NCBI GenBank assembly: GCA_947488305.1
Contig: CANKZM010000014.1
Coordinates: forward strand, 1-49,742
Length of the DNA: 49,742 nt
Reading direction: 5' to 3'
Source of the DNA: an uncultured Roseobacter sp.
GTDB lineage: Bacteria > Pseudomonadota > Alphaproteobacteria > Rhodobacterales > Rhodobacteraceae
Part shown: positions 1 to 49,742 of the stretch, piece by piece
Numbering within the stretch: position 1 is the first letter of the stretch
How the letters are laid out: each line of letters opens with the position of its first letter
Translations under genes and position numbers: made by a program
The notes under the pieces: generated by a model
Database searches by the model: none
What the model saw: the letters and a program-made list of their open reading frames with translations, nothing else
What the model was told of the DNA's origin: nothing

Positions 1-77
1 ACGATGGGTCTTTTCTTCGAAAAGAGCTTCCGGGTAATCGTAGGCCCAACCCTGCACATCTTGCGGCAAGGCAAGAA
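1..77. repeat. Left copy of 77-bp terminal direct repeat (circular contig overlap)
   Basis: These 77 bases are identical to the last 77 bases of the window (49666-49742). They lie inside iolD, and the reading frame from the right end continues in register here. I read this as the overlap left when a circular molecule is written as a linear contig, not as a biological repeat. Removing one copy gives a circle of 49,665 bp. Confidence 0.93.
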
Positions 78-630
78 AGGCCGGGCCGCAATCGGCGGGG
101 TCCAGCATCGTCGCGATGGCTGCGGGCAGAGATTGGATGACCTGCGCGGGGTGGGTGATCCGGTCCCAGAACCGGCTTACCGCTTTGAACCCGTCGTTCA
201 GCCCGAGGGCGGGATTCCCATAGTGTTCAAGCTGTTGCAGCACCGGATCGGGCAGGCGGGTCAGGAAGGTATCTCCGCAGAGCATCAGCATGGGCAGGCG
301 GTTGGCATGGGCCAATGCGGCAGCTGTCATCAGGTTCGCCGTACCCGGCCCGGCAGACGCCGTGCAGAACATGAAGCGCTGCCGCAGATGGTATTTGGCA
401 TAGGCCGCAGCCGCAAATCCCATGCTCTGTTCGTTCTGACCCCGGTAAAGGGGCAGCGTATCGCGCACCTCGTAGAGCGCCTCGCCCAAACAGGTGACAT
501 TGCCATGCCCGAAGATTCCGAAACCACCGCCACAGAGGCGTTGTCTTTCACCGTCGATCTCGATGAACTGGGCATTGAGATAACGAATGATGGCCTGCGC
601 TGTCGTCAGGCGAATAGTCTTGTCGGTCAT
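1..630 (-). CDS. iolD: IolD, N-terminal part (3D-trihydroxycyclohexane-1,2-dione hydrolase); gene continues at the right end
   Basis: This is the start of the ThDP-dependent hydrolase that opens the ring of 3D-(3,5/4)-trihydroxycyclohexane-1,2-dione to 5-deoxy-glucuronate in inositol catabolism. The ATG is at 630-628 on the minus strand, with a GGAGGGGG Shine-Dalgarno just upstream. The frame has no stop down to base 1. It joins in register with the frame at 48430-49742, giving a 621-residue protein, close to the family length of about 610-640. The N-terminal pyrimidine-binding domain carries the expected ThDP-activating glutamate (E67 in the segment RGQNEQSMGF). It is the first gene of the minus-strand operon iolD-iolC-iolB-iolJ-iolG and is divergent from the dehydrogenase at 747. 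The operator palindrome at 710-725 lies between the two. Confidence 0.93.
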   Translation of the reverse strand, partial: MTDKTIRLTTAQAIIRYLNAQFIEIDGERQRLCGGGFGIFGHGNVTCLGEALYEVRDTLPLYRGQNEQSMGFAAAAYAKYHLRQRFMFCTASAGPGTANLMTAAALAHANRLPMLMLCGDTFLTRLPDPVLQQLEHYGNPALGLNDGFKAVSRFWDRITHPAQVIQSLPAAIATMLDPADCGPAFLALPQDVQGWAYDYPEALFEEKTHR

Positions 631-670
631 GTCCGGGCCCCCTCCACTGCAATCTTTCAGGCCATGATGA

Positions 671-701
671 TTGACGCTTGACCTGATGCGCAGTTTATAG
701 A
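671..701 (+). promoter_or_regulatory. Candidate promoter for the 747-3908 operon
   Basis: TTGACG at 671-676 is followed after 17 bases by TTTATA at 694-699, or after 19 bases by TATAGA at 696-701. Either fits a sigma-70-type promoter for the plus-strand genes. The LacI-type palindrome at 710-725 would then cover the transcription start and the first transcribed bases, a classic repressing position. This is a motif match only. Confidence 0.4.
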
Positions 702-709
702 TACCCGTG

Positions 710-725
710 TTGCAACCGGTTGCAA
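710..725. promoter_or_regulatory. LacI-family operator, copy 1 (inositol regulon)
   Basis: TTGCAACCGGTTGCAA is a perfect 16-bp palindrome with a central CG, the usual form of LacI/GalR-family sites. It lies in the 116-bp gap between divergent iolD (start 630) and the dehydrogenase gene (start 747). An identical copy, identical over 19 bases when TAT is included on the right, is at 7292-7310 between the LacI-family gene and its divergent transporter operon. That links the repressor at 6238-7236 to both loci. A TTG codon at 720 is in frame with the downstream gene but falls inside the operator, so I do not use it as a start. Confidence 0.85.
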
Positions 726-746
726 TATCTTTTTTGGGAGGGTGCC

Positions 747-1850
747 ATGGGGGAAATCGGGATTGGCATCGTCGGTGGTGGCTACATGGGCAAGGCCCAT
801 GCGGTGGCCATGAGTGCGGTGGGCGCTGTTTTCAACACCGCCCTGCGCCCGCGTCTGGAGATGATTGCGGCGTCCTCCGATGCCTCCGCAGAACGCTATG
901 CCAAGGCCTATGGGTTTTCTCGCAGCACGGGGGATTGGCGTACGCTTGTCACAGACCCCAAAGTGGCTGCGATTGTCATTGCGTCACCCCCTGAAACGCA
1001 TCTGGAAATAACGCGTCTTGCCGCTGAAGTCGGCAAACCGATTTTTTGTGAAAAGCCTTTGGGATCATCTGTCGCGGATGCAACTGCGATGACCGAGACC
1101 GTGGAAGCGGCTGGTGTCGTGAACATGATTGGGTTCAATTATATTCGCACGCCGGCGTCGCAGTTTGCGCGTCAGTTGATCGCGGACGGGGTCATTGGCG
1201 ATGTCACGTGGTTTCGGGGCGAGCATACCGAGGATTTCTACGCCGACGCCGAGGAGCCCGCCACATGGCGCGCCCAGGGCGAAGCCAACGGCTGCATGGG
1301 GGATCTCGCTCCGCATATGATCAATGCGGCCTTGGCGCTGATCGGGCCCATCGGGTCGGTCATGGCCGAGATTGAGACCGTGCATGACAGTCGCGGCGGC
1401 GTCGCTGTGACCAATGACGATCAGGGTCAGATCATGTGCCGCTTTGAGCGCGGCGCGATGGGACATCTGTTCTTCAGCCGCACCGCGACGGGCCGCAAGA
1501 TGGGCTACATCTACGAGATCACCGGCACCAAGGGTGCGATCCGTTTCAATCAGGAAGATCAGAATGCGGTCTGGCTCTATAAGGCTGAAGGGCCAGAGGC
1601 GGAGCGTGGATTTCGCCAGATTCTAACAGGCCCCGCGCATCCTGATTATGAGCCCTTCTGCCTTGGGCCGGGGCATGGCACTGGCTATCAGGACCAGATC
1701 ATCATCGAAGCGCGCGATTTCCTTGCCGCGATCGAGACAGGCACTTCGCTATGGCCCACGTTCCGCGACGGGCTTGAGGTCAGCGCAGTGGTCGAGGCTG
1801 CCCGTCAGTCAAACAGAACGCGCGGCTGGCAAGACTTAACAACTCCATAA
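747..1850 (+). CDS. Gfo/Idh/MocA-family NAD(P)-dependent oxidoreductase (inositol-cluster dehydrogenase A)
   Basis: This 367-residue dehydrogenase belongs to the family that includes inositol 2-dehydrogenase and scyllo-inositol dehydrogenases. The N-terminal Rossmann fold shows GGGYMGKAHA near residue 10. The family CEKPLG motif follows, and then GDLAPHMI, which supplies the catalytic Asp/His-type residues in the C-terminal barrel half. The ATG at 747 is preceded by GGGAGGGTGCC. Family members oxidise or reduce hydroxyls on cyclitols and sugars. The position directly before iolE and under the shared operator suggests it acts on an inositol isomer, an inosose or a derivative. The canonical IolG is encoded at 44643-45632, so this is an extra activity whose exact substrate I cannot tell from sequence. 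Confidence 0.85.
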   Translation: MGEIGIGIVGGGYMGKAHAVAMSAVGAVFNTALRPRLEMIAASSDASAERYAKAYGFSRSTGDWRTLVTDPKVAAIVIASPPETHLEITRLAAEVGKPIFCEKPLGSSVADATAMTETVEAAGVVNMIGFNYIRTPASQFARQLIADGVIGDVTWFRGEHTEDFYADAEEPATWRAQGEANGCMGDLAPHMINAALALIGPIGSVMAEIETVHDSRGGVAVTNDDQGQIMCRFERGAMGHLFFSRTATGRKMGYIYEITGTKGAIRFNQEDQNAVWLYKAEGPEAERGFRQILTGPAHPDYEPFCLGPGHGTGYQDQIIIEARDFLAAIETGTSLWPTFRDGLEVSAVVEAARQSNRTRGWQDLTTP

Positions 1851-1870
1851 GGACCAAGGGAGCACCGAAA

Positions 1871-2764
1871 ATGACGATTAGAATTGGCAATGCCCCCTGC
1901 TCATGGGGTGTCGAGTTTGCGGATGATCCGCGCAACCCTGCATGGCGCGATGTACTGCGCGAAAATGCCGACGCCGGGTACAAGGGCATCGAGCTTGGGC
2001 CCGTGGGGTTCATGCCCGAAGACCCCGCGTTGCTGGCTGAAGCGCTGGCGGAGCATGATCTGGAGTTGATCGGCGGGGTGGTGTTCCGGCCCTTCCATGA
2101 TCCCGACGCTTGGGAGGATGTGCTGGACGGATCCGTGCGCACCTGCAAGGCGCTCGAGGCGCATGGCGCTCAGCACTTGGTTCTGATCGATTCCATCTCA
2201 GCGCGGCGGGCCGGGACTGCTGGTCGGGTTGCTGACGCCGAGCAGATGGATAGCGCGGAATGGGGAGCCTACCGCGACCGGATCGCCCATGTGGCCAAGA
2301 TGGGCGCGGAAGACTACGGGCTCACCGTCGGCATCCACGCGCATGCGGCGGGCTTCATGGATTTCGAGCCGGAGTTGGAACGCCTGCTGAGTGAAGTGGA
2401 TGAAAGCATCCTGAAAATCTGTTTCGATACAGGACATCATTCCTACGCCGGGTTTGATCCCGTCGCCTTCATGGAACGCTACATCGACCGGATCAGCTAT
2501 ATGCACTTCAAGGACATCGACCCAAAGGTCAAAGCGGATGTGATCGCCAAAGGCACGGGCTTCTATGACGCCTGCGGGCAGGGGATTTTCTGCAACCTCG
2601 GGGACGGGGACGTGGATTTTCCCCGGGTGCGGCAGATTCTGTTGGAGAATGGCTTTGAAGGCTGGTGCACGGTCGAGCAGGATTGCGACCCGACACTGCC
2701 GGACACGGATAGCCTGAGGGATGCCAAGATCAACCGCGACTACCTGCAATCCATAGGGTTCTGA
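1871..2764 (+). CDS. iolE: IolE, 2-keto-myo-inositol (inosose) dehydratase
   Basis: A 297-residue TIM-barrel protein of the AP-endonuclease-2/sugar isomerase fold, the usual length for IolE. It opens with the family-typical IGNAPCSWGVEFADDP. Later segments FDTGHHSYAG, MHFKDI and TVEQD carry the barrel's metal-binding Asp/His/Glu residues. IolE dehydrates scyllo-inosose to 3D-(3,5/4)-trihydroxycyclohexane-1,2-dione, the substrate of IolD, which is transcribed divergently a kilobase away. It starts 20 bases after the upstream dehydrogenase stop, behind GGGAGC, and ends 10 bases before the next dehydrogenase, so the three form one operon. A related inosose isomerase (IolI-like) is possible, but the N-terminal signature favours IolE. 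Confidence 0.88.
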   Translation: MTIRIGNAPCSWGVEFADDPRNPAWRDVLRENADAGYKGIELGPVGFMPEDPALLAEALAEHDLELIGGVVFRPFHDPDAWEDVLDGSVRTCKALEAHGAQHLVLIDSISARRAGTAGRVADAEQMDSAEWGAYRDRIAHVAKMGAEDYGLTVGIHAHAAGFMDFEPELERLLSEVDESILKICFDTGHHSYAGFDPVAFMERYIDRISYMHFKDIDPKVKADVIAKGTGFYDACGQGIFCNLGDGDVDFPRVRQILLENGFEGWCTVEQDCDPTLPDTDSLRDAKINRDYLQSIGF

Positions 2765-2774
2765 GGGCAGCACC

Positions 2775-3908
2775 ATGAAAAAACTCAACTGGGGTATGAT
2801 CGGCGGCGGCATGGGCAGCCAGATCGGACCGGCGCACCGGCTCGGCGCGCAGGCGGACGGCAATTTCATGCTGGCCGCGGGCGCTTTGGATGTGGATGCC
2901 GAAAAGGGCCGCACCTATGCGCAGTCTTTGGGTGTTGCTGCGGACCGCGCCTATGGCGACTGGCAGGAGATGCTGGCGGGTGAACGAAACCGGGATGACC
3001 GGGTTGATCTGGTCACCGTTGCTACGCCGAACTCCACCCATTTTGAGATTACCAAGGCCTTTCTGGAAGCCGGTTTCAACGTGCTGTGCGAAAAGCCGAT
3101 GACCATGACCGTGGAAGAGGGCGAGGAAATCGTGCGCGTGGCCAAGGCGTCGGGTAAAATCTGCGCGGTGAACTACTGCTATTCGGCCTATCCGATGGTG
3201 CGCGAAATGCGCCAGATGGTGGCGACGGGGCAGGTGGGTAAAGTCCGTCTGATCGTCACCAATTTCAGCCATGGCCATCATGGGGATGCGACAGATGCGG
3301 ATAACCCGCGGGTGCGCTGGCGGTATGACCCGACGATGGCGGGTGTTTCCGGGCAGTTTGCCGATTGCGGCATCCACGCATTGCATATGGCAAGCTTCAT
3401 CGCCGGGGATCAGGTGCGCAAGCTGTCCGCCGATTTCGCCTCGACCATCCCCAGCCGCGTGCTGGAAGATGACGCGATGGTCAATTTCCGCATGGAGGGC
3501 GGCACCGTCGGGCGGCTCTGGTCCTCTTCGGTGGCGATCGGGCGGCAGCACGGGTTCGACATTCAGGTCTTTGGCGAGACCGGCGGCATGCGGTGGGCGT
3601 CCGAGCAGCCCAACCAAGTTTATTACACCCCCGTCGGCGGGCGCACGCAGATTATGGAAAAGGGCGAGGGCGGATTGTCGGACGAGGCCACGCGCCTCAG
3701 CCGTGTGGCCATCGCGCACCCTGAAGGGTTCCCCTTGGCGGTGGCCAATATCTATGTTGATCTCGCGGCCGCGATCCGAGGTGAAACGCGCGATGCTCTG
3801 CCCCTGGCAGAGGACGGTTTACGCTCCATGGCGGCCGTTTATGCGGCAGTTGATTCTGCAGTTCAGGAAGGCAAATGGGTAGACGCACGTCCGCCAATGT
3901 TCAGGTAA
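2775..3908 (+). CDS. Gfo/Idh/MocA-family oxidoreductase (inositol-cluster dehydrogenase B)
   Basis: A 377-residue dehydrogenase with Rossmann motif MIGGGMGSQIGPAHR at the N-terminus, LCEKPMT around residue 110, and GQFADCGIHALHM carrying the Asp/His pair in the substrate domain. The ATG at 2775 follows GAGGGCAGCACC. It is the third gene of the 747-3908 operon. It is clearly different from dehydrogenase A and from IolG at 44643, so the replicon carries three such enzymes. In known cyclitol regulons extra family members interconvert scyllo-, D-chiro- and myo-inositol or act on methylated inositols. Which of these applies here is inference. Confidence 0.85.
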   Translation: MKKLNWGMIGGGMGSQIGPAHRLGAQADGNFMLAAGALDVDAEKGRTYAQSLGVAADRAYGDWQEMLAGERNRDDRVDLVTVATPNSTHFEITKAFLEAGFNVLCEKPMTMTVEEGEEIVRVAKASGKICAVNYCYSAYPMVREMRQMVATGQVGKVRLIVTNFSHGHHGDATDADNPRVRWRYDPTMAGVSGQFADCGIHALHMASFIAGDQVRKLSADFASTIPSRVLEDDAMVNFRMEGGTVGRLWSSSVAIGRQHGFDIQVFGETGGMRWASEQPNQVYYTPVGGRTQIMEKGEGGLSDEATRLSRVAIAHPEGFPLAVANIYVDLAAAIRGETRDALPLAEDGLRSMAAVYAAVDSAVQEGKWVDARPPMFR

Positions 3909-4014
3909 CGTCCACAATTTGCCTGAAATAGCGGCACTGTCACAACGGGCTGCTACCACCGGTTGAATGTGTGATAATTATCGCAAAAAAGGCCTCGGCG
4001 CGGGGCTTTGGCGC

Positions 4015-4032
4015 GGTGCAATTGTTTGCACC
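4015..4032. promoter_or_regulatory. Inverted repeat in the leader of the VPLPA-CTERM gene
   Basis: GGTGCAA (4015-4021) and TTGCACC (4026-4032) form perfect 7-bp arms around a 4-base spacer, 53 bases before the ATG at 4086. It could be an operator or an mRNA hairpin. It is not the inositol operator. The rest of the 177-bp gap from 3909 to 4085 shows no other clear element. Confidence 0.35.
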
Positions 4033-4085
4033 TTGGTTTCCAAAATGTTAATTCTACGCCCAATATTGAGCGAAAGGGTACGAGT

Positions 4086-4733
4086 ATGAAAATGGTTTCG
4101 ACATTGGCCGCAGCGGCATTGATGCTGTCGGCAGTGGCAGCCTCTTCGGCGACATACACATGGACCGAAGGAAATAATGACAACCGAAAACTGGTGGCGG
4201 GCTCCCTCGATTTGGAGGATGCGTCCCCCGGTATGCCTGGATTTGATCTTGGCGACTTCAATTCCAATGATGCGTTGCAAATCCACGGCCGGATCGTCGG
4301 ATCGCAGGATGTGTTTTCGTACTCCTTCACAATGGAGAAGCAATTCTCCGTCGTATTCGACCTTGACGGTTACTTCCTTGACGAGGGCGGTTTCGAAAGT
4401 GACTCCGGCCTGGTCGGGCAACGTCGCCGCGGCGGAAACCCGACGCCGGGGTATTCCATGAAAGGTGTCAAATTCACCCTGTCCGGTGGCGGTGAGACCG
4501 AGAGCCGGTCTTTCGTGACCGATGTGCTGGACGGCGCGGACCCATTCATCTTTTTTGGCAACGGCGGCACCGAGTACACCTTGACAGTTGACGGGTCCGT
4601 TGGCCCTCAAACTGGCAGAGCGGCACTTTATGATCTGCGCGTCGAAGCGGTACCAGTGCCGGCGGCCGGACTGCTGCTGATCAGCGCGGTTGCGGGTATG
4701 GGCGTCATGTCGCGTCGCCGCAAAAGCAGCTGA
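4086..4733 (+). CDS. Secreted protein with VPLPA-CTERM-type sorting signal
   Basis: A 215-residue exported protein. Residues 1 to about 22 form a signal peptide (MKMVSTLAAAALMLSAVAASS). The C-terminus has the tripartite sorting signal of the VPLPA-CTERM type: a VPVPA motif, then a hydrophobic stretch (AGLLLISAVAGMGVM), then the basic cluster SRRRKSS. Proteins of this type are recognised by exosortases in Rhodobacteraceae and anchored to, or released from, the cell surface. No exosortase is encoded here, so the host chromosome would have to supply it. The middle is a glycine- and aspartate-rich beta-type domain I do not recognise. I chose ATG 4086 because it begins the signal peptide and follows GAAAGG. 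A strong terminator follows at 4755. Confidence 0.8.
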   Translation: MKMVSTLAAAALMLSAVAASSATYTWTEGNNDNRKLVAGSLDLEDASPGMPGFDLGDFNSNDALQIHGRIVGSQDVFSYSFTMEKQFSVVFDLDGYFLDEGGFESDSGLVGQRRRGGNPTPGYSMKGVKFTLSGGGETESRSFVTDVLDGADPFIFFGNGGTEYTLTVDGSVGPQTGRAALYDLRVEAVPVPAAGLLLISAVAGMGVMSRRRKSS

Positions 4734-4754
4734 TCTTCAAGAAATTGCACGAGG

Positions 4755-4782
4755 AAGGGCCGAGTTTTCGGCCCTTTTTTCT
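4755..4782 (+). terminator. Rho-independent terminator after the VPLPA-CTERM gene
   Basis: AAGGGCCGA (4755-4763) pairs with TCGGCCCTT (4768-4776) around a 4-base loop, followed by a T-run to 4780. It lies 22 bases after the stop codon of the 4086-4733 gene and isolates it from the next gene. Confidence 0.88.
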
Positions 4783-4965
4783 TGTGAAAAAGAGATATCA
4801 GGATCATGCGATAACCTGCGCGGGCGCCGTTCCGCGCCTGTAACCCCCTTGTCCGTATGACCAGGTTTCGCGACCCCCGCTGAATTTCCGTTCAAGTTTA
4901 TCTGATAGCCCTTTGTTATCTTTTTTGTCCGACTTTCGCTTCGTGTTTTTTGTGGGGGAAAGACG

Positions 4966-6159
4966 ATGAACATGCAATTGACGGACGTTGTGGATACGGT
5001 GGCCTCACTCGGCCTGATGATGGTGCTTGGGTATGCCTACGCGCAATTGCATCATCGACTTCGTTTTCCAAAAGCAAGCCAGATTGTTCTTGGAGCCTTG
5101 TTCGGGCTGGCCGCGATCGTTCAAATGGTAAGGCCGTTTGAGCCCATGGAAGGGCTGATCATTGATTTCCGAAATATTCCCATCGCCATGGCCGGGGCCT
5201 TTCTGGGTGTTCGCGGTGCGCTGACTTGTCTCGCTTTTGCGGTGGCCATGCGCCTGAACCTTGGCGGCGTCGGGATGTGGTCCGGGGTTCTGGGAATGAT
5301 ACTGACCTTGGCAGGTGGTGCGTTTTGGGCCTGGTGCACACGGTCCAGCCCGAAGCGGGGTTTTGGTGCGATGATTTTTCTTGCGCTCGCCATGTCGATC
5401 CATCTTGGTGGTGCGTTGATTTTGCCAGAGGCCGCCCGGGATTGGTTCCTTGCGCAGGCCGCCTTGCCGCTGCTGATCGTCAACATGTTGGCCGTGCCCA
5501 TCGTCGGCTGCATCCTTGAAGGGGAAAGACTTCGGCTCCGGGACAAATGCCGCCTGCACGCCTCGGCAGCCTTTGACCCTGACACCGGTCTGCCCAACCT
5601 TGAAAGCTTCAAGCGTCAGTGCATGATCCGGGCAGTGGCGATGGACGACGGGTCGTACACGCAAGTCCTTGTGTTGCGCCTGCGGCTCTATCAAGTGCTT
5701 TCTACATGGGGCCGCCCGGCGCAGCGCAAGCAGCTTCTTGCAGCCATGAAACTGCGCGTTGAGACCGTGTTGCCAAAGGTGGACCTCGCCTGTTGCTACG
5801 GGGATCGCCTGTTGCTGATCCCTTTGACCCTCGAAGATCTGGTGCATCGCGAGGAGATGTTGGTCGACATTCGCCGCGCGGTGACCGAGGCCCCCTACGT
5901 TCTGGCCAACACCGAGCATTACGCAAACGTGGACTTGCACGTTCTGCCGCTGAACGAGGAAACTGAATTCAACGTGGCCCTCGAAAAGATGGCAACGGGA
6001 TCAAACAAGTTGGCCGCGAAAAAGGAACAGCCCGGTGTGGCCTACCCGCTGGTGCCGCAGATCTCTGGTGGAAAAGACTACAATAGCTCCACCGACAAGA
6101 TGTTTGCGAAACTTGAAGTGCTGTTGAACCAGAACAGGATCCCGGAGAGATCTGGCTAG
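4966..6159 (+). CDS. Membrane protein with 5TM-LytS-type sensor domain and degenerate GGDEF domain
   Basis: A 397-residue protein. Residues 1 to about 185 contain several hydrophobic helices with the 5TMR-LYT layout: VLGALFGLAAIVQMVRP, then a region reading IIDFRNIPIAMAGAFLG and MRLNLGGVGMWSG. The remaining part resembles the start of a GGDEF domain (FDPDTGLPNLESF near 204), but the active-site turn reads YGDRL at 278-282 instead of GGDEF. It is therefore unlikely to make cyclic-di-GMP. It may bind a nucleotide or be a remnant that signals by contact. ATG 4966 has a good GGGGGAAAG site. Its neighbour is a convergent LacI-family gene, with only 78 bases between stops. A role in linking a small-molecule or wall signal to behaviour is inference. 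Confidence 0.72.
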   Translation: MNMQLTDVVDTVASLGLMMVLGYAYAQLHHRLRFPKASQIVLGALFGLAAIVQMVRPFEPMEGLIIDFRNIPIAMAGAFLGVRGALTCLAFAVAMRLNLGGVGMWSGVLGMILTLAGGAFWAWCTRSSPKRGFGAMIFLALAMSIHLGGALILPEAARDWFLAQAALPLLIVNMLAVPIVGCILEGERLRLRDKCRLHASAAFDPDTGLPNLESFKRQCMIRAVAMDDGSYTQVLVLRLRLYQVLSTWGRPAQRKQLLAAMKLRVETVLPKVDLACCYGDRLLLIPLTLEDLVHREEMLVDIRRAVTEAPYVLANTEHYANVDLHVLPLNEETEFNVALEKMATGSNKLAAKKEQPGVAYPLVPQISGGKDYNSSTDKMFAKLEVLLNQNRIPERSG

Positions 6160-6208
6160 GCCAGCGCCCGGGATCTGGGCCTTTGCCGAAGGGAAGGGAT
6201 TCAGGCGA

Positions 6209-6230
6209 GGGGTCGGCCAAGGGGTCGGCC
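6209..6230. repeat. Short tandem repeat between convergent genes
   Basis: GGGGTCGGCC occurs at 6209-6218 and again at 6221-6230, separated by AA. It lies in the 78-bp gap between the stop codons of the sensor-like gene (6159) and the LacI-family gene (6238). The sequence can fold locally but has no T-run, so I do not call it a terminator. Confidence 0.5.
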
Positions 6231-6237
6231 CCGCATC

Positions 6238-7236
6238 TTAAGGCAGGGGGCGTAACGTTCCGCGCTCGATGATGTCGCAGGCAAACAGCCTGGCTTCCGG
6301 GTGGCGGTCGGGGGCGTCCAACATCGCCATCACAATGTCGATCGAGCTGTCAATTATTTCCCGAATGGGCTGGCGGATGGTTGTCAGGTTTATGTTCTGC
6401 CACCGTGACATATCCATATCGTTCAGCCCGATAATGCCTACATCTTCAGGCACGCGCAGACCGTTTTCGCGAAGTGCACTCAGAGCACCTACCGCGACGA
6501 CGTCATCGCCACAGAAGAAAGCTTCTGCCGGGTCTTTCCTGATCAGGTCAAGCATCTCTGCGCGTCCGGCATCAAATGAATAGGCGGTGGCAAAGCTCTC
6601 GGTTGCGGTGACGGTTTCATGCGCGTTGATGACTTCAAAGAATCCGGTGCGGCGATCTATCGTGGAGGTCGCTTCTGCGGGTCCACCCAGAAACGCCACC
6701 CTCTGATACCCCCGCGCGATCAGGGTCCGAGCCGCCATGCGGCCACACTCGATATTGTCGATGCCCACAACGTGGACCCGTGGGGCCGTCGCGAACTTGC
6801 CGAAGGAATGAACCACCGGGATGCGGGCCTTGTGAAAGGCCAGCGAGAATTCCGGCGACAGCGTCGAAGACGCGACAATTACCCCATCGACCGAATATTG
6901 CCGCAAGAGCCGCAGGGAATTTGCAGGATCGGTTTCGTCGGTCAGGTTGACCAGCAAAGGCCTCAACCCGCGATCCTGCAGGCTGCGTGTGAAGAGATCG
7001 AAGACCTGAAGAAACAAGGGGTTATGAAAGTTGTTGGAGATCAGCCCGATTAGCTTGGTCCTGCCGGTCGTCAGCGATGAGGCCAATGCGTTGGGGCTAT
7101 AGCCGAGCTCTTCAGCTGCTTTCTCAACCTTCTTGCGGGTTTTGACGGAAACTGATGCGCCTTCCGTAAAGGTACGGGAAACGGCGGAACGGGACACGCC
7201 TGCGCGTTCAGCGACATCTTTAAGGGTTACCGTCAT
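6238..7236 (-). CDS. LacI-family transcriptional repressor of the inositol regulon
   Basis: A LacI/GalR-family regulator of about 332 residues. The N-terminal helix-turn-helix reads TLKDVAERAGVSRSAVSRTF, followed by the hinge (LGYSPNALASSL) and a periplasmic-binding-protein-like effector domain. I prefer the ATG at 7236-7234, which has AGGATGGA just upstream. An in-frame ATG at 7251 would add five residues but has no visible ribosome site. The gene is divergent from the sugar importer at 7393, and the gap holds the perfect operator palindrome at 7292-7307. The same palindrome controls iolD and the 747 operon. The simplest reading is a repressor released by inositol or an early intermediate. 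The effector identity is inference. Confidence 0.88.
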   Translation of the reverse strand: MTVTLKDVAERAGVSRSAVSRTFTEGASVSVKTRKKVEKAAEELGYSPNALASSLTTGRTKLIGLISNNFHNPLFLQVFDLFTRSLQDRGLRPLLVNLTDETDPANSLRLLRQYSVDGVIVASSTLSPEFSLAFHKARIPVVHSFGKFATAPRVHVVGIDNIECGRMAARTLIARGYQRVAFLGGPAEATSTIDRRTGFFEVINAHETVTATESFATAYSFDAGRAEMLDLIRKDPAEAFFCGDDVVAVGALSALRENGLRVPEDVGIIGLNDMDMSRWQNINLTTIRQPIREIIDSSIDIVMAMLDAPDRHPEARLFACDIIERGTLRPLP

Positions 7237-7291
7237 TCCATCCTGTTGCATTTCGTTTCGGTTTAATCATTTGAACACAGCACAAGATTTC

Positions 7292-7307
7292 TTGCAACCG
7301 GTTGCAA
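7292..7307. promoter_or_regulatory. LacI-family operator, copy 2 (inositol transporter and repressor gene)
   Basis: A perfect palindrome TTGCAACCGGTTGCAA, identical to 710-725, and both copies continue with TAT on the right. TATAGA at 7308-7313 directly abuts it and may be a -10 element for the transporter operon. On the other strand the site is 41 bases upstream of the nearer ATG of the repressor gene (7251), so autoregulation is likely. Confidence 0.85.
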
Positions 7308-7392
7308 TATAGATCGACCTGTGCTTTTGTCTGCGTCGAAGGCGTACCAACGACCTTTATAATGGCTTCAAAAGTCACTTTTGGGAGGAACC

Positions 7393-8319
7393 ATGAAACA
7401 CCTATTGAAATCCACACTTGCTGCGGCGGCGCTCGCGATCGCGACACCCGCTCTAGCAACAGACATCATCGTTGTCAGCCATGGTCAGGCATCTGACCCC
7501 TTCTGGTCCGTTGTAAAGAACGGCGTTGAGAAAGCGGCAGCCGATACAGGCGCAAACGTTGAATACCGCGCACCTGAAACCTTCGACATGGTGGCGATGA
7601 GCCAGCTGATCGATGCGGCCGTGAACCAGGAGCCAGACGGAATTGTCGTCTCGATCCCTGATGCGGATGCGCTTGGGCCATCCATCGAAAAAGCGGTTGC
7701 AGCTGGCATTCCGGTGATTTCGATGAACTCGGGCTCAGACGTCTCAAAAAGCCTTGGTGCACTGCTGCACGTTGGTCAGGAAGAGTTTGATGCGGGTCTT
7801 GCCGCAGGTGAGATGATGAAATCCATGGGCGGCTCGAAAGCGCTCTGCATCAACCACGAAGTTGGCAACGTGTCGCTTGACGCACGCTGCGCAGGTTTTG
7901 AAGAAGGCTTCGGCGGTGAAGTCATCGTTCTGCCAACGACCAATGACCCTGCAGAAATCGAAGCGAAGGTGAAAGCCTCGCTTGATTCCGATGACGCCAT
8001 CGACACGGTGATGGCGCTGGGTGCATCGCTTGCAGGTGAACCAGCCGTCAAAGCCGTTGCAGCCGTTGGCGGTGAAGGATCCATCAACATCGGATCTTTT
8101 GACCTTTCCGCAGGCTACCTCGAAGCGGTTTCCGCCGGCAAAGCGGCATTCGCGATCGACCAGCAGCAGTATCTGCAAGGCTATCTGCCGGTCGCTTTCC
8201 TCGCGCTGCACGCAGAATACGGTCTGGTGCCGGGTGGCAACGTGCCTTCAGGTCCAAACCTGATTACAGCTGATAAAGCTGCTCAAGTGGTAGAGCTGTC
8301 CGCAAAGGGCATCCGCTAA
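7393..8319 (+). CDS. Periplasmic sugar (probably inositol)-binding protein of ABC importer
   Basis: A 308-residue solute-binding protein of the ribose/inositol type (Peripla_BP_4 fold). Residues 1-22 are a signal peptide ending ATPALA, and the mature protein begins TDIIVVSHGQASDPFWSVV. ATG 7393 follows GGGAGG. It is the first gene of the operon binding protein - permease - ATPase - iolB - dioxygenase, under the inositol operator at 7292. The context says it captures myo-inositol or a related cyclitol. A stable hairpin follows the stop, which would favour high expression of this subunit over the membrane parts. It could also bind another pentose or hexose, since the ligand cannot be read from the sequence. 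Confidence 0.85.
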   Translation: MKHLLKSTLAAAALAIATPALATDIIVVSHGQASDPFWSVVKNGVEKAAADTGANVEYRAPETFDMVAMSQLIDAAVNQEPDGIVVSIPDADALGPSIEKAVAAGIPVISMNSGSDVSKSLGALLHVGQEEFDAGLAAGEMMKSMGGSKALCINHEVGNVSLDARCAGFEEGFGGEVIVLPTTNDPAEIEAKVKASLDSDDAIDTVMALGASLAGEPAVKAVAAVGGEGSINIGSFDLSAGYLEAVSAGKAAFAIDQQQYLQGYLPVAFLALHAEYGLVPGGNVPSGPNLITADKAAQVVELSAKGIR

Positions 8320-8326
8320 TCACTTC

Positions 8327-8354
8327 GGGCGGGGCTGTCGGCCCCGCCCTTTTT
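8327..8354 (+). terminator. Intercistronic hairpin with T-run (attenuator) after the binding-protein gene
   Basis: GGGCGGGGC (8327-8335) pairs with GCCCCGCCC (8341-8349), followed by five T. It lies between the binding-protein stop (8319) and the permease start (8378). Partial termination or 3'-end protection here would make the binding protein more abundant than the permease and ATPase, as is common in such operons. Confidence 0.8.
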
Positions 8355-8377
8355 CCATACATTTTCGGGAGGGGAAA

Positions 8378-9478
8378 ATGCCCACAGATGCGGCTGTAGA
8401 CGAGCGAATTAAGGAGGAATCCTTCTTTTCGCGGATGATGAAACGACCGGAACTTGGCGCGATTGCCGGTGTCATTCTGGTTACGGTGTTCTTCCTAATT
8501 ACTGCCGATCCGGCCATGTTCACCCTTGCCGGGTTCATGAACTTCATGTCACCCGCTGCCCAGCTGGGCATTCTGGCCATAGGGGCGGCCTTGCTGATGG
8601 TAGGGGGCGAATTTGACCTCTCCGTGGGGTCCATGGTCGCCTTTACGGGGCTTTTCTTCGGGGCCTGCGTTGTGACCTTTGGTCTGCCGCTGATCATCGC
8701 CATTCCCGCAACGCTGGTCTTCGCGGCTTGCGTCGGGGCAGGCAACGGGCAGATTGTGCTGGCAACCGGATTGCCGTCCTTCATTGTGACTTTGGCGTTT
8801 CTCTTTATCTTGCGTGGCCTCTCTCTTGTCGGGTTGAAATGGGCAACCGATGGTTCGACGCAGCTGCGCGGAGTGCGTGATGCGACAGAGAACGATTGGC
8901 TTACCCCCATTTTCTCAGGCGACGCCTTCCCCGGATTTTTCACCATGCTGGCCAATGCGGGTATGATTGACACCTTCAAGAACGGGACGCCTAAGGTGAC
9001 TGGTATTCCGGTCGAGATCATCTGGTTCGTCATCATTGCACTTCTTGCCACCTACGTGCTGCAGAAGACACCTTTCGGGAACTGGATTTTTGCGAGCGGT
9101 GGCGACGCAAACGCGGCGTCTAACTCCGGTGTTCCTGTCCGGCGGGTGAAGCTGATCCTCTTCATGATCACCGCCTGCTGCGCGGCTCTTGTCGCCATCA
9201 TCACGGTGCTCGACTCAGGCTCCACCGATGCGCGGCGCGGGTTCCAGAAGGAATTCGAGGCGATCATCGCGGCTGTGATCGGGGGTTGTCTGCTGACCGG
9301 CGGATATGGTTCTGCCATCGGCGCTTTCTTCGGCGCGATCATTTTTGGCATGGTGCTCATCGGGTTGACCTATACCGACATCGACCAGGACTGGTATCTG
9401 GTCTTCCTGGGCGGCATGCTTCTGGTGGCTGTTCTCTTCAACAACATGATCCGCAAGCGCGTCACGGGGGAGCGTTGA
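8378..9478 (+). CDS. Sugar ABC transporter permease (RbsC-type)
   Basis: A 366-residue integral membrane protein of the ribose/xylose/inositol permease family. The family block [14 protein letters not shown] lies near residue 85, [19 protein letters not shown] near 125, and the coupling region [11 protein letters not shown] near 292. About eight to ten hydrophobic segments are visible. ATG 8378 follows GGGAGGGG. The segment around 160-205 (TDGSTQLRG to NGTPKVTG) is a longer hydrophilic loop than in E. coli RbsC. It overlaps the operon logic of binding protein before and ATPase two bases after. Confidence 0.88.
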
Positions 9479-9479
9479 T

Positions 9480-10274
9480 ATGAATACGCGAACAGAACAC
9501 GCACCGATCGTGCATATGGAAAACATCGAAAAGCACTTCGGCAATGTCATTGCCCTTGCCGGGGTGTCCTTCGACATCACGCCCGGCGAATGTCACTGCC
9601 TGCTGGGCGACAATGGCGCCGGTAAATCCACCTTCATCAAGACCATGTCCGGGGTCCACAAACCCACAAAGGGCAGGATCATGTTCGAAGGGGCGGAGAT
9701 GAGCTTCAACAGCCCGCGGGATTCCATGGAAGCAGGGATCGCCACGGTTTATCAGGATCTGGCAATGATTCCGCTGATGTCGGTGACCCGTAACTTCTTC
9801 ATGGGACGCGAGCCGACAAAGGGATCCGGCCCCTTCAAACGTTTCGACGTGGACAGGGCGAACGAGATTACCATGTCCGAAATGAAGAAGATGGGTATCA
9901 ACCTGCGGGCGCCCGACCAGGCGGTTGGCACGCTTTCAGGGGGCGAACGTCAAACGGTCGCCATCGCCCGTGCGGTTTATTTCGGTGCAAAGGTTCTGAT
10001 CCTCGATGAACCGACCTCTGCTCTTGGGGTGCGCCAGACCTCCAACGTTCTGGCGACGATTGACCGGGTTCGAAAAGACGGGATTGGTGTCGTCTTCATC
10101 ACGCACAACGTCCGTCATGCCATGGCAGTGGGTGACCGGTTCACGGTGTTGAACCGGGGCAAAACCCTTGGCACTGCACAGCGCGGGCAAATCACGCCGG
10201 ATGAGCTGCAGGACCTCATGGCGGGTGGACAGGAACTGGCCACTTTGGAAGGATCGCTCGGCGGCACCATATGA
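9480..10274 (+). CDS. Sugar ABC transporter ATP-binding protein (single-domain)
   Basis: A 264-residue ATPase with Walker [10 protein letters not shown], signature [15 protein letters not shown] and Walker [13 protein letters not shown]. All are intact, as is the H-loop region FITHNVRHA. It has one nucleotide-binding domain, unlike the tandem RbsA/MglA-type ATPase at 31448-32974, so it should work as a homodimer on the permease. It starts one base after the permease stop, behind GGGGGAG. Its stop overlaps the start of iolB by four bases (ATGA), tying uptake to catabolism in one transcript. Confidence 0.9.
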
Positions 10275-11080
10275 GCGGTTTGCTCCACAAACCAACAGGC
10301 GCGTCCGGCAAGGTGCACGACATCTCGCCGGACGACGCGGGTTGGGGCTATGTCGGCTTTGGGCTATACCGGCTGGAGCCCGGCCAGAGCGCGGCAGAGA
10401 TGACGGGAGACCGGGAAGCCATCCTGGTTTTGGTCGAAGGTAAGGCCAGGCTTTCGGCGGCCGGTAAGGACTTTGGCGAAATGGGCGACCGAATGTCGGT
10501 GTTTGAACGGACGCCGCCGCACTGCCTTTATGTCCCTGGGGAAACGGATTGGGCGGCGGAGGCAACCACCGACTGCGTGCTCGCGGTTTGCACCGCGCCC
10601 TATGTCGCGCCCTATCCGGTGCAACAGCTCGGACCGGACGGGATCGAATTGACGCCGCGCGGCAAGGGCCAGAATACGCGCTACATCAACAATATTGCGA
10701 TGGAAGGCCGGGACATGGCCTCAAGCCTGCTGGTGACGGAGGTTTTCACACCCTCCGGCAACTGGTCTTCTTACCCCAGCCATCGGCATGACGAAGATGA
10801 TTATCCGCGCATGACCTATCTGGAAGAAACCTACTATCACCGCCTGAACCCTGCGCAGGGCTTTGGTGTGCAGCGCGTCTATACAGATGACCGCAGTCTG
10901 GATGAAACCATGGCGGTCAGCGATGGCGATGTGGTTTGTGTCCCGCGGGGTCACCATCCCTGCGGCGCACCCTATGGTTATGATATGTATTACCTAAACG
11001 TCATGGCAGGTCCTTTGCGGAAGTGGCGCTTCGAGAACGATCCGGATCATGACTGGATTGCGCAACGCGACGCGGATTAA
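10271..11080 (+). CDS. iolB: IolB, 5-deoxy-glucuronate isomerase (canonical copy)
   Basis: A 269-residue cupin-type isomerase of typical IolB length. It converts 5-deoxy-D-glucuronate to 5-dehydro-2-deoxy-D-gluconate, the substrate of IolC. The conserved metal site [16 protein letters not shown] is followed by [16 protein letters not shown]. The family C-terminal block [13 protein letters not shown] and YYLNVMAGP is also present. It overlaps the ATPase gene by four bases. A second, more divergent family member is encoded in the iolDCBJG operon at 46584-47426. This copy matches the classical motif set better. Confidence 0.92.
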
Positions 11081-11107
11081 CTTGCGAAAAAGTTCGAGAG
11101 AGCACCG

Positions 11108-12286
11108 ATGAACAAGATCACCAAACCATTTAGCGGGTATTATTCGGCAGAGGCCTGCGCCCTCACTGACTTCGCAGAGCTGGTACTGCAGGACATCAAT
11201 CCCCGCGATGTACCAAATGCTGCAGAAACGCCCAGAAATGTGCCTGTCTACGATATTCCGGCATTGGCTGGGATGCTGGAAGCGCCCGACAGCCGACGAG
11301 TGTTGATGGCGGAATGGGCGCGGGTGCTGAAAAACGGTGCCGGAGTTCTGGTGTTGCGTGGCGCATGCTCAGACATTGATGCGATTGACAAGGCCACAAG
11401 CCTATTCGACGGGATCATTGCCCGCGAAAAGGCTGAGAAGGGGCAGGGGGCGGACCATTTTGCCGCAGCGGGAAGCAATGATCGTATTTGGAATTCATTG
11501 CAAAAACTTTGTGAAGCGGACCCGGAGGCGTTTCTGAGATATCATGCCAGCCTGGCGATCGATGCAGTTTGCGAAGCCTGGCTGGGTCCGAACTATCAGA
11601 TGACGGCGCAAGTCAATGTCGTACACCCGGGCGGGCAGGCGCAACAGGCGCATCGGGATTATCACCTGGGGTTTCAAACAGCGGAAGTGAGCGCGCTTTA
11701 TCCTGCGCATGTACATGATTTATCGCCGCTTTTGACATTGCAGGGCGGCATTGCGCATGGCGACACGCCGATAGAAAGTGGTCCGACAAAGCTATTGCCG
11801 TTTTCTCAACTCTACCGCCCCGGCTACGCTGCTTGGCGGCGAGAGGACTTTCGCGCGTTTTTTGAAACACATCATGTTCAGATCCCTTTGCAACAAGGGG
11901 ATGCATTGTTTTTCAACCCGGCGCTGTTTCATGCCGCTGGTGCGAATAGCAGCGCTGATATCCACCGCATGGTTAACCTGTTGCAGGTTTCATCCGCATT
12001 TGGCCGGGCAATGGAAACTGTCGATAGGGCAAAGATGTCTCAATTGGTTTTCCCGAGCTTGAAGCGTTTGAACGGGGACGGATGGAGCGAAGGAAAGCTA
12101 GACGCAGCAATTGCAGCGACGGCAGAGGGATATTCCTTCCCAACGAACCTGGACAGTGACCCGCCCGTCAATGGCTTGGCTCCTCAAAGCCAGGCCCCGC
12201 TTCTAAAAGAGGCCGTGACGGGCAACTGGTCAGAGGATGACTTTTGCGCGGCTCTTGCAGAACAAGAAAAACGCCGGCGCGCCTGA
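11108..12286 (+). CDS. PhyH-family Fe(II)/2-oxoglutarate-type dioxygenase in the inositol uptake operon
   Basis: A 392-residue protein resembling the phytanoyl-CoA dioxygenase (PhyH) family of non-haem iron oxygenases. A putative HxD metal motif (AHRDYHLGF, H182 and D184) is followed by a distal histidine (LFHAAGANSS, H275) and an arginine (R287) suited to bind 2-oxoglutarate. It is the last gene of the transporter-iolB unit, 27 bases after iolB, and so under the inositol operator. PhyH enzymes hydroxylate, and some demethylate, small substrates. Dioxygenases are not part of the standard myo-inositol route. A role in opening methylated or otherwise substituted inositols to the pathway is inference. 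The stop lies nine bases from the convergent PA14 gene. Confidence 0.72.
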   Translation: MNKITKPFSGYYSAEACALTDFAELVLQDINPRDVPNAAETPRNVPVYDIPALAGMLEAPDSRRVLMAEWARVLKNGAGVLVLRGACSDIDAIDKATSLFDGIIAREKAEKGQGADHFAAAGSNDRIWNSLQKLCEADPEAFLRYHASLAIDAVCEAWLGPNYQMTAQVNVVHPGGQAQQAHRDYHLGFQTAEVSALYPAHVHDLSPLLTLQGGIAHGDTPIESGPTKLLPFSQLYRPGYAAWRREDFRAFFETHHVQIPLQQGDALFFNPALFHAAGANSSADIHRMVNLLQVSSAFGRAMETVDRAKMSQLVFPSLKRLNGDGWSEGKLDAAIAATAEGYSFPTNLDSDPPVNGLAPQSQAPLLKEAVTGNWSEDDFCAALAEQEKRRRA

Positions 12287-12295
12287 TCTGCCAAC

Positions 12296-14857
12296 CTACC
12301 AGTCCTGTCGCTCATAGGTTTCGGGCACGTCCTGCGCTTGCTCTGCTTCCGGGCCGGTCGCCACTGCTTCCTGCATGATTTCATCATCACCGCCAGCGTC
12401 GCCGGTGTCATCGCTTTCCGAATTCTCCAACCAGCCCGCGCCGTTTGCATCATCGAAACCAGCTTGGTCGATCAACATCAAGTGTTCCGGGTCGTCCGGT
12501 CCATTTTGTGGCGCGCTGTCGCCCTCGACGATGATTTGAAAAGAGGTGCTGGCCTCCAATGGTGCGCCGTTGAACCCCTCAACAGAAATCGTCACTTCGG
12601 CATTTATTTCGCCTGCAAAATCCGGTGGCGGCATGACCTCCAGCAGATCGAGGTTCCACCCATCCAAGCTGAGATCCGACCCATCTGATACGGCCGTCAT
12701 CTCGCCGCTTACAAGGATGGTATCGGCGGGTAAGCCGGAGATTGTCGCTGACCCGTTGTCGCCCAAATCGACCGTATCCAATCCAATGTCGATTGCGCCG
12801 TTTGCTTCCGTGGTCAATTCAGTATCGGCACGCACCAGTTCCCGGCCATCAGTGTCGGGACCATCCCATTCCAGTTTCAGACCGGCATGACCATAATTCT
12901 CAAAATATCGTACTTCGATTTCATGGGTGCCAGGCTCAAGCTCTATCTCGCCGGAGCGGGTTCGAAAGCCGTGTAGCCCGTCATTGTCGATCACCTCTTC
13001 GCCATTGATGTAGAGCACCACGCCGTCGTCGCCGCCGACGAAGAAGTCGTACAACCCGCCCTCTTCAACGGTGATCTCACCTGCGATCTTTGCCCCGAAT
13101 GTGTCGTTTGATCCTCCTTCCCAGAAGGAATCCCTGCTGTTGGTGTAATTCACCTCACCCACGACTTCTTCATGCGTGGGTGTGCCGTCCCAGTCGATCT
13201 GGTCTAGCTCTCGAAGGCTGTGATCCACGTCGAAATAGCTGGCCTTAAAGCCGGTTTGGACGTCGATCGTTGGGGGCGTCAGGTCCGCCGGATTTACTTC
13301 GAAATCAAGCGGATAGTGTTGTGTGGCTGCTGATCCGTCGTCCAGGGTAACGGTGCTCGACAACGAAGCTGAGACCTCTCCGGTGAAATCCATAGGTGGT
13401 GTGATCTGAACCAAGGAGACGTCCATGCCGGTCACGTCAACCATCCCGGATGCATCAACTTCCATCACCTGGTCACCCAGTTCTACAGAGCTCCCGGGAG
13501 GCAGCCCCTCAATGACATGGGTGGTTCCGGCGATGCCCTCTTCGATGTCGAGTTCGAGGGTCAATGGCATGCCGCTGACTGTTTGCAAGTCCTCCGCTGT
13601 TGGTGCGGTCACAAGCTCCCGCCCGTCGAGTCCTGGACCTTCCCACTCCAGTTTCAGTCCTGCATGGCCATAATTCTCAAAATACCTGACCTCGATCGAA
13701 TGCGTTCCCGGTTCCAGTTCGATTTCGCCAGAACGCGTTCTGAAACTATGCAAGCCATCGTTTTCAATGACTTCAACCCCGTTCACATAGAGGATGACGC
13801 CATCGTCACCGCCGATATGGAAATTGAAGGTGCCTCCTTCTTCGACTTCGATATTGCCGGTGATCTGAACCCCGAAAGTGTCCTTTGAGCCGCCTTCCCA
13901 GAATGAGTTGCTGCTGTTTTGGTAATTGACATCGCTCACGAGTTCTTCGTGCGTAGGGTCTACTTGCCAGTCTATGTCGTCGATGTCGCTAAGCCTGTGG
14001 TTAACGTCGAAGTATTTCGCATGAAATCCGGTGTCATGGCTGACCTCGGGCATGTCAGCGACAGCGATCTCAAAACTTTGCGTGAAAGATGCACCGCCTG
14101 AATCAGTGGCCGTCACATCAATGTTCAGATTGGCCGCTTCATCATGGTTGAGGCTGATCCCTTCTTTCAGTTTCAACGTGCCATCAACGACTTCAAAACG
14201 GTCGTCAGACACGTCGAAGCTGTGAGTGTCATTGGCATCGAGATCGGTGACAGAAAGTTCACCGACGACAGCCCCTTCTTCATTTTCAGCTACGGCGGTA
14301 TTGGACAAATCGACTGCCGTTGGCGCCTCGTTTACGTCTACCGGACCGTCCTGAACTTGCGCTTCCGGGACTAAAGAAGCCCTCGCAGTGGTGGAGACTC
14401 CAGAAGTACCGGGTTGTGACTCGCTTTGCGTTTCTGTTTCAGGATTGTTCGTCTTGGGCAAACCCAGGTCCGAAGGGTCGTCAGTGCCAGAACGGCGTGC
14501 TGATGTGCGTGGCGCGGCTGCATTTTCGACTGGACCAGTACCGGAATCGGCCGCGTCGCCAAACCCGTCAGATAAATTTGGCTCATTGCTACCGGCGCCT
14601 CCCTCTCCAAGAGGAGGGACCTCCGACGGTGGCGTATCCGCGGACGTTGGTGCACTGCCGAACTGTGATCCATCCGGCGAGGCTGATCCGAGGTCTTCGG
14701 GTTGTTCATCTTCACCATAATGCAGTGAACTGCGAGAGGGGTCGTCTTGTATCTGTTCAGCTGATTTCAGCGACTGCTCAGCGATCTTCTTTTTCAGATC
14801 GTCGCTATCATTGTCAGAGAAATTCTCGATACCTGGGTCTAAATCGTCGTCTGCCAT
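12296..14857 (-). CDS. Large acidic protein with cadherin-like and two PA14 domains; likely type I secretion substrate
   Basis: An 853-residue protein with no N-terminal signal peptide. Residues 1-165 are acidic, Ser/Pro/Gly-rich and probably disordered. Residues 175-268 look like a cadherin-type repeat (VDLSNTAVAENEEGAVVGEL). Two PA14 domains, at about 277-415 and 537-675, are near duplicates, sharing WEGGS, VEEGG, GGDDGV and LEPGTH blocks. Each is followed by a beta-sandwich-like segment. The C-terminus is again acidic and ends ETYERQDW. PA14 domains usually bind carbohydrate. The gene is divergent from the two-ABC-plus-HlyD operon across a 157-bp gap. The absence of a signal peptide, the acidic repeats and the location argue that it is exported by that system as a surface adhesin. 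I see no RTX nonapeptides. Confidence 0.78.
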   Translation of the reverse strand: MADDDLDPGIENFSDNDSDDLKKKIAEQSLKSAEQIQDDPSRSSLHYGEDEQPEDLGSASPDGSQFGSAPTSADTPPSEVPPLGEGGAGSNEPNLSDGFGDAADSGTGPVENAAAPRTSARRSGTDDPSDLGLPKTNNPETETQSESQPGTSGVSTTARASLVPEAQVQDGPVDVNEAPTAVDLSNTAVAENEEGAVVGELSVTDLDANDTHSFDVSDDRFEVVDGTLKLKEGISLNHDEAANLNIDVTATDSGGASFTQSFEIAVADMPEVSHDTGFHAKYFDVNHRLSDIDDIDWQVDPTHEELVSDVNYQNSSNSFWEGGSKDTFGVQITGNIEVEEGGTFNFHIGGDDGVILYVNGVEVIENDGLHSFRTRSGEIELEPGTHSIEVRYFENYGHAGLKLEWEGPGLDGRELVTAPTAEDLQTVSGMPLTLELDIEEGIAGTTHVIEGLPPGSSVELGDQVMEVDASGMVDVTGMDVSLVQITPPMDFTGEVSASLSSTVTLDDGSAATQHYPLDFEVNPADLTPPTIDVQTGFKASYFDVDHSLRELDQIDWDGTPTHEEVVGEVNYTNSRDSFWEGGSNDTFGAKIAGEITVEEGGLYDFFVGGDDGVVLYINGEEVIDNDGLHGFRTRSGEIELEPGTHEIEVRYFENYGHAGLKLEWDGPDTDGRELVRADTELTTEANGAIDIGLDTVDLGDNGSATISGLPADTILVSGEMTAVSDGSDLSLDGWNLDLLEVMPPPDFAGEINAEVTISVEGFNGAPLEASTSFQIIVEGDSAPQNGPDDPEHLMLIDQAGFDDANGAGWLENSESDDTGDAGGDDEIMQEAVATGPEAEQAQDVPETYERQDW

Positions 14858-15014
14858 GCTCTCAATCCTGCGCTTTTGGCGACAAAATCAACAATGTGAA
14901 CAAACAAACGTTTAACGGCGGCCGAGATTAAAGCTCAAAGTTTAGGAAGATTAACGACCGCAAGTGTATTGTGTAAGGCGATTGTAAACTCTCGTCCGTT
15001 AATGGTTTCAGCCG

Positions 15015-16760
15015 ATGAACTGGAGCCAGGCCACCGCACCGATGACGATGCACAAGTCAGTGGAAGAACTAAAGCCTCGAATTGGTTTTACAATTTTAGC
15101 GGCGACACTTGCACTTAATCTTCTTGCAGTGGCGTTACCGCTTGTCGTGCTGCAGATTTTTGACCGTGTTATTCCCTTCCAGGCTACAGAAACGCTGTTC
15201 TTTCTTTTTGCGGGCATGTGCGTCGTGGCGGCCCTTGAGTTTACATTGAAATGGGCGCGCATCGTTTTGTTGAGCAACATCGGCGAGGAGTACGAGCGCG
15301 AGTTGACCTGCCGTTTTACACGCGCAGCACTGGATGCCGAGCCGGACGCATTTTCGAAAACCACTTCTGCGACCCATCTGGACCGGTTTGGTGCAATCTC
15401 GCAATTGCGTGGGTTTTATTCCGGCCAGGGGCGCATTCTGGCAATCGACCTGCCCTTCGCGGCTATTTTCATCGCAATGATTGGCTTTATCGGCGGGTGG
15501 CTCATTCTGGTCCCCTTGGCGAGTGTTGCGGTGCTCCTGCTGTTCAAGGTCGCGTTGAAACGGGTCCAATCCACAATTTTTGAGAAACGAAAAACACTGG
15601 ATGATCGCCGGTATTCCTTTTTGGTTGAGGTTCTTTCCCAGATCAAAACCCTCAAAGCGAACACGATGGAGCCGCAGATCCAACGCCGGTACGAACTGCT
15701 GCAAAATCAGACGTCGGATATCAGCCAGAGCGTCATCCAGTTTTCAGGCTTCTCGCAGTCCTTTGGAGCGCTGTTCTCGCAAATGGCGGTTGCCGCCATG
15801 GGGCTATTCGGCGGGTATCTGATCATCACCGGGCATATTGGTATCGCTGAACTCGCAGCCTGCATGTTGCTGAATGGCCGAACGGTTCAACCGATGCTCA
15901 AGGCTCTCAATCTTTGGGTTCAGACCGAGAACCTCTCAGCCTCCCGCGCGAAACTTGACGATGCGTTCCATGTGCCTACCCGACCAATTGCCAAGAAAAT
16001 GCCTGAAGAAATCGAAGGTCGGATCACATTCGATAATCTGGGCATGAAACATCCGGCCCGCGACGCATTCTTGTTTCGGAACCTGAATTTGGAGGTCGCG
16101 CCGACAGAAAACCTTGCTGTCTTTGGCCAGGGCGGCGCGGGTAAGTCCACGTTCATGAAACTGATCCTGGGGGAAGTGGAGCCGTCCGAAGGTCAAATTT
16201 TGATCGACGGTATTCCGGCCCGCGAGATGGTCGAGATGCGGGGTGTTGGACGGATCGGTTATGCCGATCAAAGGCCCGTGGTGTTTGCTGGAACAGTCCT
16301 AGAGAATATTTCGGCCTTTGGCGACGGAGAAACAATTGCGCGAGCGCTTGAGTTGTCTGAACGACTGGGGCTTGAGAAGGTGCTGCATCGTTTGCCAATG
16401 GGGTACAACACGCTGATGCAGGACAGTGCCGCGCTCGCGAATAATCACGCAGCCCTGTTGGGCATATCCCTTGTACGCACAATGGCCCTGCGCCCAAAAG
16501 TTTTGCTGCTCAACAATGTGACAACAACAATGGATTCAGGTGCCCGGCGTGCCTTTATGTCCCTGATCCGGGAAATTCAGGGGTCCACCACCCTGATCAT
16601 CTCCAGCACTGATCAGACACTTCTCGAAGTCGCGCAACGCCATCTTGATCTTTCCGCAGGGGCGAGCGCCGGGATCGAAGAGTGGATTGATGATGCTCAT
16701 GCCGACACCGCCGCTCAAAGTGGAAATGTGCATCTTTCTACCGAAAAGAAGACTGCCTGA
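15015..16760 (+). CDS. Type I secretion ABC half-transporter with degenerate ATPase domain (subunit 1)
   Basis: A 581-residue exporter of the PrtD/type I secretion family. Six membrane helices lie within residues 25-300, followed by a nucleotide-binding domain. Walker A is intact (GQGGAGKST, 371-379) and the Q-loop glutamine is present (YADQRP). The signature region has no LSGGQ. Walker B reads VLLLNN (N500, N501) where DE is expected, and the H-loop histidine is replaced (LIISST). It can probably bind ATP but not hydrolyse it alone. Its stop overlaps the start of the next ABC gene by one base, so the two likely form a heterodimer. ATG 15015 has no strong ribosome site, and ATG 15042 is an alternative. 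It is divergent from the PA14 protein gene. Confidence 0.85.
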   Translation: MNWSQATAPMTMHKSVEELKPRIGFTILAATLALNLLAVALPLVVLQIFDRVIPFQATETLFFLFAGMCVVAALEFTLKWARIVLLSNIGEEYERELTCRFTRAALDAEPDAFSKTTSATHLDRFGAISQLRGFYSGQGRILAIDLPFAAIFIAMIGFIGGWLILVPLASVAVLLLFKVALKRVQSTIFEKRKTLDDRRYSFLVEVLSQIKTLKANTMEPQIQRRYELLQNQTSDISQSVIQFSGFSQSFGALFSQMAVAAMGLFGGYLIITGHIGIAELAACMLLNGRTVQPMLKALNLWVQTENLSASRAKLDDAFHVPTRPIAKKMPEEIEGRITFDNLGMKHPARDAFLFRNLNLEVAPTENLAVFGQGGAGKSTFMKLILGEVEPSEGQILIDGIPAREMVEMRGVGRIGYADQRPVVFAGTVLENISAFGDGETIARALELSERLGLEKVLHRLPMGYNTLMQDSAALANNHAALLGISLVRTMALRPKVLLLNNVTTTMDSGARRAFMSLIREIQGSTTLIISSTDQTLLEVAQRHLDLSAGASAGIEEWIDDAHADTAAQSGNVHLSTEKKTA

Positions 16761-18850
16761 TGGATACAACCCTGACTCCAAGCCTGAATCTGCTGAGCCA
16801 GTTGATGTCCGCCGCCGGATGGCACAGCACGGAGAACCGGCTCTTCGAAGCGGTACCGCATATGTCCGACAGGCTTTCGCCGCAGGACATGACAAAGACG
16901 CTGGAAAACCTGGGCGTCCCGACGTCGTCGGAAACATGTCGGCTTGACGAAATCACAGCCGATGATTGTCCATCGCTCTTTGTGGATACCCGGGATCAGA
17001 TGCGGGCTGTCCTGGATGCGGCGGATGGTAAACTCCTTATCTCCGGGGTGGATGAAACGGAGCCTGAATGGGTGCCTGCTTCCCGGCTGCAGGGACAGCT
17101 TGTGCGGCTTGAGCGATTTGGGCGCGAGCGCGAGAGCTTTGAGCAAGAAAACTTTGGGAAGATTGCCGGAAGTTTCCGCAACCTGTTGCCCTGGCTTGTG
17201 TTTTCATCCTTCATGTCCAACCTTGCTGGCCTCGCAACGCCGCTTTTGATCATGATTATCTACGACCGGGTCATTCCCTCGGGATCAATTGACCTAGTGA
17301 CGTCGCTGGCACTGGTCGCATTGATATTGCTGGCGACGGATGCTGGATTTCGCCTGATCCGGTCCACTGCTGTGGCCCACATGGGACGCGAAACAGAACA
17401 CAGATTGGGTTTGGCGCTGTTCCACAAATTGCTCGCCTTGCCGATTTCACAAATCCAGAAGGCGAGCGTCGAACAACAGCTTGCCCGCTTTAAACAGTTC
17501 GAAAGCTTGCGCGACGTCTTTACGGGGCAGGTGCTTACGACCGTATTGGACTTGCCCTTCACTCTCATCTTTCTGGCCGTGCTCTACGCGTTATCGCCAC
17601 AAATTGCCCTGCTGATCATGGTTTTGATTGTCGTCTTCGTTGTTTTGACCTGTGGCACGCTGCCGATTCAAAAGGGGTTAAACGCGAAGGCGGCCGAGGA
17701 AAAATCGGCCTTGCAAAGCTTCGTTTTTGAAACGGCTGAAAACCAGCGGGCGATACAGCGGTTGGGGCTTGTCGACTATTGGGACCGTCGTGGCGCCGCG
17801 CTCAGCAAAAACAGCGCGAGTGCTACGCGGCGGGCCACGGCCTTCCAGCTGATTACGCAGAACTTAGGACAAAGCTTGATGGCGGTCGCGGGCTTGGGCG
17901 CTGTGTCTCTGGGGACGCTCAGCGCCATGCAAGGTGACATGACTTTTGGGGCCTTGATCGCTGTCTTATCACTGGTGTGGAAGGTCCTGACACCCCTTCA
18001 ATCCCTCTACGCAAACTCCGCGCAGATCGTCGCTTTCCAGACCAGCAAAACCCAAAGTGACCGTGTCCTCGCGCTGCCAGAGGAAATGGTGCGTGGCGTC
18101 GGTCAAAGCCACCAGAAAACCTTGCGGGGTCGCATTTCTGTATCGGGGGTAACCCATCGTTATGATGCCGCCAGTGCTCCGGTACTTTCCCAGATCTCGC
18201 TTGAGATTGAAGCAAACGAATTTGTCGTCATCGGAGGCGGCAGCAACAGCGGAAAAACATCACTGTTGAGTTTGTTGAACGGGTTTTATCAGCCCAGCAT
18301 CGGCATGATCCAGATTGATGGCATCGACATGCGCCAGATCGCCGTGGACGATCTGCGGCAGTCCATCACCTATGGTTTATCGCAGCCGGAGCTATTCTAC
18401 GGTACGGTCTTCCAGAACTTCCGCCTGGCCGCCCCGTCGCTCAGCCGAGATGAGGTCATGCAGGCCCTCGAAATGATCGGCCTCAAAGCAGAAATCGAAA
18501 GTTTTCCCGAAGGTTTGGACACCAGGTTGTCCGAAACTTTCAGGGCTGCACAGCCTCTTTCCGTTCTTCGAGCGATCGGGCTGGCACGCGCATTGGCGCG
18601 GGGTGGGTCGGTCTGTTTGCTGAACGAACCCTGTGCGGGTTTGGACGCGATGCGGGTAGACGCACTGGTGAGCGCTTTGCGCCAGCTGAAAGGCCAACGC
18701 ACCTTCATTATCGCTACCCAAGAGCCGGAAGTTGCAAAATTGGCGGACCGGTTGGTCTATCTGCAGAACGGCAGGGTCGTCGCAAATGATGTTGGACAAG
18801 CAGGAATGAAAAAGTTCGCGGCCCTCGTGAACCGATCAGGAGCAGAATGA
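16760..18850 (+). CDS. Type I secretion ABC half-transporter with C39-like domain and eroded ATPase motifs (subunit 2)
   Basis: A 696-residue exporter of the LapB/HlyB type. Residues 1 to about 130 look like a C39-peptidase-like domain without an obvious catalytic cysteine motif, as in substrate-docking exporters of large adhesins. The membrane region spans about 140-420. In the ATPase domain Walker A is acceptable (GGSNSGKT, 493-500) and the Q-loop is present (LSQPELF). The signature reads FRAAQPLSVLRAIGLARAL instead of LSGGQ. Walker B is CLLNEP, with N622 replacing Asp and E623 retained. The H-loop position is Q654 (IATQEP). It thus keeps the catalytic glutamate its partner lacks. The HlyD-type adaptor gene begins two bases after this stop codon. 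Confidence 0.87.
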   Translation: MDTTLTPSLNLLSQLMSAAGWHSTENRLFEAVPHMSDRLSPQDMTKTLENLGVPTSSETCRLDEITADDCPSLFVDTRDQMRAVLDAADGKLLISGVDETEPEWVPASRLQGQLVRLERFGRERESFEQENFGKIAGSFRNLLPWLVFSSFMSNLAGLATPLLIMIIYDRVIPSGSIDLVTSLALVALILLATDAGFRLIRSTAVAHMGRETEHRLGLALFHKLLALPISQIQKASVEQQLARFKQFESLRDVFTGQVLTTVLDLPFTLIFLAVLYALSPQIALLIMVLIVVFVVLTCGTLPIQKGLNAKAAEEKSALQSFVFETAENQRAIQRLGLVDYWDRRGAALSKNSASATRRATAFQLITQNLGQSLMAVAGLGAVSLGTLSAMQGDMTFGALIAVLSLVWKVLTPLQSLYANSAQIVAFQTSKTQSDRVLALPEEMVRGVGQSHQKTLRGRISVSGVTHRYDAASAPVLSQISLEIEANEFVVIGGGSNSGKTSLLSLLNGFYQPSIGMIQIDGIDMRQIAVDDLRQSITYGLSQPELFYGTVFQNFRLAAPSLSRDEVMQALEMIGLKAEIESFPEGLDTRLSETFRAAQPLSVLRAIGLARALARGGSVCLLNEPCAGLDAMRVDALVSALRQLKGQRTFIIATQEPEVAKLADRLVYLQNGRVVANDVGQAGMKKFAALVNRSGAE

Positions 18851-18851
18851 C

Positions 18852-20168
18852 ATGACAGGAAACGCAAACCCCTCGCCCAAGAATGGTGTCTTCGCGCGGT
18901 CAGCTGAGCGTTCTGCCCGCAGCGCACCCAAGCTCGCCGGAATTCTGGTAATGACGATCACCGGCTTTTTGGGCGGTATGCTCTGGATGGCGACCACAAC
19001 CAAAGTGCCAGAGCTGACACGGGCCAGCGGCGCTTTGGTCCCAACCGGACGTTACCACCAAATTCAGGCCCCCGAGGCAGGAGTAGTCGTCTCGGTCAAC
19101 GTGGCCGAAGGACAAACGATAATGCGTGGTCAGGTGTTGGCCGAACTTTCCTCACTCACTCTCGATCAGCAGGAACAGGACCTGAGACAAGAGGCCACGT
19201 CCAATGATCTGAAGCTCAAAAACTACCGGGCGATCCTGGCGGCCTCGGAAACCAGCGATCTGACACTGGACGGTTTGGCCTCTGCGGATATGGAGTACGC
19301 CGCCACCCAAATCACTTTGCTTGGGAAAAAACAAAATGCACAGGAGGAACTGGTGGCGCGTTTAAGGGAAACCCTCCACACCCTGCAACGGGCCCGTGGA
19401 TTGGCTGAAAAACGTGTCGACGCCAAAGCGATCTCCGTCGAAAAAGACGAAGAGTTGTTTGCAAAAGGATTGACGACCGCGCGCGATCTGGACGCGCAAC
19501 GGGATCGGCTTGACCAACTGCAAGCAAGCCTCGTCGATGTTGACGTCCGTCTTTCACAACTTCAGAAAGACCTGAGCACCGCCTTGTCCAACGCGACGCA
19601 AACGCGTCTGGCACTACAGGAAAAATACTCCGAGCAAGTATTCGAGCTGGAACTGCGTCAGCAAGCGCTTGCAGTACAGGCCGCTGCACTCACCGCGCAA
19701 CGCGAAGCGATGAAGGTGCGGGCCCCGGAAAACGGGATCGTGCACGCGATCAGTTTTCCCAATCCAGGCGAAATAATCGCAGCCGGTGATGTGCTCTTCG
19801 AACTCTTGCCGACGGAACAAAACCTTGTGGCTGAAATCGAAGTCAATCCACTGGACATCGGCCATATTTCCAAAGGAGATGCTGTTGCTCTGAAATTCGA
19901 TACTTTCGATCCGCGCCGCTACGGGCAGGTTGAGGGTGAGATCATCAGTATTTCTCCAAACTCGGTGATGGACCGTGAAACAGGGCAGGAACATTTCCGG
20001 GCGACGGTGGAATTGTCAGGCGCGACGATCGGGCAGGGTGTCTGGCAGCGTACCCTGCAATCCGGAATGACAACTACCGCAGAGATTGTAACCGATGAGC
20101 GGACGGTGTTGGCATACCTCCTCAAACCGATCAACCGGTCACTGGAAAACGCCTTTGGCGAACGTTAG
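18852..20168 (+). CDS. HlyD-family periplasmic adaptor (membrane fusion protein) of type I secretion system
   Basis: A 438-residue adaptor. A short cytoplasmic N-terminus is followed by one membrane helix (about 28-48, LAGILVMTITGFLGGMLW). Next come the lipoyl half-motif YHQIQAPEAGVVVSVNVAEG, a long coiled coil (about 100-285) and the second lipoyl half (VRAPENGIVHAISFPNPGE). The last part is a beta-barrel domain near 310-420. This is the standard plan for proteins that bridge an inner-membrane ABC exporter to a TolC-like channel. No outer-membrane channel gene is seen, so the chromosome must supply one. The stop is three bases from the convergent citryl-CoA-lyase-like gene, with no room for a terminator. 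Confidence 0.92.
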   Translation: MTGNANPSPKNGVFARSAERSARSAPKLAGILVMTITGFLGGMLWMATTTKVPELTRASGALVPTGRYHQIQAPEAGVVVSVNVAEGQTIMRGQVLAELSSLTLDQQEQDLRQEATSNDLKLKNYRAILAASETSDLTLDGLASADMEYAATQITLLGKKQNAQEELVARLRETLHTLQRARGLAEKRVDAKAISVEKDEELFAKGLTTARDLDAQRDRLDQLQASLVDVDVRLSQLQKDLSTALSNATQTRLALQEKYSEQVFELELRQQALAVQAAALTAQREAMKVRAPENGIVHAISFPNPGEIIAAGDVLFELLPTEQNLVAEIEVNPLDIGHISKGDAVALKFDTFDPRRYGQVEGEIISISPNSVMDRETGQEHFRATVELSGATIGQGVWQRTLQSGMTTTAEIVTDERTVLAYLLKPINRSLENAFGER

Positions 20169-20171
20169 CAG

Positions 20172-20939
20172 TCAGCTTTCGGGCTGATAAGTCCAGCGGT
20201 AATGCGGCGGCGTCGGGCCTTTATTTCGTCCCCCCTGTTGCTGTTGCTCCCAGGCATGGGCCAGAATTCCGACCGAACGCGAAAGACAGAAAATGCCCCG
20301 CGCCAGAGGCGCTTCAAATCCCAGTTCCGCGAAGATGACGGCTGTGGCACCATCAATATTCATCGGCACGGGTTTTTCTTTTTCCGCCGCCAGCGTGGTC
20401 TCAATCTGCCGGGCAACTCTGGCAAAACCGCCTCCGCACACCTTCTCCTCTACCGCCTGATCAACCAACTCGAGCAGACGCGGAGCGCGAGGGTCCACCG
20501 GCTTGTGAAAGCGATGCCCAAACCCCGGTAGGTAGGGCCCATGGGTCTTACGCCAGGTATCGAGAGTGCCGGGGACATCACCGTGTTGCAACGCGGCGTG
20601 ATAGAGTGCGACGGCTTGCTCTCCGGCGCCCCCATGCACATCGCCCAGCATATTCACGCCAGTGGCCATGGCATTGTTCAAACCCACACCGCACGTCGCA
20701 GCCATTCGCGCCGCAGCAATTGAAGGCGCTTGCGGACCGTGATCAACCGCCGCCACCAGCGCAGCCTCAAACAGCCGCGCTTGCTTTGGGTCAGGCAACG
20801 TGCCGCGTAACATCAGCCAAATCATTTGCGGGAAAGACACCTGCCCGATGAGCGACTCTATCGGACGCCCGCGAATATCGATACGCCCCGGTTCCATGTC
20901 AATTATCGAGGTGCGCCACCAATCCGCCACGTCGCTCAT
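20172..20939 (-). CDS. Citryl-CoA lyase-like enzyme (citrate synthase fold)
   Basis: A 255-residue protein of the citrate-synthase superfamily, much shorter than citrate synthase and the right size for citryl-CoA lyase. The three catalytic positions can be placed: a His in LGDVHGGAGE, a His in PGFGHRFHKPVD and the Asp in MNIDGATAV. Family members cleave or form C-C bonds in citryl- or citramalyl-type CoA esters. Its start overlaps the CoA-transferase stop by four bases. Together they suggest activation of a 3-hydroxy acid as a CoA ester, followed by cleavage to acetyl-CoA and an oxo acid. It is the last gene of the minus-strand unit 24226-20172. Confidence 0.8.
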   Translation of the reverse strand: MSDVADWWRTSIIDMEPGRIDIRGRPIESLIGQVSFPQMIWLMLRGTLPDPKQARLFEAALVAAVDHGPQAPSIAAARMAATCGVGLNNAMATGVNMLGDVHGGAGEQAVALYHAALQHGDVPGTLDTWRKTHGPYLPGFGHRFHKPVDPRAPRLLELVDQAVEEKVCGGGFARVARQIETTLAAEKEKPVPMNIDGATAVIFAELGFEAPLARGIFCLSRSVGILAHAWEQQQQGGRNKGPTPPHYRWTYQPES

Positions 20940-22120
20940 ATCACACCTTCTTTTCTAAATGCGTCGATCTCCTCCGCCGAGAAACCGATCTCCGCCAAAA
21001 CGTCGACGTTGTTTTGGCCAAGGTCAGGGGGCGGGCTTTTGGGCGATGGGCGTGCGCCGTCAATCCGGACAGGAGACGTCGCCAGTTTCAGCGTTTCGCC
21101 CTTTGCATCGACATCGGCGATCAAGCCACGCTTGGCCACTTGCGCACTTTCCAGAACCTGCGGCACCGTCAGCACAGGACCACACGGCACACCTTTTGCG
21201 TTCAGTAGTGGCACCCAATGCGCGGCAGGTCTGAGCATCAAAGTTTCTTCCAATTCAGCCCGCAACATATGACGGTTCGCTTTGCGGTCTTCGCGAGTGC
21301 CGAAAACGTCACGATCCCGCAATTCTGGGCGCTCCAATATTTCGGTCAGGGTGATCCACTGCTCATCCCGGTTGGCCGCAATGTTGATCGGCTGATCCGC
21401 GGTCCTGAAAGTACCAGACGGGGCAGAGGTGGTGTTCTCATTGCCTTGGGCTGTGGGCGAAACGCCGGCCAGCAGGTGGTTGGAGACCACCCATCCCATG
21501 GTCGACAAGACCGCTTCAGTCATTGAAATGTCCAGAAATGCCCCCCGCGGTGACGCGTTGAGCGCTGCTGAAATCGCAAACGCCGCGGTCATCCCACCAA
21601 TCGTATCACCAAGCGGATAACCCACCCGCAAAGGTGCCGTTTCCCGTGTTCCCGTGATGGACATCACCCCGGCGATACCTTGAACGATCTGATCGTAGGC
21701 CGGGTTATCCCGCCAGGGCCCATCCTGACCAAACCCCGAGATTGCACAGTAGATCAGGGCAGGGTTCTCGACCCGAAGGGTGTCGTAGCCCAGCCCCAGA
21801 CGATCCAACACGCCGGGACGATAATTTTCGACAAAGACATCCGCCGTCTGCACCAGCCGCTTGAGTACCTGCTTCCCACGCGCGTCTTTCAGGTTCAGGG
21901 TCAAAGACGCCTTACCCGCATTCTGGGCCAGAAATGAGACCCCCATATTCGCGCGGTTCCGTTCCGGATCAGCGCCAAGCTGACGGGCCAGATCACCGTT
22001 GCCGGGGCGCTCGACCTTGATCACTTCCGCCCCCAGAAGGGCCAGTTGATAAGTACAGTAGGGGCCCGCCAGAACGTTGGTCGCGTCGATTACCCGGATG
22101 CCGCTGAGTGGCGCTGTCAT
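20936..22120 (-). CDS. CaiB/BaiF family III CoA-transferase
   Basis: A 394-residue family III CoA-transferase. It opens with LSGIRVIDATNVLAGPYCTYQLA and VIKVERPGNGD, typical of the family. The catalytic aspartate is expected in NPAYDQIVQG. Such enzymes move CoA between carboxylic acids, usually from succinyl-CoA, with high substrate specificity. It overlaps the downstream lyase gene by four bases (ATGA), and its own start has a strong GAGGGAGAGGG site. Context suggests it makes the CoA ester that the lyase then splits. The acid it uses is not identifiable from sequence. Confidence 0.9.
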   Translation of the reverse strand: MTAPLSGIRVIDATNVLAGPYCTYQLALLGAEVIKVERPGNGDLARQLGADPERNRANMGVSFLAQNAGKASLTLNLKDARGKQVLKRLVQTADVFVENYRPGVLDRLGLGYDTLRVENPALIYCAISGFGQDGPWRDNPAYDQIVQGIAGVMSITGTRETAPLRVGYPLGDTIGGMTAAFAISAALNASPRGAFLDISMTEAVLSTMGWVVSNHLLAGVSPTAQGNENTTSAPSGTFRTADQPINIAANRDEQWITLTEILERPELRDRDVFGTREDRKANRHMLRAELEETLMLRPAAHWVPLLNAKGVPCGPVLTVPQVLESAQVAKRGLIADVDAKGETLKLATSPVRIDGARPSPKSPPPDLGQNNVDVLAEIGFSAEEIDAFRKEGVI

Positions 22121-22192
22121 CTGCCCTCTCCCTCACCCCGCATGATCGCGAAATCACCGGGTAACGCAAGAGGGCGCTCAACGCGGCTGAAC

Positions 22193-23140
22193 TCACTCCG
22201 GCACCGGCGTGATCAGCGCCTGACCAGCAAAAAAGGCGGCAAGATTCTCGCGCTGCAGCGCGCCCATGCGAGTCCGTGTCTCAATAGTGCCGGACGACTG
22301 ATGCGGCGAAAGCAACACATTGTCGAGCGCCAGAAACCGAGGGTCGATGTGCCGCTCATTCAGGAAAACGTCGAGTGCAGCACCAGCAATGGCACCAGAC
22401 TCCAAAGCATTCAGCAGCGCCGGTTCATCAATCGTGGTGCCCCGAGAGATGTTGATCAAAAGACCCGCAGGCCCCAACGCTTCAAGGATATCTTTGCCGA
22501 TAATGCCAGCCGTTGCAGGTCCGCCGGAAACACAAACGAACAACACATCCACATTTGCCGCCATTGCCGCGATATCATCGTAATGTGTCCAACCCGGCGT
22601 CTCTTTCGGCGCACGCGCGAAATAACTGACATCGATGTTGAAGGGGACAAGTCGTTCCGCTACGGCCCGCCCGATGCGTCCCAGCCCGACAATGCCCGCA
22701 CGTTTGCCGGAAACCTTGCGTTGCAAACGGTATTCTCCGTGCTGCGCCCAATGGCCCGATGTGATCCAGTTCTGCGCGCCTGGAATACCGCGGGACCAGG
22801 CGATCATCATGCCAATCCCAAGATCGGCGACGTCTTCTGTCAACACGTCCGGTGTATTGGACACAAGAATGCCGCGCGAGACCGCATGCGCCACGTCGAT
22901 GGTGTCATATCCGACACCAAGGTTGGCGATCATACCCAAGTTGGGGAACCTGTCCATGATTTCACCACTCAGAAACGAATGCCCGCGAAAAGCGATGCCG
23001 CGAATTGCTTCAAACGCTTCGGCAGGCAAGTGATCGAGTGTGCCCCCTTCGGCCATATGCCAGGTGTTGTAGGCCTCCTGCATTGGCGCGTGATCGTAAT
23101 CTGCGTAGTCCCCCACAACGAGGATATCAGGTTTGGTCAT
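22193..23140 (-). CDS. D-isomer-specific 2-hydroxyacid dehydrogenase
   Basis: A 315-residue NAD(P)-dependent dehydrogenase. The nucleotide-binding motif is GIVGLGRIGRAVAE near residue 148. The catalytic set is the arginine in INISRGTTID, a glutamate downstream, and the histidine in LLSPHQSSGT. It resembles glyoxylate/hydroxypyruvate-type reductases in length and motifs. The ATG at 23140 follows GGAGAG. It lies between the membrane hydroxylase gene and the CoA-transferase gene on the same strand. A step interconverting a 2-hydroxy acid and a 2-oxo acid would fit the proposed pathway. Confidence 0.9.
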   Translation of the reverse strand: MTKPDILVVGDYADYDHAPMQEAYNTWHMAEGGTLDHLPAEAFEAIRGIAFRGHSFLSGEIMDRFPNLGMIANLGVGYDTIDVAHAVSRGILVSNTPDVLTEDVADLGIGMMIAWSRGIPGAQNWITSGHWAQHGEYRLQRKVSGKRAGIVGLGRIGRAVAERLVPFNIDVSYFARAPKETPGWTHYDDIAAMAANVDVLFVCVSGGPATAGIIGKDILEALGPAGLLINISRGTTIDEPALLNALESGAIAGAALDVFLNERHIDPRFLALDNVLLSPHQSSGTIETRTRMGALQRENLAAFFAGQALITPVPE

Positions 23141-23191
23141 AAGTCTCTCCGTGAGGGTTCGGGGTGCGCCGGGGTTTAGGGTTGGGGAAGG

Positions 23192-24226
23192 TCAGGACGC
23201 CTGCTCCTCAGCCATACGTTTCATCCGCTCGGCATGACGTTTGCGAAAATGCGCATCCGCTTCGGGAGTTCCGTCATGCAGGCTGCCAAACCATTTATCA
23301 AGCGGCACGTTGCTCTCGCCAAAATTTACCGTGTGATAGCGGTGATGAAGGTAGTGGAGATAGCGGTCATTGCTCAGGGCTGCTTCATCGCCAAAGACGA
23401 TCTCATCGAAACCGGAATGGCTGATCGCCGGTCCAAGTGCTGTTTGAAAACCGTTGAACATCATGTGCAGCGGATGGGTTGGCACCACCAGATGGATCAG
23501 CATGCAGGAGAAATACAACAGATGTTCCACCGGGTGCATCGCCATACCCGACCACGGGCCCACATTGACGTTTTTGTGGTGAAGGTAGTGCACCCGGTCA
23601 TAAAGTGGTTTCCAGTGGATCAGACGATGTATCCAGTAAAAGTGAAAGTTGCGCCAGAAGGGTACCGCCATCATCAGTAGACAGAATATTATGGGATGCT
23701 CGGACGGGTTCAGGTAGGGTAGCCAGCCGTTGGCATATCCCCACCACAAGCCACATTCATAGGCCGTCCAGATCACCGCGCCAGACTGCGCCCAGAAGAC
23801 GTTGTCATAGATTTGATTGTTGAACAGGAAGGTCGGATTGTTCTCGGCAGGCCAGTTGCCATTGTATTTCTTTTGCCGCCCCTGCATCCGAAATTTGAGG
23901 AACCAGAGATGAAAGGCTCCTGTCCAGACCCAGATGAGGACCAGATTGCGGACCAGGATCTCGAACATCCAGCCAAGGTGCAGGGTTTCCATGCGGGCGA
24001 GGTCTGGCGTGAACCACACAAAGGAGACGCCGATCAGCAGCATGTAAAGTGCAAACCAGGGCAGGAAAAAGCCCGGAAACCCCGTGAGCCATTTAAAGAT
24101 TTTTGGAAAGTTCAGCGGGTCATCGAGTAGCGGCTCCAAGCTGACAGGTCGGCCGGACCACCATTCGCCCCGTCGGTCGCGCTGTTGTCCATGCTCGTCA
24201 ACCGTAAACTTTGGGCGTTTCGCCAT
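23192..24226 (-). CDS. Sterol desaturase/fatty acid hydroxylase-type membrane di-iron oxygenase
   Basis: A 344-residue membrane protein with the histidine clusters of the fatty acid hydroxylase superfamily: HRLIH and HYLHH in the middle, and YLHHRYH near the C-terminus. Several hydrophobic helices precede them (FFLPWFALYMLLIGVSFVWF). These enzymes hold a di-iron centre and hydroxylate or desaturate hydrophobic substrates at the membrane, using O2 and electrons from a redox partner. I chose ATG 24226 because AGGAG stands seven bases before it. An in-frame codon at 24262 has no such site. A Rieske ferredoxin is encoded in the divergent unit (25805-26116) and could be the electron donor. The N-terminus is charged and cytosolic. 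Confidence 0.85.
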   Translation of the reverse strand: MAKRPKFTVDEHGQQRDRRGEWWSGRPVSLEPLLDDPLNFPKIFKWLTGFPGFFLPWFALYMLLIGVSFVWFTPDLARMETLHLGWMFEILVRNLVLIWVWTGAFHLWFLKFRMQGRQKKYNGNWPAENNPTFLFNNQIYDNVFWAQSGAVIWTAYECGLWWGYANGWLPYLNPSEHPIIFCLLMMAVPFWRNFHFYWIHRLIHWKPLYDRVHYLHHKNVNVGPWSGMAMHPVEHLLYFSCMLIHLVVPTHPLHMMFNGFQTALGPAISHSGFDEIVFGDEAALSNDRYLHYLHHRYHTVNFGESNVPLDKWFGSLHDGTPEADAHFRKRHAERMKRMAEEQAS

Positions 24227-24366
24227 GCGGGTCTCCTCGGCACCTGCTAACCGAAGTATCACCTTGGGCTCGCGCAGGTCAAGAAAGTTTCGAAACTAGT
24301 ATATTTTGCCGGATATAATATGCCTTTTCGAATATTCTTGACCTTAATGTTTTTGCGTCGTAGTCG

Positions 24367-25068
24367 ATGTGCATGGAGACATTGTACGACCCCAGCCAAT
24401 TGCCAGATCCTTACGAGGTCATGCGCGACGGGCTGATCTGGGGGCGCTGGAAATCCGGCGAACGGTTGAAACCACAGCATCTGAAAGATGAACTGGGTTG
24501 CACCAAGGCCGCCCTGCGCGAGGCCTTGTTACGCCTCGCCGGAGAAGGCTTTGTTGAGGCCGAAAAACACCACGGATTTCGCGCAACCGATCATAGTGAA
24601 GAGACTTTTCGGCAGGCGGCACACCTGCGTCAACTGCTGGAATGCGAAGGCGCGTCCATGGCCATTGAACAGGGCGACTTTGAATGGGAAATGGCGTTGA
24701 ACGCAGCCCACCACAATCTCGCCTATATCGAAGATCAAATGTCCAAGGCGGACGATCTGGAACCGTTTCTCAAACGATGGTCACGTCAGGACTGGCTGTT
24801 TCATTCGGTGCTGCTCTCGGCATGTGGTTCGCCCATGCTGATGCAGAGTTACAAATCCGCCTTTGACACTTTCCGGATGTATGCGGTTTCTCAAATCGCC
24901 AATTTCGGATTCTCCGAAGTGACGCGCGCGGAACATCAATCCATTTACGACGCGGCGATCACCCGGGATGCAGAAAGCTGCAGGGCCGCAATACGCACAC
25001 ACCTTGAACTCTACGAAGACAACAACCGCTCGCCCGAAAAGCGCGCGCCAAAGGGAGAAAACAAATGA
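24367..25068 (+). CDS. GntR-family (FCD-type) transcriptional regulator
   Basis: A 233-residue regulator. A winged-helix domain fills residues 15-70 (LKDELGCTKAALREALLRLAGEGFV). It is followed by an all-helical FCD-type effector domain (HLRQLLECEGASMAIEQ) expected to bind a small organic acid. ATGs at 24367 and 24373 are both possible and neither has a clear ribosome site. It is divergent from the hydroxylase operon across a 140-bp gap, and that gap includes an AT-rich near-dyad around 24296-24322. It overlaps the SDR gene by four bases. It most likely controls the whole 20172-26116 cluster. Confidence 0.87.
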   Translation: MCMETLYDPSQLPDPYEVMRDGLIWGRWKSGERLKPQHLKDELGCTKAALREALLRLAGEGFVEAEKHHGFRATDHSEETFRQAAHLRQLLECEGASMAIEQGDFEWEMALNAAHHNLAYIEDQMSKADDLEPFLKRWSRQDWLFHSVLLSACGSPMLMQSYKSAFDTFRMYAVSQIANFGFSEVTRAEHQSIYDAAITRDAESCRAAIRTHLELYEDNNRSPEKRAPKGENK

Positions 25069-25802
25069 GCAGAATAGCATTGGTCACCGGTGGTGGTTCC
25101 GGCATCGGGAAAGCCTGCGCCCTGAAACTGGCCGAAAACGGCTACACTGTGGTTGTTACTGGCCGCCGTCAGGACGCGCTAGACGCCACCGTGGCAGAGA
25201 TGGGCGCCGGACACGGGATGGCCTGTGATGTTACCGACGCTGGGCAAGTCGATGCCCTATACGCCCGCATCACCAAGGATCTTGGCCGTTTGGACGTGCT
25301 CTTCAATAACGCGGGGAACAACGTGCCTGCGGCTCCTATTGGGGATATTCCGCCAGAAGATTTTCAGAAGGTGATGAACGTGAATATCTACGGGGCGTTT
25401 CTGTGTGCCCGTGGGGCGTTCAACGTGATGCGCGCGCAAGACCCGCAAGGCGGTCGGATCATTAATAATGGCTCGATCTCGGCTGCGGTACCGCGCCCGG
25501 GGTCGTCCCCCTACACCAGTTCAAAACACGCGATCACCGGCATGACCCGATCAATCTCGCTAGATGGGCGGCCCTTCAACATCGCCTGCGGACAGATCGA
25601 TATTGGCAACACCGCCTCGGATATGACCGCGCGGATGTCGGGCGGCGTGCCCCAAGCTGATGGGACGATGAAGCCTGAGCCCGTTATGGGCGTCGATAAC
25701 GTCGCGAACGCGGTATTGCATATGGCCGATCTGCCGTTGGAGGCGAACATTCAATTCATGACGATCATGGCAACCAATATGCCGTTTATCGGGCGCGGAT
25801 AA
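25065..25802 (+). CDS. Short-chain dehydrogenase/reductase (SDR)
   Basis: A 245-residue classical SDR. The cofactor motif is VTGGGSGIGKA at residues 7-17. NNAG lies near 83, the catalytic serine in NNGSIS, and the Tyr/Lys pair in YTSSKHA. It is translationally coupled to the GntR gene (ATGA) and followed two bases later by the Rieske gene. In the proposed pathway it could oxidise an alcohol produced by the membrane hydroxylase. The substrate is unknown. Confidence 0.92.
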   Translation: MSRIALVTGGGSGIGKACALKLAENGYTVVVTGRRQDALDATVAEMGAGHGMACDVTDAGQVDALYARITKDLGRLDVLFNNAGNNVPAAPIGDIPPEDFQKVMNVNIYGAFLCARGAFNVMRAQDPQGGRIINNGSISAAVPRPGSSPYTSSKHAITGMTRSISLDGRPFNIACGQIDIGNTASDMTARMSGGVPQADGTMKPEPVMGVDNVANAVLHMADLPLEANIQFMTIMATNMPFIGRG

Positions 25803-25804
25803 CG

Positions 25805-26116
25805 ATGCCTGAGAAAATTCGCGCCTGCGGTGTCGACGATGTTGATGAAGAGGATGTGGTGCGGTTTGACCATGGTGACCTGAGCCTGATCATCATCCAT
25901 GGTGTGGACGGCAAATTCTATGCCACCGATGGTCATTGCACCCATGAAAGACAACATCTGGTAGATGGGCTTGTCGACGAATTTGACATCGAATGCCCCC
26001 TTCATGCCGGAACATTTGATTACCGGACCGGCGATCCAACTGGCGCGCCTGCCTGTGTGGCGCTCAAGACCTACAAGGTCAGCGTCGAAGGGGATGACGT
26101 TTTCGTAGAGATTTGA
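25805..26116 (+). CDS. Rieske-type [2Fe-2S] ferredoxin
   Basis: A 103-residue small Rieske protein. The cluster ligands are visible as CTH, then 16 residues, then CPLH (C-x-H...C-x2-H). The rest of the chain matches the length of ferredoxins of multicomponent oxygenases, with no catalytic iron domain. The natural partner in this neighbourhood is the membrane di-iron hydroxylase at 23192-24226. No ferredoxin reductase gene is present, so one would have to come from elsewhere. A clear terminator follows at 26137. Confidence 0.9.
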   Translation: MPEKIRACGVDDVDEEDVVRFDHGDLSLIIIHGVDGKFYATDGHCTHERQHLVDGLVDEFDIECPLHAGTFDYRTGDPTGAPACVALKTYKVSVEGDDVFVEI

Positions 26117-26136
26117 TCAGAACCGTTGGCAAGTCA

Positions 26137-26168
26137 GGCGCCGCCCCAAAGCGGCGCCCGGTATTTTT
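26137..26168 (+). terminator. Rho-independent terminator after the GntR-SDR-Rieske unit
   Basis: GGCGCCGC (26137-26144) and GCGGCGCC (26151-26158) form a perfect 8-bp stem with a CCCAAA loop, followed by CGGTATTTTT. It ends the plus-strand unit just before the convergent binding-protein gene. Confidence 0.85.
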
Positions 26169-26174
26169 CAGGTA

Positions 26175-27320
26175 TCAGCGCTCCAACGCGCCCACACCCG
26201 AGAAGCGGAAGGCTTCCTGTTCGAGCGCATCGATTTCTTCTGCGCTCATCTCATCATGCGCGACGGTGATCCGACCAAGGAAGACAAGCGGCAGTTCATC
26301 CGCACGACCCTCAAGATCATATTTTATCGCCTCAGCCGTCGCGGCACCGACGTCATCGCCCATGCGCATGGGTGTGGCGTCTAGCTCACCGCGCCGGATG
26401 GCTTCCAACTCAAGGCCCGTGCCGCCCCAGCCGGTTGAGAAAACTTCTTTCTCCTTGCCAACTGCAAGCTGTGCTTCGACCGATCCCATCGCCATCGCAG
26501 TGTTTGCGTTGTGGATGATCGTGGCTTCCGGATAGGCCTGCAGGATCAGGGATGTGCCTTCGAACCCGCCTTCGCGCTGGTATTCACCATAGTGCTCGTA
26601 AACGGTGGTCCAGTTGCCCTTTTCCTCAACGCAGGCTTTGAAATCACCTGAGCGCTGATTGTCCGTAATTCCCGGGATGCCCCGGTTCATCGCCATTGTG
26701 ACATCATTGCCCAAACGCCCCAACATGTAGTCGCACATGGTCAAGGCACCGGCAGCGGAGGAGAAATCGAACCACGCATCCGGCTGTTTGGACAGGTCCT
26801 TCAGCGGCGTGTGGAACGCCCAGACATAGGTCGAGAAGCCCTCGGTATTGGCGAGCTTGTCGATGTTATCTGCCTGAATCGCCAGTTCGGACGGGCCAAA
26901 GATTACGTAGTCATAAAGGTCCGCATCCTGGGCCACCTGGTTGGCATAGGTCGACTGCAGCGAGTGTTCGATCTGACGTGAGGCAAACTCAGTTGTCTCG
27001 TAGGTGATGCCCAGTTCATCCAGACGTTTGGTCAACGCCAGATAAGCCCGCGCCCAGAAGTCCGATGTATCGGCCGATGGGTAAATCAAGCCGATCTGCA
27101 CCGGAGCGTCCTGTGTGCCCGTGAACTTCACGGCCTCGGACCCAACCACTGCCTGCAGCGCTTCCAGTTTACCTTCTGCGTTCACCTCATCCGGCACCCA
27201 ATAGTCGCGCTCGGCAATATCCGGCAGCTCTTTCAGCGGCAGCTTGGCATGACCATCTGCAAAAGCTGCGCCGCCAAGCACCAGACTTGTCACCAGTCCG
27301 GTTGTCATCAAAAATCTCAT
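26175..27320 (-). CDS. Periplasmic substrate-binding protein of sugar-type ABC importer (system A)
   Basis: A 381-residue exported binding protein, longer than the usual 310-340 for sugar-binding proteins. The signal peptide runs to about residue 22 (VTSLVLGGAAFADGHA). About 50 residues then precede the typical core (VQIGLIYPSADTSDFWARAYLAL). The ATG at 27320 follows GGGAGGAACC. It is the last gene of the six-gene minus-strand transporter operon, behind the system A permease. The long N-terminal insert (KLPLKELPDIAERDYW) and TorT-like features make a plain monosaccharide ligand uncertain. Confidence 0.82.
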   Translation of the reverse strand: MRFLMTTGLVTSLVLGGAAFADGHAKLPLKELPDIAERDYWVPDEVNAEGKLEALQAVVGSEAVKFTGTQDAPVQIGLIYPSADTSDFWARAYLALTKRLDELGITYETTEFASRQIEHSLQSTYANQVAQDADLYDYVIFGPSELAIQADNIDKLANTEGFSTYVWAFHTPLKDLSKQPDAWFDFSSAAGALTMCDYMLGRLGNDVTMAMNRGIPGITDNQRSGDFKACVEEKGNWTTVYEHYGEYQREGGFEGTSLILQAYPEATIIHNANTAMAMGSVEAQLAVGKEKEVFSTGWGGTGLELEAIRRGELDATPMRMGDDVGAATAEAIKYDLEGRADELPLVFLGRITVAHDEMSAEEIDALEQEAFRFSGVGALER

Positions 27321-27344
27321 AGTGGTTCCTCCCTTTTATGAGAA

Positions 27345-27392
27345 CGCGGCGGCTGCCAATATCGGGTTCATTCCCCGTAATCCGTCGCCGCG
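27345..27392 (-). promoter_or_regulatory. Intercistronic hairpin between permease and binding-protein genes
   Basis: CGCGGCG (27345-27351) and CGCCGCG (27386-27392) can pair across a 34-base loop that contains a further small CGGG/CCCG stem. It sits between the system A permease stop and the binding-protein start. It may protect or separate the two parts of the message. There is no T-run. Confidence 0.45.
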
Positions 27393-27403
27393 CATTAAGC
27401 CGA

Positions 27404-28522
27404 TCATCCGCTTGGGTTGGGATCTCCGGCAAAGATTCCGCCAAGCGCGAGCAGTGCGATCAGCAGACCGATAATGGCCGCACTGAAGCGCAGCGTTTTC
27501 TGTCCATCCGGTGTGGCAAGGGCCGCCAGCCAGCCGCCCGCACCATCCCGGTCTTTCTGTTGCATCCAGGTATAAAGCGCCACGGAGCTGACAATGACGA
27601 CGCCCGATGCCACGGATTGCCAGAAGAACTCCATCCGCAAGGTGACGAGCGCGTTAACCATCATCGACAACAGCAGCACGCCGGCAAAGGATCCCAGCAT
27701 GGACGCGCGGCCCCCGAAAAGGGACGTGCCTCCAACCACAACTGCAGCGATCACGTGCAGATTGAAATAGGGGGCCGAGGTCGCCTGAATGGCGTTCAGC
27801 TTACCGGTCAACAAGATGCCCCCAAGTGCCGCACAAGTGCCGCAGAGCACATAGGCATAAAGCTTATGCCGGTTAACCGAGATGCCGGTCAGTTCCGCCG
27901 CTTCGGGGTTGGAGCCGATGGCAATCGTGTAGCGCCCGAAATAGGTCCGGGTCAGCAACCAGTACCCCGCGATCATCGTGGCAATGCCGATCACGACCGG
28001 GATTGGAATGAACCCCGGGATCTGTCCGCGACCGATGTCTGTCAGCAAATCCGGGAAGCGGGCGAGCACCAGCCCTTTTGCCAGCACCAGAGCCAGACCG
28101 CGATAGACCAGATCCATCGCCAGTGTCCCAATCAGATCGGGCACTTGAAAGCGCGTGATGATCAGCCCGTTGATTAACCCCATCAACGCGCCCAGAAGCA
28201 GCGCAATCGGCACGGCAATATAGACCGAAAACCCGTATTGCTTGATCAGGAAAGCCATAATGATCCCGGAAAGTGCCGCGATAGAGCCGATGGACAGGTC
28301 GATACCGCGCTGCGTAATGACAAAGGTCATGGCCATGGCCATCGGCATGTAAAGCGCCGCATCCAGCAGGATTAGGTTCATGTTGCTGAGGCGGAAATAG
28401 CGCGCAGGCTCTACCGCCAGCATAAAGAGGATAATTGCAAGGATCATGACCATCGGGCCAATGATCGCGATGTAGGGTTCCAGCTTTTCGCGCAGTGGGA
28501 CGTCAGTTGTTTCGGTTGACAT
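27404..28522 (-). CDS. Sugar ABC transporter permease (system A)
   Basis: A 372-residue RbsC-type permease. The family block ITQRGIDLSIGSIAALSG lies near residue 70, GLINGLIITRFQVPDLIGTLA near 115, and VVVGGTSLFGGRASMLG near 260. About nine to ten hydrophobic segments are present, plus a hydrophilic stretch (QKDRDGAGG) before the last helix. The start codon overlaps the ATPase stop as TAATG. It pairs with the single-domain ATPase upstream and the binding protein downstream to give a complete importer. Confidence 0.88.
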   Translation of the reverse strand: MSTETTDVPLREKLEPYIAIIGPMVMILAIILFMLAVEPARYFRLSNMNLILLDAALYMPMAMAMTFVITQRGIDLSIGSIAALSGIIMAFLIKQYGFSVYIAVPIALLLGALMGLINGLIITRFQVPDLIGTLAMDLVYRGLALVLAKGLVLARFPDLLTDIGRGQIPGFIPIPVVIGIATMIAGYWLLTRTYFGRYTIAIGSNPEAAELTGISVNRHKLYAYVLCGTCAALGGILLTGKLNAIQATSAPYFNLHVIAAVVVGGTSLFGGRASMLGSFAGVLLLSMMVNALVTLRMEFFWQSVASGVVIVSSVALYTWMQQKDRDGAGGWLAALATPDGQKTLRFSAAIIGLLIALLALGGIFAGDPNPSG

Positions 28523-29277
28523 TATGCTGCCTCCTCTGCGCCGACGATGAGGCCAAGCACCTCTTGCGTATTGCTATCTGCGGTTTTCACCACCCCAACC
28601 CGTTGCCCGCGCCGCTGAACATGGATGCGGTCGGACACCTCGAACACGTCATCCAGCGAGTGGCTGATCAGAATGACCGCCAGCCCCTGCGCCTTGAGGT
28701 TTTGAATGAGTTTCAGCGTGCGCGCGGTTTCCTGCGGACCCAGCGCCGCGGTGGGTTCGTCCATCACCAGCACCCGCAGACCTTCGTGATAGACTGCGCG
28801 GGCAATGGCGACGGCCTGACGCTGCCCGCCTGACAAGCTTTCGGTCGGCGCATCCAGCGACTTCAGCTTCACGCCGAGCCTCTCCATCAGCACGCGTTCA
28901 GTCTCGGACCGCATGCGTTTATTGTCGAGCATCGGGATGCCCATCACGGTTCTGGTCAGCTCGTTGCCCAGAAACATATTGGCCGCCGGATCAAGGTGAT
29001 CGGCCAGCGCAAGCGTCTGATAAACCGCATCAATGCCCATGGCGATTGCATCGGCATGGCTGGCAAATGAGACTTTGTTTCCATCAAGGAACATCTCGCC
29101 TTCAGAGGGCTGGTAGACTCCGGTCAGCACCTTGATCAGGGTCGATTTTCCAGCGCCGTTGTCTCCGACAATCGCCAGTACTTCGCCTGCATGCGCCTCA
29201 AGATCGACATTCAGCAAGGCGGTCACACCACCAAAGCGCTTCGTGATACCGCGCATTTGCACAAGGGGTTCGGTCAT
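28522..29277 (-). CDS. Sugar ABC transporter ATP-binding protein (system A, single-domain)
   Basis: A 251-residue ATPase with intact Walker A (GDNGAGKST), signature (LSGGQRQAVAIARAV) and Walker B (VLVMDEPTAALG). I prefer the ATG at 29277, with AAGGA eight bases upstream. An in-frame codon at 29304 has no such site. Like the inositol ATPase at 9480 it has one domain, in contrast to the tandem ATPase of system B in the same operon. Confidence 0.9.
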   Translation of the reverse strand: MTEPLVQMRGITKRFGGVTALLNVDLEAHAGEVLAIVGDNGAGKSTLIKVLTGVYQPSEGEMFLDGNKVSFASHADAIAMGIDAVYQTLALADHLDPAANMFLGNELTRTVMGIPMLDNKRMRSETERVLMERLGVKLKSLDAPTESLSGGQRQAVAIARAVYHEGLRVLVMDEPTAALGPQETARTLKLIQNLKAQGLAVILISHSLDDVFEVSDRIHVQRRGQRVGVVKTADSNTQEVLGLIVGAEEAA

Positions 29278-29370
29278 GTCGCTTTCCTTCTTATTCCGCT
29301 TCATGCGGGTATCACTTCGTCAGGCCAAAAGCCCCTGCACCACAGGATGCGGAGGCCTTCTAGGAGGAGG

Positions 29371-30411
29371 TTACTTACCCCAAATCGCCTTGTAGGCGTC
29401 GCGGTACGGTGTGTCGGGGTCGAATTGGTTGCTGTCGCCCAGCTTGGCCAAACCTTCCTGTGTCACCAGCGCAGGCGAAGTGACGTAGCCCGAACAGGGC
29501 TCACCCTGTATGGCGCGGTTCAGCTCATCCACCAGTTGCCAACCTTGCAGGTTGAGCGGCTCAGCCACAGTGATGGCCTGATATTGTGCGCCCCGAATAC
29601 GCTGGAACGCCGCTTCGGAGCCATCGCCGGCAGAACCTGCCTTTGGCGAGCCATCGCCCGGAATACCTGCCGCCGCAAGCGATGGCGCCATGAAATCGAA
29701 ATAGAGGTCATTGATGGCCAATGAGTGGGTCCAGCTTGCCCCGTATTTCTGTAGCAGGCTTGTGGTCAGCGGGCCCATGCGTGTCGATGTATCGGCAATT
29801 GGCGTGTCGACATACTCAAGCACCGTGCCGCCCATCTTCTCGACGGTCTCTTTCAGGCGATCTGCTTTGTCGATGGCAATCTGGTAGGTGGAGTCGGTGA
29901 AAATGACGACGCCGACATTGTCACCACCGTCTTCCATTGCCCATTCGGCTGCGACCTCGGACACGCGCATCGCATCCGTGGACACGTTGGCAAAGATGCC
30001 TCCTTCAGCCTCACAGCCAATCTTGGAACCGGAATGCCAGGCGACGACCGGAATATTGGCCTCGATGATTCCTTCAAGCGCCGCTTGCTGCTCAACCACG
30101 TCGAAGCCGGTGATCACCAGCCCGTCGGGCTGCAATGCCATCGTCTGACCCAATGCCGCCGTGCGCCCCTGGACCGAGCTTGCGCCATCCAGAACCCGGA
30201 CTTCCCAGCCCATGGCTTCGGCTGCTTCCTCAACGCCATTTGTCACGCCCAGAATGCCGCCGTTCTTGAGATCAGCCGCCAGCACGACGATGGTCTTGCC
30301 TTCAGCCCCTGTTGGCCCGGTGGTTGGTCCGTCCCAAGGCGTCTCCGCCAGTACCGGCACCGACAGGATGGTCGTGGCGAGCATGGCTCCGATGAATGTT
30401 CTTTTCCGCAT
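29371..30411 (-). CDS. Periplasmic sugar-binding protein (system B)
   Basis: A 346-residue exported binding protein of the ribose type. The signal peptide ends VLAETPW, and the core begins GKTIVVLAADLKNGGILGVTNGVEEAAEAMGW. The ATG at 30411 follows GGGAGGAAACC. It lies downstream of the tandem ATPase and permease of system B, and upstream of the system A ATPase. The ligand is not readable from sequence. The mature region carries two cysteine-containing loops (SKIGCEAEGG, GEPCSGY), which are less common in this family. Confidence 0.85.
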   Translation of the reverse strand: MRKRTFIGAMLATTILSVPVLAETPWDGPTTGPTGAEGKTIVVLAADLKNGGILGVTNGVEEAAEAMGWEVRVLDGASSVQGRTAALGQTMALQPDGLVITGFDVVEQQAALEGIIEANIPVVAWHSGSKIGCEAEGGIFANVSTDAMRVSEVAAEWAMEDGGDNVGVVIFTDSTYQIAIDKADRLKETVEKMGGTVLEYVDTPIADTSTRMGPLTTSLLQKYGASWTHSLAINDLYFDFMAPSLAAAGIPGDGSPKAGSAGDGSEAAFQRIRGAQYQAITVAEPLNLQGWQLVDELNRAIQGEPCSGYVTSPALVTQEGLAKLGDSNQFDPDTPYRDAYKAIWGK

Positions 30412-30438
30412 GGTTTCCTCCCATTGAATGAAAATCGA

Positions 30439-31461
30439 TCAGCGCTTTTCCGCGCCTTTTTTCCGTTGTGCGTAGCCTGCGATGCCGATGGCGATCAGCA
30501 GTGTGACGCCGTTGAAAAGTGGCTCGACCCAGAACGATCCGCCAAATTGCTGAATGCCCGATATCCCCACCGCCAGGATCGCGACGCCGATCACCGTGCC
30601 CCAGACGTTGACCCGGCCCGGCTTGATCGTGGTGGAGCCCAGAAACGCGCCAACAAGGGCTGGCAACAAGAATTCAAGGCCGACGCTTGCCTGTCCGATC
30701 CGCAGTTTTGCGGCGAGCAACACGCCGGCCAAAGCGGTCATCGTACCGGAGGCGACAAAAGCACCGATCACGTATTTACGGGTGGGGATGCCGTTCAGTT
30801 GCGCGGCGCGCTGATTAGCGCCGATGGCATATAGGTACCGACCCACCGGCGTGTATTCGAGGATGATCCACATGATGATCGTGATGGCCAGCAGGTAATA
30901 CCCCGTGATCGGCAGGCCAAAGACAAAGGTTGTGTTGAGTGCGTAAAAGCCGTCGGGCAGGACGCCGACCATCTGACGGCCCCCGGTGTGCCAGAGCGCA
31001 AGCGCATAAAGAACGGTGCCGGTCCCCAGCGTCGCGATAAAGCTGTCGATCTTTGCGACCTCAACCAGCAACCCGTTGAGAAACCCGGTGATCCCACCGA
31101 GTATCAGCACAACCGCTACGGCGATGGGCCAGGGCAGGCCCAGCAGGGTTTGCAAGCTGATGGCGAGGATGTGCCAGAGCACAATCCCGTATCCCACGGT
31201 CAGGTCAATACGCCCGGCAGCCATAGGGATCATCGCACCCAATGACAGCAAGGCGATGATCGCCTTGTCGCTGACGATTGACCGCAGATTGAGCATTGTC
31301 GGGAAGGTATTTGGCAGCAGAACAGAAAACAGCCCGATCAGGATCACCGTCAGGATCACCAGTCCGTAGACAGGCAAGAACCGCATCAGCCGTGCTCCGA
31401 ATGAGAGGCCTTTCAACTCCGCTTTTGTGGGCTCAAGCGCCCCTGATTCAAGCGATTGCAT
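30439..31461 (-). CDS. Sugar ABC transporter permease (system B)
   Basis: A 340-residue RbsC-type permease with the conserved blocks MAAGRIDLTVGYGIV, NGLLVEVAKIDSFIATLGTG and LVGAFLGSTTIKPGRVNVWG, and about nine hydrophobic segments. Its start overlaps the end of the tandem ATPase gene by 14 bases, showing translational coupling. It belongs with ATPase 31448-32974 and binding protein 29371-30411. Confidence 0.88.
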   Translation of the reverse strand: MQSLESGALEPTKAELKGLSFGARLMRFLPVYGLVILTVILIGLFSVLLPNTFPTMLNLRSIVSDKAIIALLSLGAMIPMAAGRIDLTVGYGIVLWHILAISLQTLLGLPWPIAVAVVLILGGITGFLNGLLVEVAKIDSFIATLGTGTVLYALALWHTGGRQMVGVLPDGFYALNTTFVFGLPITGYYLLAITIIMWIILEYTPVGRYLYAIGANQRAAQLNGIPTRKYVIGAFVASGTMTALAGVLLAAKLRIGQASVGLEFLLPALVGAFLGSTTIKPGRVNVWGTVIGVAILAVGISGIQQFGGSFWVEPLFNGVTLLIAIGIAGYAQRKKGAEKR

Positions 31462-32974
31462 CTGCGGCGTCCTTTTTGTCAGCGATATTCCCGGCGGAGG
31501 CCGATTGGATCAGGTTTTCCGTGGTCAAGCGCGTACCCGACAATTCATCCACGATCATCCCCTGGCTGAACACGATCGCCCGGTGGCAGATCGTGGCGAT
31601 TTCTTCGAAATCGGTCGAGATGATGAGGATTCCGACACCTTCCGCCAGAGCGCGGTTCAATAATGCGTAGATTTCGGATTTCGCGCCAACATCGACGCCC
31701 GCTGTCGGATCTTCGCACAGCAGCAGCTTGCGGTTGGTCGCCAGCCAGCGCCCAATGACGACTTTCTGCTGGTTGCCGCCCGACAGCGCTTCGATGGCAA
31801 GGCCGGGGTCATTCGGTGAGAGACCCAGTTCCGCGCCAATGATCGCGGCCTGATCCGCTTCGGTTTTGGGCGACAGGAGATTGCCAAGCCTGCGCCCGAT
31901 CCCCTTGGGGTTCAGGAACGTGTTTTCCCGGATCGAGAGGCTCATGGCGACGGACTCTTCCGTCCGGTCCTTTGCGACCAACCCGATGCCAGAGGACAGC
32001 GCGTGCTCGGGTGCCGATAAATTGGGCCGCGCCCCGTCGAGGCTGACGTCCCCTTCATGCGGCATGAGCCCAAACAGCGCACGCGAAATCGCCTCGTGCC
32101 CCGCGCCGCGCAGACCAACGAGGCCGACGATCTCGTTCTGCCTGAGCACAAAATCCAAAGGGCCAACGCCTGCGACACCAAACCGGTCGAGCCGCAGAAT
32201 GTCGTCTCCCGGTTCGCCAGACGCCTTGACCGTTTCGCGCGTCTTCCGCCCGACAATTTTCTGCACCAGTTCTTCGGGCGTGGTGTGGTCGATGTTCCGG
32301 ACCCCAACCATTTCGCCATCGCGCAACACGGCAACACGGTCTGCAATCTGGAAAATCTCGTCCAGCCGGTGGCTGACGTAAATCATGCCCACCCCTTTTT
32401 CCCGCAGCGGGCGGATGGCCGAGAACAAGCGTTCGACCTCGTCAGCGGGCAGGGATGCTGTTGGTTCGTCCAGTACGAGGAATTCACTATCGACCGCCAA
32501 AGCCCGTGCAATTGCGACCAACGACTTCTCGGTTCTGGTCAGATGCTCGACCCGTGTGGTGGGGTCAAAATCACAATCAACTTTCTTGAGGGCTTCAGCC
32601 GCAAAGCGCTCTACATCATTCCAGCGGATCACGCCGGACTTGCGCGCAAATCCCAAAGCGAGGGCGATATTTTCCGCGACCGTCATCCATTCGATCAAAC
32701 CAAGATCCTGGTGGATGAAGGCGACTTTCTGGCGCTCACCAAATCCCGCGGGTCGGTGCTGGTACGGCTCTCCGTCAATCAGCACCCGACCGGAGTCCGC
32801 CGTATGAATTCCGCCAAGAACCTTGATCAGGGTCGATTTTCCAGCGCCATTCTCGCCGAGCAGCGCAACAATTTCACCGCGACCAACAGCCAGCGACACG
32901 TCTTTGAGAGCGTAGGTGCCGCCAAAGTGTTTGTCGATGCCGTCGAAAAACAGACCTGTTTGCAGGTTCTGCAT
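31448..32974 (-). CDS. Sugar ABC transporter tandem ATP-binding protein (system B, RbsA/MglA-type)
   Basis: A 508-residue ATPase with two nucleotide-binding domains. The first has Walker A GENGAGKST and Walker B FLVLDEPTASLP. The second has a degenerate Walker A (GLRGAGHEA), an intact signature (LSGGNQQKVVIGRWL) and LLLCEDPTAGVD. This asymmetry is normal for the RbsA/MglA group. It is the first gene of the six-gene importer operon and is divergent from the LacI-family regulator at 33087. Two copies of a GTTACCYGTAACGT operator stand between them. The start follows GGGAGGA. Confidence 0.9.
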   Translation of the reverse strand: MQNLQTGLFFDGIDKHFGGTYALKDVSLAVGRGEIVALLGENGAGKSTLIKVLGGIHTADSGRVLIDGEPYQHRPAGFGERQKVAFIHQDLGLIEWMTVAENIALALGFARKSGVIRWNDVERFAAEALKKVDCDFDPTTRVEHLTRTEKSLVAIARALAVDSEFLVLDEPTASLPADEVERLFSAIRPLREKGVGMIYVSHRLDEIFQIADRVAVLRDGEMVGVRNIDHTTPEELVQKIVGRKTRETVKASGEPGDDILRLDRFGVAGVGPLDFVLRQNEIVGLVGLRGAGHEAISRALFGLMPHEGDVSLDGARPNLSAPEHALSSGIGLVAKDRTEESVAMSLSIRENTFLNPKGIGRRLGNLLSPKTEADQAAIIGAELGLSPNDPGLAIEALSGGNQQKVVIGRWLATNRKLLLCEDPTAGVDVGAKSEIYALLNRALAEGVGILIISTDFEEIATICHRAIVFSQGMIVDELSGTRLTTENLIQSASAGNIADKKDAADAIA

Positions 32975-33003
32975 CGCGTGGTCCTCCCTCGCCAGGTAGT
33001 TGA

Positions 33004-33017
33004 GTTACCTGTAACGT
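33004..33017. promoter_or_regulatory. Operator copy 1 for the second LacI-family regulator
   Basis: GTTACCTGTAACGT contains arms GTTAC and GTAAC around two bases. It overlaps a perfect 10-bp palindrome GTAACGTTAC at 33011-33020. A near-identical 14-mer is at 33061-33074. It stands 30 bases before the start of the tandem ATPase gene. Confidence 0.72.
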
Positions 33018-33060
33018 TACGGTAATGCTTGTCGTAACCGTGGCGTCTGTCAAGCGCTAA

Positions 33061-33074
33061 GTTACCCGTAACGT
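33061..33074. promoter_or_regulatory. Operator copy 2 for the second LacI-family regulator
   Basis: GTTACCCGTAACGT matches 33004-33017 at 13 of 14 bases, and the two copies start 57 bases apart. This one is 13 bases before the GTG start of the regulator. The pair could let one repressor loop or cover both divergent promoters. Confidence 0.72.
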
Positions 33075-33086
33075 AGAGCGTCCTCA

Positions 33087-34115
33087 GTGAGAGAAAAACC
33101 CAATAAAACCAACAAAGTCAGCCTCTCTGAGGTGGCCCGCGAGGCAGGCGTGTCAAAGATGACCGCCAGCCGGGTCTTGCGTGAAGAGGGAGGATATTCT
33201 GAGAAAACCCGTGCGTTGGTCATGCAGAAAGTGGACGAACTGGGCTACTTGCCGAATCGTCTCGCGACGGTTTTTGCCGGTGATCAGAGCTCGACTTTCG
33301 TGGGTGTTTCCATCCCTGAGCTTGGGAACGAAGTCTTCGCGCAGGTGCTGGAAGGCATTGACCGGCAACTCAGCACTTTTGGTCATCAGTCGGTGTTGGG
33401 GCTGACCCAACACACGTTGAAGGACGAGGAGGACTGGATTCGTACCGTCCTGTCCTGGCAACCCGCGGGGCTTATCCTGACCGGTCGATACCATTCACCG
33501 CGCGCAATTGAGATGCTGAAGAATGCCGGAATCCCGATCGTTGAGATCTGGGACTACAACAGCAGCCCGCTGGACATGAGCGTCGGCATAAATCACTTCG
33601 ATAGCGGCTTTGACATGGGCCGATACCTGATTGAGTGCGGCTACACCCGGATCGGTTATGTGGGTACGTCACATGATGCCGCCAATGCCGCGTCTTCAAG
33701 ACTGGACGGATTCTGCAAAGCGGTAGAGGGCGGCGGTGGCCTTGTGCAAAAGCAGCTCTGCCTGCATGATACCGCAACGTTTTACCCGGGCTTTTACGGG
33801 ACCGAACAATTGCTGGCCTCGCAGTCCGGAATTGAGTGTATATTTTACCAAAACGACGCCATGGCCTTCGGTGGCATGCAATATTGCACCGCCAAAGGCA
33901 TGCAGGTGCCGGAAGACATCGGCATTGCAGGTTGGGGTGATCTGCCGATCTCGGCCGTCCTGAAACGCCGTTTGACCTCCATGCACGTATCTCATCTCAA
34001 GCTGGGAAAAATCGCGGCACAGATGATGATCTCACGCTTGTCAGATGAGCCTGTGGAACCGGTCAAGGACATAGGATTTCATTTGATCCCCGGTAGTACG
34101 GTGCGGAACCTTTAG
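33087..34115 (+). CDS. LacI-family transcriptional regulator of the dual sugar importer operon
   Basis: A 342-residue LacI/GalR-family regulator. The helix-turn-helix reads VSLSEVAREAGVSKMTASRVL, followed by the hinge DELGYLPNRLA and a sugar-binding-type effector domain. It begins with GTG at 33087. The helix-turn-helix starts a few residues later, so no downstream start is acceptable. It is divergent from the importer operon, and the 112-bp gap contains the two GTTACCYGTAACGT sites. The effector is unknown. The domain set resembles gluconate- or pentose-responsive family members, but I cannot assign one. Confidence 0.88.
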   Translation: MREKPNKTNKVSLSEVAREAGVSKMTASRVLREEGGYSEKTRALVMQKVDELGYLPNRLATVFAGDQSSTFVGVSIPELGNEVFAQVLEGIDRQLSTFGHQSVLGLTQHTLKDEEDWIRTVLSWQPAGLILTGRYHSPRAIEMLKNAGIPIVEIWDYNSSPLDMSVGINHFDSGFDMGRYLIECGYTRIGYVGTSHDAANAASSRLDGFCKAVEGGGGLVQKQLCLHDTATFYPGFYGTEQLLASQSGIECIFYQNDAMAFGGMQYCTAKGMQVPEDIGIAGWGDLPISAVLKRRLTSMHVSHLKLGKIAAQMMISRLSDEPVEPVKDIGFHLIPGSTVRNL

Positions 34116-34135
34116 TCTTTCAGCGCCGCATAATT

Positions 34136-34155
34136 AACATAATTCTCATTATGTT
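34136..34155. promoter_or_regulatory. Perfect inverted repeat resembling a Fur-family site
   Basis: AACATAAT (34136-34143) and ATTATGTT (34148-34155) are perfect 8-bp arms around TCTC. The sequence ATAATGAGAATTAT on the minus strand looks like Fur-type boxes. It lies in the 190-bp gap between the LacI-family gene and the small membrane protein gene at 34306. It could be an operator for that gene or a weak terminator stem, though there is no T-run. Low certainty. Confidence 0.35.
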
Positions 34156-34305
34156 CGCTTTCCGTGCACCAGAAGCACCCTAAAACGATACCACTTTTTC
34201 CGGCCTCGTTAATCGGAAATTGAGAAACTCCGCGCTATTTTACAGATAGTCACAGCGTGTTCAGTGCATTGGAGGAAAAGCAGCACGCGCGAAAAGGAGC
34301 ACCTC

Positions 34306-34632
34306 ATGCGCAAGCGTGATATTTTTTCGGTTTATTTCCGTGGGCTTGCTGAACTTGCGTTTGTCGCTCTGGGATTTGCAATTGCCGGGCTGCTTTGCAT
34401 GCAACTGATCGCCATGCTCACCGAAAAAATCATTTACGCAGAAAGCGCGCTGCTCTTTATCTGGCAAAGCCTCGTCCTCCTGGCGCTTTGGCCCGGGCAA
34501 ACCTTCTGGACCATTCGCAGAACCACCGCCCACGGGTTTGAGCATAGCGTGATCGGCCTCCCAAGTGATGATGATCTTCGGGTCCTCAACCACCGCGCGG
34601 CCCGCCGCTCCGGTCCGGAAAGGCAAGGCTGA
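34306..34632 (+). CDS. Small two-helix membrane protein, function unknown
   Basis: A 108-residue protein starting at ATG 34306, which has AAGGAG eight bases upstream. Hydrophobic stretches at about 13-38 (ELAFVALGFAIAGLLCMQLI) and 47-63 (ALLFIWQSLVLLALW) suggest two membrane helices, with a charged C-terminal tail. I do not recognise a family. It lies between a regulator gene and a glycosyltransferase gene on the same strand, 75 bases before the latter. Confidence 0.6.
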   Translation: MRKRDIFSVYFRGLAELAFVALGFAIAGLLCMQLIAMLTEKIIYAESALLFIWQSLVLLALWPGQTFWTIRRTTAHGFEHSVIGLPSDDDLRVLNHRAARRSGPERQG

Positions 34633-34707
34633 CCCCTGTTCAAGCCGCGTCCGCTCTGACAGGGTGGGGAAACCGGCCCCCGATCAGTTAACAGGCCAAA
34701 GACGGCT

Positions 34708-36579
34708 ATGAGCAGCGCCCGACCAAAGCAGATTTCGCGCCGTGTGGATGTCTCCGACAGTTTTGCAACCGTCGACTTTCCGCTGAAGGCCCATGTCAGC
34801 CCCCATGGCCGTGTAACGGCCCTGTCGATGATGAAGGACGAAGGGCCCTACCTGCTGGAATGGGTCGCCCATCATCTCAGTCTCGGGTTCACCGATCTGG
34901 TCATCTATACCAATGACTGTTCGGACGGCACCGATGACATGCTGATCCGGCTGGAAGAACTGGGGCTGGTACATCATCGTCGCAACAATATCCCGGAGGG
35001 CATGCGCCCACAGCCCTCCGCCCTGAAATATGCCCAACAGGAGCCCCTTATCCTCAACAGCGATTGGCTGCTGGTCTTTGATGCGGATGAGTTCCTTTGC
35101 ATCAGACAGGGGGATGGCACGCTCGACAGCCTGATTGCCGCGACCAAGGCTGAAGGCGCGAATGGCATTGTCATCACCTGGCGCATCTATGGGTCCAGCG
35201 GCATTCAGGCGTGGTCACGCACCCCCGTGACGGAGCAATACCTGAATGCAGCTCCGCCGATGTGGAACAAGGGATGGGGCGTCAAGACGCTGTTCAAATA
35301 CGACCCGGAGTTCTGGAAGCTCGGCATCCATCGCCCCAAGATCAAGAACAAGCACCTCGAAAGCGATTTTCCCCACACGATTAAATGGCTCAACGGATCC
35401 GGTCGCCCGATGGAGGATTATTTCAAGTTCCGGGGATGGCGATCGATCGTGCGCACGGTGGGCTATGATTGGGCTCAGATGAACCATTATGCCATCAAAT
35501 CGATGGACAGCTATGCGATCCGAAAATTTCGCGGCAACGTCAACAACAAGGCCAACAAGTACAACGCCGATTATTGGGCCTTGCAGGACCGTAACGAGGT
35601 CTATGACGATGCCGCCCTCGCTCACCAGAAAAAACGGCAGAAGATACTGGAGCTGTTGCTGGGCGATCCGGTTTTGTCGCGTCTGCACACGACAGCCGTA
35701 GAAGCGGTAGAGGCGCGGCTGGCGGATTTCAAACAGACGCCCGAATATGCCACGCTCATCTCCGATCTCAAAGCCGCGTCAGAGGTGCCGATCACCAAAG
35801 TCGAAGCCAAGCCTCCCCAGCCGCGCGATCCGAAAAAGATCGCCGCCCAGATGTCGCAAATCGAAAAGAAGATGACGACGCGCGCTGCCCCTTCTGATCC
35901 AATGCCATCCGTGGAAACGCAGCCTTATGTCACGGGCCACATCGACCTGTCCGAACAGGTGCCCTTGACGGGTTTTGACAACCACCAGATCAGCCTGCCT
36001 GCCGATGCACGTGTCTTTTCCGATGGCGCAGTGCAGGCCATCACAGAAGGCAAATTCATGCGCAATCATGCGCGGCGCCTAACCGGTCTCGTGGCGCCGG
36101 GCGACAGTTACCTCGAAATCGGCACAGGCGCAGGCTTTCTGCCCGCCCTGCTCGCCCGCCACCATCCCGATCTGCAGATTTGCGCACAGGAAGAACGCGC
36201 GCCCTTGCTGGCAACGGCCCGAATGATCTGGGCGACAAACGGCATTTCGGAAACCACGAGGCGGCGACTGTCCCCAGAACCGCTTTTTGACCCAACGGAT
36301 GCCCAACACGGCGCGTCAAGTCTGTGCAGGCTGATGGCCGAGACTGCCAGCACTTTTTTATTGCTGAATGATCCCCGGCTCAGCGCCTGCATGATCTCTG
36401 GGGCGCTGGAAAGCGCAACCCTGCCCCGCTGCGTCATCGCGGGCCCCCGTGCGTTGGCCAATGCCTGTGACGCGACGCAACTGACCGCACAATTGACCAA
36501 ACTGGGCTATAACGCGCCCGACGAGCAGCCCCTGACCGAAGCCTTGCTGTTTTTCCTCAGTCCGACGACAGATTCATAA
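34708..36579 (+). CDS. Glycosyltransferase 2-like domain fused to a methyltransferase-like domain
   Basis: A 623-residue protein. Residues 35-290 match the Glyco_tranf_2_4 type: MMKDEGPYLLEWVAHHLSLG, then YTNDCSDGTDDM and the metal-binding VFDADEFL. A basic linker (about 310-400) follows. The C-terminal part has a nucleotide-fold motif LEIGTGAGFLPALLA near 470, like motif I of SAM methyltransferases, but later motifs are not obvious. No signal peptide is present. The family transfers sugars to cell-surface polymers or proteins. Whether the second domain is active is unclear. The ATG at 34708 has a weak ribosome site. The gene end overlaps the convergent phosphatase gene by six bases. Confidence 0.72.
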   Translation: MSSARPKQISRRVDVSDSFATVDFPLKAHVSPHGRVTALSMMKDEGPYLLEWVAHHLSLGFTDLVIYTNDCSDGTDDMLIRLEELGLVHHRRNNIPEGMRPQPSALKYAQQEPLILNSDWLLVFDADEFLCIRQGDGTLDSLIAATKAEGANGIVITWRIYGSSGIQAWSRTPVTEQYLNAAPPMWNKGWGVKTLFKYDPEFWKLGIHRPKIKNKHLESDFPHTIKWLNGSGRPMEDYFKFRGWRSIVRTVGYDWAQMNHYAIKSMDSYAIRKFRGNVNNKANKYNADYWALQDRNEVYDDAALAHQKKRQKILELLLGDPVLSRLHTTAVEAVEARLADFKQTPEYATLISDLKAASEVPITKVEAKPPQPRDPKKIAAQMSQIEKKMTTRAAPSDPMPSVETQPYVTGHIDLSEQVPLTGFDNHQISLPADARVFSDGAVQAITEGKFMRNHARRLTGLVAPGDSYLEIGTGAGFLPALLARHHPDLQICAQEERAPLLATARMIWATNGISETTRRRLSPEPLFDPTDAQHGASSLCRLMAETASTFLLLNDPRLSACMISGALESATLPRCVIAGPRALANACDATQLTAQLTKLGYNAPDEQPLTEALLFFLSPTTDS

Positions 36580-37995
36580 CGGCAGCTTTCCCGAGAGACC
36601 GCTACGCTCAAAATCCCAAACCGCCGACCACGCGCCGTCCTTTCGGGTCAGAAGCAGCGCGTTTCTGTCCGCAACGTAGCGGCCCGCCTGCCCCGGAATC
36701 CGCTCTATGCTGATCTTTTGATCAGGCAAAGGGTTTTCCCCGAAAGACGCCAAAGCCCCTAGCAGCCGCGCCCAGTTTTTGGGTGGTGGTCGGTGCGCAA
36801 TGCCCGAGGCCACAAGTTGGTGCAACAAACGTCCCTGCCCTGCGGACATTGTCGCCCGCGTCGCAAGATGTATTTCGCCGGACAGCGCGGTGAGTTCCGC
36901 CTCCGGGCCGATCATCTGGCACACCAGCCGGAGCATCCGCTGCCATTCAGCCCGATGCGCGCGGCTTTGCCACTGGTCGCGCAAATCATCCTCATATTTC
37001 TGCATCTTCGGGATCAGCACCATCAGCGTCTCAAAGACCGACAGACGCGGCCCCAGCAATGGCACCGACGACAGCAGCAATGTCCGCGCAGGTGCCGCGC
37101 GTTCGGCAACAGCTTCCATCATCTTCCAACCGCCCTCGCCCATCACCTGCCGTCGCGTACGTTCACTTCGCAAATCCGGCGCCAGCAAACGCAGGTCGGG
37201 CGCGTCAACGACCCAGCCCAGATGGGTGCCGGCGGGATCCTGAAACCGGGGCGGCAAATCGCCGTCCACGGCTCCGTGCTGAAACAGAAGCGCCATTTCG
37301 CGGGCCACGTCAAAAAGCAACTGGCCCACGGGCGAATAGGTGCGCGAGCGGGGTAACGACCCCCAACCGTCGCAGATGTCATGGTCGTCCCATTGCGCCA
37401 GCGAAGGCACCCGTGCGGAAAGCCAGGCGTAGTGCTGATCCTGCAAAAGCGCTGTGTACCGCTCAAGAAATCCCCGGCGCAGATGCTGTCGCAATTCCGC
37501 CAGTTCAGCACGCGAGGGGTCTTTAGGAATATGTTCGGGCCAATCGTCGCTGAGCGCGTGGCCCTTTGTCGCCTCATCTGCGTAAATCTGGTCCCCGCCA
37601 TGCAGCAAGATCGAAAACGGGGCGTCTGTGTGCTGCTGGCAAAGCCGAGCCCACATTGCATTGCGTTCCCCCGGGTCGCGGTCCAGATCGCCGTGCTCCT
37701 CCCCGTTGCAGGAGGCAAAGGCAATCCGCAAATCACCGTCCAGCCCACCGGCAAGTTCAAAATCCTCGCCTGCCCATTGGTAGCTGGAGGGCGCATCCGC
37801 AGGCACTTTGAATCGGACGCGCTGAATGGTGGTCTCATCCACGCGGGCCAGCTCCTCCGCTTGAAACTCCTGCCCCCCGGCACGGATCGCGGGGATGTCT
37901 GTGCCCTCTCCCGCCACAAAGACAGCCGCCAAATGCATGGCGCCGTCAGAGATATCATCAAGGGTGAGAAAAGGGCCGAGAATTGCTGGTTTCAT
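36574..37995 (-). CDS. PhoD-like metallophosphatase
   Basis: A 473-residue protein of the alkaline phosphatase D-like family. Metal-site blocks are AFASCNGEEHGD, LLHGGDQIYADE, QWDDHDICDGWG and LSGEIHLAT. The last has Glu-Ile-His where many relatives have Asp-Val-His. There is no Tat or Sec signal, so unlike classical PhoD it appears cytoplasmic. I chose ATG 37995. A TTG 30 bases upstream extends the frame but has no support. It is divergent from the radical SAM repair gene. The likely role is hydrolysis of a phosphodiester or phosphomonoester, substrate unknown. Confidence 0.82.
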   Translation of the reverse strand: MKPAILGPFLTLDDISDGAMHLAAVFVAGEGTDIPAIRAGGQEFQAEELARVDETTIQRVRFKVPADAPSSYQWAGEDFELAGGLDGDLRIAFASCNGEEHGDLDRDPGERNAMWARLCQQHTDAPFSILLHGGDQIYADEATKGHALSDDWPEHIPKDPSRAELAELRQHLRRGFLERYTALLQDQHYAWLSARVPSLAQWDDHDICDGWGSLPRSRTYSPVGQLLFDVAREMALLFQHGAVDGDLPPRFQDPAGTHLGWVVDAPDLRLLAPDLRSERTRRQVMGEGGWKMMEAVAERAAPARTLLLSSVPLLGPRLSVFETLMVLIPKMQKYEDDLRDQWQSRAHRAEWQRMLRLVCQMIGPEAELTALSGEIHLATRATMSAGQGRLLHQLVASGIAHRPPPKNWARLLGALASFGENPLPDQKISIERIPGQAGRYVADRNALLLTRKDGAWSAVWDFERSGLSGKLPL

Positions 37996-38079
37996 ACCCG
38001 CAAAGAGTTGGCGCAATGCAACCAAGGTTCAAGGGCAAACCGCGCTGCGGCAGAATGTACATTGCCCGGCGCGCAATGA

Positions 38080-38094
38080 GAACATATACAGAAC
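38080..38094. promoter_or_regulatory. LexA-like box (GAAC-N7-GAAC) before the radical SAM/UdgX repair genes
   Basis: GAACATATACAGAAC fits the alphaproteobacterial SOS-box pattern GAAC-N7-GAAC. It is part of a longer direct repeat in which GAACATAT recurs 11 bases apart. It ends two bases before the ATG at 38097. Both downstream genes are DNA-repair related, which makes SOS control plausible. About 1.5 such matches are expected by chance in a window this size, so position carries the weight. Confidence 0.5.
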
Positions 38095-38096
38095 AT

Positions 38097-39332
38097 ATGG
38101 CAGGATACACTCTGGAAGAAAAACTGGCGATACTGAGCGACGCGGCGAAATATGACGCCTCTTGTGCCTCGTCAGGCTCGACCAAGCGGGATTCGCGTGG
38201 CGGAAAAAGCCTCGGGTCTAACGAGGGGTCGGGCATCTGCCACGCCTATGCGCCCGATGGCCGCTGCATCAGCCTGCTCAAGATTCTGATGACGAACTTC
38301 TGCATCTATGATTGCAGCTATTGCATCAACCGCGTGTCCTCGAATGTTAAGCGCGCCCGGTTCTCGGTGGAGGAGGTGGTCAAACTCACCATCGAGTTCT
38401 ACCGCCGCAACTACATCGAAGGGCTGTTTCTATCCTCGGGCATCATCCGCTCACCGGATGACACGATGCTGGATATGGTGCGGATCGCTCGCAAACTGCG
38501 GCATGAAGAGAATTTTCGCGGCTACATTCATCTCAAAACCATTCCCGACGCCTCCCCCGAACTGATCGAAGAGGCGGGCCTGCTGGCCGACCGGCTATCA
38601 ATCAATGTGGAACTGCCCACCGACGCCTCGGTCAAGCAGCACGCGCCGGAAAAAAGCCCCGAGCAGATCCGACGCGCGATGGCAGACGTGCGGTTGCGTA
38701 AAGAGGTCGCGCGCGACCGGTCACACACTGGCAAGCGCCCTGCCCGCTTTGCCCCTGCCGGGCAATCCACGCAGATGATCATCGGGGCGGATCAGGCGAC
38801 GGATTCGACTGTTCTGGGGCAGTCCACCCGGCTCTATTCCAGCTATAAACTGAAACGCGTCTATTATTCCGCCTTCTCGCCGATCCCGGATGCCTCGGCC
38901 AAGCTGCCGCTCATCAGCCCGCCTTTGCAGCGCGAACACAGGCTCTATCAGGCGGATTGGCTGTTGCGCTTTTACGGGTTCGATCTGGAAGAGATCACAG
39001 GGCACAGGGAGAACGGCAACCTTGATCTGGAGATCGATCCAAAGCTGAGCTGGGCATTGGCTCATCGCGGGCTGTTCCCGATGGATGTGAACAGCGCGCC
39101 GCGAGAGATGTTGCTGCGCATCCCCGGCTTCGGCACCAAGACCGTCGGGCGCATCCTGAGCACACGCCGACACCGAAGGCTGCGCTACGAAGATCTCGCG
39201 CGGATGGGCGCATTGATGAAGAAAGCGCGGCCCTTCATCACCGCCGAAGGCTGGACACCCCGCGCGTTGACCGACAGTGCCGACCTGCGTGCCCGGTTTG
39301 CCCCGCCGCCCGAACAACTGTCCCTCTTCTGA
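38097..39332 (+). CDS. Radical SAM protein linked to uracil-DNA glycosylase (putative DNA modification/repair)
   Basis: A 411-residue radical SAM protein of the group that travels with UDG-family genes. The [4Fe-4S] motif is C69-x3-C73-x2-C76 (CIYDCSYC). The N-terminus reads LEEKLAILSDAAKYDASCASSGS, typical of this group. A helix-hairpin-helix element near the end (LLRIPGFGTKTVGRIL) fits DNA binding. Upstream in-frame ATGs (38055, 38076) exist, but ATG 38097 matches the conserved family start. The LexA-like box lies directly before it. The UdgX gene follows one base after the stop. The reaction is not known. A role in repairing or processing a damaged base is inferred from the partnership. 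Confidence 0.85.
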   Translation: MAGYTLEEKLAILSDAAKYDASCASSGSTKRDSRGGKSLGSNEGSGICHAYAPDGRCISLLKILMTNFCIYDCSYCINRVSSNVKRARFSVEEVVKLTIEFYRRNYIEGLFLSSGIIRSPDDTMLDMVRIARKLRHEENFRGYIHLKTIPDASPELIEEAGLLADRLSINVELPTDASVKQHAPEKSPEQIRRAMADVRLRKEVARDRSHTGKRPARFAPAGQSTQMIIGADQATDSTVLGQSTRLYSSYKLKRVYYSAFSPIPDASAKLPLISPPLQREHRLYQADWLLRFYGFDLEEITGHRENGNLDLEIDPKLSWALAHRGLFPMDVNSAPREMLLRIPGFGTKTVGRILSTRRHRRLRYEDLARMGALMKKARPFITAEGWTPRALTDSADLRARFAPPPEQLSLF

Positions 39333-39333
39333 C

Positions 39334-40764
39334 ATGGCGCATGTCACTTTGCCGCGCATTGGCACAGCGGAGGCCTGGCGGGAGGCGGCGCGTGGGTTTC
39401 TGACAGCGGGCACGCCGCCGGATCAGATCACCTGGGGCGACAACACAGCACCCGCCGGGCTTTTCGACGCCCCCTGCCCTGCCCCACCTGCAGGCGCTGT
39501 CACCGTGCCACGCAGCTTTGTGCAGATGGCCAACACGGTTGTCTGGCACAACGATCCGGAACGCTTTGCAAGGCTTTACACATTTCTTTGGCGGCTGAGG
39601 GACGCGCCACAGCTCATGTCGGACCGAGGGGATACCGATCTCGCGCATCTGCGACGGATGGAGAAAAACGTGCGGCGCTGCCAGCACAAGATGAAGGCTT
39701 TTGTGCGCTTCCGTGAGATCGGCGGGCCGGAGGATACCCGCCGATCCTTTGCCGCTTGGTTTGAACCTACACACCACACCATCGAGCCAACTGCGCAATT
39801 CTTTGCCCGGCGGTTTACCGATATGGATTGGCGTATCCTGACCCCTGACATCTCGGTGTTTTTCGAAAACGGTCACTTGCGGTTTGAGGAGGATCACCCC
39901 CGCCCGGAGTTGCCCGCGGACGCAAGCGAGGCCCTTTGGGTCACCTACTTCCGGAACATCTTCAACCCCGCCCGCCTCAAGGTACGGGCCATGCAGTCTG
40001 AAATGCCAAAGAAATACTGGAAGAACATGCCGGAGGCGGCGGCCATTCCTGACCTGATCGCCTCTGCGCCCGCCCGTGCCCGGGAAATGGCGCTGGCGGC
40101 ACCCACCTTGCCCCCACTACGCACTGCCGCCGTGCAGGCTCAACAGGCGGCGTTGCAATCGGTTTGGGAGGGTCCGGCAGAGGCGCTGCCCCGCGCCATC
40201 CACGCCTGCACCCGCTGCCCCCTGCACCGCACCGCCACCCAGGCGGTCCCGGGCGAAGGGCCAATGGATGCCGATCTGATGATTGTTGGCGAGCAACCCG
40301 GCGATCAGGAAGATCTGCAAGGGCGTCCTTTTGTCGGACCAGCAGGACAGCTCTTTGACAAGGTAGCGGCAATGGCGGGTCTGGACCGGCAGGCCGCATT
40401 TGTGACGAACGCCGTTAAGCATTTCAAATTCCAGCCCCGTGGCCGCAAACGGCTCCACCAGCGCCCGGACAAGAGTGAAATCCAGCACTGTCGCTGGTGG
40501 CTGCAAGCGGAGGTGGCGCAGGTCAGACCTGCATTGATTGTCGCCATGGGAGCCACGGCGGCAGAGGCTTTGACAGGGTCCGGCAAGGACCTGATGCGGC
40601 GGCGCGGACAGTTGGAGCAAGGGCCTGAGGGCATCCCCGTGCTGATCACGTTACATCCCGCCTACCTGCTCCGCATGCCGGACGCTCAGAAGCGCGCAGA
40701 TGCCATGAGCGTGTTCGAAGCTGATCTGAAATTGGCGGCGCAGATCACCCAGTCGGCAGGATAA
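39334..40764 (+). CDS. DUF4130-UdgX fusion, uracil-DNA-binding/crosslinking protein
   Basis: A 476-residue fusion. Residues 1 to about 220 form a DUF4130-type domain (NDPERFARLYTFLWRLRD). Residues 290-470 form a family 4-like uracil-DNA glycosylase domain of the UdgX type. Motif A is GEQPGDQED (319-327). The UdgX-specific loop is RGRKRLHQRP with H375, the position of the histidine that bonds covalently to the abasic site in characterised UdgX. Motif B is LHPAYLLR (440-447). It starts one base after the radical SAM stop. Known UdgX proteins lock onto uracil-containing DNA rather than simply excising uracil. Confidence 0.9.
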   Translation: MAHVTLPRIGTAEAWREAARGFLTAGTPPDQITWGDNTAPAGLFDAPCPAPPAGAVTVPRSFVQMANTVVWHNDPERFARLYTFLWRLRDAPQLMSDRGDTDLAHLRRMEKNVRRCQHKMKAFVRFREIGGPEDTRRSFAAWFEPTHHTIEPTAQFFARRFTDMDWRILTPDISVFFENGHLRFEEDHPRPELPADASEALWVTYFRNIFNPARLKVRAMQSEMPKKYWKNMPEAAAIPDLIASAPARAREMALAAPTLPPLRTAAVQAQQAALQSVWEGPAEALPRAIHACTRCPLHRTATQAVPGEGPMDADLMIVGEQPGDQEDLQGRPFVGPAGQLFDKVAAMAGLDRQAAFVTNAVKHFKFQPRGRKRLHQRPDKSEIQHCRWWLQAEVAQVRPALIVAMGATAAEALTGSGKDLMRRRGQLEQGPEGIPVLITLHPAYLLRMPDAQKRADAMSVFEADLKLAAQITQSAG

Positions 40765-40803
40765 AAAACGCGCATCACTTTGTTTTTATTTATTTATTTA
40801 CGT

Positions 40804-40819
40804 GTAACCCATGGGTTAC
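40804..40819. repeat. 16-bp palindrome, candidate parS/partition anchor 1
   Basis: GTAACCCATGGGTTAC is a perfect palindrome in the gap between the UdgX gene (ends 40764) and the end of parB (40839). A sister palindrome at 40849-40864 differs only in the central two bases. Palindromes beside parAB are the usual centromere-like sites of Rhodobacterales plasmids. Confidence 0.7.
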
Positions 40820-40838
40820 CGACCCAAGAGCCTTTTGA

Positions 40839-41912
40839 TCAAAGGCTTGTAACCCGCGGGTTACCCTCCTCTTCCAGCGCTGCTTCGAAGGCCAGGATCG
40901 CCCGCTCCAGCCGGTCGCGGGGAACGGAAGTGAAATCCTTTTGGCTCACGATCCGACACTCGCCCCGGCGGGCCGTGACTTTGCTTGCGCCCACACGGAA
41001 CTCAAACTTTTCCTTCTTGCCCGCGCGTTTCGCAACCGGCTTTCCACCCCCAGACGCGCTGATGAAGTCTTGCAGAACCACTTCCTGATCTTCGGGTGTT
41101 GCGCATCCCCCCAAGGCAGCCCGCAAGCTGTCGATTGATTGCCCGGCCTTAATGGCCCGCACAACCTCAACACCAAGGTTGCGGGACACGGATTTGGGAA
41201 AGCGCAGGTCCTCGCCCAGCTCTTCCAGCAGGGTTACAAAGCTCCGGATATAGGAGCGCTTCATCTTGTGCAGCGCGCCGTAAAGGCGGTTCACCAGAGC
41301 ATCCGCCCCCTGCCCCTCTACCCCCGGGTCCGCCGCCGCGGTGATCGCAACCTGCGCCATCTCGGCAAAGGTCAGATCCTCTCGCACCACGTTTTCCTCG
41401 ACCATATCCACGTAGCGTTCCAACCGGTTTGCCGCGCCCGTTTCGAGCCGCGCAATCACCTCACCAAAGCGCGTATCGCCCGTCTCATCCAGCAATTGCC
41501 GCAGCGCCGTGAGACGCCGCCACCCCTTCTTGAGCTGATAGCGCCCCCGCGCATCGGTGTAGACTTCAATCGGCTCCTTCTGACCTCGCAAACCGATCGA
41601 GGCTTTGAGCTCTTCCATCTCGTCGGAGCGCGCCACTTCCTCAAGCGCGATGCGGTCCCGAGGCAAATCATCGGTCGCGATCTCAACCAGCGGTAAGGCC
41701 ATCAGCAGCCGTCCGTCCTCCTGTGCCGCGCGATATGCCTTGGCATCCGCCGCGTTCTGGCGCCGCGCTTCGACCTTGGCCTCGGTAGCTTCTGTCAGGC
41801 TTTCCGCAGCATCCCGCACAGCGGCCCCCATGGGGCCCGGTGCACGGTCGCGCGACCGTTTCGCGGGCGTTGGAGCGATGGGTTCAAATCCGAACTTGTT
41901 CTTGCCTGACAT
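40839..41912 (-). CDS. parB: ParB-family plasmid partitioning protein
   Basis: A 357-residue ParB/RepB-type protein. The ParB nuclease-like block is LRGQKEPIEVY...YQLKKGWRRLTALRQL near 110-140, and the ENVVREDLTFAEMAQ motif follows at about 173. Then comes a DNA-binding helix-turn-helix region. It begins one base after the parA stop, so the two are one operon. Its own 3' end contains one of the two 16-bp palindromes likely to be its binding sites. With ParA it would ensure inheritance of the replicon. Confidence 0.92.
   Translation of the reverse strand: MSGKNKFGFEPIAPTPAKRSRDRAPGPMGAAVRDAAESLTEATEAKVEARRQNAADAKAYRAAQEDGRLLMALPLVEIATDDLPRDRIALEEVARSDEMEELKASIGLRGQKEPIEVYTDARGRYQLKKGWRRLTALRQLLDETGDTRFGEVIARLETGAANRLERYVDMVEENVVREDLTFAEMAQVAITAAADPGVEGQGADALVNRLYGALHKMKRSYIRSFVTLLEELGEDLRFPKSVSRNLGVEVVRAIKAGQSIDSLRAALGGCATPEDQEVVLQDFISASGGGKPVAKRAGKKEKFEFRVGASKVTARRGECRIVSQKDFTSVPRDRLERAILAFEAALEEEGNPRVTSL
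40849..40864. repeat. 16-bp palindrome, candidate parS/partition anchor 2 (inside the parB 3' end)
   Basis: GTAACCCGCGGGTTAC is a perfect palindrome. It encodes the last residues of ParB (NPRVTSL). It matches 40804-40819 except for the central AT/CG. The two centres are 45 bases apart, with an AGCCTTT/AAAGGCT inverted repeat (40829-40847) between them. Confidence 0.7.
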
Positions 41913-41913
41913 C

Positions 41914-43230
41914 TCAATGGCCTCCCTTGCTCAATGACGCTTGCGCGCGCCATGCATCCAACACCGCACCAATGAACTCCCCGTAGGCACGATCAAAGCT
42001 CTGACGGGCCCGTTTCCATGTTTCCCGGGTCATCTGGCGGTAGTCCTGTTCATAGACCGACATCTGAAACCGGCCGGATTGCTCCACGGCGCGGGTCATC
42101 TCGATCGGATTGACGCAGACATCAGCACCAAAGACATTGCGAAACGCATCCATCATCGCCTGATGCAACGGATTGGCTGTCTCATACCGCGTCATCAGAA
42201 GGCGGATATCGGAGAACTGTTTCGGCAGCGTAATACCAGCGTCCGCTGCCACCGTGGAAAACCCTTCGGAGATATCTTCCATCGCATCCCCCAACTGCCC
42301 GAGGTAACTTGTGGTGCTATCGTACTCCCAATAGCCGGGACCTGACGGAATATAGAGGATATCGGCAGCGAAAGCCGCGTTCAGCGACTGGTAGCCAATG
42401 GCGGGCGGGCAATCGAAAATGATGATGTCGTATTGATCGTCCGGTAGCTCTTCGAGGTAACGCGCAACGCAGCCAAAGAACGACCAGGCCTTGTGCAAGG
42501 CGCGGTACTGCGCAGAGGCGAATTCGACAAAGGCTGCGTTGGCACAAGAAGGGATGATATCGATCGTCGGCCAGCAGGTCGGTTGGATGAAGTCCTGAAA
42601 CCGTTGCGCGCCGATGGATTGCACATCCTCGGGCAATTCGGCGGAGGAGGGGTAGGGGCAATCATCGGGGTCGTCGTAGCTGTCGGTGATACGGTCCGCC
42701 TCGCGACAAAGATCGCGGCACATGATGCCCCAGACCGTGTTCCACTCCTTGACCTCGGTAAGGCCCATCGAATGGGTCAGTGTTGCCTGCGGGTCAAAGT
42801 CGATGCAGAGCACGCGGTACCCGTCCAGAGCTGCGGCATTTGCCAGATGCTGTGCGACCACGGTCTTGCCCACGCCGCCTTTGAAGTTTGAAACGGCCAC
42901 CCGCATGGCCCGACCTTTCGGTCTTTCCGGCTGCAACGCACGCCCCCGAAAGCGCAGGCGGCGGCGCAGCTCATTGATCTCTTCCAGAGTAAACCAACGT
43001 TGGCGTCCGTCTTCTTCTGTTTCGCCCTGGGGTAGGGACGGATCATCCGCGAGTTTCTTGCGCAGCGTGTCCGCTGGTACATCGAACATGAAGTGGCTTA
43101 TTTCCCAGATCGAGAAGGGCCGCAGCGTCTTCACTTCCCCCGGAGAGAACGTGGCGCGGCGCACGGCTTGTTGCTGCGCTAGGCTGCGCGCATTCATGTT
43201 TTGCAGATCTGCGTGGTCTCGCATGCTCAT
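41914..43230 (-). CDS. parA: ParA-family plasmid partitioning ATPase
   Basis: A 438-residue ParA of the longer type. The N-terminal ~110 residues contain a MerR-like helix-turn-helix (ADTLRKKLADDPSLPQG, then WFTLEEINELRRRL), usually used for autoregulation. The deviant Walker A motif KGGVGKT follows, then DFDPQATLTHSMG and IIFDCPPAIGYQSLNA. The start at 43230 faces the DnaA-like replicase gene across a 371-bp putative origin. The arrangement parB-parA-origin-rep is that of Rhodobacterales DnaA-like replicons. Confidence 0.93.
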   Translation of the reverse strand: MSMRDHADLQNMNARSLAQQQAVRRATFSPGEVKTLRPFSIWEISHFMFDVPADTLRKKLADDPSLPQGETEEDGRQRWFTLEEINELRRRLRFRGRALQPERPKGRAMRVAVSNFKGGVGKTVVAQHLANAAALDGYRVLCIDFDPQATLTHSMGLTEVKEWNTVWGIMCRDLCREADRITDSYDDPDDCPYPSSAELPEDVQSIGAQRFQDFIQPTCWPTIDIIPSCANAAFVEFASAQYRALHKAWSFFGCVARYLEELPDDQYDIIIFDCPPAIGYQSLNAAFAADILYIPSGPGYWEYDSTTSYLGQLGDAMEDISEGFSTVAADAGITLPKQFSDIRLLMTRYETANPLHQAMMDAFRNVFGADVCVNPIEMTRAVEQSGRFQMSVYEQDYRQMTRETWKRARQSFDRAYGEFIGAVLDAWRAQASLSKGGH

Positions 43231-43362
43231 TTACCCCGTATTTAATCTTGCATTCTGGAATAACGGGATTTCGCAAACACGTAAATCAAAAAACACGATT
43301 TTGCAGGAATCGGGCTTTGGAAAGGAAGACATTCAGGTATAGAAGAGAATTATAGACAGTGC

Positions 43363-43407
43363 GTTTCAGTGACACCAAACCCTCGATTGATCCTGTTTTA
43401 GTGACAC
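43363..43407 (+). repeat. Iteron-like direct repeats GTTTYAGTGACAC
   Basis: GTTTCAGTGACAC (43363-43375) and GTTTTAGTGACAC (43395-43407) differ at one base and start 32 bases apart, about three helical turns. A further GTGACA is at 43423 and an inverted copy at 43436-43441. These are candidate binding sites for the replicase encoded at 43602. Confidence 0.65.
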
Positions 43408-43493
43408 ATGCGCGCCGATTTGGTGACAACCTAGCTGTCACCCTTATCCTATATAACCCCTTTTATGTATTCTTAATCTTTCATGCGCTACTG

Positions 43494-43532
43494 TTTCCCG
43501 TTATCTCACCGATGTTGACAAAATACGGGAAA
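43494..43532. repeat. Inverted repeat TTTCCCGT/ACGGGAAA upstream of the replicase gene
   Basis: Perfect 8-bp arms at 43494-43501 and 43525-43532 are separated by 23 bases. TTGACA at 43515-43520 lies between them and could be a -35 element for the replicase gene, which would make the repeat an autoregulatory operator. I see no convincing -10. Confidence 0.45.
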
Positions 43533-43601
43533 ACATGCGTTCATAGTTTTTGAAAGAATCGACCCGGAAGAGGTTGATCGAGGCAAATCGAGGGTAGCAT
43601 A

Positions 43602-44306
43602 TTGCAGCAGATAAAGGCACGCCCAATGGGTCCGGGCGCAGGCGTTGTGAAATATGATGTGCTGACAGCACTCAGTCTCATGGCACTGCGGGAGACGCAA
43701 ACCTTCCAGGTTACCGTGCTCAGGCTCATTGCGTTGATTACGGCACGGTACAACTGGAAGCTGGATCAGTTTACGGTTCCCCAGCCTGACATGGCACGTA
43801 TGTGGAATGTCTCGGAGCGTACGGTGAAACGGGAAATCAAACGGATGCTGACAAGCGAACTTCTTGTCTGTGTCAGACCAGGGCGACGGGGCAGGGTGGC
43901 TGCGTACCGATTGAACTACGCTAAAGTGACGCAAAACTCGCAAACCGCTTGGGCGGATGTCGGAGCCGATTACGAGGCGCGCATGCAGGCAATGGTTTCC
44001 GAAGCGCCGTCAAAGGTTGTTCGGGTGGATTTTGCCGGGCGGACCGCCCCGGAGACGCCAGAGGATATCCCAGTTGCACAGGATCTGTGGGGCAGGGTCC
44101 TGCAGGACTTGACGGCCTCGGATCCGGCAAATCTGCGCAATTGGTATATGAAGCTCAAATGGGTTTCGGAAGCAGATGGGCACGTCGTATTATCCGCGCC
44201 GTCTCCCTTCGTTGCACAATTTGTCCAGACCCATCTGGTCCGCGCGCTTGTACCCGCACTTGTCAATCAGATTGGCCAGCCGGTGACCCTCGAAATCACC
44301 TGTTGA
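43602..44306 (+). CDS. DnaA-like plasmid replication initiator
   Basis: A 234-residue protein if the TTG at 43602 is used, which has GAGGG seven bases upstream. ATG 43626 (preceded by AAAGG) is an alternative. The N-terminal half has a winged-helix-like region (TVPQPDMARMWNVSERTVKREIKRML). The C-terminal ~75 residues resemble the DnaA N-terminal domain: LWGRVLQDL, LRNWYMKLKW, LSAPSPFVAQFVQTHLVRAL. No AAA+ ATPase domain is present. This matches the short DnaA-like replicases described for Rhodobacterales plasmids, always next to parAB. It should bind the repeats at 43363-43442 to start replication. Confidence 0.85.
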   Translation: MQQIKARPMGPGAGVVKYDVLTALSLMALRETQTFQVTVLRLIALITARYNWKLDQFTVPQPDMARMWNVSERTVKREIKRMLTSELLVCVRPGRRGRVAAYRLNYAKVTQNSQTAWADVGADYEARMQAMVSEAPSKVVRVDFAGRTAPETPEDIPVAQDLWGRVLQDLTASDPANLRNWYMKLKWVSEADGHVVLSAPSPFVAQFVQTHLVRALVPALVNQIGQPVTLEITC

Positions 44307-44447
44307 GGGTAACCTGTGGCGAGGTTTCGAGTTATTCCACCATTGCATGACAGCCCTGCATTCTTGCCTATTGTGCAGTTGCAGCATTGACATATGTAGC
44401 GCTTGAAACAAACGACCGACCAAAGGTCAAAGCGATAGGAGCGCACC

Positions 44448-44609
44448 ATGTCATTGTTTGAAAAAATTCGCGAAATATCAGCGCGCCGCGCGCTACATCG
44501 GAAACTGCATGCCGAAATGGCAGCATTGTCCGAATCTGAGCTGAATGAACTGAATCTCAGCTACGCAAAGGTTGTTGAGCTGTCCCGCCAGCAGGCCTAC
44601 GCACACTAA
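44448..44609 (+). CDS. Small protein of 53 residues (DUF1127-like), function unknown
   Basis: A short frame with ATG 44448, seven bases after AGGAG, ending TAA at 44609. It encodes a basic, helical protein (MSLFEKIREISARRALHRKL, then LSESELNEL). The size, basic N-terminal helix and leucine pattern recall the small DUF1127/YjiS-type proteins common in Alphaproteobacteria. The match is loose. A good ribosome site and the absence of any other gene between 44307 and 44642 support it as real. Confidence 0.6.
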   Translation: MSLFEKIREISARRALHRKLHAEMAALSESELNELNLSYAKVVELSRQQAYAH

Positions 44610-44642
44610 GAAATAACTTAAGAAACGTGATCTGCCGGAGTT

Positions 44643-45632
44643 TCAGTCAAGAAGCTCCGGCTTTGCGTTTTTGAACGACCGTGCAGCTGCATCGGCGAGC
44701 CTCTGTGCCGCGACCCCATCTGCAATGCCTGGTTTCGGATGGGTGCCAGCGTTAAGCGCGCCAACGAAAGCATGCATCTCCGCGAGGTAGGCGGCCTCAT
44801 AGCGTTCCAGAAAGAAATGTTGGTTGGGTGCAGTGGTAAATCCGGCGACCCCTGCCAGCGTCACCTGATTTTCGAGCTGGTTTGCCGCCTGTAGCATGCC
44901 CTTGGACCCATGGACTTCGATCCTTTGGTCGTAGCCGTAGGTCGCGCGGCGCGAATTGTTGATATGTGCGAGTTTGCCGGACGCGGTTTTCAGCGTGACC
45001 ATGGCGGTGTCGATGTCGCCCGCCGCGCCGATGGCGGGGTCAACAAGGCAGGCGCCTGCTGCGTGTAGCTCCACCGGTTCTTCGCCCAACAGGAACCGGG
45101 CCATGTCAAAATCATGGATCATCATGTCTCGGAAGAGACCGCCCGACTGCTTGATATAGCTGACCGGGGGAGGGGAGGGATCACGGGAGGTGATCACGAC
45201 GAGTTCTGCCTCGCCTATGGCGCCTTCGGCCAGCTGCGCCTGTACATGGGCGAAATGAGGATCGAACCGACGGTTGAAAGCGGTCATGAAAGGAACGCCC
45301 GCTGCTTCAACGGCGGTTTTGCATTCCGCGGCGCGTTTCGCCGAAAGATCGATCGGCTTTTCGCAGAAGATCGCTTTGCCTTCAGCCGCCAGTGCATGAA
45401 TCTGATCGTAGTGGAGGGATGTTGGCGTCGCCACGATTACCGCATCAATGTCCTTGCTGGAGATGATGGCTTCGGCGCTTCGCACCACTGCGCCGGAACT
45501 GGCGGCAAGCGCCTCCGCAGCTGCCGGTATTGCGTCAGCAACCGCCGTCAGCCGTGCGTCGGTCATGCGCGCCAGGCTGCGGGCGTGAACCTGGCCGATC
45601 CGGCCACAGCCGAGAAGTCCGATGGAAACCAT
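44643..45632 (-). CDS. iolG: IolG, inositol 2-dehydrogenase
   Basis: A 329-residue Gfo/Idh/MocA dehydrogenase and the best match here to true IolG. The Rossmann motif is GLLGCGRIGQVHARSLA, followed by FCEKPIDLS. The IolG-typical block SGGLFRDMMIHDFDMARFL carries the catalytic Asp/His. It oxidises myo-inositol to scyllo-inosose with NAD+, the first step of the pathway. The ATG at 45632 follows AAGGAG. It is the last gene of the iolD-iolC-iolB-iolJ-iolG operon, 20 bases after iolJ. An inverted repeat GCCGGAG/CTCCGGC straddles its stop codon but lacks a T-run. Confidence 0.93.
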   Translation of the reverse strand: MVSIGLLGCGRIGQVHARSLARMTDARLTAVADAIPAAAEALAASSGAVVRSAEAIISSKDIDAVIVATPTSLHYDQIHALAAEGKAIFCEKPIDLSAKRAAECKTAVEAAGVPFMTAFNRRFDPHFAHVQAQLAEGAIGEAELVVITSRDPSPPPVSYIKQSGGLFRDMMIHDFDMARFLLGEEPVELHAAGACLVDPAIGAAGDIDTAMVTLKTASGKLAHINNSRRATYGYDQRIEVHGSKGMLQAANQLENQVTLAGVAGFTTAPNQHFFLERYEAAYLAEMHAFVGALNAGTHPKPGIADGVAAQRLADAAARSFKNAKPELLD

Positions 45633-45652
45633 GCTTTTCTCCTTGTTAGAGA

Positions 45653-46483
45653 CTATTTTGCGGCCAGTGCGCGCAAGACCTGGCGAGTTGCGGCTTCAAT
45701 CGGCGCCTCCACGTCGCTCAGGATCTGAACGCGGTCAAAGCGATCATTGTCTTTGGCAACGGCATTCCGCAGGGCGGTGCCAAACGCCATACGCAACTCT
45801 GTCCCGATATTGAATTTGCAAATCTTTGAGCCGCGCGCCAGCGCCGTGCGTTGTGCCACAGGCACACCGGACCCGCCGTGGATCACCAGAGGCACATCCG
45901 TGACGGCCTCGATGGCGCGAATGCGGTCTTCGTCCAGCCCGCCTTCCTTGTTCTGCTGGAGGTGCACATTGCCGCAGGAAATCGCCATGGCGTCCACGCC
46001 ACTGTCCCGCGCGAACTGTGCGGCTTCCTCGGGGTCGGTGCCGGTCGATTGCTCGCCATCTGAATAGCCGACAAAACCGATTTCGCCCTCGCAGGAGATG
46101 CTCGCCGCATGGGCCATCTCGGCGATGCGCGCGGTCTGGTCGATGTTTTCGGGCAGAGGCAGTCGTGAGCCGTCGAACATCAGCGAGGTAAACCCGCTGT
46201 CCAGCGCCTCGCGGCATTCGTCGAAGGTATAGCCGTGGTCGAGATGTGCCACGACAGGGACAGAAACACTTTCCGCCAGATTGCGGAACATGCTGCCAAG
46301 AACGGGCAGGGGGGTATGCTTGCGGCAAGAGGGACCCGCTTGCAGGATCACCGGCAGCCCTTCTGCCTCGGCAGCATGGGCGTAGGCGCGCATGTCCTCC
46401 CAGCCAAGGGTGACGAGGCCCGCGACGGCATAGCCATCGCGCAGCGCGGGTTGCAGGACGTCTTTGAGTGTGGCGAGGGTCAT
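45653..46483 (-). CDS. iolJ: IolJ-type class II aldolase (2-deoxy-5-keto-D-gluconate 6-phosphate aldolase)
   Basis: A 276-residue class II fructose-bisphosphate-aldolase-family protein. The zinc-binding HLDHGY motif lies near residue 84, followed by EGEIGFVG, AISCGNVH and VIHGGSGVP near the phosphate site. In the inositol pathway it splits the product of IolC into dihydroxyacetone phosphate and malonate semialdehyde. ATG 46483 fits the family N-terminus. An upstream extension to 46540 runs into the hairpin region and is not used. The location inside the iol operon supports IolJ over a glycolytic aldolase. Confidence 0.88.
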   Translation of the reverse strand: MTLATLKDVLQPALRDGYAVAGLVTLGWEDMRAYAHAAEAEGLPVILQAGPSCRKHTPLPVLGSMFRNLAESVSVPVVAHLDHGYTFDECREALDSGFTSLMFDGSRLPLPENIDQTARIAEMAHAASISCEGEIGFVGYSDGEQSTGTDPEEAAQFARDSGVDAMAISCGNVHLQQNKEGGLDEDRIRAIEAVTDVPLVIHGGSGVPVAQRTALARGSKICKFNIGTELRMAFGTALRNAVAKDNDRFDRVQILSDVEAPIEAATRQVLRALAAK

Positions 46484-46505
46484 GGTCTTTCTCGCTGAGG
46501 GCGGG

Positions 46506-46575
46506 CCCCGACCGCGGGTGGGGGTGAAGCCCCCGCCCAAGGGGGGCGGTCGGGGGCTGCCCGGTGGAACACCGG
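46506..46575. repeat. Strong GC-rich hairpins between iolB and iolJ (REP-like)
   Basis: CCCCGACCGC (46506-46515) pairs with GCGGTCGGGG (46546-46555). Nested inside is a 9-bp stem, GGGTGGGGG (46516-46524) with CCCCCGCCC (46530-46538), containing one G-T pair. Directly beside it CCGGTG/CACCGG (46561-46575) makes a second hairpin. They lie 8 bases after the iolB stop within the operon, without T-runs. They may stabilise the upstream message or reduce readthrough to iolJ and iolG. Confidence 0.8.
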
Positions 46576-46583
46576 GCGATGCG

Positions 46584-47426
46584 TTATTTGAACTTGGCGA
46601 CCATATCCATGATGCCGGGAATGGTGTGCAGCTGTTCCGCGTGTGTCGGTTGAAAGTATTGCTTCAGGCTGCGCTGGCTCAGCCCGCCGAGGATGGTGAA
46701 GTAGTACATCTCGTAGCCGGGCAGGGCGCAGACGGGGTGATAGCCCTTGTCGATCTTGAGCGTTGAGCCGTCCATGATGTGATAGGCATCACCGGGTTCA
46801 TTGTCCTCGCGCTGGAGCATCTGCAATCCAGAGCCATAGTTCGGCTTGAAGCGGAAGTTATAGGTCTCGTCATGGCGGGTTTCTTCCGGCAGACGATCTG
46901 TATCGTGTTTGTGACTGGGAAAGCCGGACCAGCCGCCCGCGCCGACAGTGAAAAGCTCCGAAACCAACAGGCGGCCAACCCGCTCATGCTGGTTTGCGCC
47001 AAGAATATGTTTGATCTTGCGGTGCGTTTTCGTGTCGTCCGACCCGTATTGCACCAGATCCAATTCATCGGCCCTTACGGCAAAGGGCTCCAACACGCCG
47101 TCGTACTTCGCGCCTGCAACAAAGACCTCGGCGGTGTCGGAAAGACAGGTAAAGCGCGCCTCGGCACCTGTCGGCACATAGACGCCTTCTGGGTCACCAT
47201 CCCAGACGTCAACGCCGCGCCCGCCAAGCCGCTTTGCCTCGAACCCGCCAACCGTGACGTCGAGCAGTCCTGTGGCGGGTACGATGCAGGTTTCAAACCC
47301 CGGCACCGCATAGCCAAAGCTCTCACCCTTCTTCAGTTTTACGATGTTGAAATAGTTGAGCGGCACCAGCGGGTCGTTCACATCGACAATGGGTTTGTTC
47401 TGGTTGTCAAAAGGGGGGATGTGCAT
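46584..47426 (-). CDS. iolB: IolB-family 5-deoxy-glucuronate isomerase, divergent second copy
   Basis: A 280-residue protein with the IolB fold marks: PSHKHDTDRLPEETRHDETYNFRF and a C-terminal block GYHPVCALPGYEMYYF. It departs from the canonical copy at 10271-11080 in several places, for example DETYNFRF for LEETYYHRL and ILGGLSQRSL for [12 protein letters not shown] 47426 fits the family start and follows AAGGT. The extension to 47537 reads through the iolC stop region. It sits between iolC and iolJ in the main operon. It could do the standard isomerisation or handle a related uronate. Confidence 0.85.
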   Translation of the reverse strand: MHIPPFDNQNKPIVDVNDPLVPLNYFNIVKLKKGESFGYAVPGFETCIVPATGLLDVTVGGFEAKRLGGRGVDVWDGDPEGVYVPTGAEARFTCLSDTAEVFVAGAKYDGVLEPFAVRADELDLVQYGSDDTKTHRKIKHILGANQHERVGRLLVSELFTVGAGGWSGFPSHKHDTDRLPEETRHDETYNFRFKPNYGSGLQMLQREDNEPGDAYHIMDGSTLKIDKGYHPVCALPGYEMYYFTILGGLSQRSLKQYFQPTHAEQLHTIPGIMDMVAKFK

Positions 47427-47431
47427 CTGCG

Positions 47432-48430
47432 TTACCTTTTTGTTGGGCCGGGGTGGTCCGCCAGAAAGGCGGCGAGTTGATCGTGGGTGGGCATGGCAGG
47501 CGCGCAGCCGGGTTTGGAAACGACGATTGAAGCGCAAGCAGAGCCACGCAACACCGCGTCGCGCAACTCCAGCCCTTCGGCGATACCTGAGAGCAGCCCG
47601 GCCATGAAGCTGTCTCCTGCACCATTGGGCTTGACCGCCTTTACCGGATAGATGCCGGTCTGAATTTCCTGGCCTCCCGCAAAGGTCACAGCGCCCTTTT
47701 CACCCATCTTGTAGATGACGATGGCAACGCCGTTTTCCGCCAGCGATTGCGCTTTCTCCAGCCCCTTGGACATGTCGCCCGCCATGAAGCCGAACTCTTC
47801 GTCATTGCCTACGATCATGTCGCTGGCAGCTCCCGCGCGCGATAATACGTCTGCCGCGACCTCGGGGGAGGGCCAGGAATAAGGGCGGTAATCAATGTCG
47901 AAGATGACGGGCAGCCCTTGGGCATTGGCGCGCTCAAACGCTTCAAATGTAGCGGAGCGGGAAGGTTCAGCTGCAAAGACCGTGCCTGCTGTGACCAATG
48001 CGCCGAAGGGGGCAAAGTCCACCGCGGCCATGTCTTCGGAAGTCACCTCGAAATCGGCAGCGCCATTGCGGTAGATCACGTTTTGAAAGTTATCAATCCG
48101 GCTCTCGTAGACGGCCAGCGAATTGCGCGCCTCACCCCCGACGGAGCGGACGTATTGCGTCTCTACACCGTAGAAATCGAGCTTGTTGAGACAGAAGCGC
48201 CCGACGGCATCGTCCGAGACAGATGTGACAAGTGCTGCCTTGCAATCAAACTTGCACAGGCCCACGGCGATATTGGCGGACGAGCCGCCGAGGTCTGCGT
48301 GAAAAACCTCCGCATGTTCGCTTTTCACACCCGGCGGATGCGCAAACATGTCCATGCCCGCGCGTCCCAGAATGACAAAGTTTTTCCGGGCGATCCCATC
48401 CAGCAGTTTTTGCCTGGGCAAACCGGCCAT
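47432..48430 (-). CDS. iolC: IolC, 5-dehydro-2-deoxygluconokinase
   Basis: A 332-residue PfkB/ribokinase-family kinase. The IolC-typical N-terminus reads VILGRAGMDMFAHPPGV and DLGGSSANIAVGLCKF. The catalytic aspartate is in NGAGDSFMAGLLSG. It phosphorylates 5-dehydro-2-deoxy-D-gluconate before the aldolase step. The ATG at 48430 follows GGAGGGG and shares one base with the iolD stop (TGATGG), so the two are translationally coupled. This is the short, unfused form, without the C-terminal DUF2090 domain found in many rhizobial IolC proteins. A separate IolJ fits that. Confidence 0.93.
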   Translation of the reverse strand: MAGLPRQKLLDGIARKNFVILGRAGMDMFAHPPGVKSEHAEVFHADLGGSSANIAVGLCKFDCKAALVTSVSDDAVGRFCLNKLDFYGVETQYVRSVGGEARNSLAVYESRIDNFQNVIYRNGAADFEVTSEDMAAVDFAPFGALVTAGTVFAAEPSRSATFEAFERANAQGLPVIFDIDYRPYSWPSPEVAADVLSRAGAASDMIVGNDEEFGFMAGDMSKGLEKAQSLAENGVAIVIYKMGEKGAVTFAGGQEIQTGIYPVKAVKPNGAGDSFMAGLLSGIAEGLELRDAVLRGSACASIVVSKPGCAPAMPTHDQLAAFLADHPGPTKR

Positions 48431-49742
48431 CAGACACCCCTCCGCTGTTTGGCGCGGGAGGATTCCCATTCCGCGTGTTTTTCACGCACCGATGCGCTGT
48501 TGGAAACCTCGGGCGTTCCCACTTCCCACCAGGTGTGACCTTCTGTTGTCCATCCTTCATAGGCGTCGACACTCATCACGATGACGGAGGTCTTGTCGGC
48601 GGCTTTTGCAGCCTTGAAGGCCTCACCCAGTTCCACCGGGTTGTCGACTTTGACAGCGTTGGCCCCCATGGCCGCCGCATGGGCGGCGAAATCCACCGCA
48701 AAAGCTTCGGGGACCGTCGGCGTATCCGCAATGAGATTGTTGAAACTCTCGTTCCCGGTATTGTTTTGCAGCTTGTTTATGACCGCAAAGCCGCCATTGT
48801 CGAGCACCAATATGATGAGCTTCTTTTGGGTCAGGACAGACGAATAGATGTCAGAATTCATCAGCAGGTAAGAGCCATCGCCGCAAAAGACGATTGTATC
48901 CTGATCTGGTTCTTTTTCGGATTGCGCGATACGTGCGCCCCAGCCGCCGGAAATCTCATAGCCCATGCAGGAAAAGCCAAACTCCACATCCACAGTACCA
49001 ATATCCAGCGTGCGCCAATTGGCGGTGACTTCGGCGGGTAGGCCGCCGGCAGCGGCAACAACGCGGTCGCGTTTGTCGCAAAGCGCGTTCACGACGCCAA
49101 TGGCCTGCGCATAGGAATTAGGCCGATTGCCGTGGGCCACGTTCTCCGCGACATAGGCGTTCCACTTCTGACGTTCGCCCTTGGCAAAACCGACCCAGTT
49201 TTCGGGCGCGGTGTAACCGTCGAGGGCCGCGCCCAAAGCATCGATCCCCAGTTTTGCATCGCCAACAACGGGTAGGGACAGATGCTTGGCGGCGTCATGA
49301 CGGGCCGCGTTGATCGAGATGATCCGCGCGTCCTTGGCAAAGGCTGTCCAGGACCCTGTGGTGAAATCCTGCAAACGGCACCCGACGGAAAGAATCACAT
49401 CTGCTGCTTCGGCCACCGCATTAGCACTATCCGATCCGGTGACGCCCACTGGTCCGATGTTCAGCGGGTGTGTGTCGTGCAGATTTGCGCGACCCGCGAT
49501 CGTCTCTATCACAGGGATATTGTGCGCCTCGGCAAAGGCTGTGACCTCGGCCACTGCGCGGGAATATTGTACCCCGCCGCCCGCGATCAGCACGGGGCGT
49601 TCGGCGGATTTCAGAAGGGTCGCCGCGTCGGCGATCTCTGCCGCGTCCGGGGTTTGACGACGGATACGATGGGTCTTTTCTTCGAAAAGAGCTTCCGGGT
49701 AATCGTAGGCCCAACCCTGCACATCTTGCGGCAAGGCAAGAA
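48430..49742 (-). CDS. iolD: IolD, C-terminal part (gene start lies at 1-630)
   Basis: The remaining two thirds of the ThDP-dependent hydrolase. The central domain (VLIAGGGVQYSRAVAEVTAF) is followed by the pyrophosphate-binding domain, with GDGSYLLMNSDIYS (G472-D473-G474 of the joined protein) and the downstream LVLDNGGF. There is no start within this part. The frame runs through 49742 and continues at base 1 to the ATG at 630, giving 621 residues. An internal TTG near 49734 is not a start. The stop overlaps the iolC start by one base. Confidence 0.93.
   Translation of the reverse strand, partial: LALPQDVQGWAYDYPEALFEEKTHRIRRQTPDAAEIADAATLLKSAERPVLIAGGGVQYSRAVAEVTAFAEAHNIPVIETIAGRANLHDTHPLNIGPVGVTGSDSANAVAEAADVILSVGCRLQDFTTGSWTAFAKDARIISINAARHDAAKHLSLPVVGDAKLGIDALGAALDGYTAPENWVGFAKGERQKWNAYVAENVAHGNRPNSYAQAIGVVNALCDKRDRVVAAAGGLPAEVTANWRTLDIGTVDVEFGFSCMGYEISGGWGARIAQSEKEPDQDTIVFCGDGSYLLMNSDIYSSVLTQKKLIILVLDNGGFAVINKLQNNTGNESFNNLIADTPTVPEAFAVDFAAHAAAMGANAVKVDNPVELGEAFKAAKAADKTSVIVMSVDAYEGWTTEGHTWWEVGTPEVSNSASVREKHAEWESSRAKQRRGV
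49666..49742. repeat. Right copy of 77-bp terminal direct repeat
   Basis: Identical to bases 1-77. Its length of exactly 77 matches a k-mer size commonly used by de Bruijn-graph assemblers, which leave such an overlap when a circular molecule closes on itself. Confidence 0.93.

Follow-up and report, generated by a model that had tools for sequence, protein, structure and literature searches.

ABC exporters are commonly regarded as ATP-driven. Heterodimeric members with one degenerate site are nevertheless known, including TM287/288 and TmrAB, and the degenerate exporters described in the cited parts of two articles keep one working site (PMC7756269, PMC8277102). Among type I secretion systems (T1SS), MARTX loci carry two ABC genes; the cited section of a review reports both as necessary and describes the second ABC protein as an additional ATPase (PMC3034196). 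The same source presents the proton motive force as being used alongside ATP in HlyA export (PMC3034196). In the cited part of another article, SbmA is described as a proton-driven transporter that evolved from ABC exporters (PMC13316013).

Here, we analyze a two-ABC locus from an uncultured Roseobacter sp. that lies within a window of 49,742 nucleotides (GCA_947488305.1, contig CANKZM010000014.1, positions 1 to 49,742), where positions below are counted. An earlier note, made from the DNA letters alone, proposed that the locus encodes a T1SS exporter built from two ABC subunits with motifs eroded in both. This is borne out by the analysis, and the loss extends across a whole lineage.

Results

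S1 (581 aa, 15015..16760, forward strand) and S2 (696 aa, 16760..18850, forward strand) are T1SS ABC half-exporters encoded next to genes for an HlyD adaptor and, in divergent orientation, a PA14 cargo. Both are intact open reading frames with a pseudo-ATPase domain, and S1 begins directly with its membrane domain. Pfam matches above cut-off to PF00664 and PF00005 are found in S1 (4.1e-25 and 7.6e-16) and S2 (3.2e-25 and 1.3e-14). The periplasmic adaptor (438 aa, 18852..20168, forward strand) is intact and scores 231.1 bits against TIGR01843 (cut-off 208.65). The cargo (853 aa, 12296..14857, reverse strand) is an intact, acidic protein with two PA14 stretches. This arrangement of two ABC genes and an HlyD gene divergent from the substrate gene is found at the window and the core loci defined below.

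Neither ABC protein reaches the curated cut-offs for T1SS exporters. Against TIGR03375, S2 scores 352 bits and S1 308 bits, about half of the 693.1 required. S2 also falls under TIGR01846 (249.6 vs 725.55 bits) and TIGR01842 (235.1 vs 510.15 bits), with S1 lower still. The alignment of S2 to the T1SS profile begins at residue 9; its N-terminal region is probably C39-like, and Pfam names no domain there. Structure models of the two window proteins S1 and S2 have pLDDT values of 36.4 and 35.2, too low to be usable. There is no TolC-type match on the window's contig, and the system therefore already relies on a part encoded elsewhere.

In S1 (all coordinates forward strand), the Walker A motif GQGGAGKS (residues 371-378, 16125..16148) and the Gln of the Q-loop YADQRPVVF (16260..16286) are kept. 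The signature region NNHAALLGISLVRTM (16440..16484) lacks LSGGQ, with NNHAALLG where it is expected. In VLLLNNVTTTMD (16500..16535), N500 stands at the Walker B Asp position and N501 at that of the catalytic Glu, and the His is lost from the H-loop region TTLIISSTDQ (16587..16616).

S2 (forward strand) likewise keeps Walker A (GGSNSGKT, residues 493-500, 18236..18259). LSGGQ is absent from its signature region QPLSVLRAIGLARAL (18551..18595), where QPLSVLR is present. In the Walker B region VCLLNEPCAGLD (18611..18646) the Asp is lost and Glu623 kept, giving an N622-E623 pair, and the H-loop region RTFIIATQEP (18698..18727) has lost its His. On all of these points, for both subunits, the earlier note read the motifs correctly. 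It also assigned a Q-loop to both subunits, which holds for S1 but not for S2: the aligned residue in YGLSQPELF (18371..18397) is Ser, followed directly by a Gln, and a relative (L101) has YCLSPPELF. A complete ATP site, comprising Walker A, Walker B, signature, and H-loop, is absent from the window pair.

To place this loss, we compared a home set of 25 pairs (the window, 22 from its family, and two from Phaeobacter plasmids), including a core clade of 16 pairs, with an outside set. The latter consists of 40 stretches chosen among the listed high-scoring matches, mostly from the top of the lists, and is therefore biased toward relatives resembling the eroded S1 profile. It provided 41 S1 and 39 S2 proteins for counting LSGGQ, two of the S2 proteins being cut by contig ends. 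For comparisons between pairs, 37 remained once four rows were dropped: in L182 and L206 the S2 gene is truncated at a contig end, L186 has no S2 within its stretch, and the contig of L193 stops after S1. A scan of genome contigs with S1 returned only five distant ABC proteins, which were left out of the analysis.

Exact LSGGQ is found in none of the home-set proteins (0/25 S1, 0/25 S2) and none of the outside ones (0/41 S1, 0/39 S2). Signature loss is thus old and family-wide. The earlier note called the loss from both halves very unusual; in the S1/S2 family it is the rule. In a search of 248 family genomes, an LSGGQ-like motif is absent from both halves of all 14 pairs found besides the window, while 15 of 16 single-gene exporters have one (14 of the 15 scanned, plus L064).

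Motif loss beyond LSGGQ is particular to the home set. A complete composite ATP site is found in 0/25 of its pairs, whereas 28/37 outside pairs have at least one, with a non-LSGGQ signature; the other nine outside pairs have no complete site either. The Walker A Lys is gone from both halves in 6/25 home-set pairs, all in the core clade (6/16), versus 0/37 outside pairs; S2 retains it in 19/25 home-set pairs. One copy without this Lys in S1 and S2 alike belongs to Phaeobacter gallaeciensis DSM 26640 (L098). The same loss occurs in several genera and on plasmids. The earlier note expected homologues with normal motifs in otherwise identical operons if decay were local. Two-ABC operons elsewhere in the phylum do have much fuller motifs, but loss in the home set is lineage-wide.

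The operon is under purifying selection. S1, S2, and HlyD are neighbors with open frames in 16/16 core loci. Oriented divergently from them, a PA14-type cargo gene is present in 15/16, one of the 15 being truncated at a contig end; the sixteenth contig starts at S1. Where estimable, dN/dS of the ATPase domains is 0.04-0.23, including 0.12 and 0.17 in a Phaeobacter pair without the Walker A Lys. These results uphold the earlier argument from intact frames, adaptor, and cargo, and on the basis of the open frames and low dN/dS local decay was rejected. The observation is real, reflecting neither chance nor local decay.

S1 and S2 are two old paired lineages. In the tree, S1 rows cluster together, S2 rows do likewise, and the same core clade is recovered in each half. 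The genes adjoin in most loci and are fused in L099, L190, and L194; in A. lipoferum, S1 and S2 are annotated as a single protein. The shared core clade and the A. lipoferum annotation are indirect hints that the two proteins may act as a pair.

Within the core clade, membrane domains are better conserved than ATPase domains. Where membrane domains are 0.4-0.5 identical, the ATPase domains reach identities of 0.32 in S1 and 0.39 in S2 within the core, compared with 0.41 and 0.50 outside. The mean conservation percentile of the catalytic columns (0 = most conserved) is 0.60 and 0.49 in the core versus 0.28 and 0.30 outside, where the S1 His and S2 signature columns are also poorly conserved. 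A search of the membrane domain for an SbmA-type glutamate ladder yielded two clade-specific candidate residues in S1. Glu279 (15849..15851, forward strand) is acidic in 16/16 core pairs and 1/37 outside pairs; Glu305 (15927..15929, forward strand) is acidic in 16/16 and 0/37, the outside residue being mostly Gln. Both may be common to the core clade through descent.

The cargo has conserved ends. Its N-terminal RSSLHYG (14714..14734, reverse strand) contains a conserved LHxG, and its C-terminal ETYERQDW (12299..12322, reverse strand) is a candidate secretion signal. The tail pattern [DE]T[YI]ERxDW is found in 14/14 readable core cargos and is unique in the genome. Together with the conserved membrane domains and the adjacent HlyD gene, this invariant tail indicates a dedicated exporter. 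The pair probably exports the adjoining PA14 cargo.

Discussion

Since the same loss is found in other genera with the genes intact, the exporter may dispense with ATP hydrolysis or draw on another pump. We tentatively favor, at a little under an even chance, a dedicated heterodimeric T1SS in which the ATPase domains have turned into pseudo-ATPases that selection maintains, with export proceeding without a complete ATP site. S1 and S2 would be the halves of an old exporter dedicated to PA14/cadherin surface proteins. In an ancestor-like state, most catalytic residues would come from the ATPase domain of S2 and the unusual signature (often LPxGxxQ) from S1. The window's family would then have lost catalytic residues from both halves while keeping both nucleotide-binding domains in a structural, cargo-recognition, or gating role. 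The pair would most likely serve as a gated conduit that recognizes the conserved cargo tail and operates together with HlyD and with a TolC whose gene lies elsewhere. Export might be pulled through by the proton motive force and by folding outside the cell. ATP would be at most a bound ligand, in those lineages that retain Walker A. The window pair itself stands short of full loss, as each half retains Walker A and S2 its Glu623.

Other explanations must be weighed against this. Export by the pair may require a canonical T1SS ABC protein from the same cell as a partner; that partner would hydrolyze ATP in trans while S1-S2 confer cargo specificity. Because at least two HlyD-type adaptors besides the core pair's own are present in all 14 core genomes checked, such help could be available, and the TolC-type part must in any case come from beyond the window's contig. 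The canonical exporter L003 is matched at E 1e-55 in 13 of these genomes, and a simple pattern detects an LSGGQ-like motif in 28 of the 30 matching loci that were read. The fourteenth, G171, was considered as a core genome with no other T1SS and rejected: it has no L003 match, yet an ABC gene (L242, with Walker A and DEP) adjoins its third HlyD gene. The simple pattern gave no LSGGQ-like match in L242, and one of the two further adaptors in G171 belongs to a second eroded pair. However, S1-S2 resemble a self-matched pair: both halves show one and the same core clade, and their genes are mostly adjacent and sometimes fused. BLAST with the window's four proteins found no canonical ABC gene beside the pair in core loci. 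We consider energization in trans unlikely. It is very unlikely that the pair has ceased to export and acts as a membrane scaffold, sensor, or retention anchor while another T1SS exports the cargo. The absent ATPase motifs and the presence of other T1SSs would fit this role, but the better-conserved membrane domains of the core, the HlyD gene adjacent in 16/16 loci, and the invariant, unique cargo tail speak for export.

Slow ATP hydrolysis through non-canonical residues is quite unlikely. Both window subunits retain the Walker A Lys and S2 also Glu623, most home-set pairs keep the Lys in S2, and the wider family lives without exact LSGGQ, so signature loss alone need not abolish activity. Against this, neither window half has the Walker B Asp or the H-loop His any longer. 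The slow or differently gated exporter suggested in the earlier note is thus conceivable for the window pair yet does not serve well as a general explanation, since in 6/16 core pairs both halves have lost the Walker A Lys. Finally, catalytic residues vary freely within the core clade, as they would in a dying operon. Such decay is highly improbable given the open frames of S1, S2, and HlyD throughout the core loci, dN/dS far below 1 where estimable, and identical losses in several genera and on plasmids.

A whole branch without a complete site, with relatives in graded loss, would make the role of ATP hydrolysis in type I secretion testable, as well as whether ATPase domains can persist for other work. 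In addition, automatic naming as 'ABC transporter' masks lineage-wide loss of ATPase motifs. In the strongest form of the favored reading, a T1SS would have turned from an ATP-driven ABC exporter into a mover of large surface proteins without ATP hydrolysis, its former ATPase domains now cargo-reading or gating pseudo-enzymes. We regard this as possible but doubtful; if true, it would show a system partway between primary and secondary transport.

Relation to described exporters

S1-S2 share with HlyB/LssB-type T1SS (TIGR03375, TIGR01846) a membrane and an ATPase domain, an HlyD partner, and an adjoining cargo gene, and S2 aligns to the TIGR03375 profile nearly end to end. They differ in being two distinct subunits and in the loss of LSGGQ, Walker B Asp, and H-loop His. 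The four-component MARTX system with RtxB and RtxE, as described in the cited section, likewise combines two ABC genes with an HlyD-type gene in one operon, oriented divergently from the substrate gene; the likeness is one of gene arrangement (PMC3034196). As in the cited accounts of TM287/288 and TmrAB (PMC7756269, PMC8277102), much of the wider family is an asymmetric pair with one half more degenerate. Unlike those one-degenerate-site heterodimers, home-set pairs have no consensus site (0/25). With SbmA, as portrayed in the cited part of its source, S1-S2 may share an ABC exporter fold running without ATP hydrolysis, shown for SbmA and proposed here (PMC13316013). SbmA, however, is described there as importing peptides and having no ATPase domains (PMC13316013), whereas S1-S2 keep their PF00005 domains and are expected to export.

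Organization of the operon

The window carries a unit of four genes. The presumed cargo gene (12296-14857) lies on the minus strand; its product has 853 aa, of which 21% are acidic, and two PA14 stretches. The divergent plus-strand genes encode the two ABC half-exporters, S1 (15015-16760) and S2 (16760-18850), and a HlyD-type periplasmic adaptor (18852-20168; TIGR01843, 231.1 bits against a cut-off of 208.65). S1 and S2 each match ABC membrane and ABC ATPase domains. Their top-scoring models are type I secretion system (T1SS) exporters, yet the scores reach about half of the curated cut-offs. A TolC-type search of the window's genome gave seven domain matches in four reading frames, with none on the window's contig.

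The standard motifs of ABC ATPases are Walker A, Walker B, the LSGGQ signature, the Q-loop and the H-loop. The motif losses that the earlier note described in S1 and S2 are borne out. The exception is the Q-loop Gln it took to be kept in S2, where the aligned residue is Ser.

Motif state across the two-ABC family

The window's family is probably Rhodobacteraceae/Roseobacteraceae, judging by its Phaeobacter plasmid relatives. Searching 248 family genomes with S2 (E 1e-60) identified 31 places, comprising 15 pairs (window included) and 16 single-gene exporters. An LSGGQ-like motif is absent from both halves in all 14 non-window pairs. Counting LSGGQ, MSGGQ, LSVGQ and LSIGQ, it is present in 14 of 15 scanned single-gene exporters (L032 lacks it by pattern), and the sixteenth, L064, reads LSIGQ. 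S1 was detected in nine of 19 genomes of the genus, including the window's own. A plasmid search added 11 Phaeobacter and four Azospirillum records, from which P. piscinae pP36_f, P. gallaeciensis pGal_A255 and one A. lipoferum record were examined; the passages that treat pGal_A255 in the P. gallaeciensis genome paper are silent on the S1-S2 operon. Searching plasmids with the cargo returned the same 11 Phaeobacter plasmids and two Ruegeria plasmids at 34-35% coverage. The resulting home set contains 25 pairs (the window, 14, eight and two), 16 of which form a core clade around the window. For an outside set, an S1 alignment was searched against 337 class and 349 phylum genomes; 40 stretches selected from the matches, together with Azospirillum, provide 41 S1 and 39 S2 sequences and 37 complete pairs.

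Exact LSGGQ occurs in neither half of any home pair (0/25 S1, 0/25 S2) nor in the outside set (0/41 S1, 0/39 S2, two of the latter ending at a contig edge). Because it is missing from both sets, its loss is an old trait of the two-ABC family. A variant, LPxGxxQ, is found in 25 of 41 outside S1 sequences, and LPxG in three of 25 home S1 sequences. Outside S1 sequences (n = 41) retain the second signature Gly in 39 cases, the Walker A Lys in 35, the Walker B Asp in 40, the catalytic Glu in 25 and the H-loop His in 14; for S2 (n = 37), Lys, Asp, Glu and His are retained in 36, 37, 36 and 29. When a complete composite site is defined as these four residues from one half plus the second signature Gly from the other, at least one is present in 28 of 37 outside pairs compared with 0 of 25 home pairs. 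A looser criterion (Lys, Asp and Glu of S2 plus the S1 signature Gly) gives 34/37 against 1/25, the sole home pair being L063, the S2 of which clusters with outside sequences in the membrane-domain tree. The Walker A Lys is gone from both halves in six of 25 home pairs (L047-L050 and the Phaeobacter plasmid loci L097 and L098) compared with 0 of 37 outside. On these counts, the wider family resembles a heterodimeric exporter in which mainly one site is usable and the signature is unusual; the home set is the eroded branch of this family. Erosion extends beyond the home set, given that a complete site is likewise missing from nine of the 37 outside pairs.

Probable pairing of the two halves

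A quick tree of membrane-domain columns only, with SH-aLRT support and ten outgroup rows, places all 66 S1 rows in one group (95). All 64 S2 rows also group (97), joined by one long-branch ABC protein of the window's own genome; among the ten outgroup rows, two on long branches fall in the wrong place. The 16-pair core clade is recovered in both halves (support 99 for S2, 93 for S1), and branching order within the halves is broadly alike as judged by eye. In A. lipoferum (L099, 8599-12882; annotated 1378 aa), S1 and S2 form a single protein, and its gene adjoins a HlyD gene and one for a giant Ig-like protein. L190 (5426-9382) and L194 (6038-9991) encode fusions as well; as called, each of the three is a full-length ABC protein of about 1320-1430 aa in a T1SS operon. 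These fusions and the matching core clade lend indirect support to a predicted S1-S2 heterodimer.

Several loci vary in arrangement. One core genome, G171, holds two distinct eroded pairs (L048, L053), each with its own HlyD and divergent cargo gene. The S1-S2 gap is about 1.3 kb in L192 (4400-10997) and 1.8 kb in L206 (4214-9450), and the HlyD gene of L192 is divergent and upstream of S1, against the usual order. In L186 (4642-7110), HlyD comes directly after an S1-type gene (822 aa), and the stretch yielded no S2. A sub-branch has a longer S1 of about 645 aa (L054, 1306-3243; L055, 1116-3050). In the window's own genome, ABC genes L005 (C1:247951) and L006 (C1:824844) have near-identical scores and motifs and each precede a HlyD gene of similar score, which looks like a recent duplication.

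Conservation of the ATPase domains

S1, S2 and HlyD have open frames in all 16 core loci. Nei-Gojobori dN/dS values for the ATPase domains, computed on ten pairs and given where dS was estimable, are 0.06-0.23 for S1 and 0.04-0.17 for S2. In only two of the ten pairs is dS well below 1: L104-L106, with dN/dS of 0.06 and 0.08, and the Phaeobacter pair that lacks Walker A Lys, with dN/dS of 0.12 and 0.17 (dS 0.29 and 0.26). The remaining pairs have dS above 1, near saturation, and many cells hold no value, including all for the window against L100. Relaxed constraint is also visible in the core: where membrane domains share an identity of 0.4-0.5, the ATPase domains of core S1 and S2 share 0.32 and 0.39, compared with 0.41 and 0.50 outside. 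Among canonical exporters, the most distant pairs are more alike in the ATPase domain than in the membrane domain (0.39 vs 0.28), and closer pairs are about equal.

In the core, the catalytic columns have dropped out of the conserved set; the S1 His and S2 signature columns are poorly conserved outside too. Nevertheless, the ATPase domains of all 16 core pairs share 23 invariant columns in S1 and 29 in S2, and charged residues specific to the clade occur at S1 R409 and D560 and S2 D530 and D/E655. The core domains have the look of a pseudo-enzyme, not of a decayed relic, although the clade-specific residues may also reflect common descent. S2 residue 633 (18656-18658) is mostly acidic outside, Lys or Arg in the core and Val in the window, while residue 655 (18722-18724) is mostly Arg outside and acidic in the core; a swapped salt bridge is possible.

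Cargo termini

Every core cargo whose end could be read (14 of 14) terminates in [DE]T[YI]ER[QMCV]DW, a tail absent from the two next relatives (L051, L053). A DNA pattern for YERxDW plus stop occurs once genome-wide, in the window's cargo gene. Among loci with a callable divergent ORF of at least 300 aa, an N-terminal LHxG is present in 15/15 home and 4/14 outside cases, against 0.41 expected by shuffling in these 29 loci; the count omits nine home and 27 outside loci without such an ORF. The window cargo reads RSSLHYG, and the contig-cut cargo of L046 LHYG. Counting against this motif, L056 and L058, home loci that lie outside the core, have an acidic gene without LHxG upstream of S1 on the same strand. 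Two complete outside cargos end in EKIEW (L171) and EAIQW (L175), two others in EKIEG (L174) and ERIEWGGGG (L204), and L184 and L168 end otherwise. RTX calcium-binding repeats were found in one outside cargo (L174) and in none of three home cargos scanned. Cargo ends and exporter have been maintained jointly in the core clade, which is the strongest indirect indication that export continues.

Energy source and comparison with known exporters

We drew on PMC7756269, PMC8277102, PMC3034196, PMC4148982 and PMC13316013, each in part. Within open-licence literature, judged mostly by title and abstract, we recognised no description of T1SS exporters with both ATP sites lost. The eroded pair is very unlikely to hydrolyse ATP through a canonical two-site sandwich. 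Its energization in trans, by a canonical T1SS exporter of the same cell, is possible at a fairly low probability; it is kept in play by the further T1SS adaptors in all 14 core genomes and by the canonical exporter matches with normal motifs that are common in them (the two plasmid hosts fall outside this count).

Two acidic residues of the S1 membrane domain give weak support to proton coupling. E279 is acidic in 16/16 core and 1/37 outside pairs, and also in L051 and L053; E305 is acidic in 16/16 core and 0/37 outside pairs, and also in L052, L055, L056 and L058. Going by the general topology of exporters, these two residues would sit close to either end of the final membrane helix. Among known systems, T1SS export is described as using proton motive force besides ATP (PMC3034196). 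In SbmA, as presented in PMC13316013, an ABC exporter fold became proton driven after loss of its ATPase domains.
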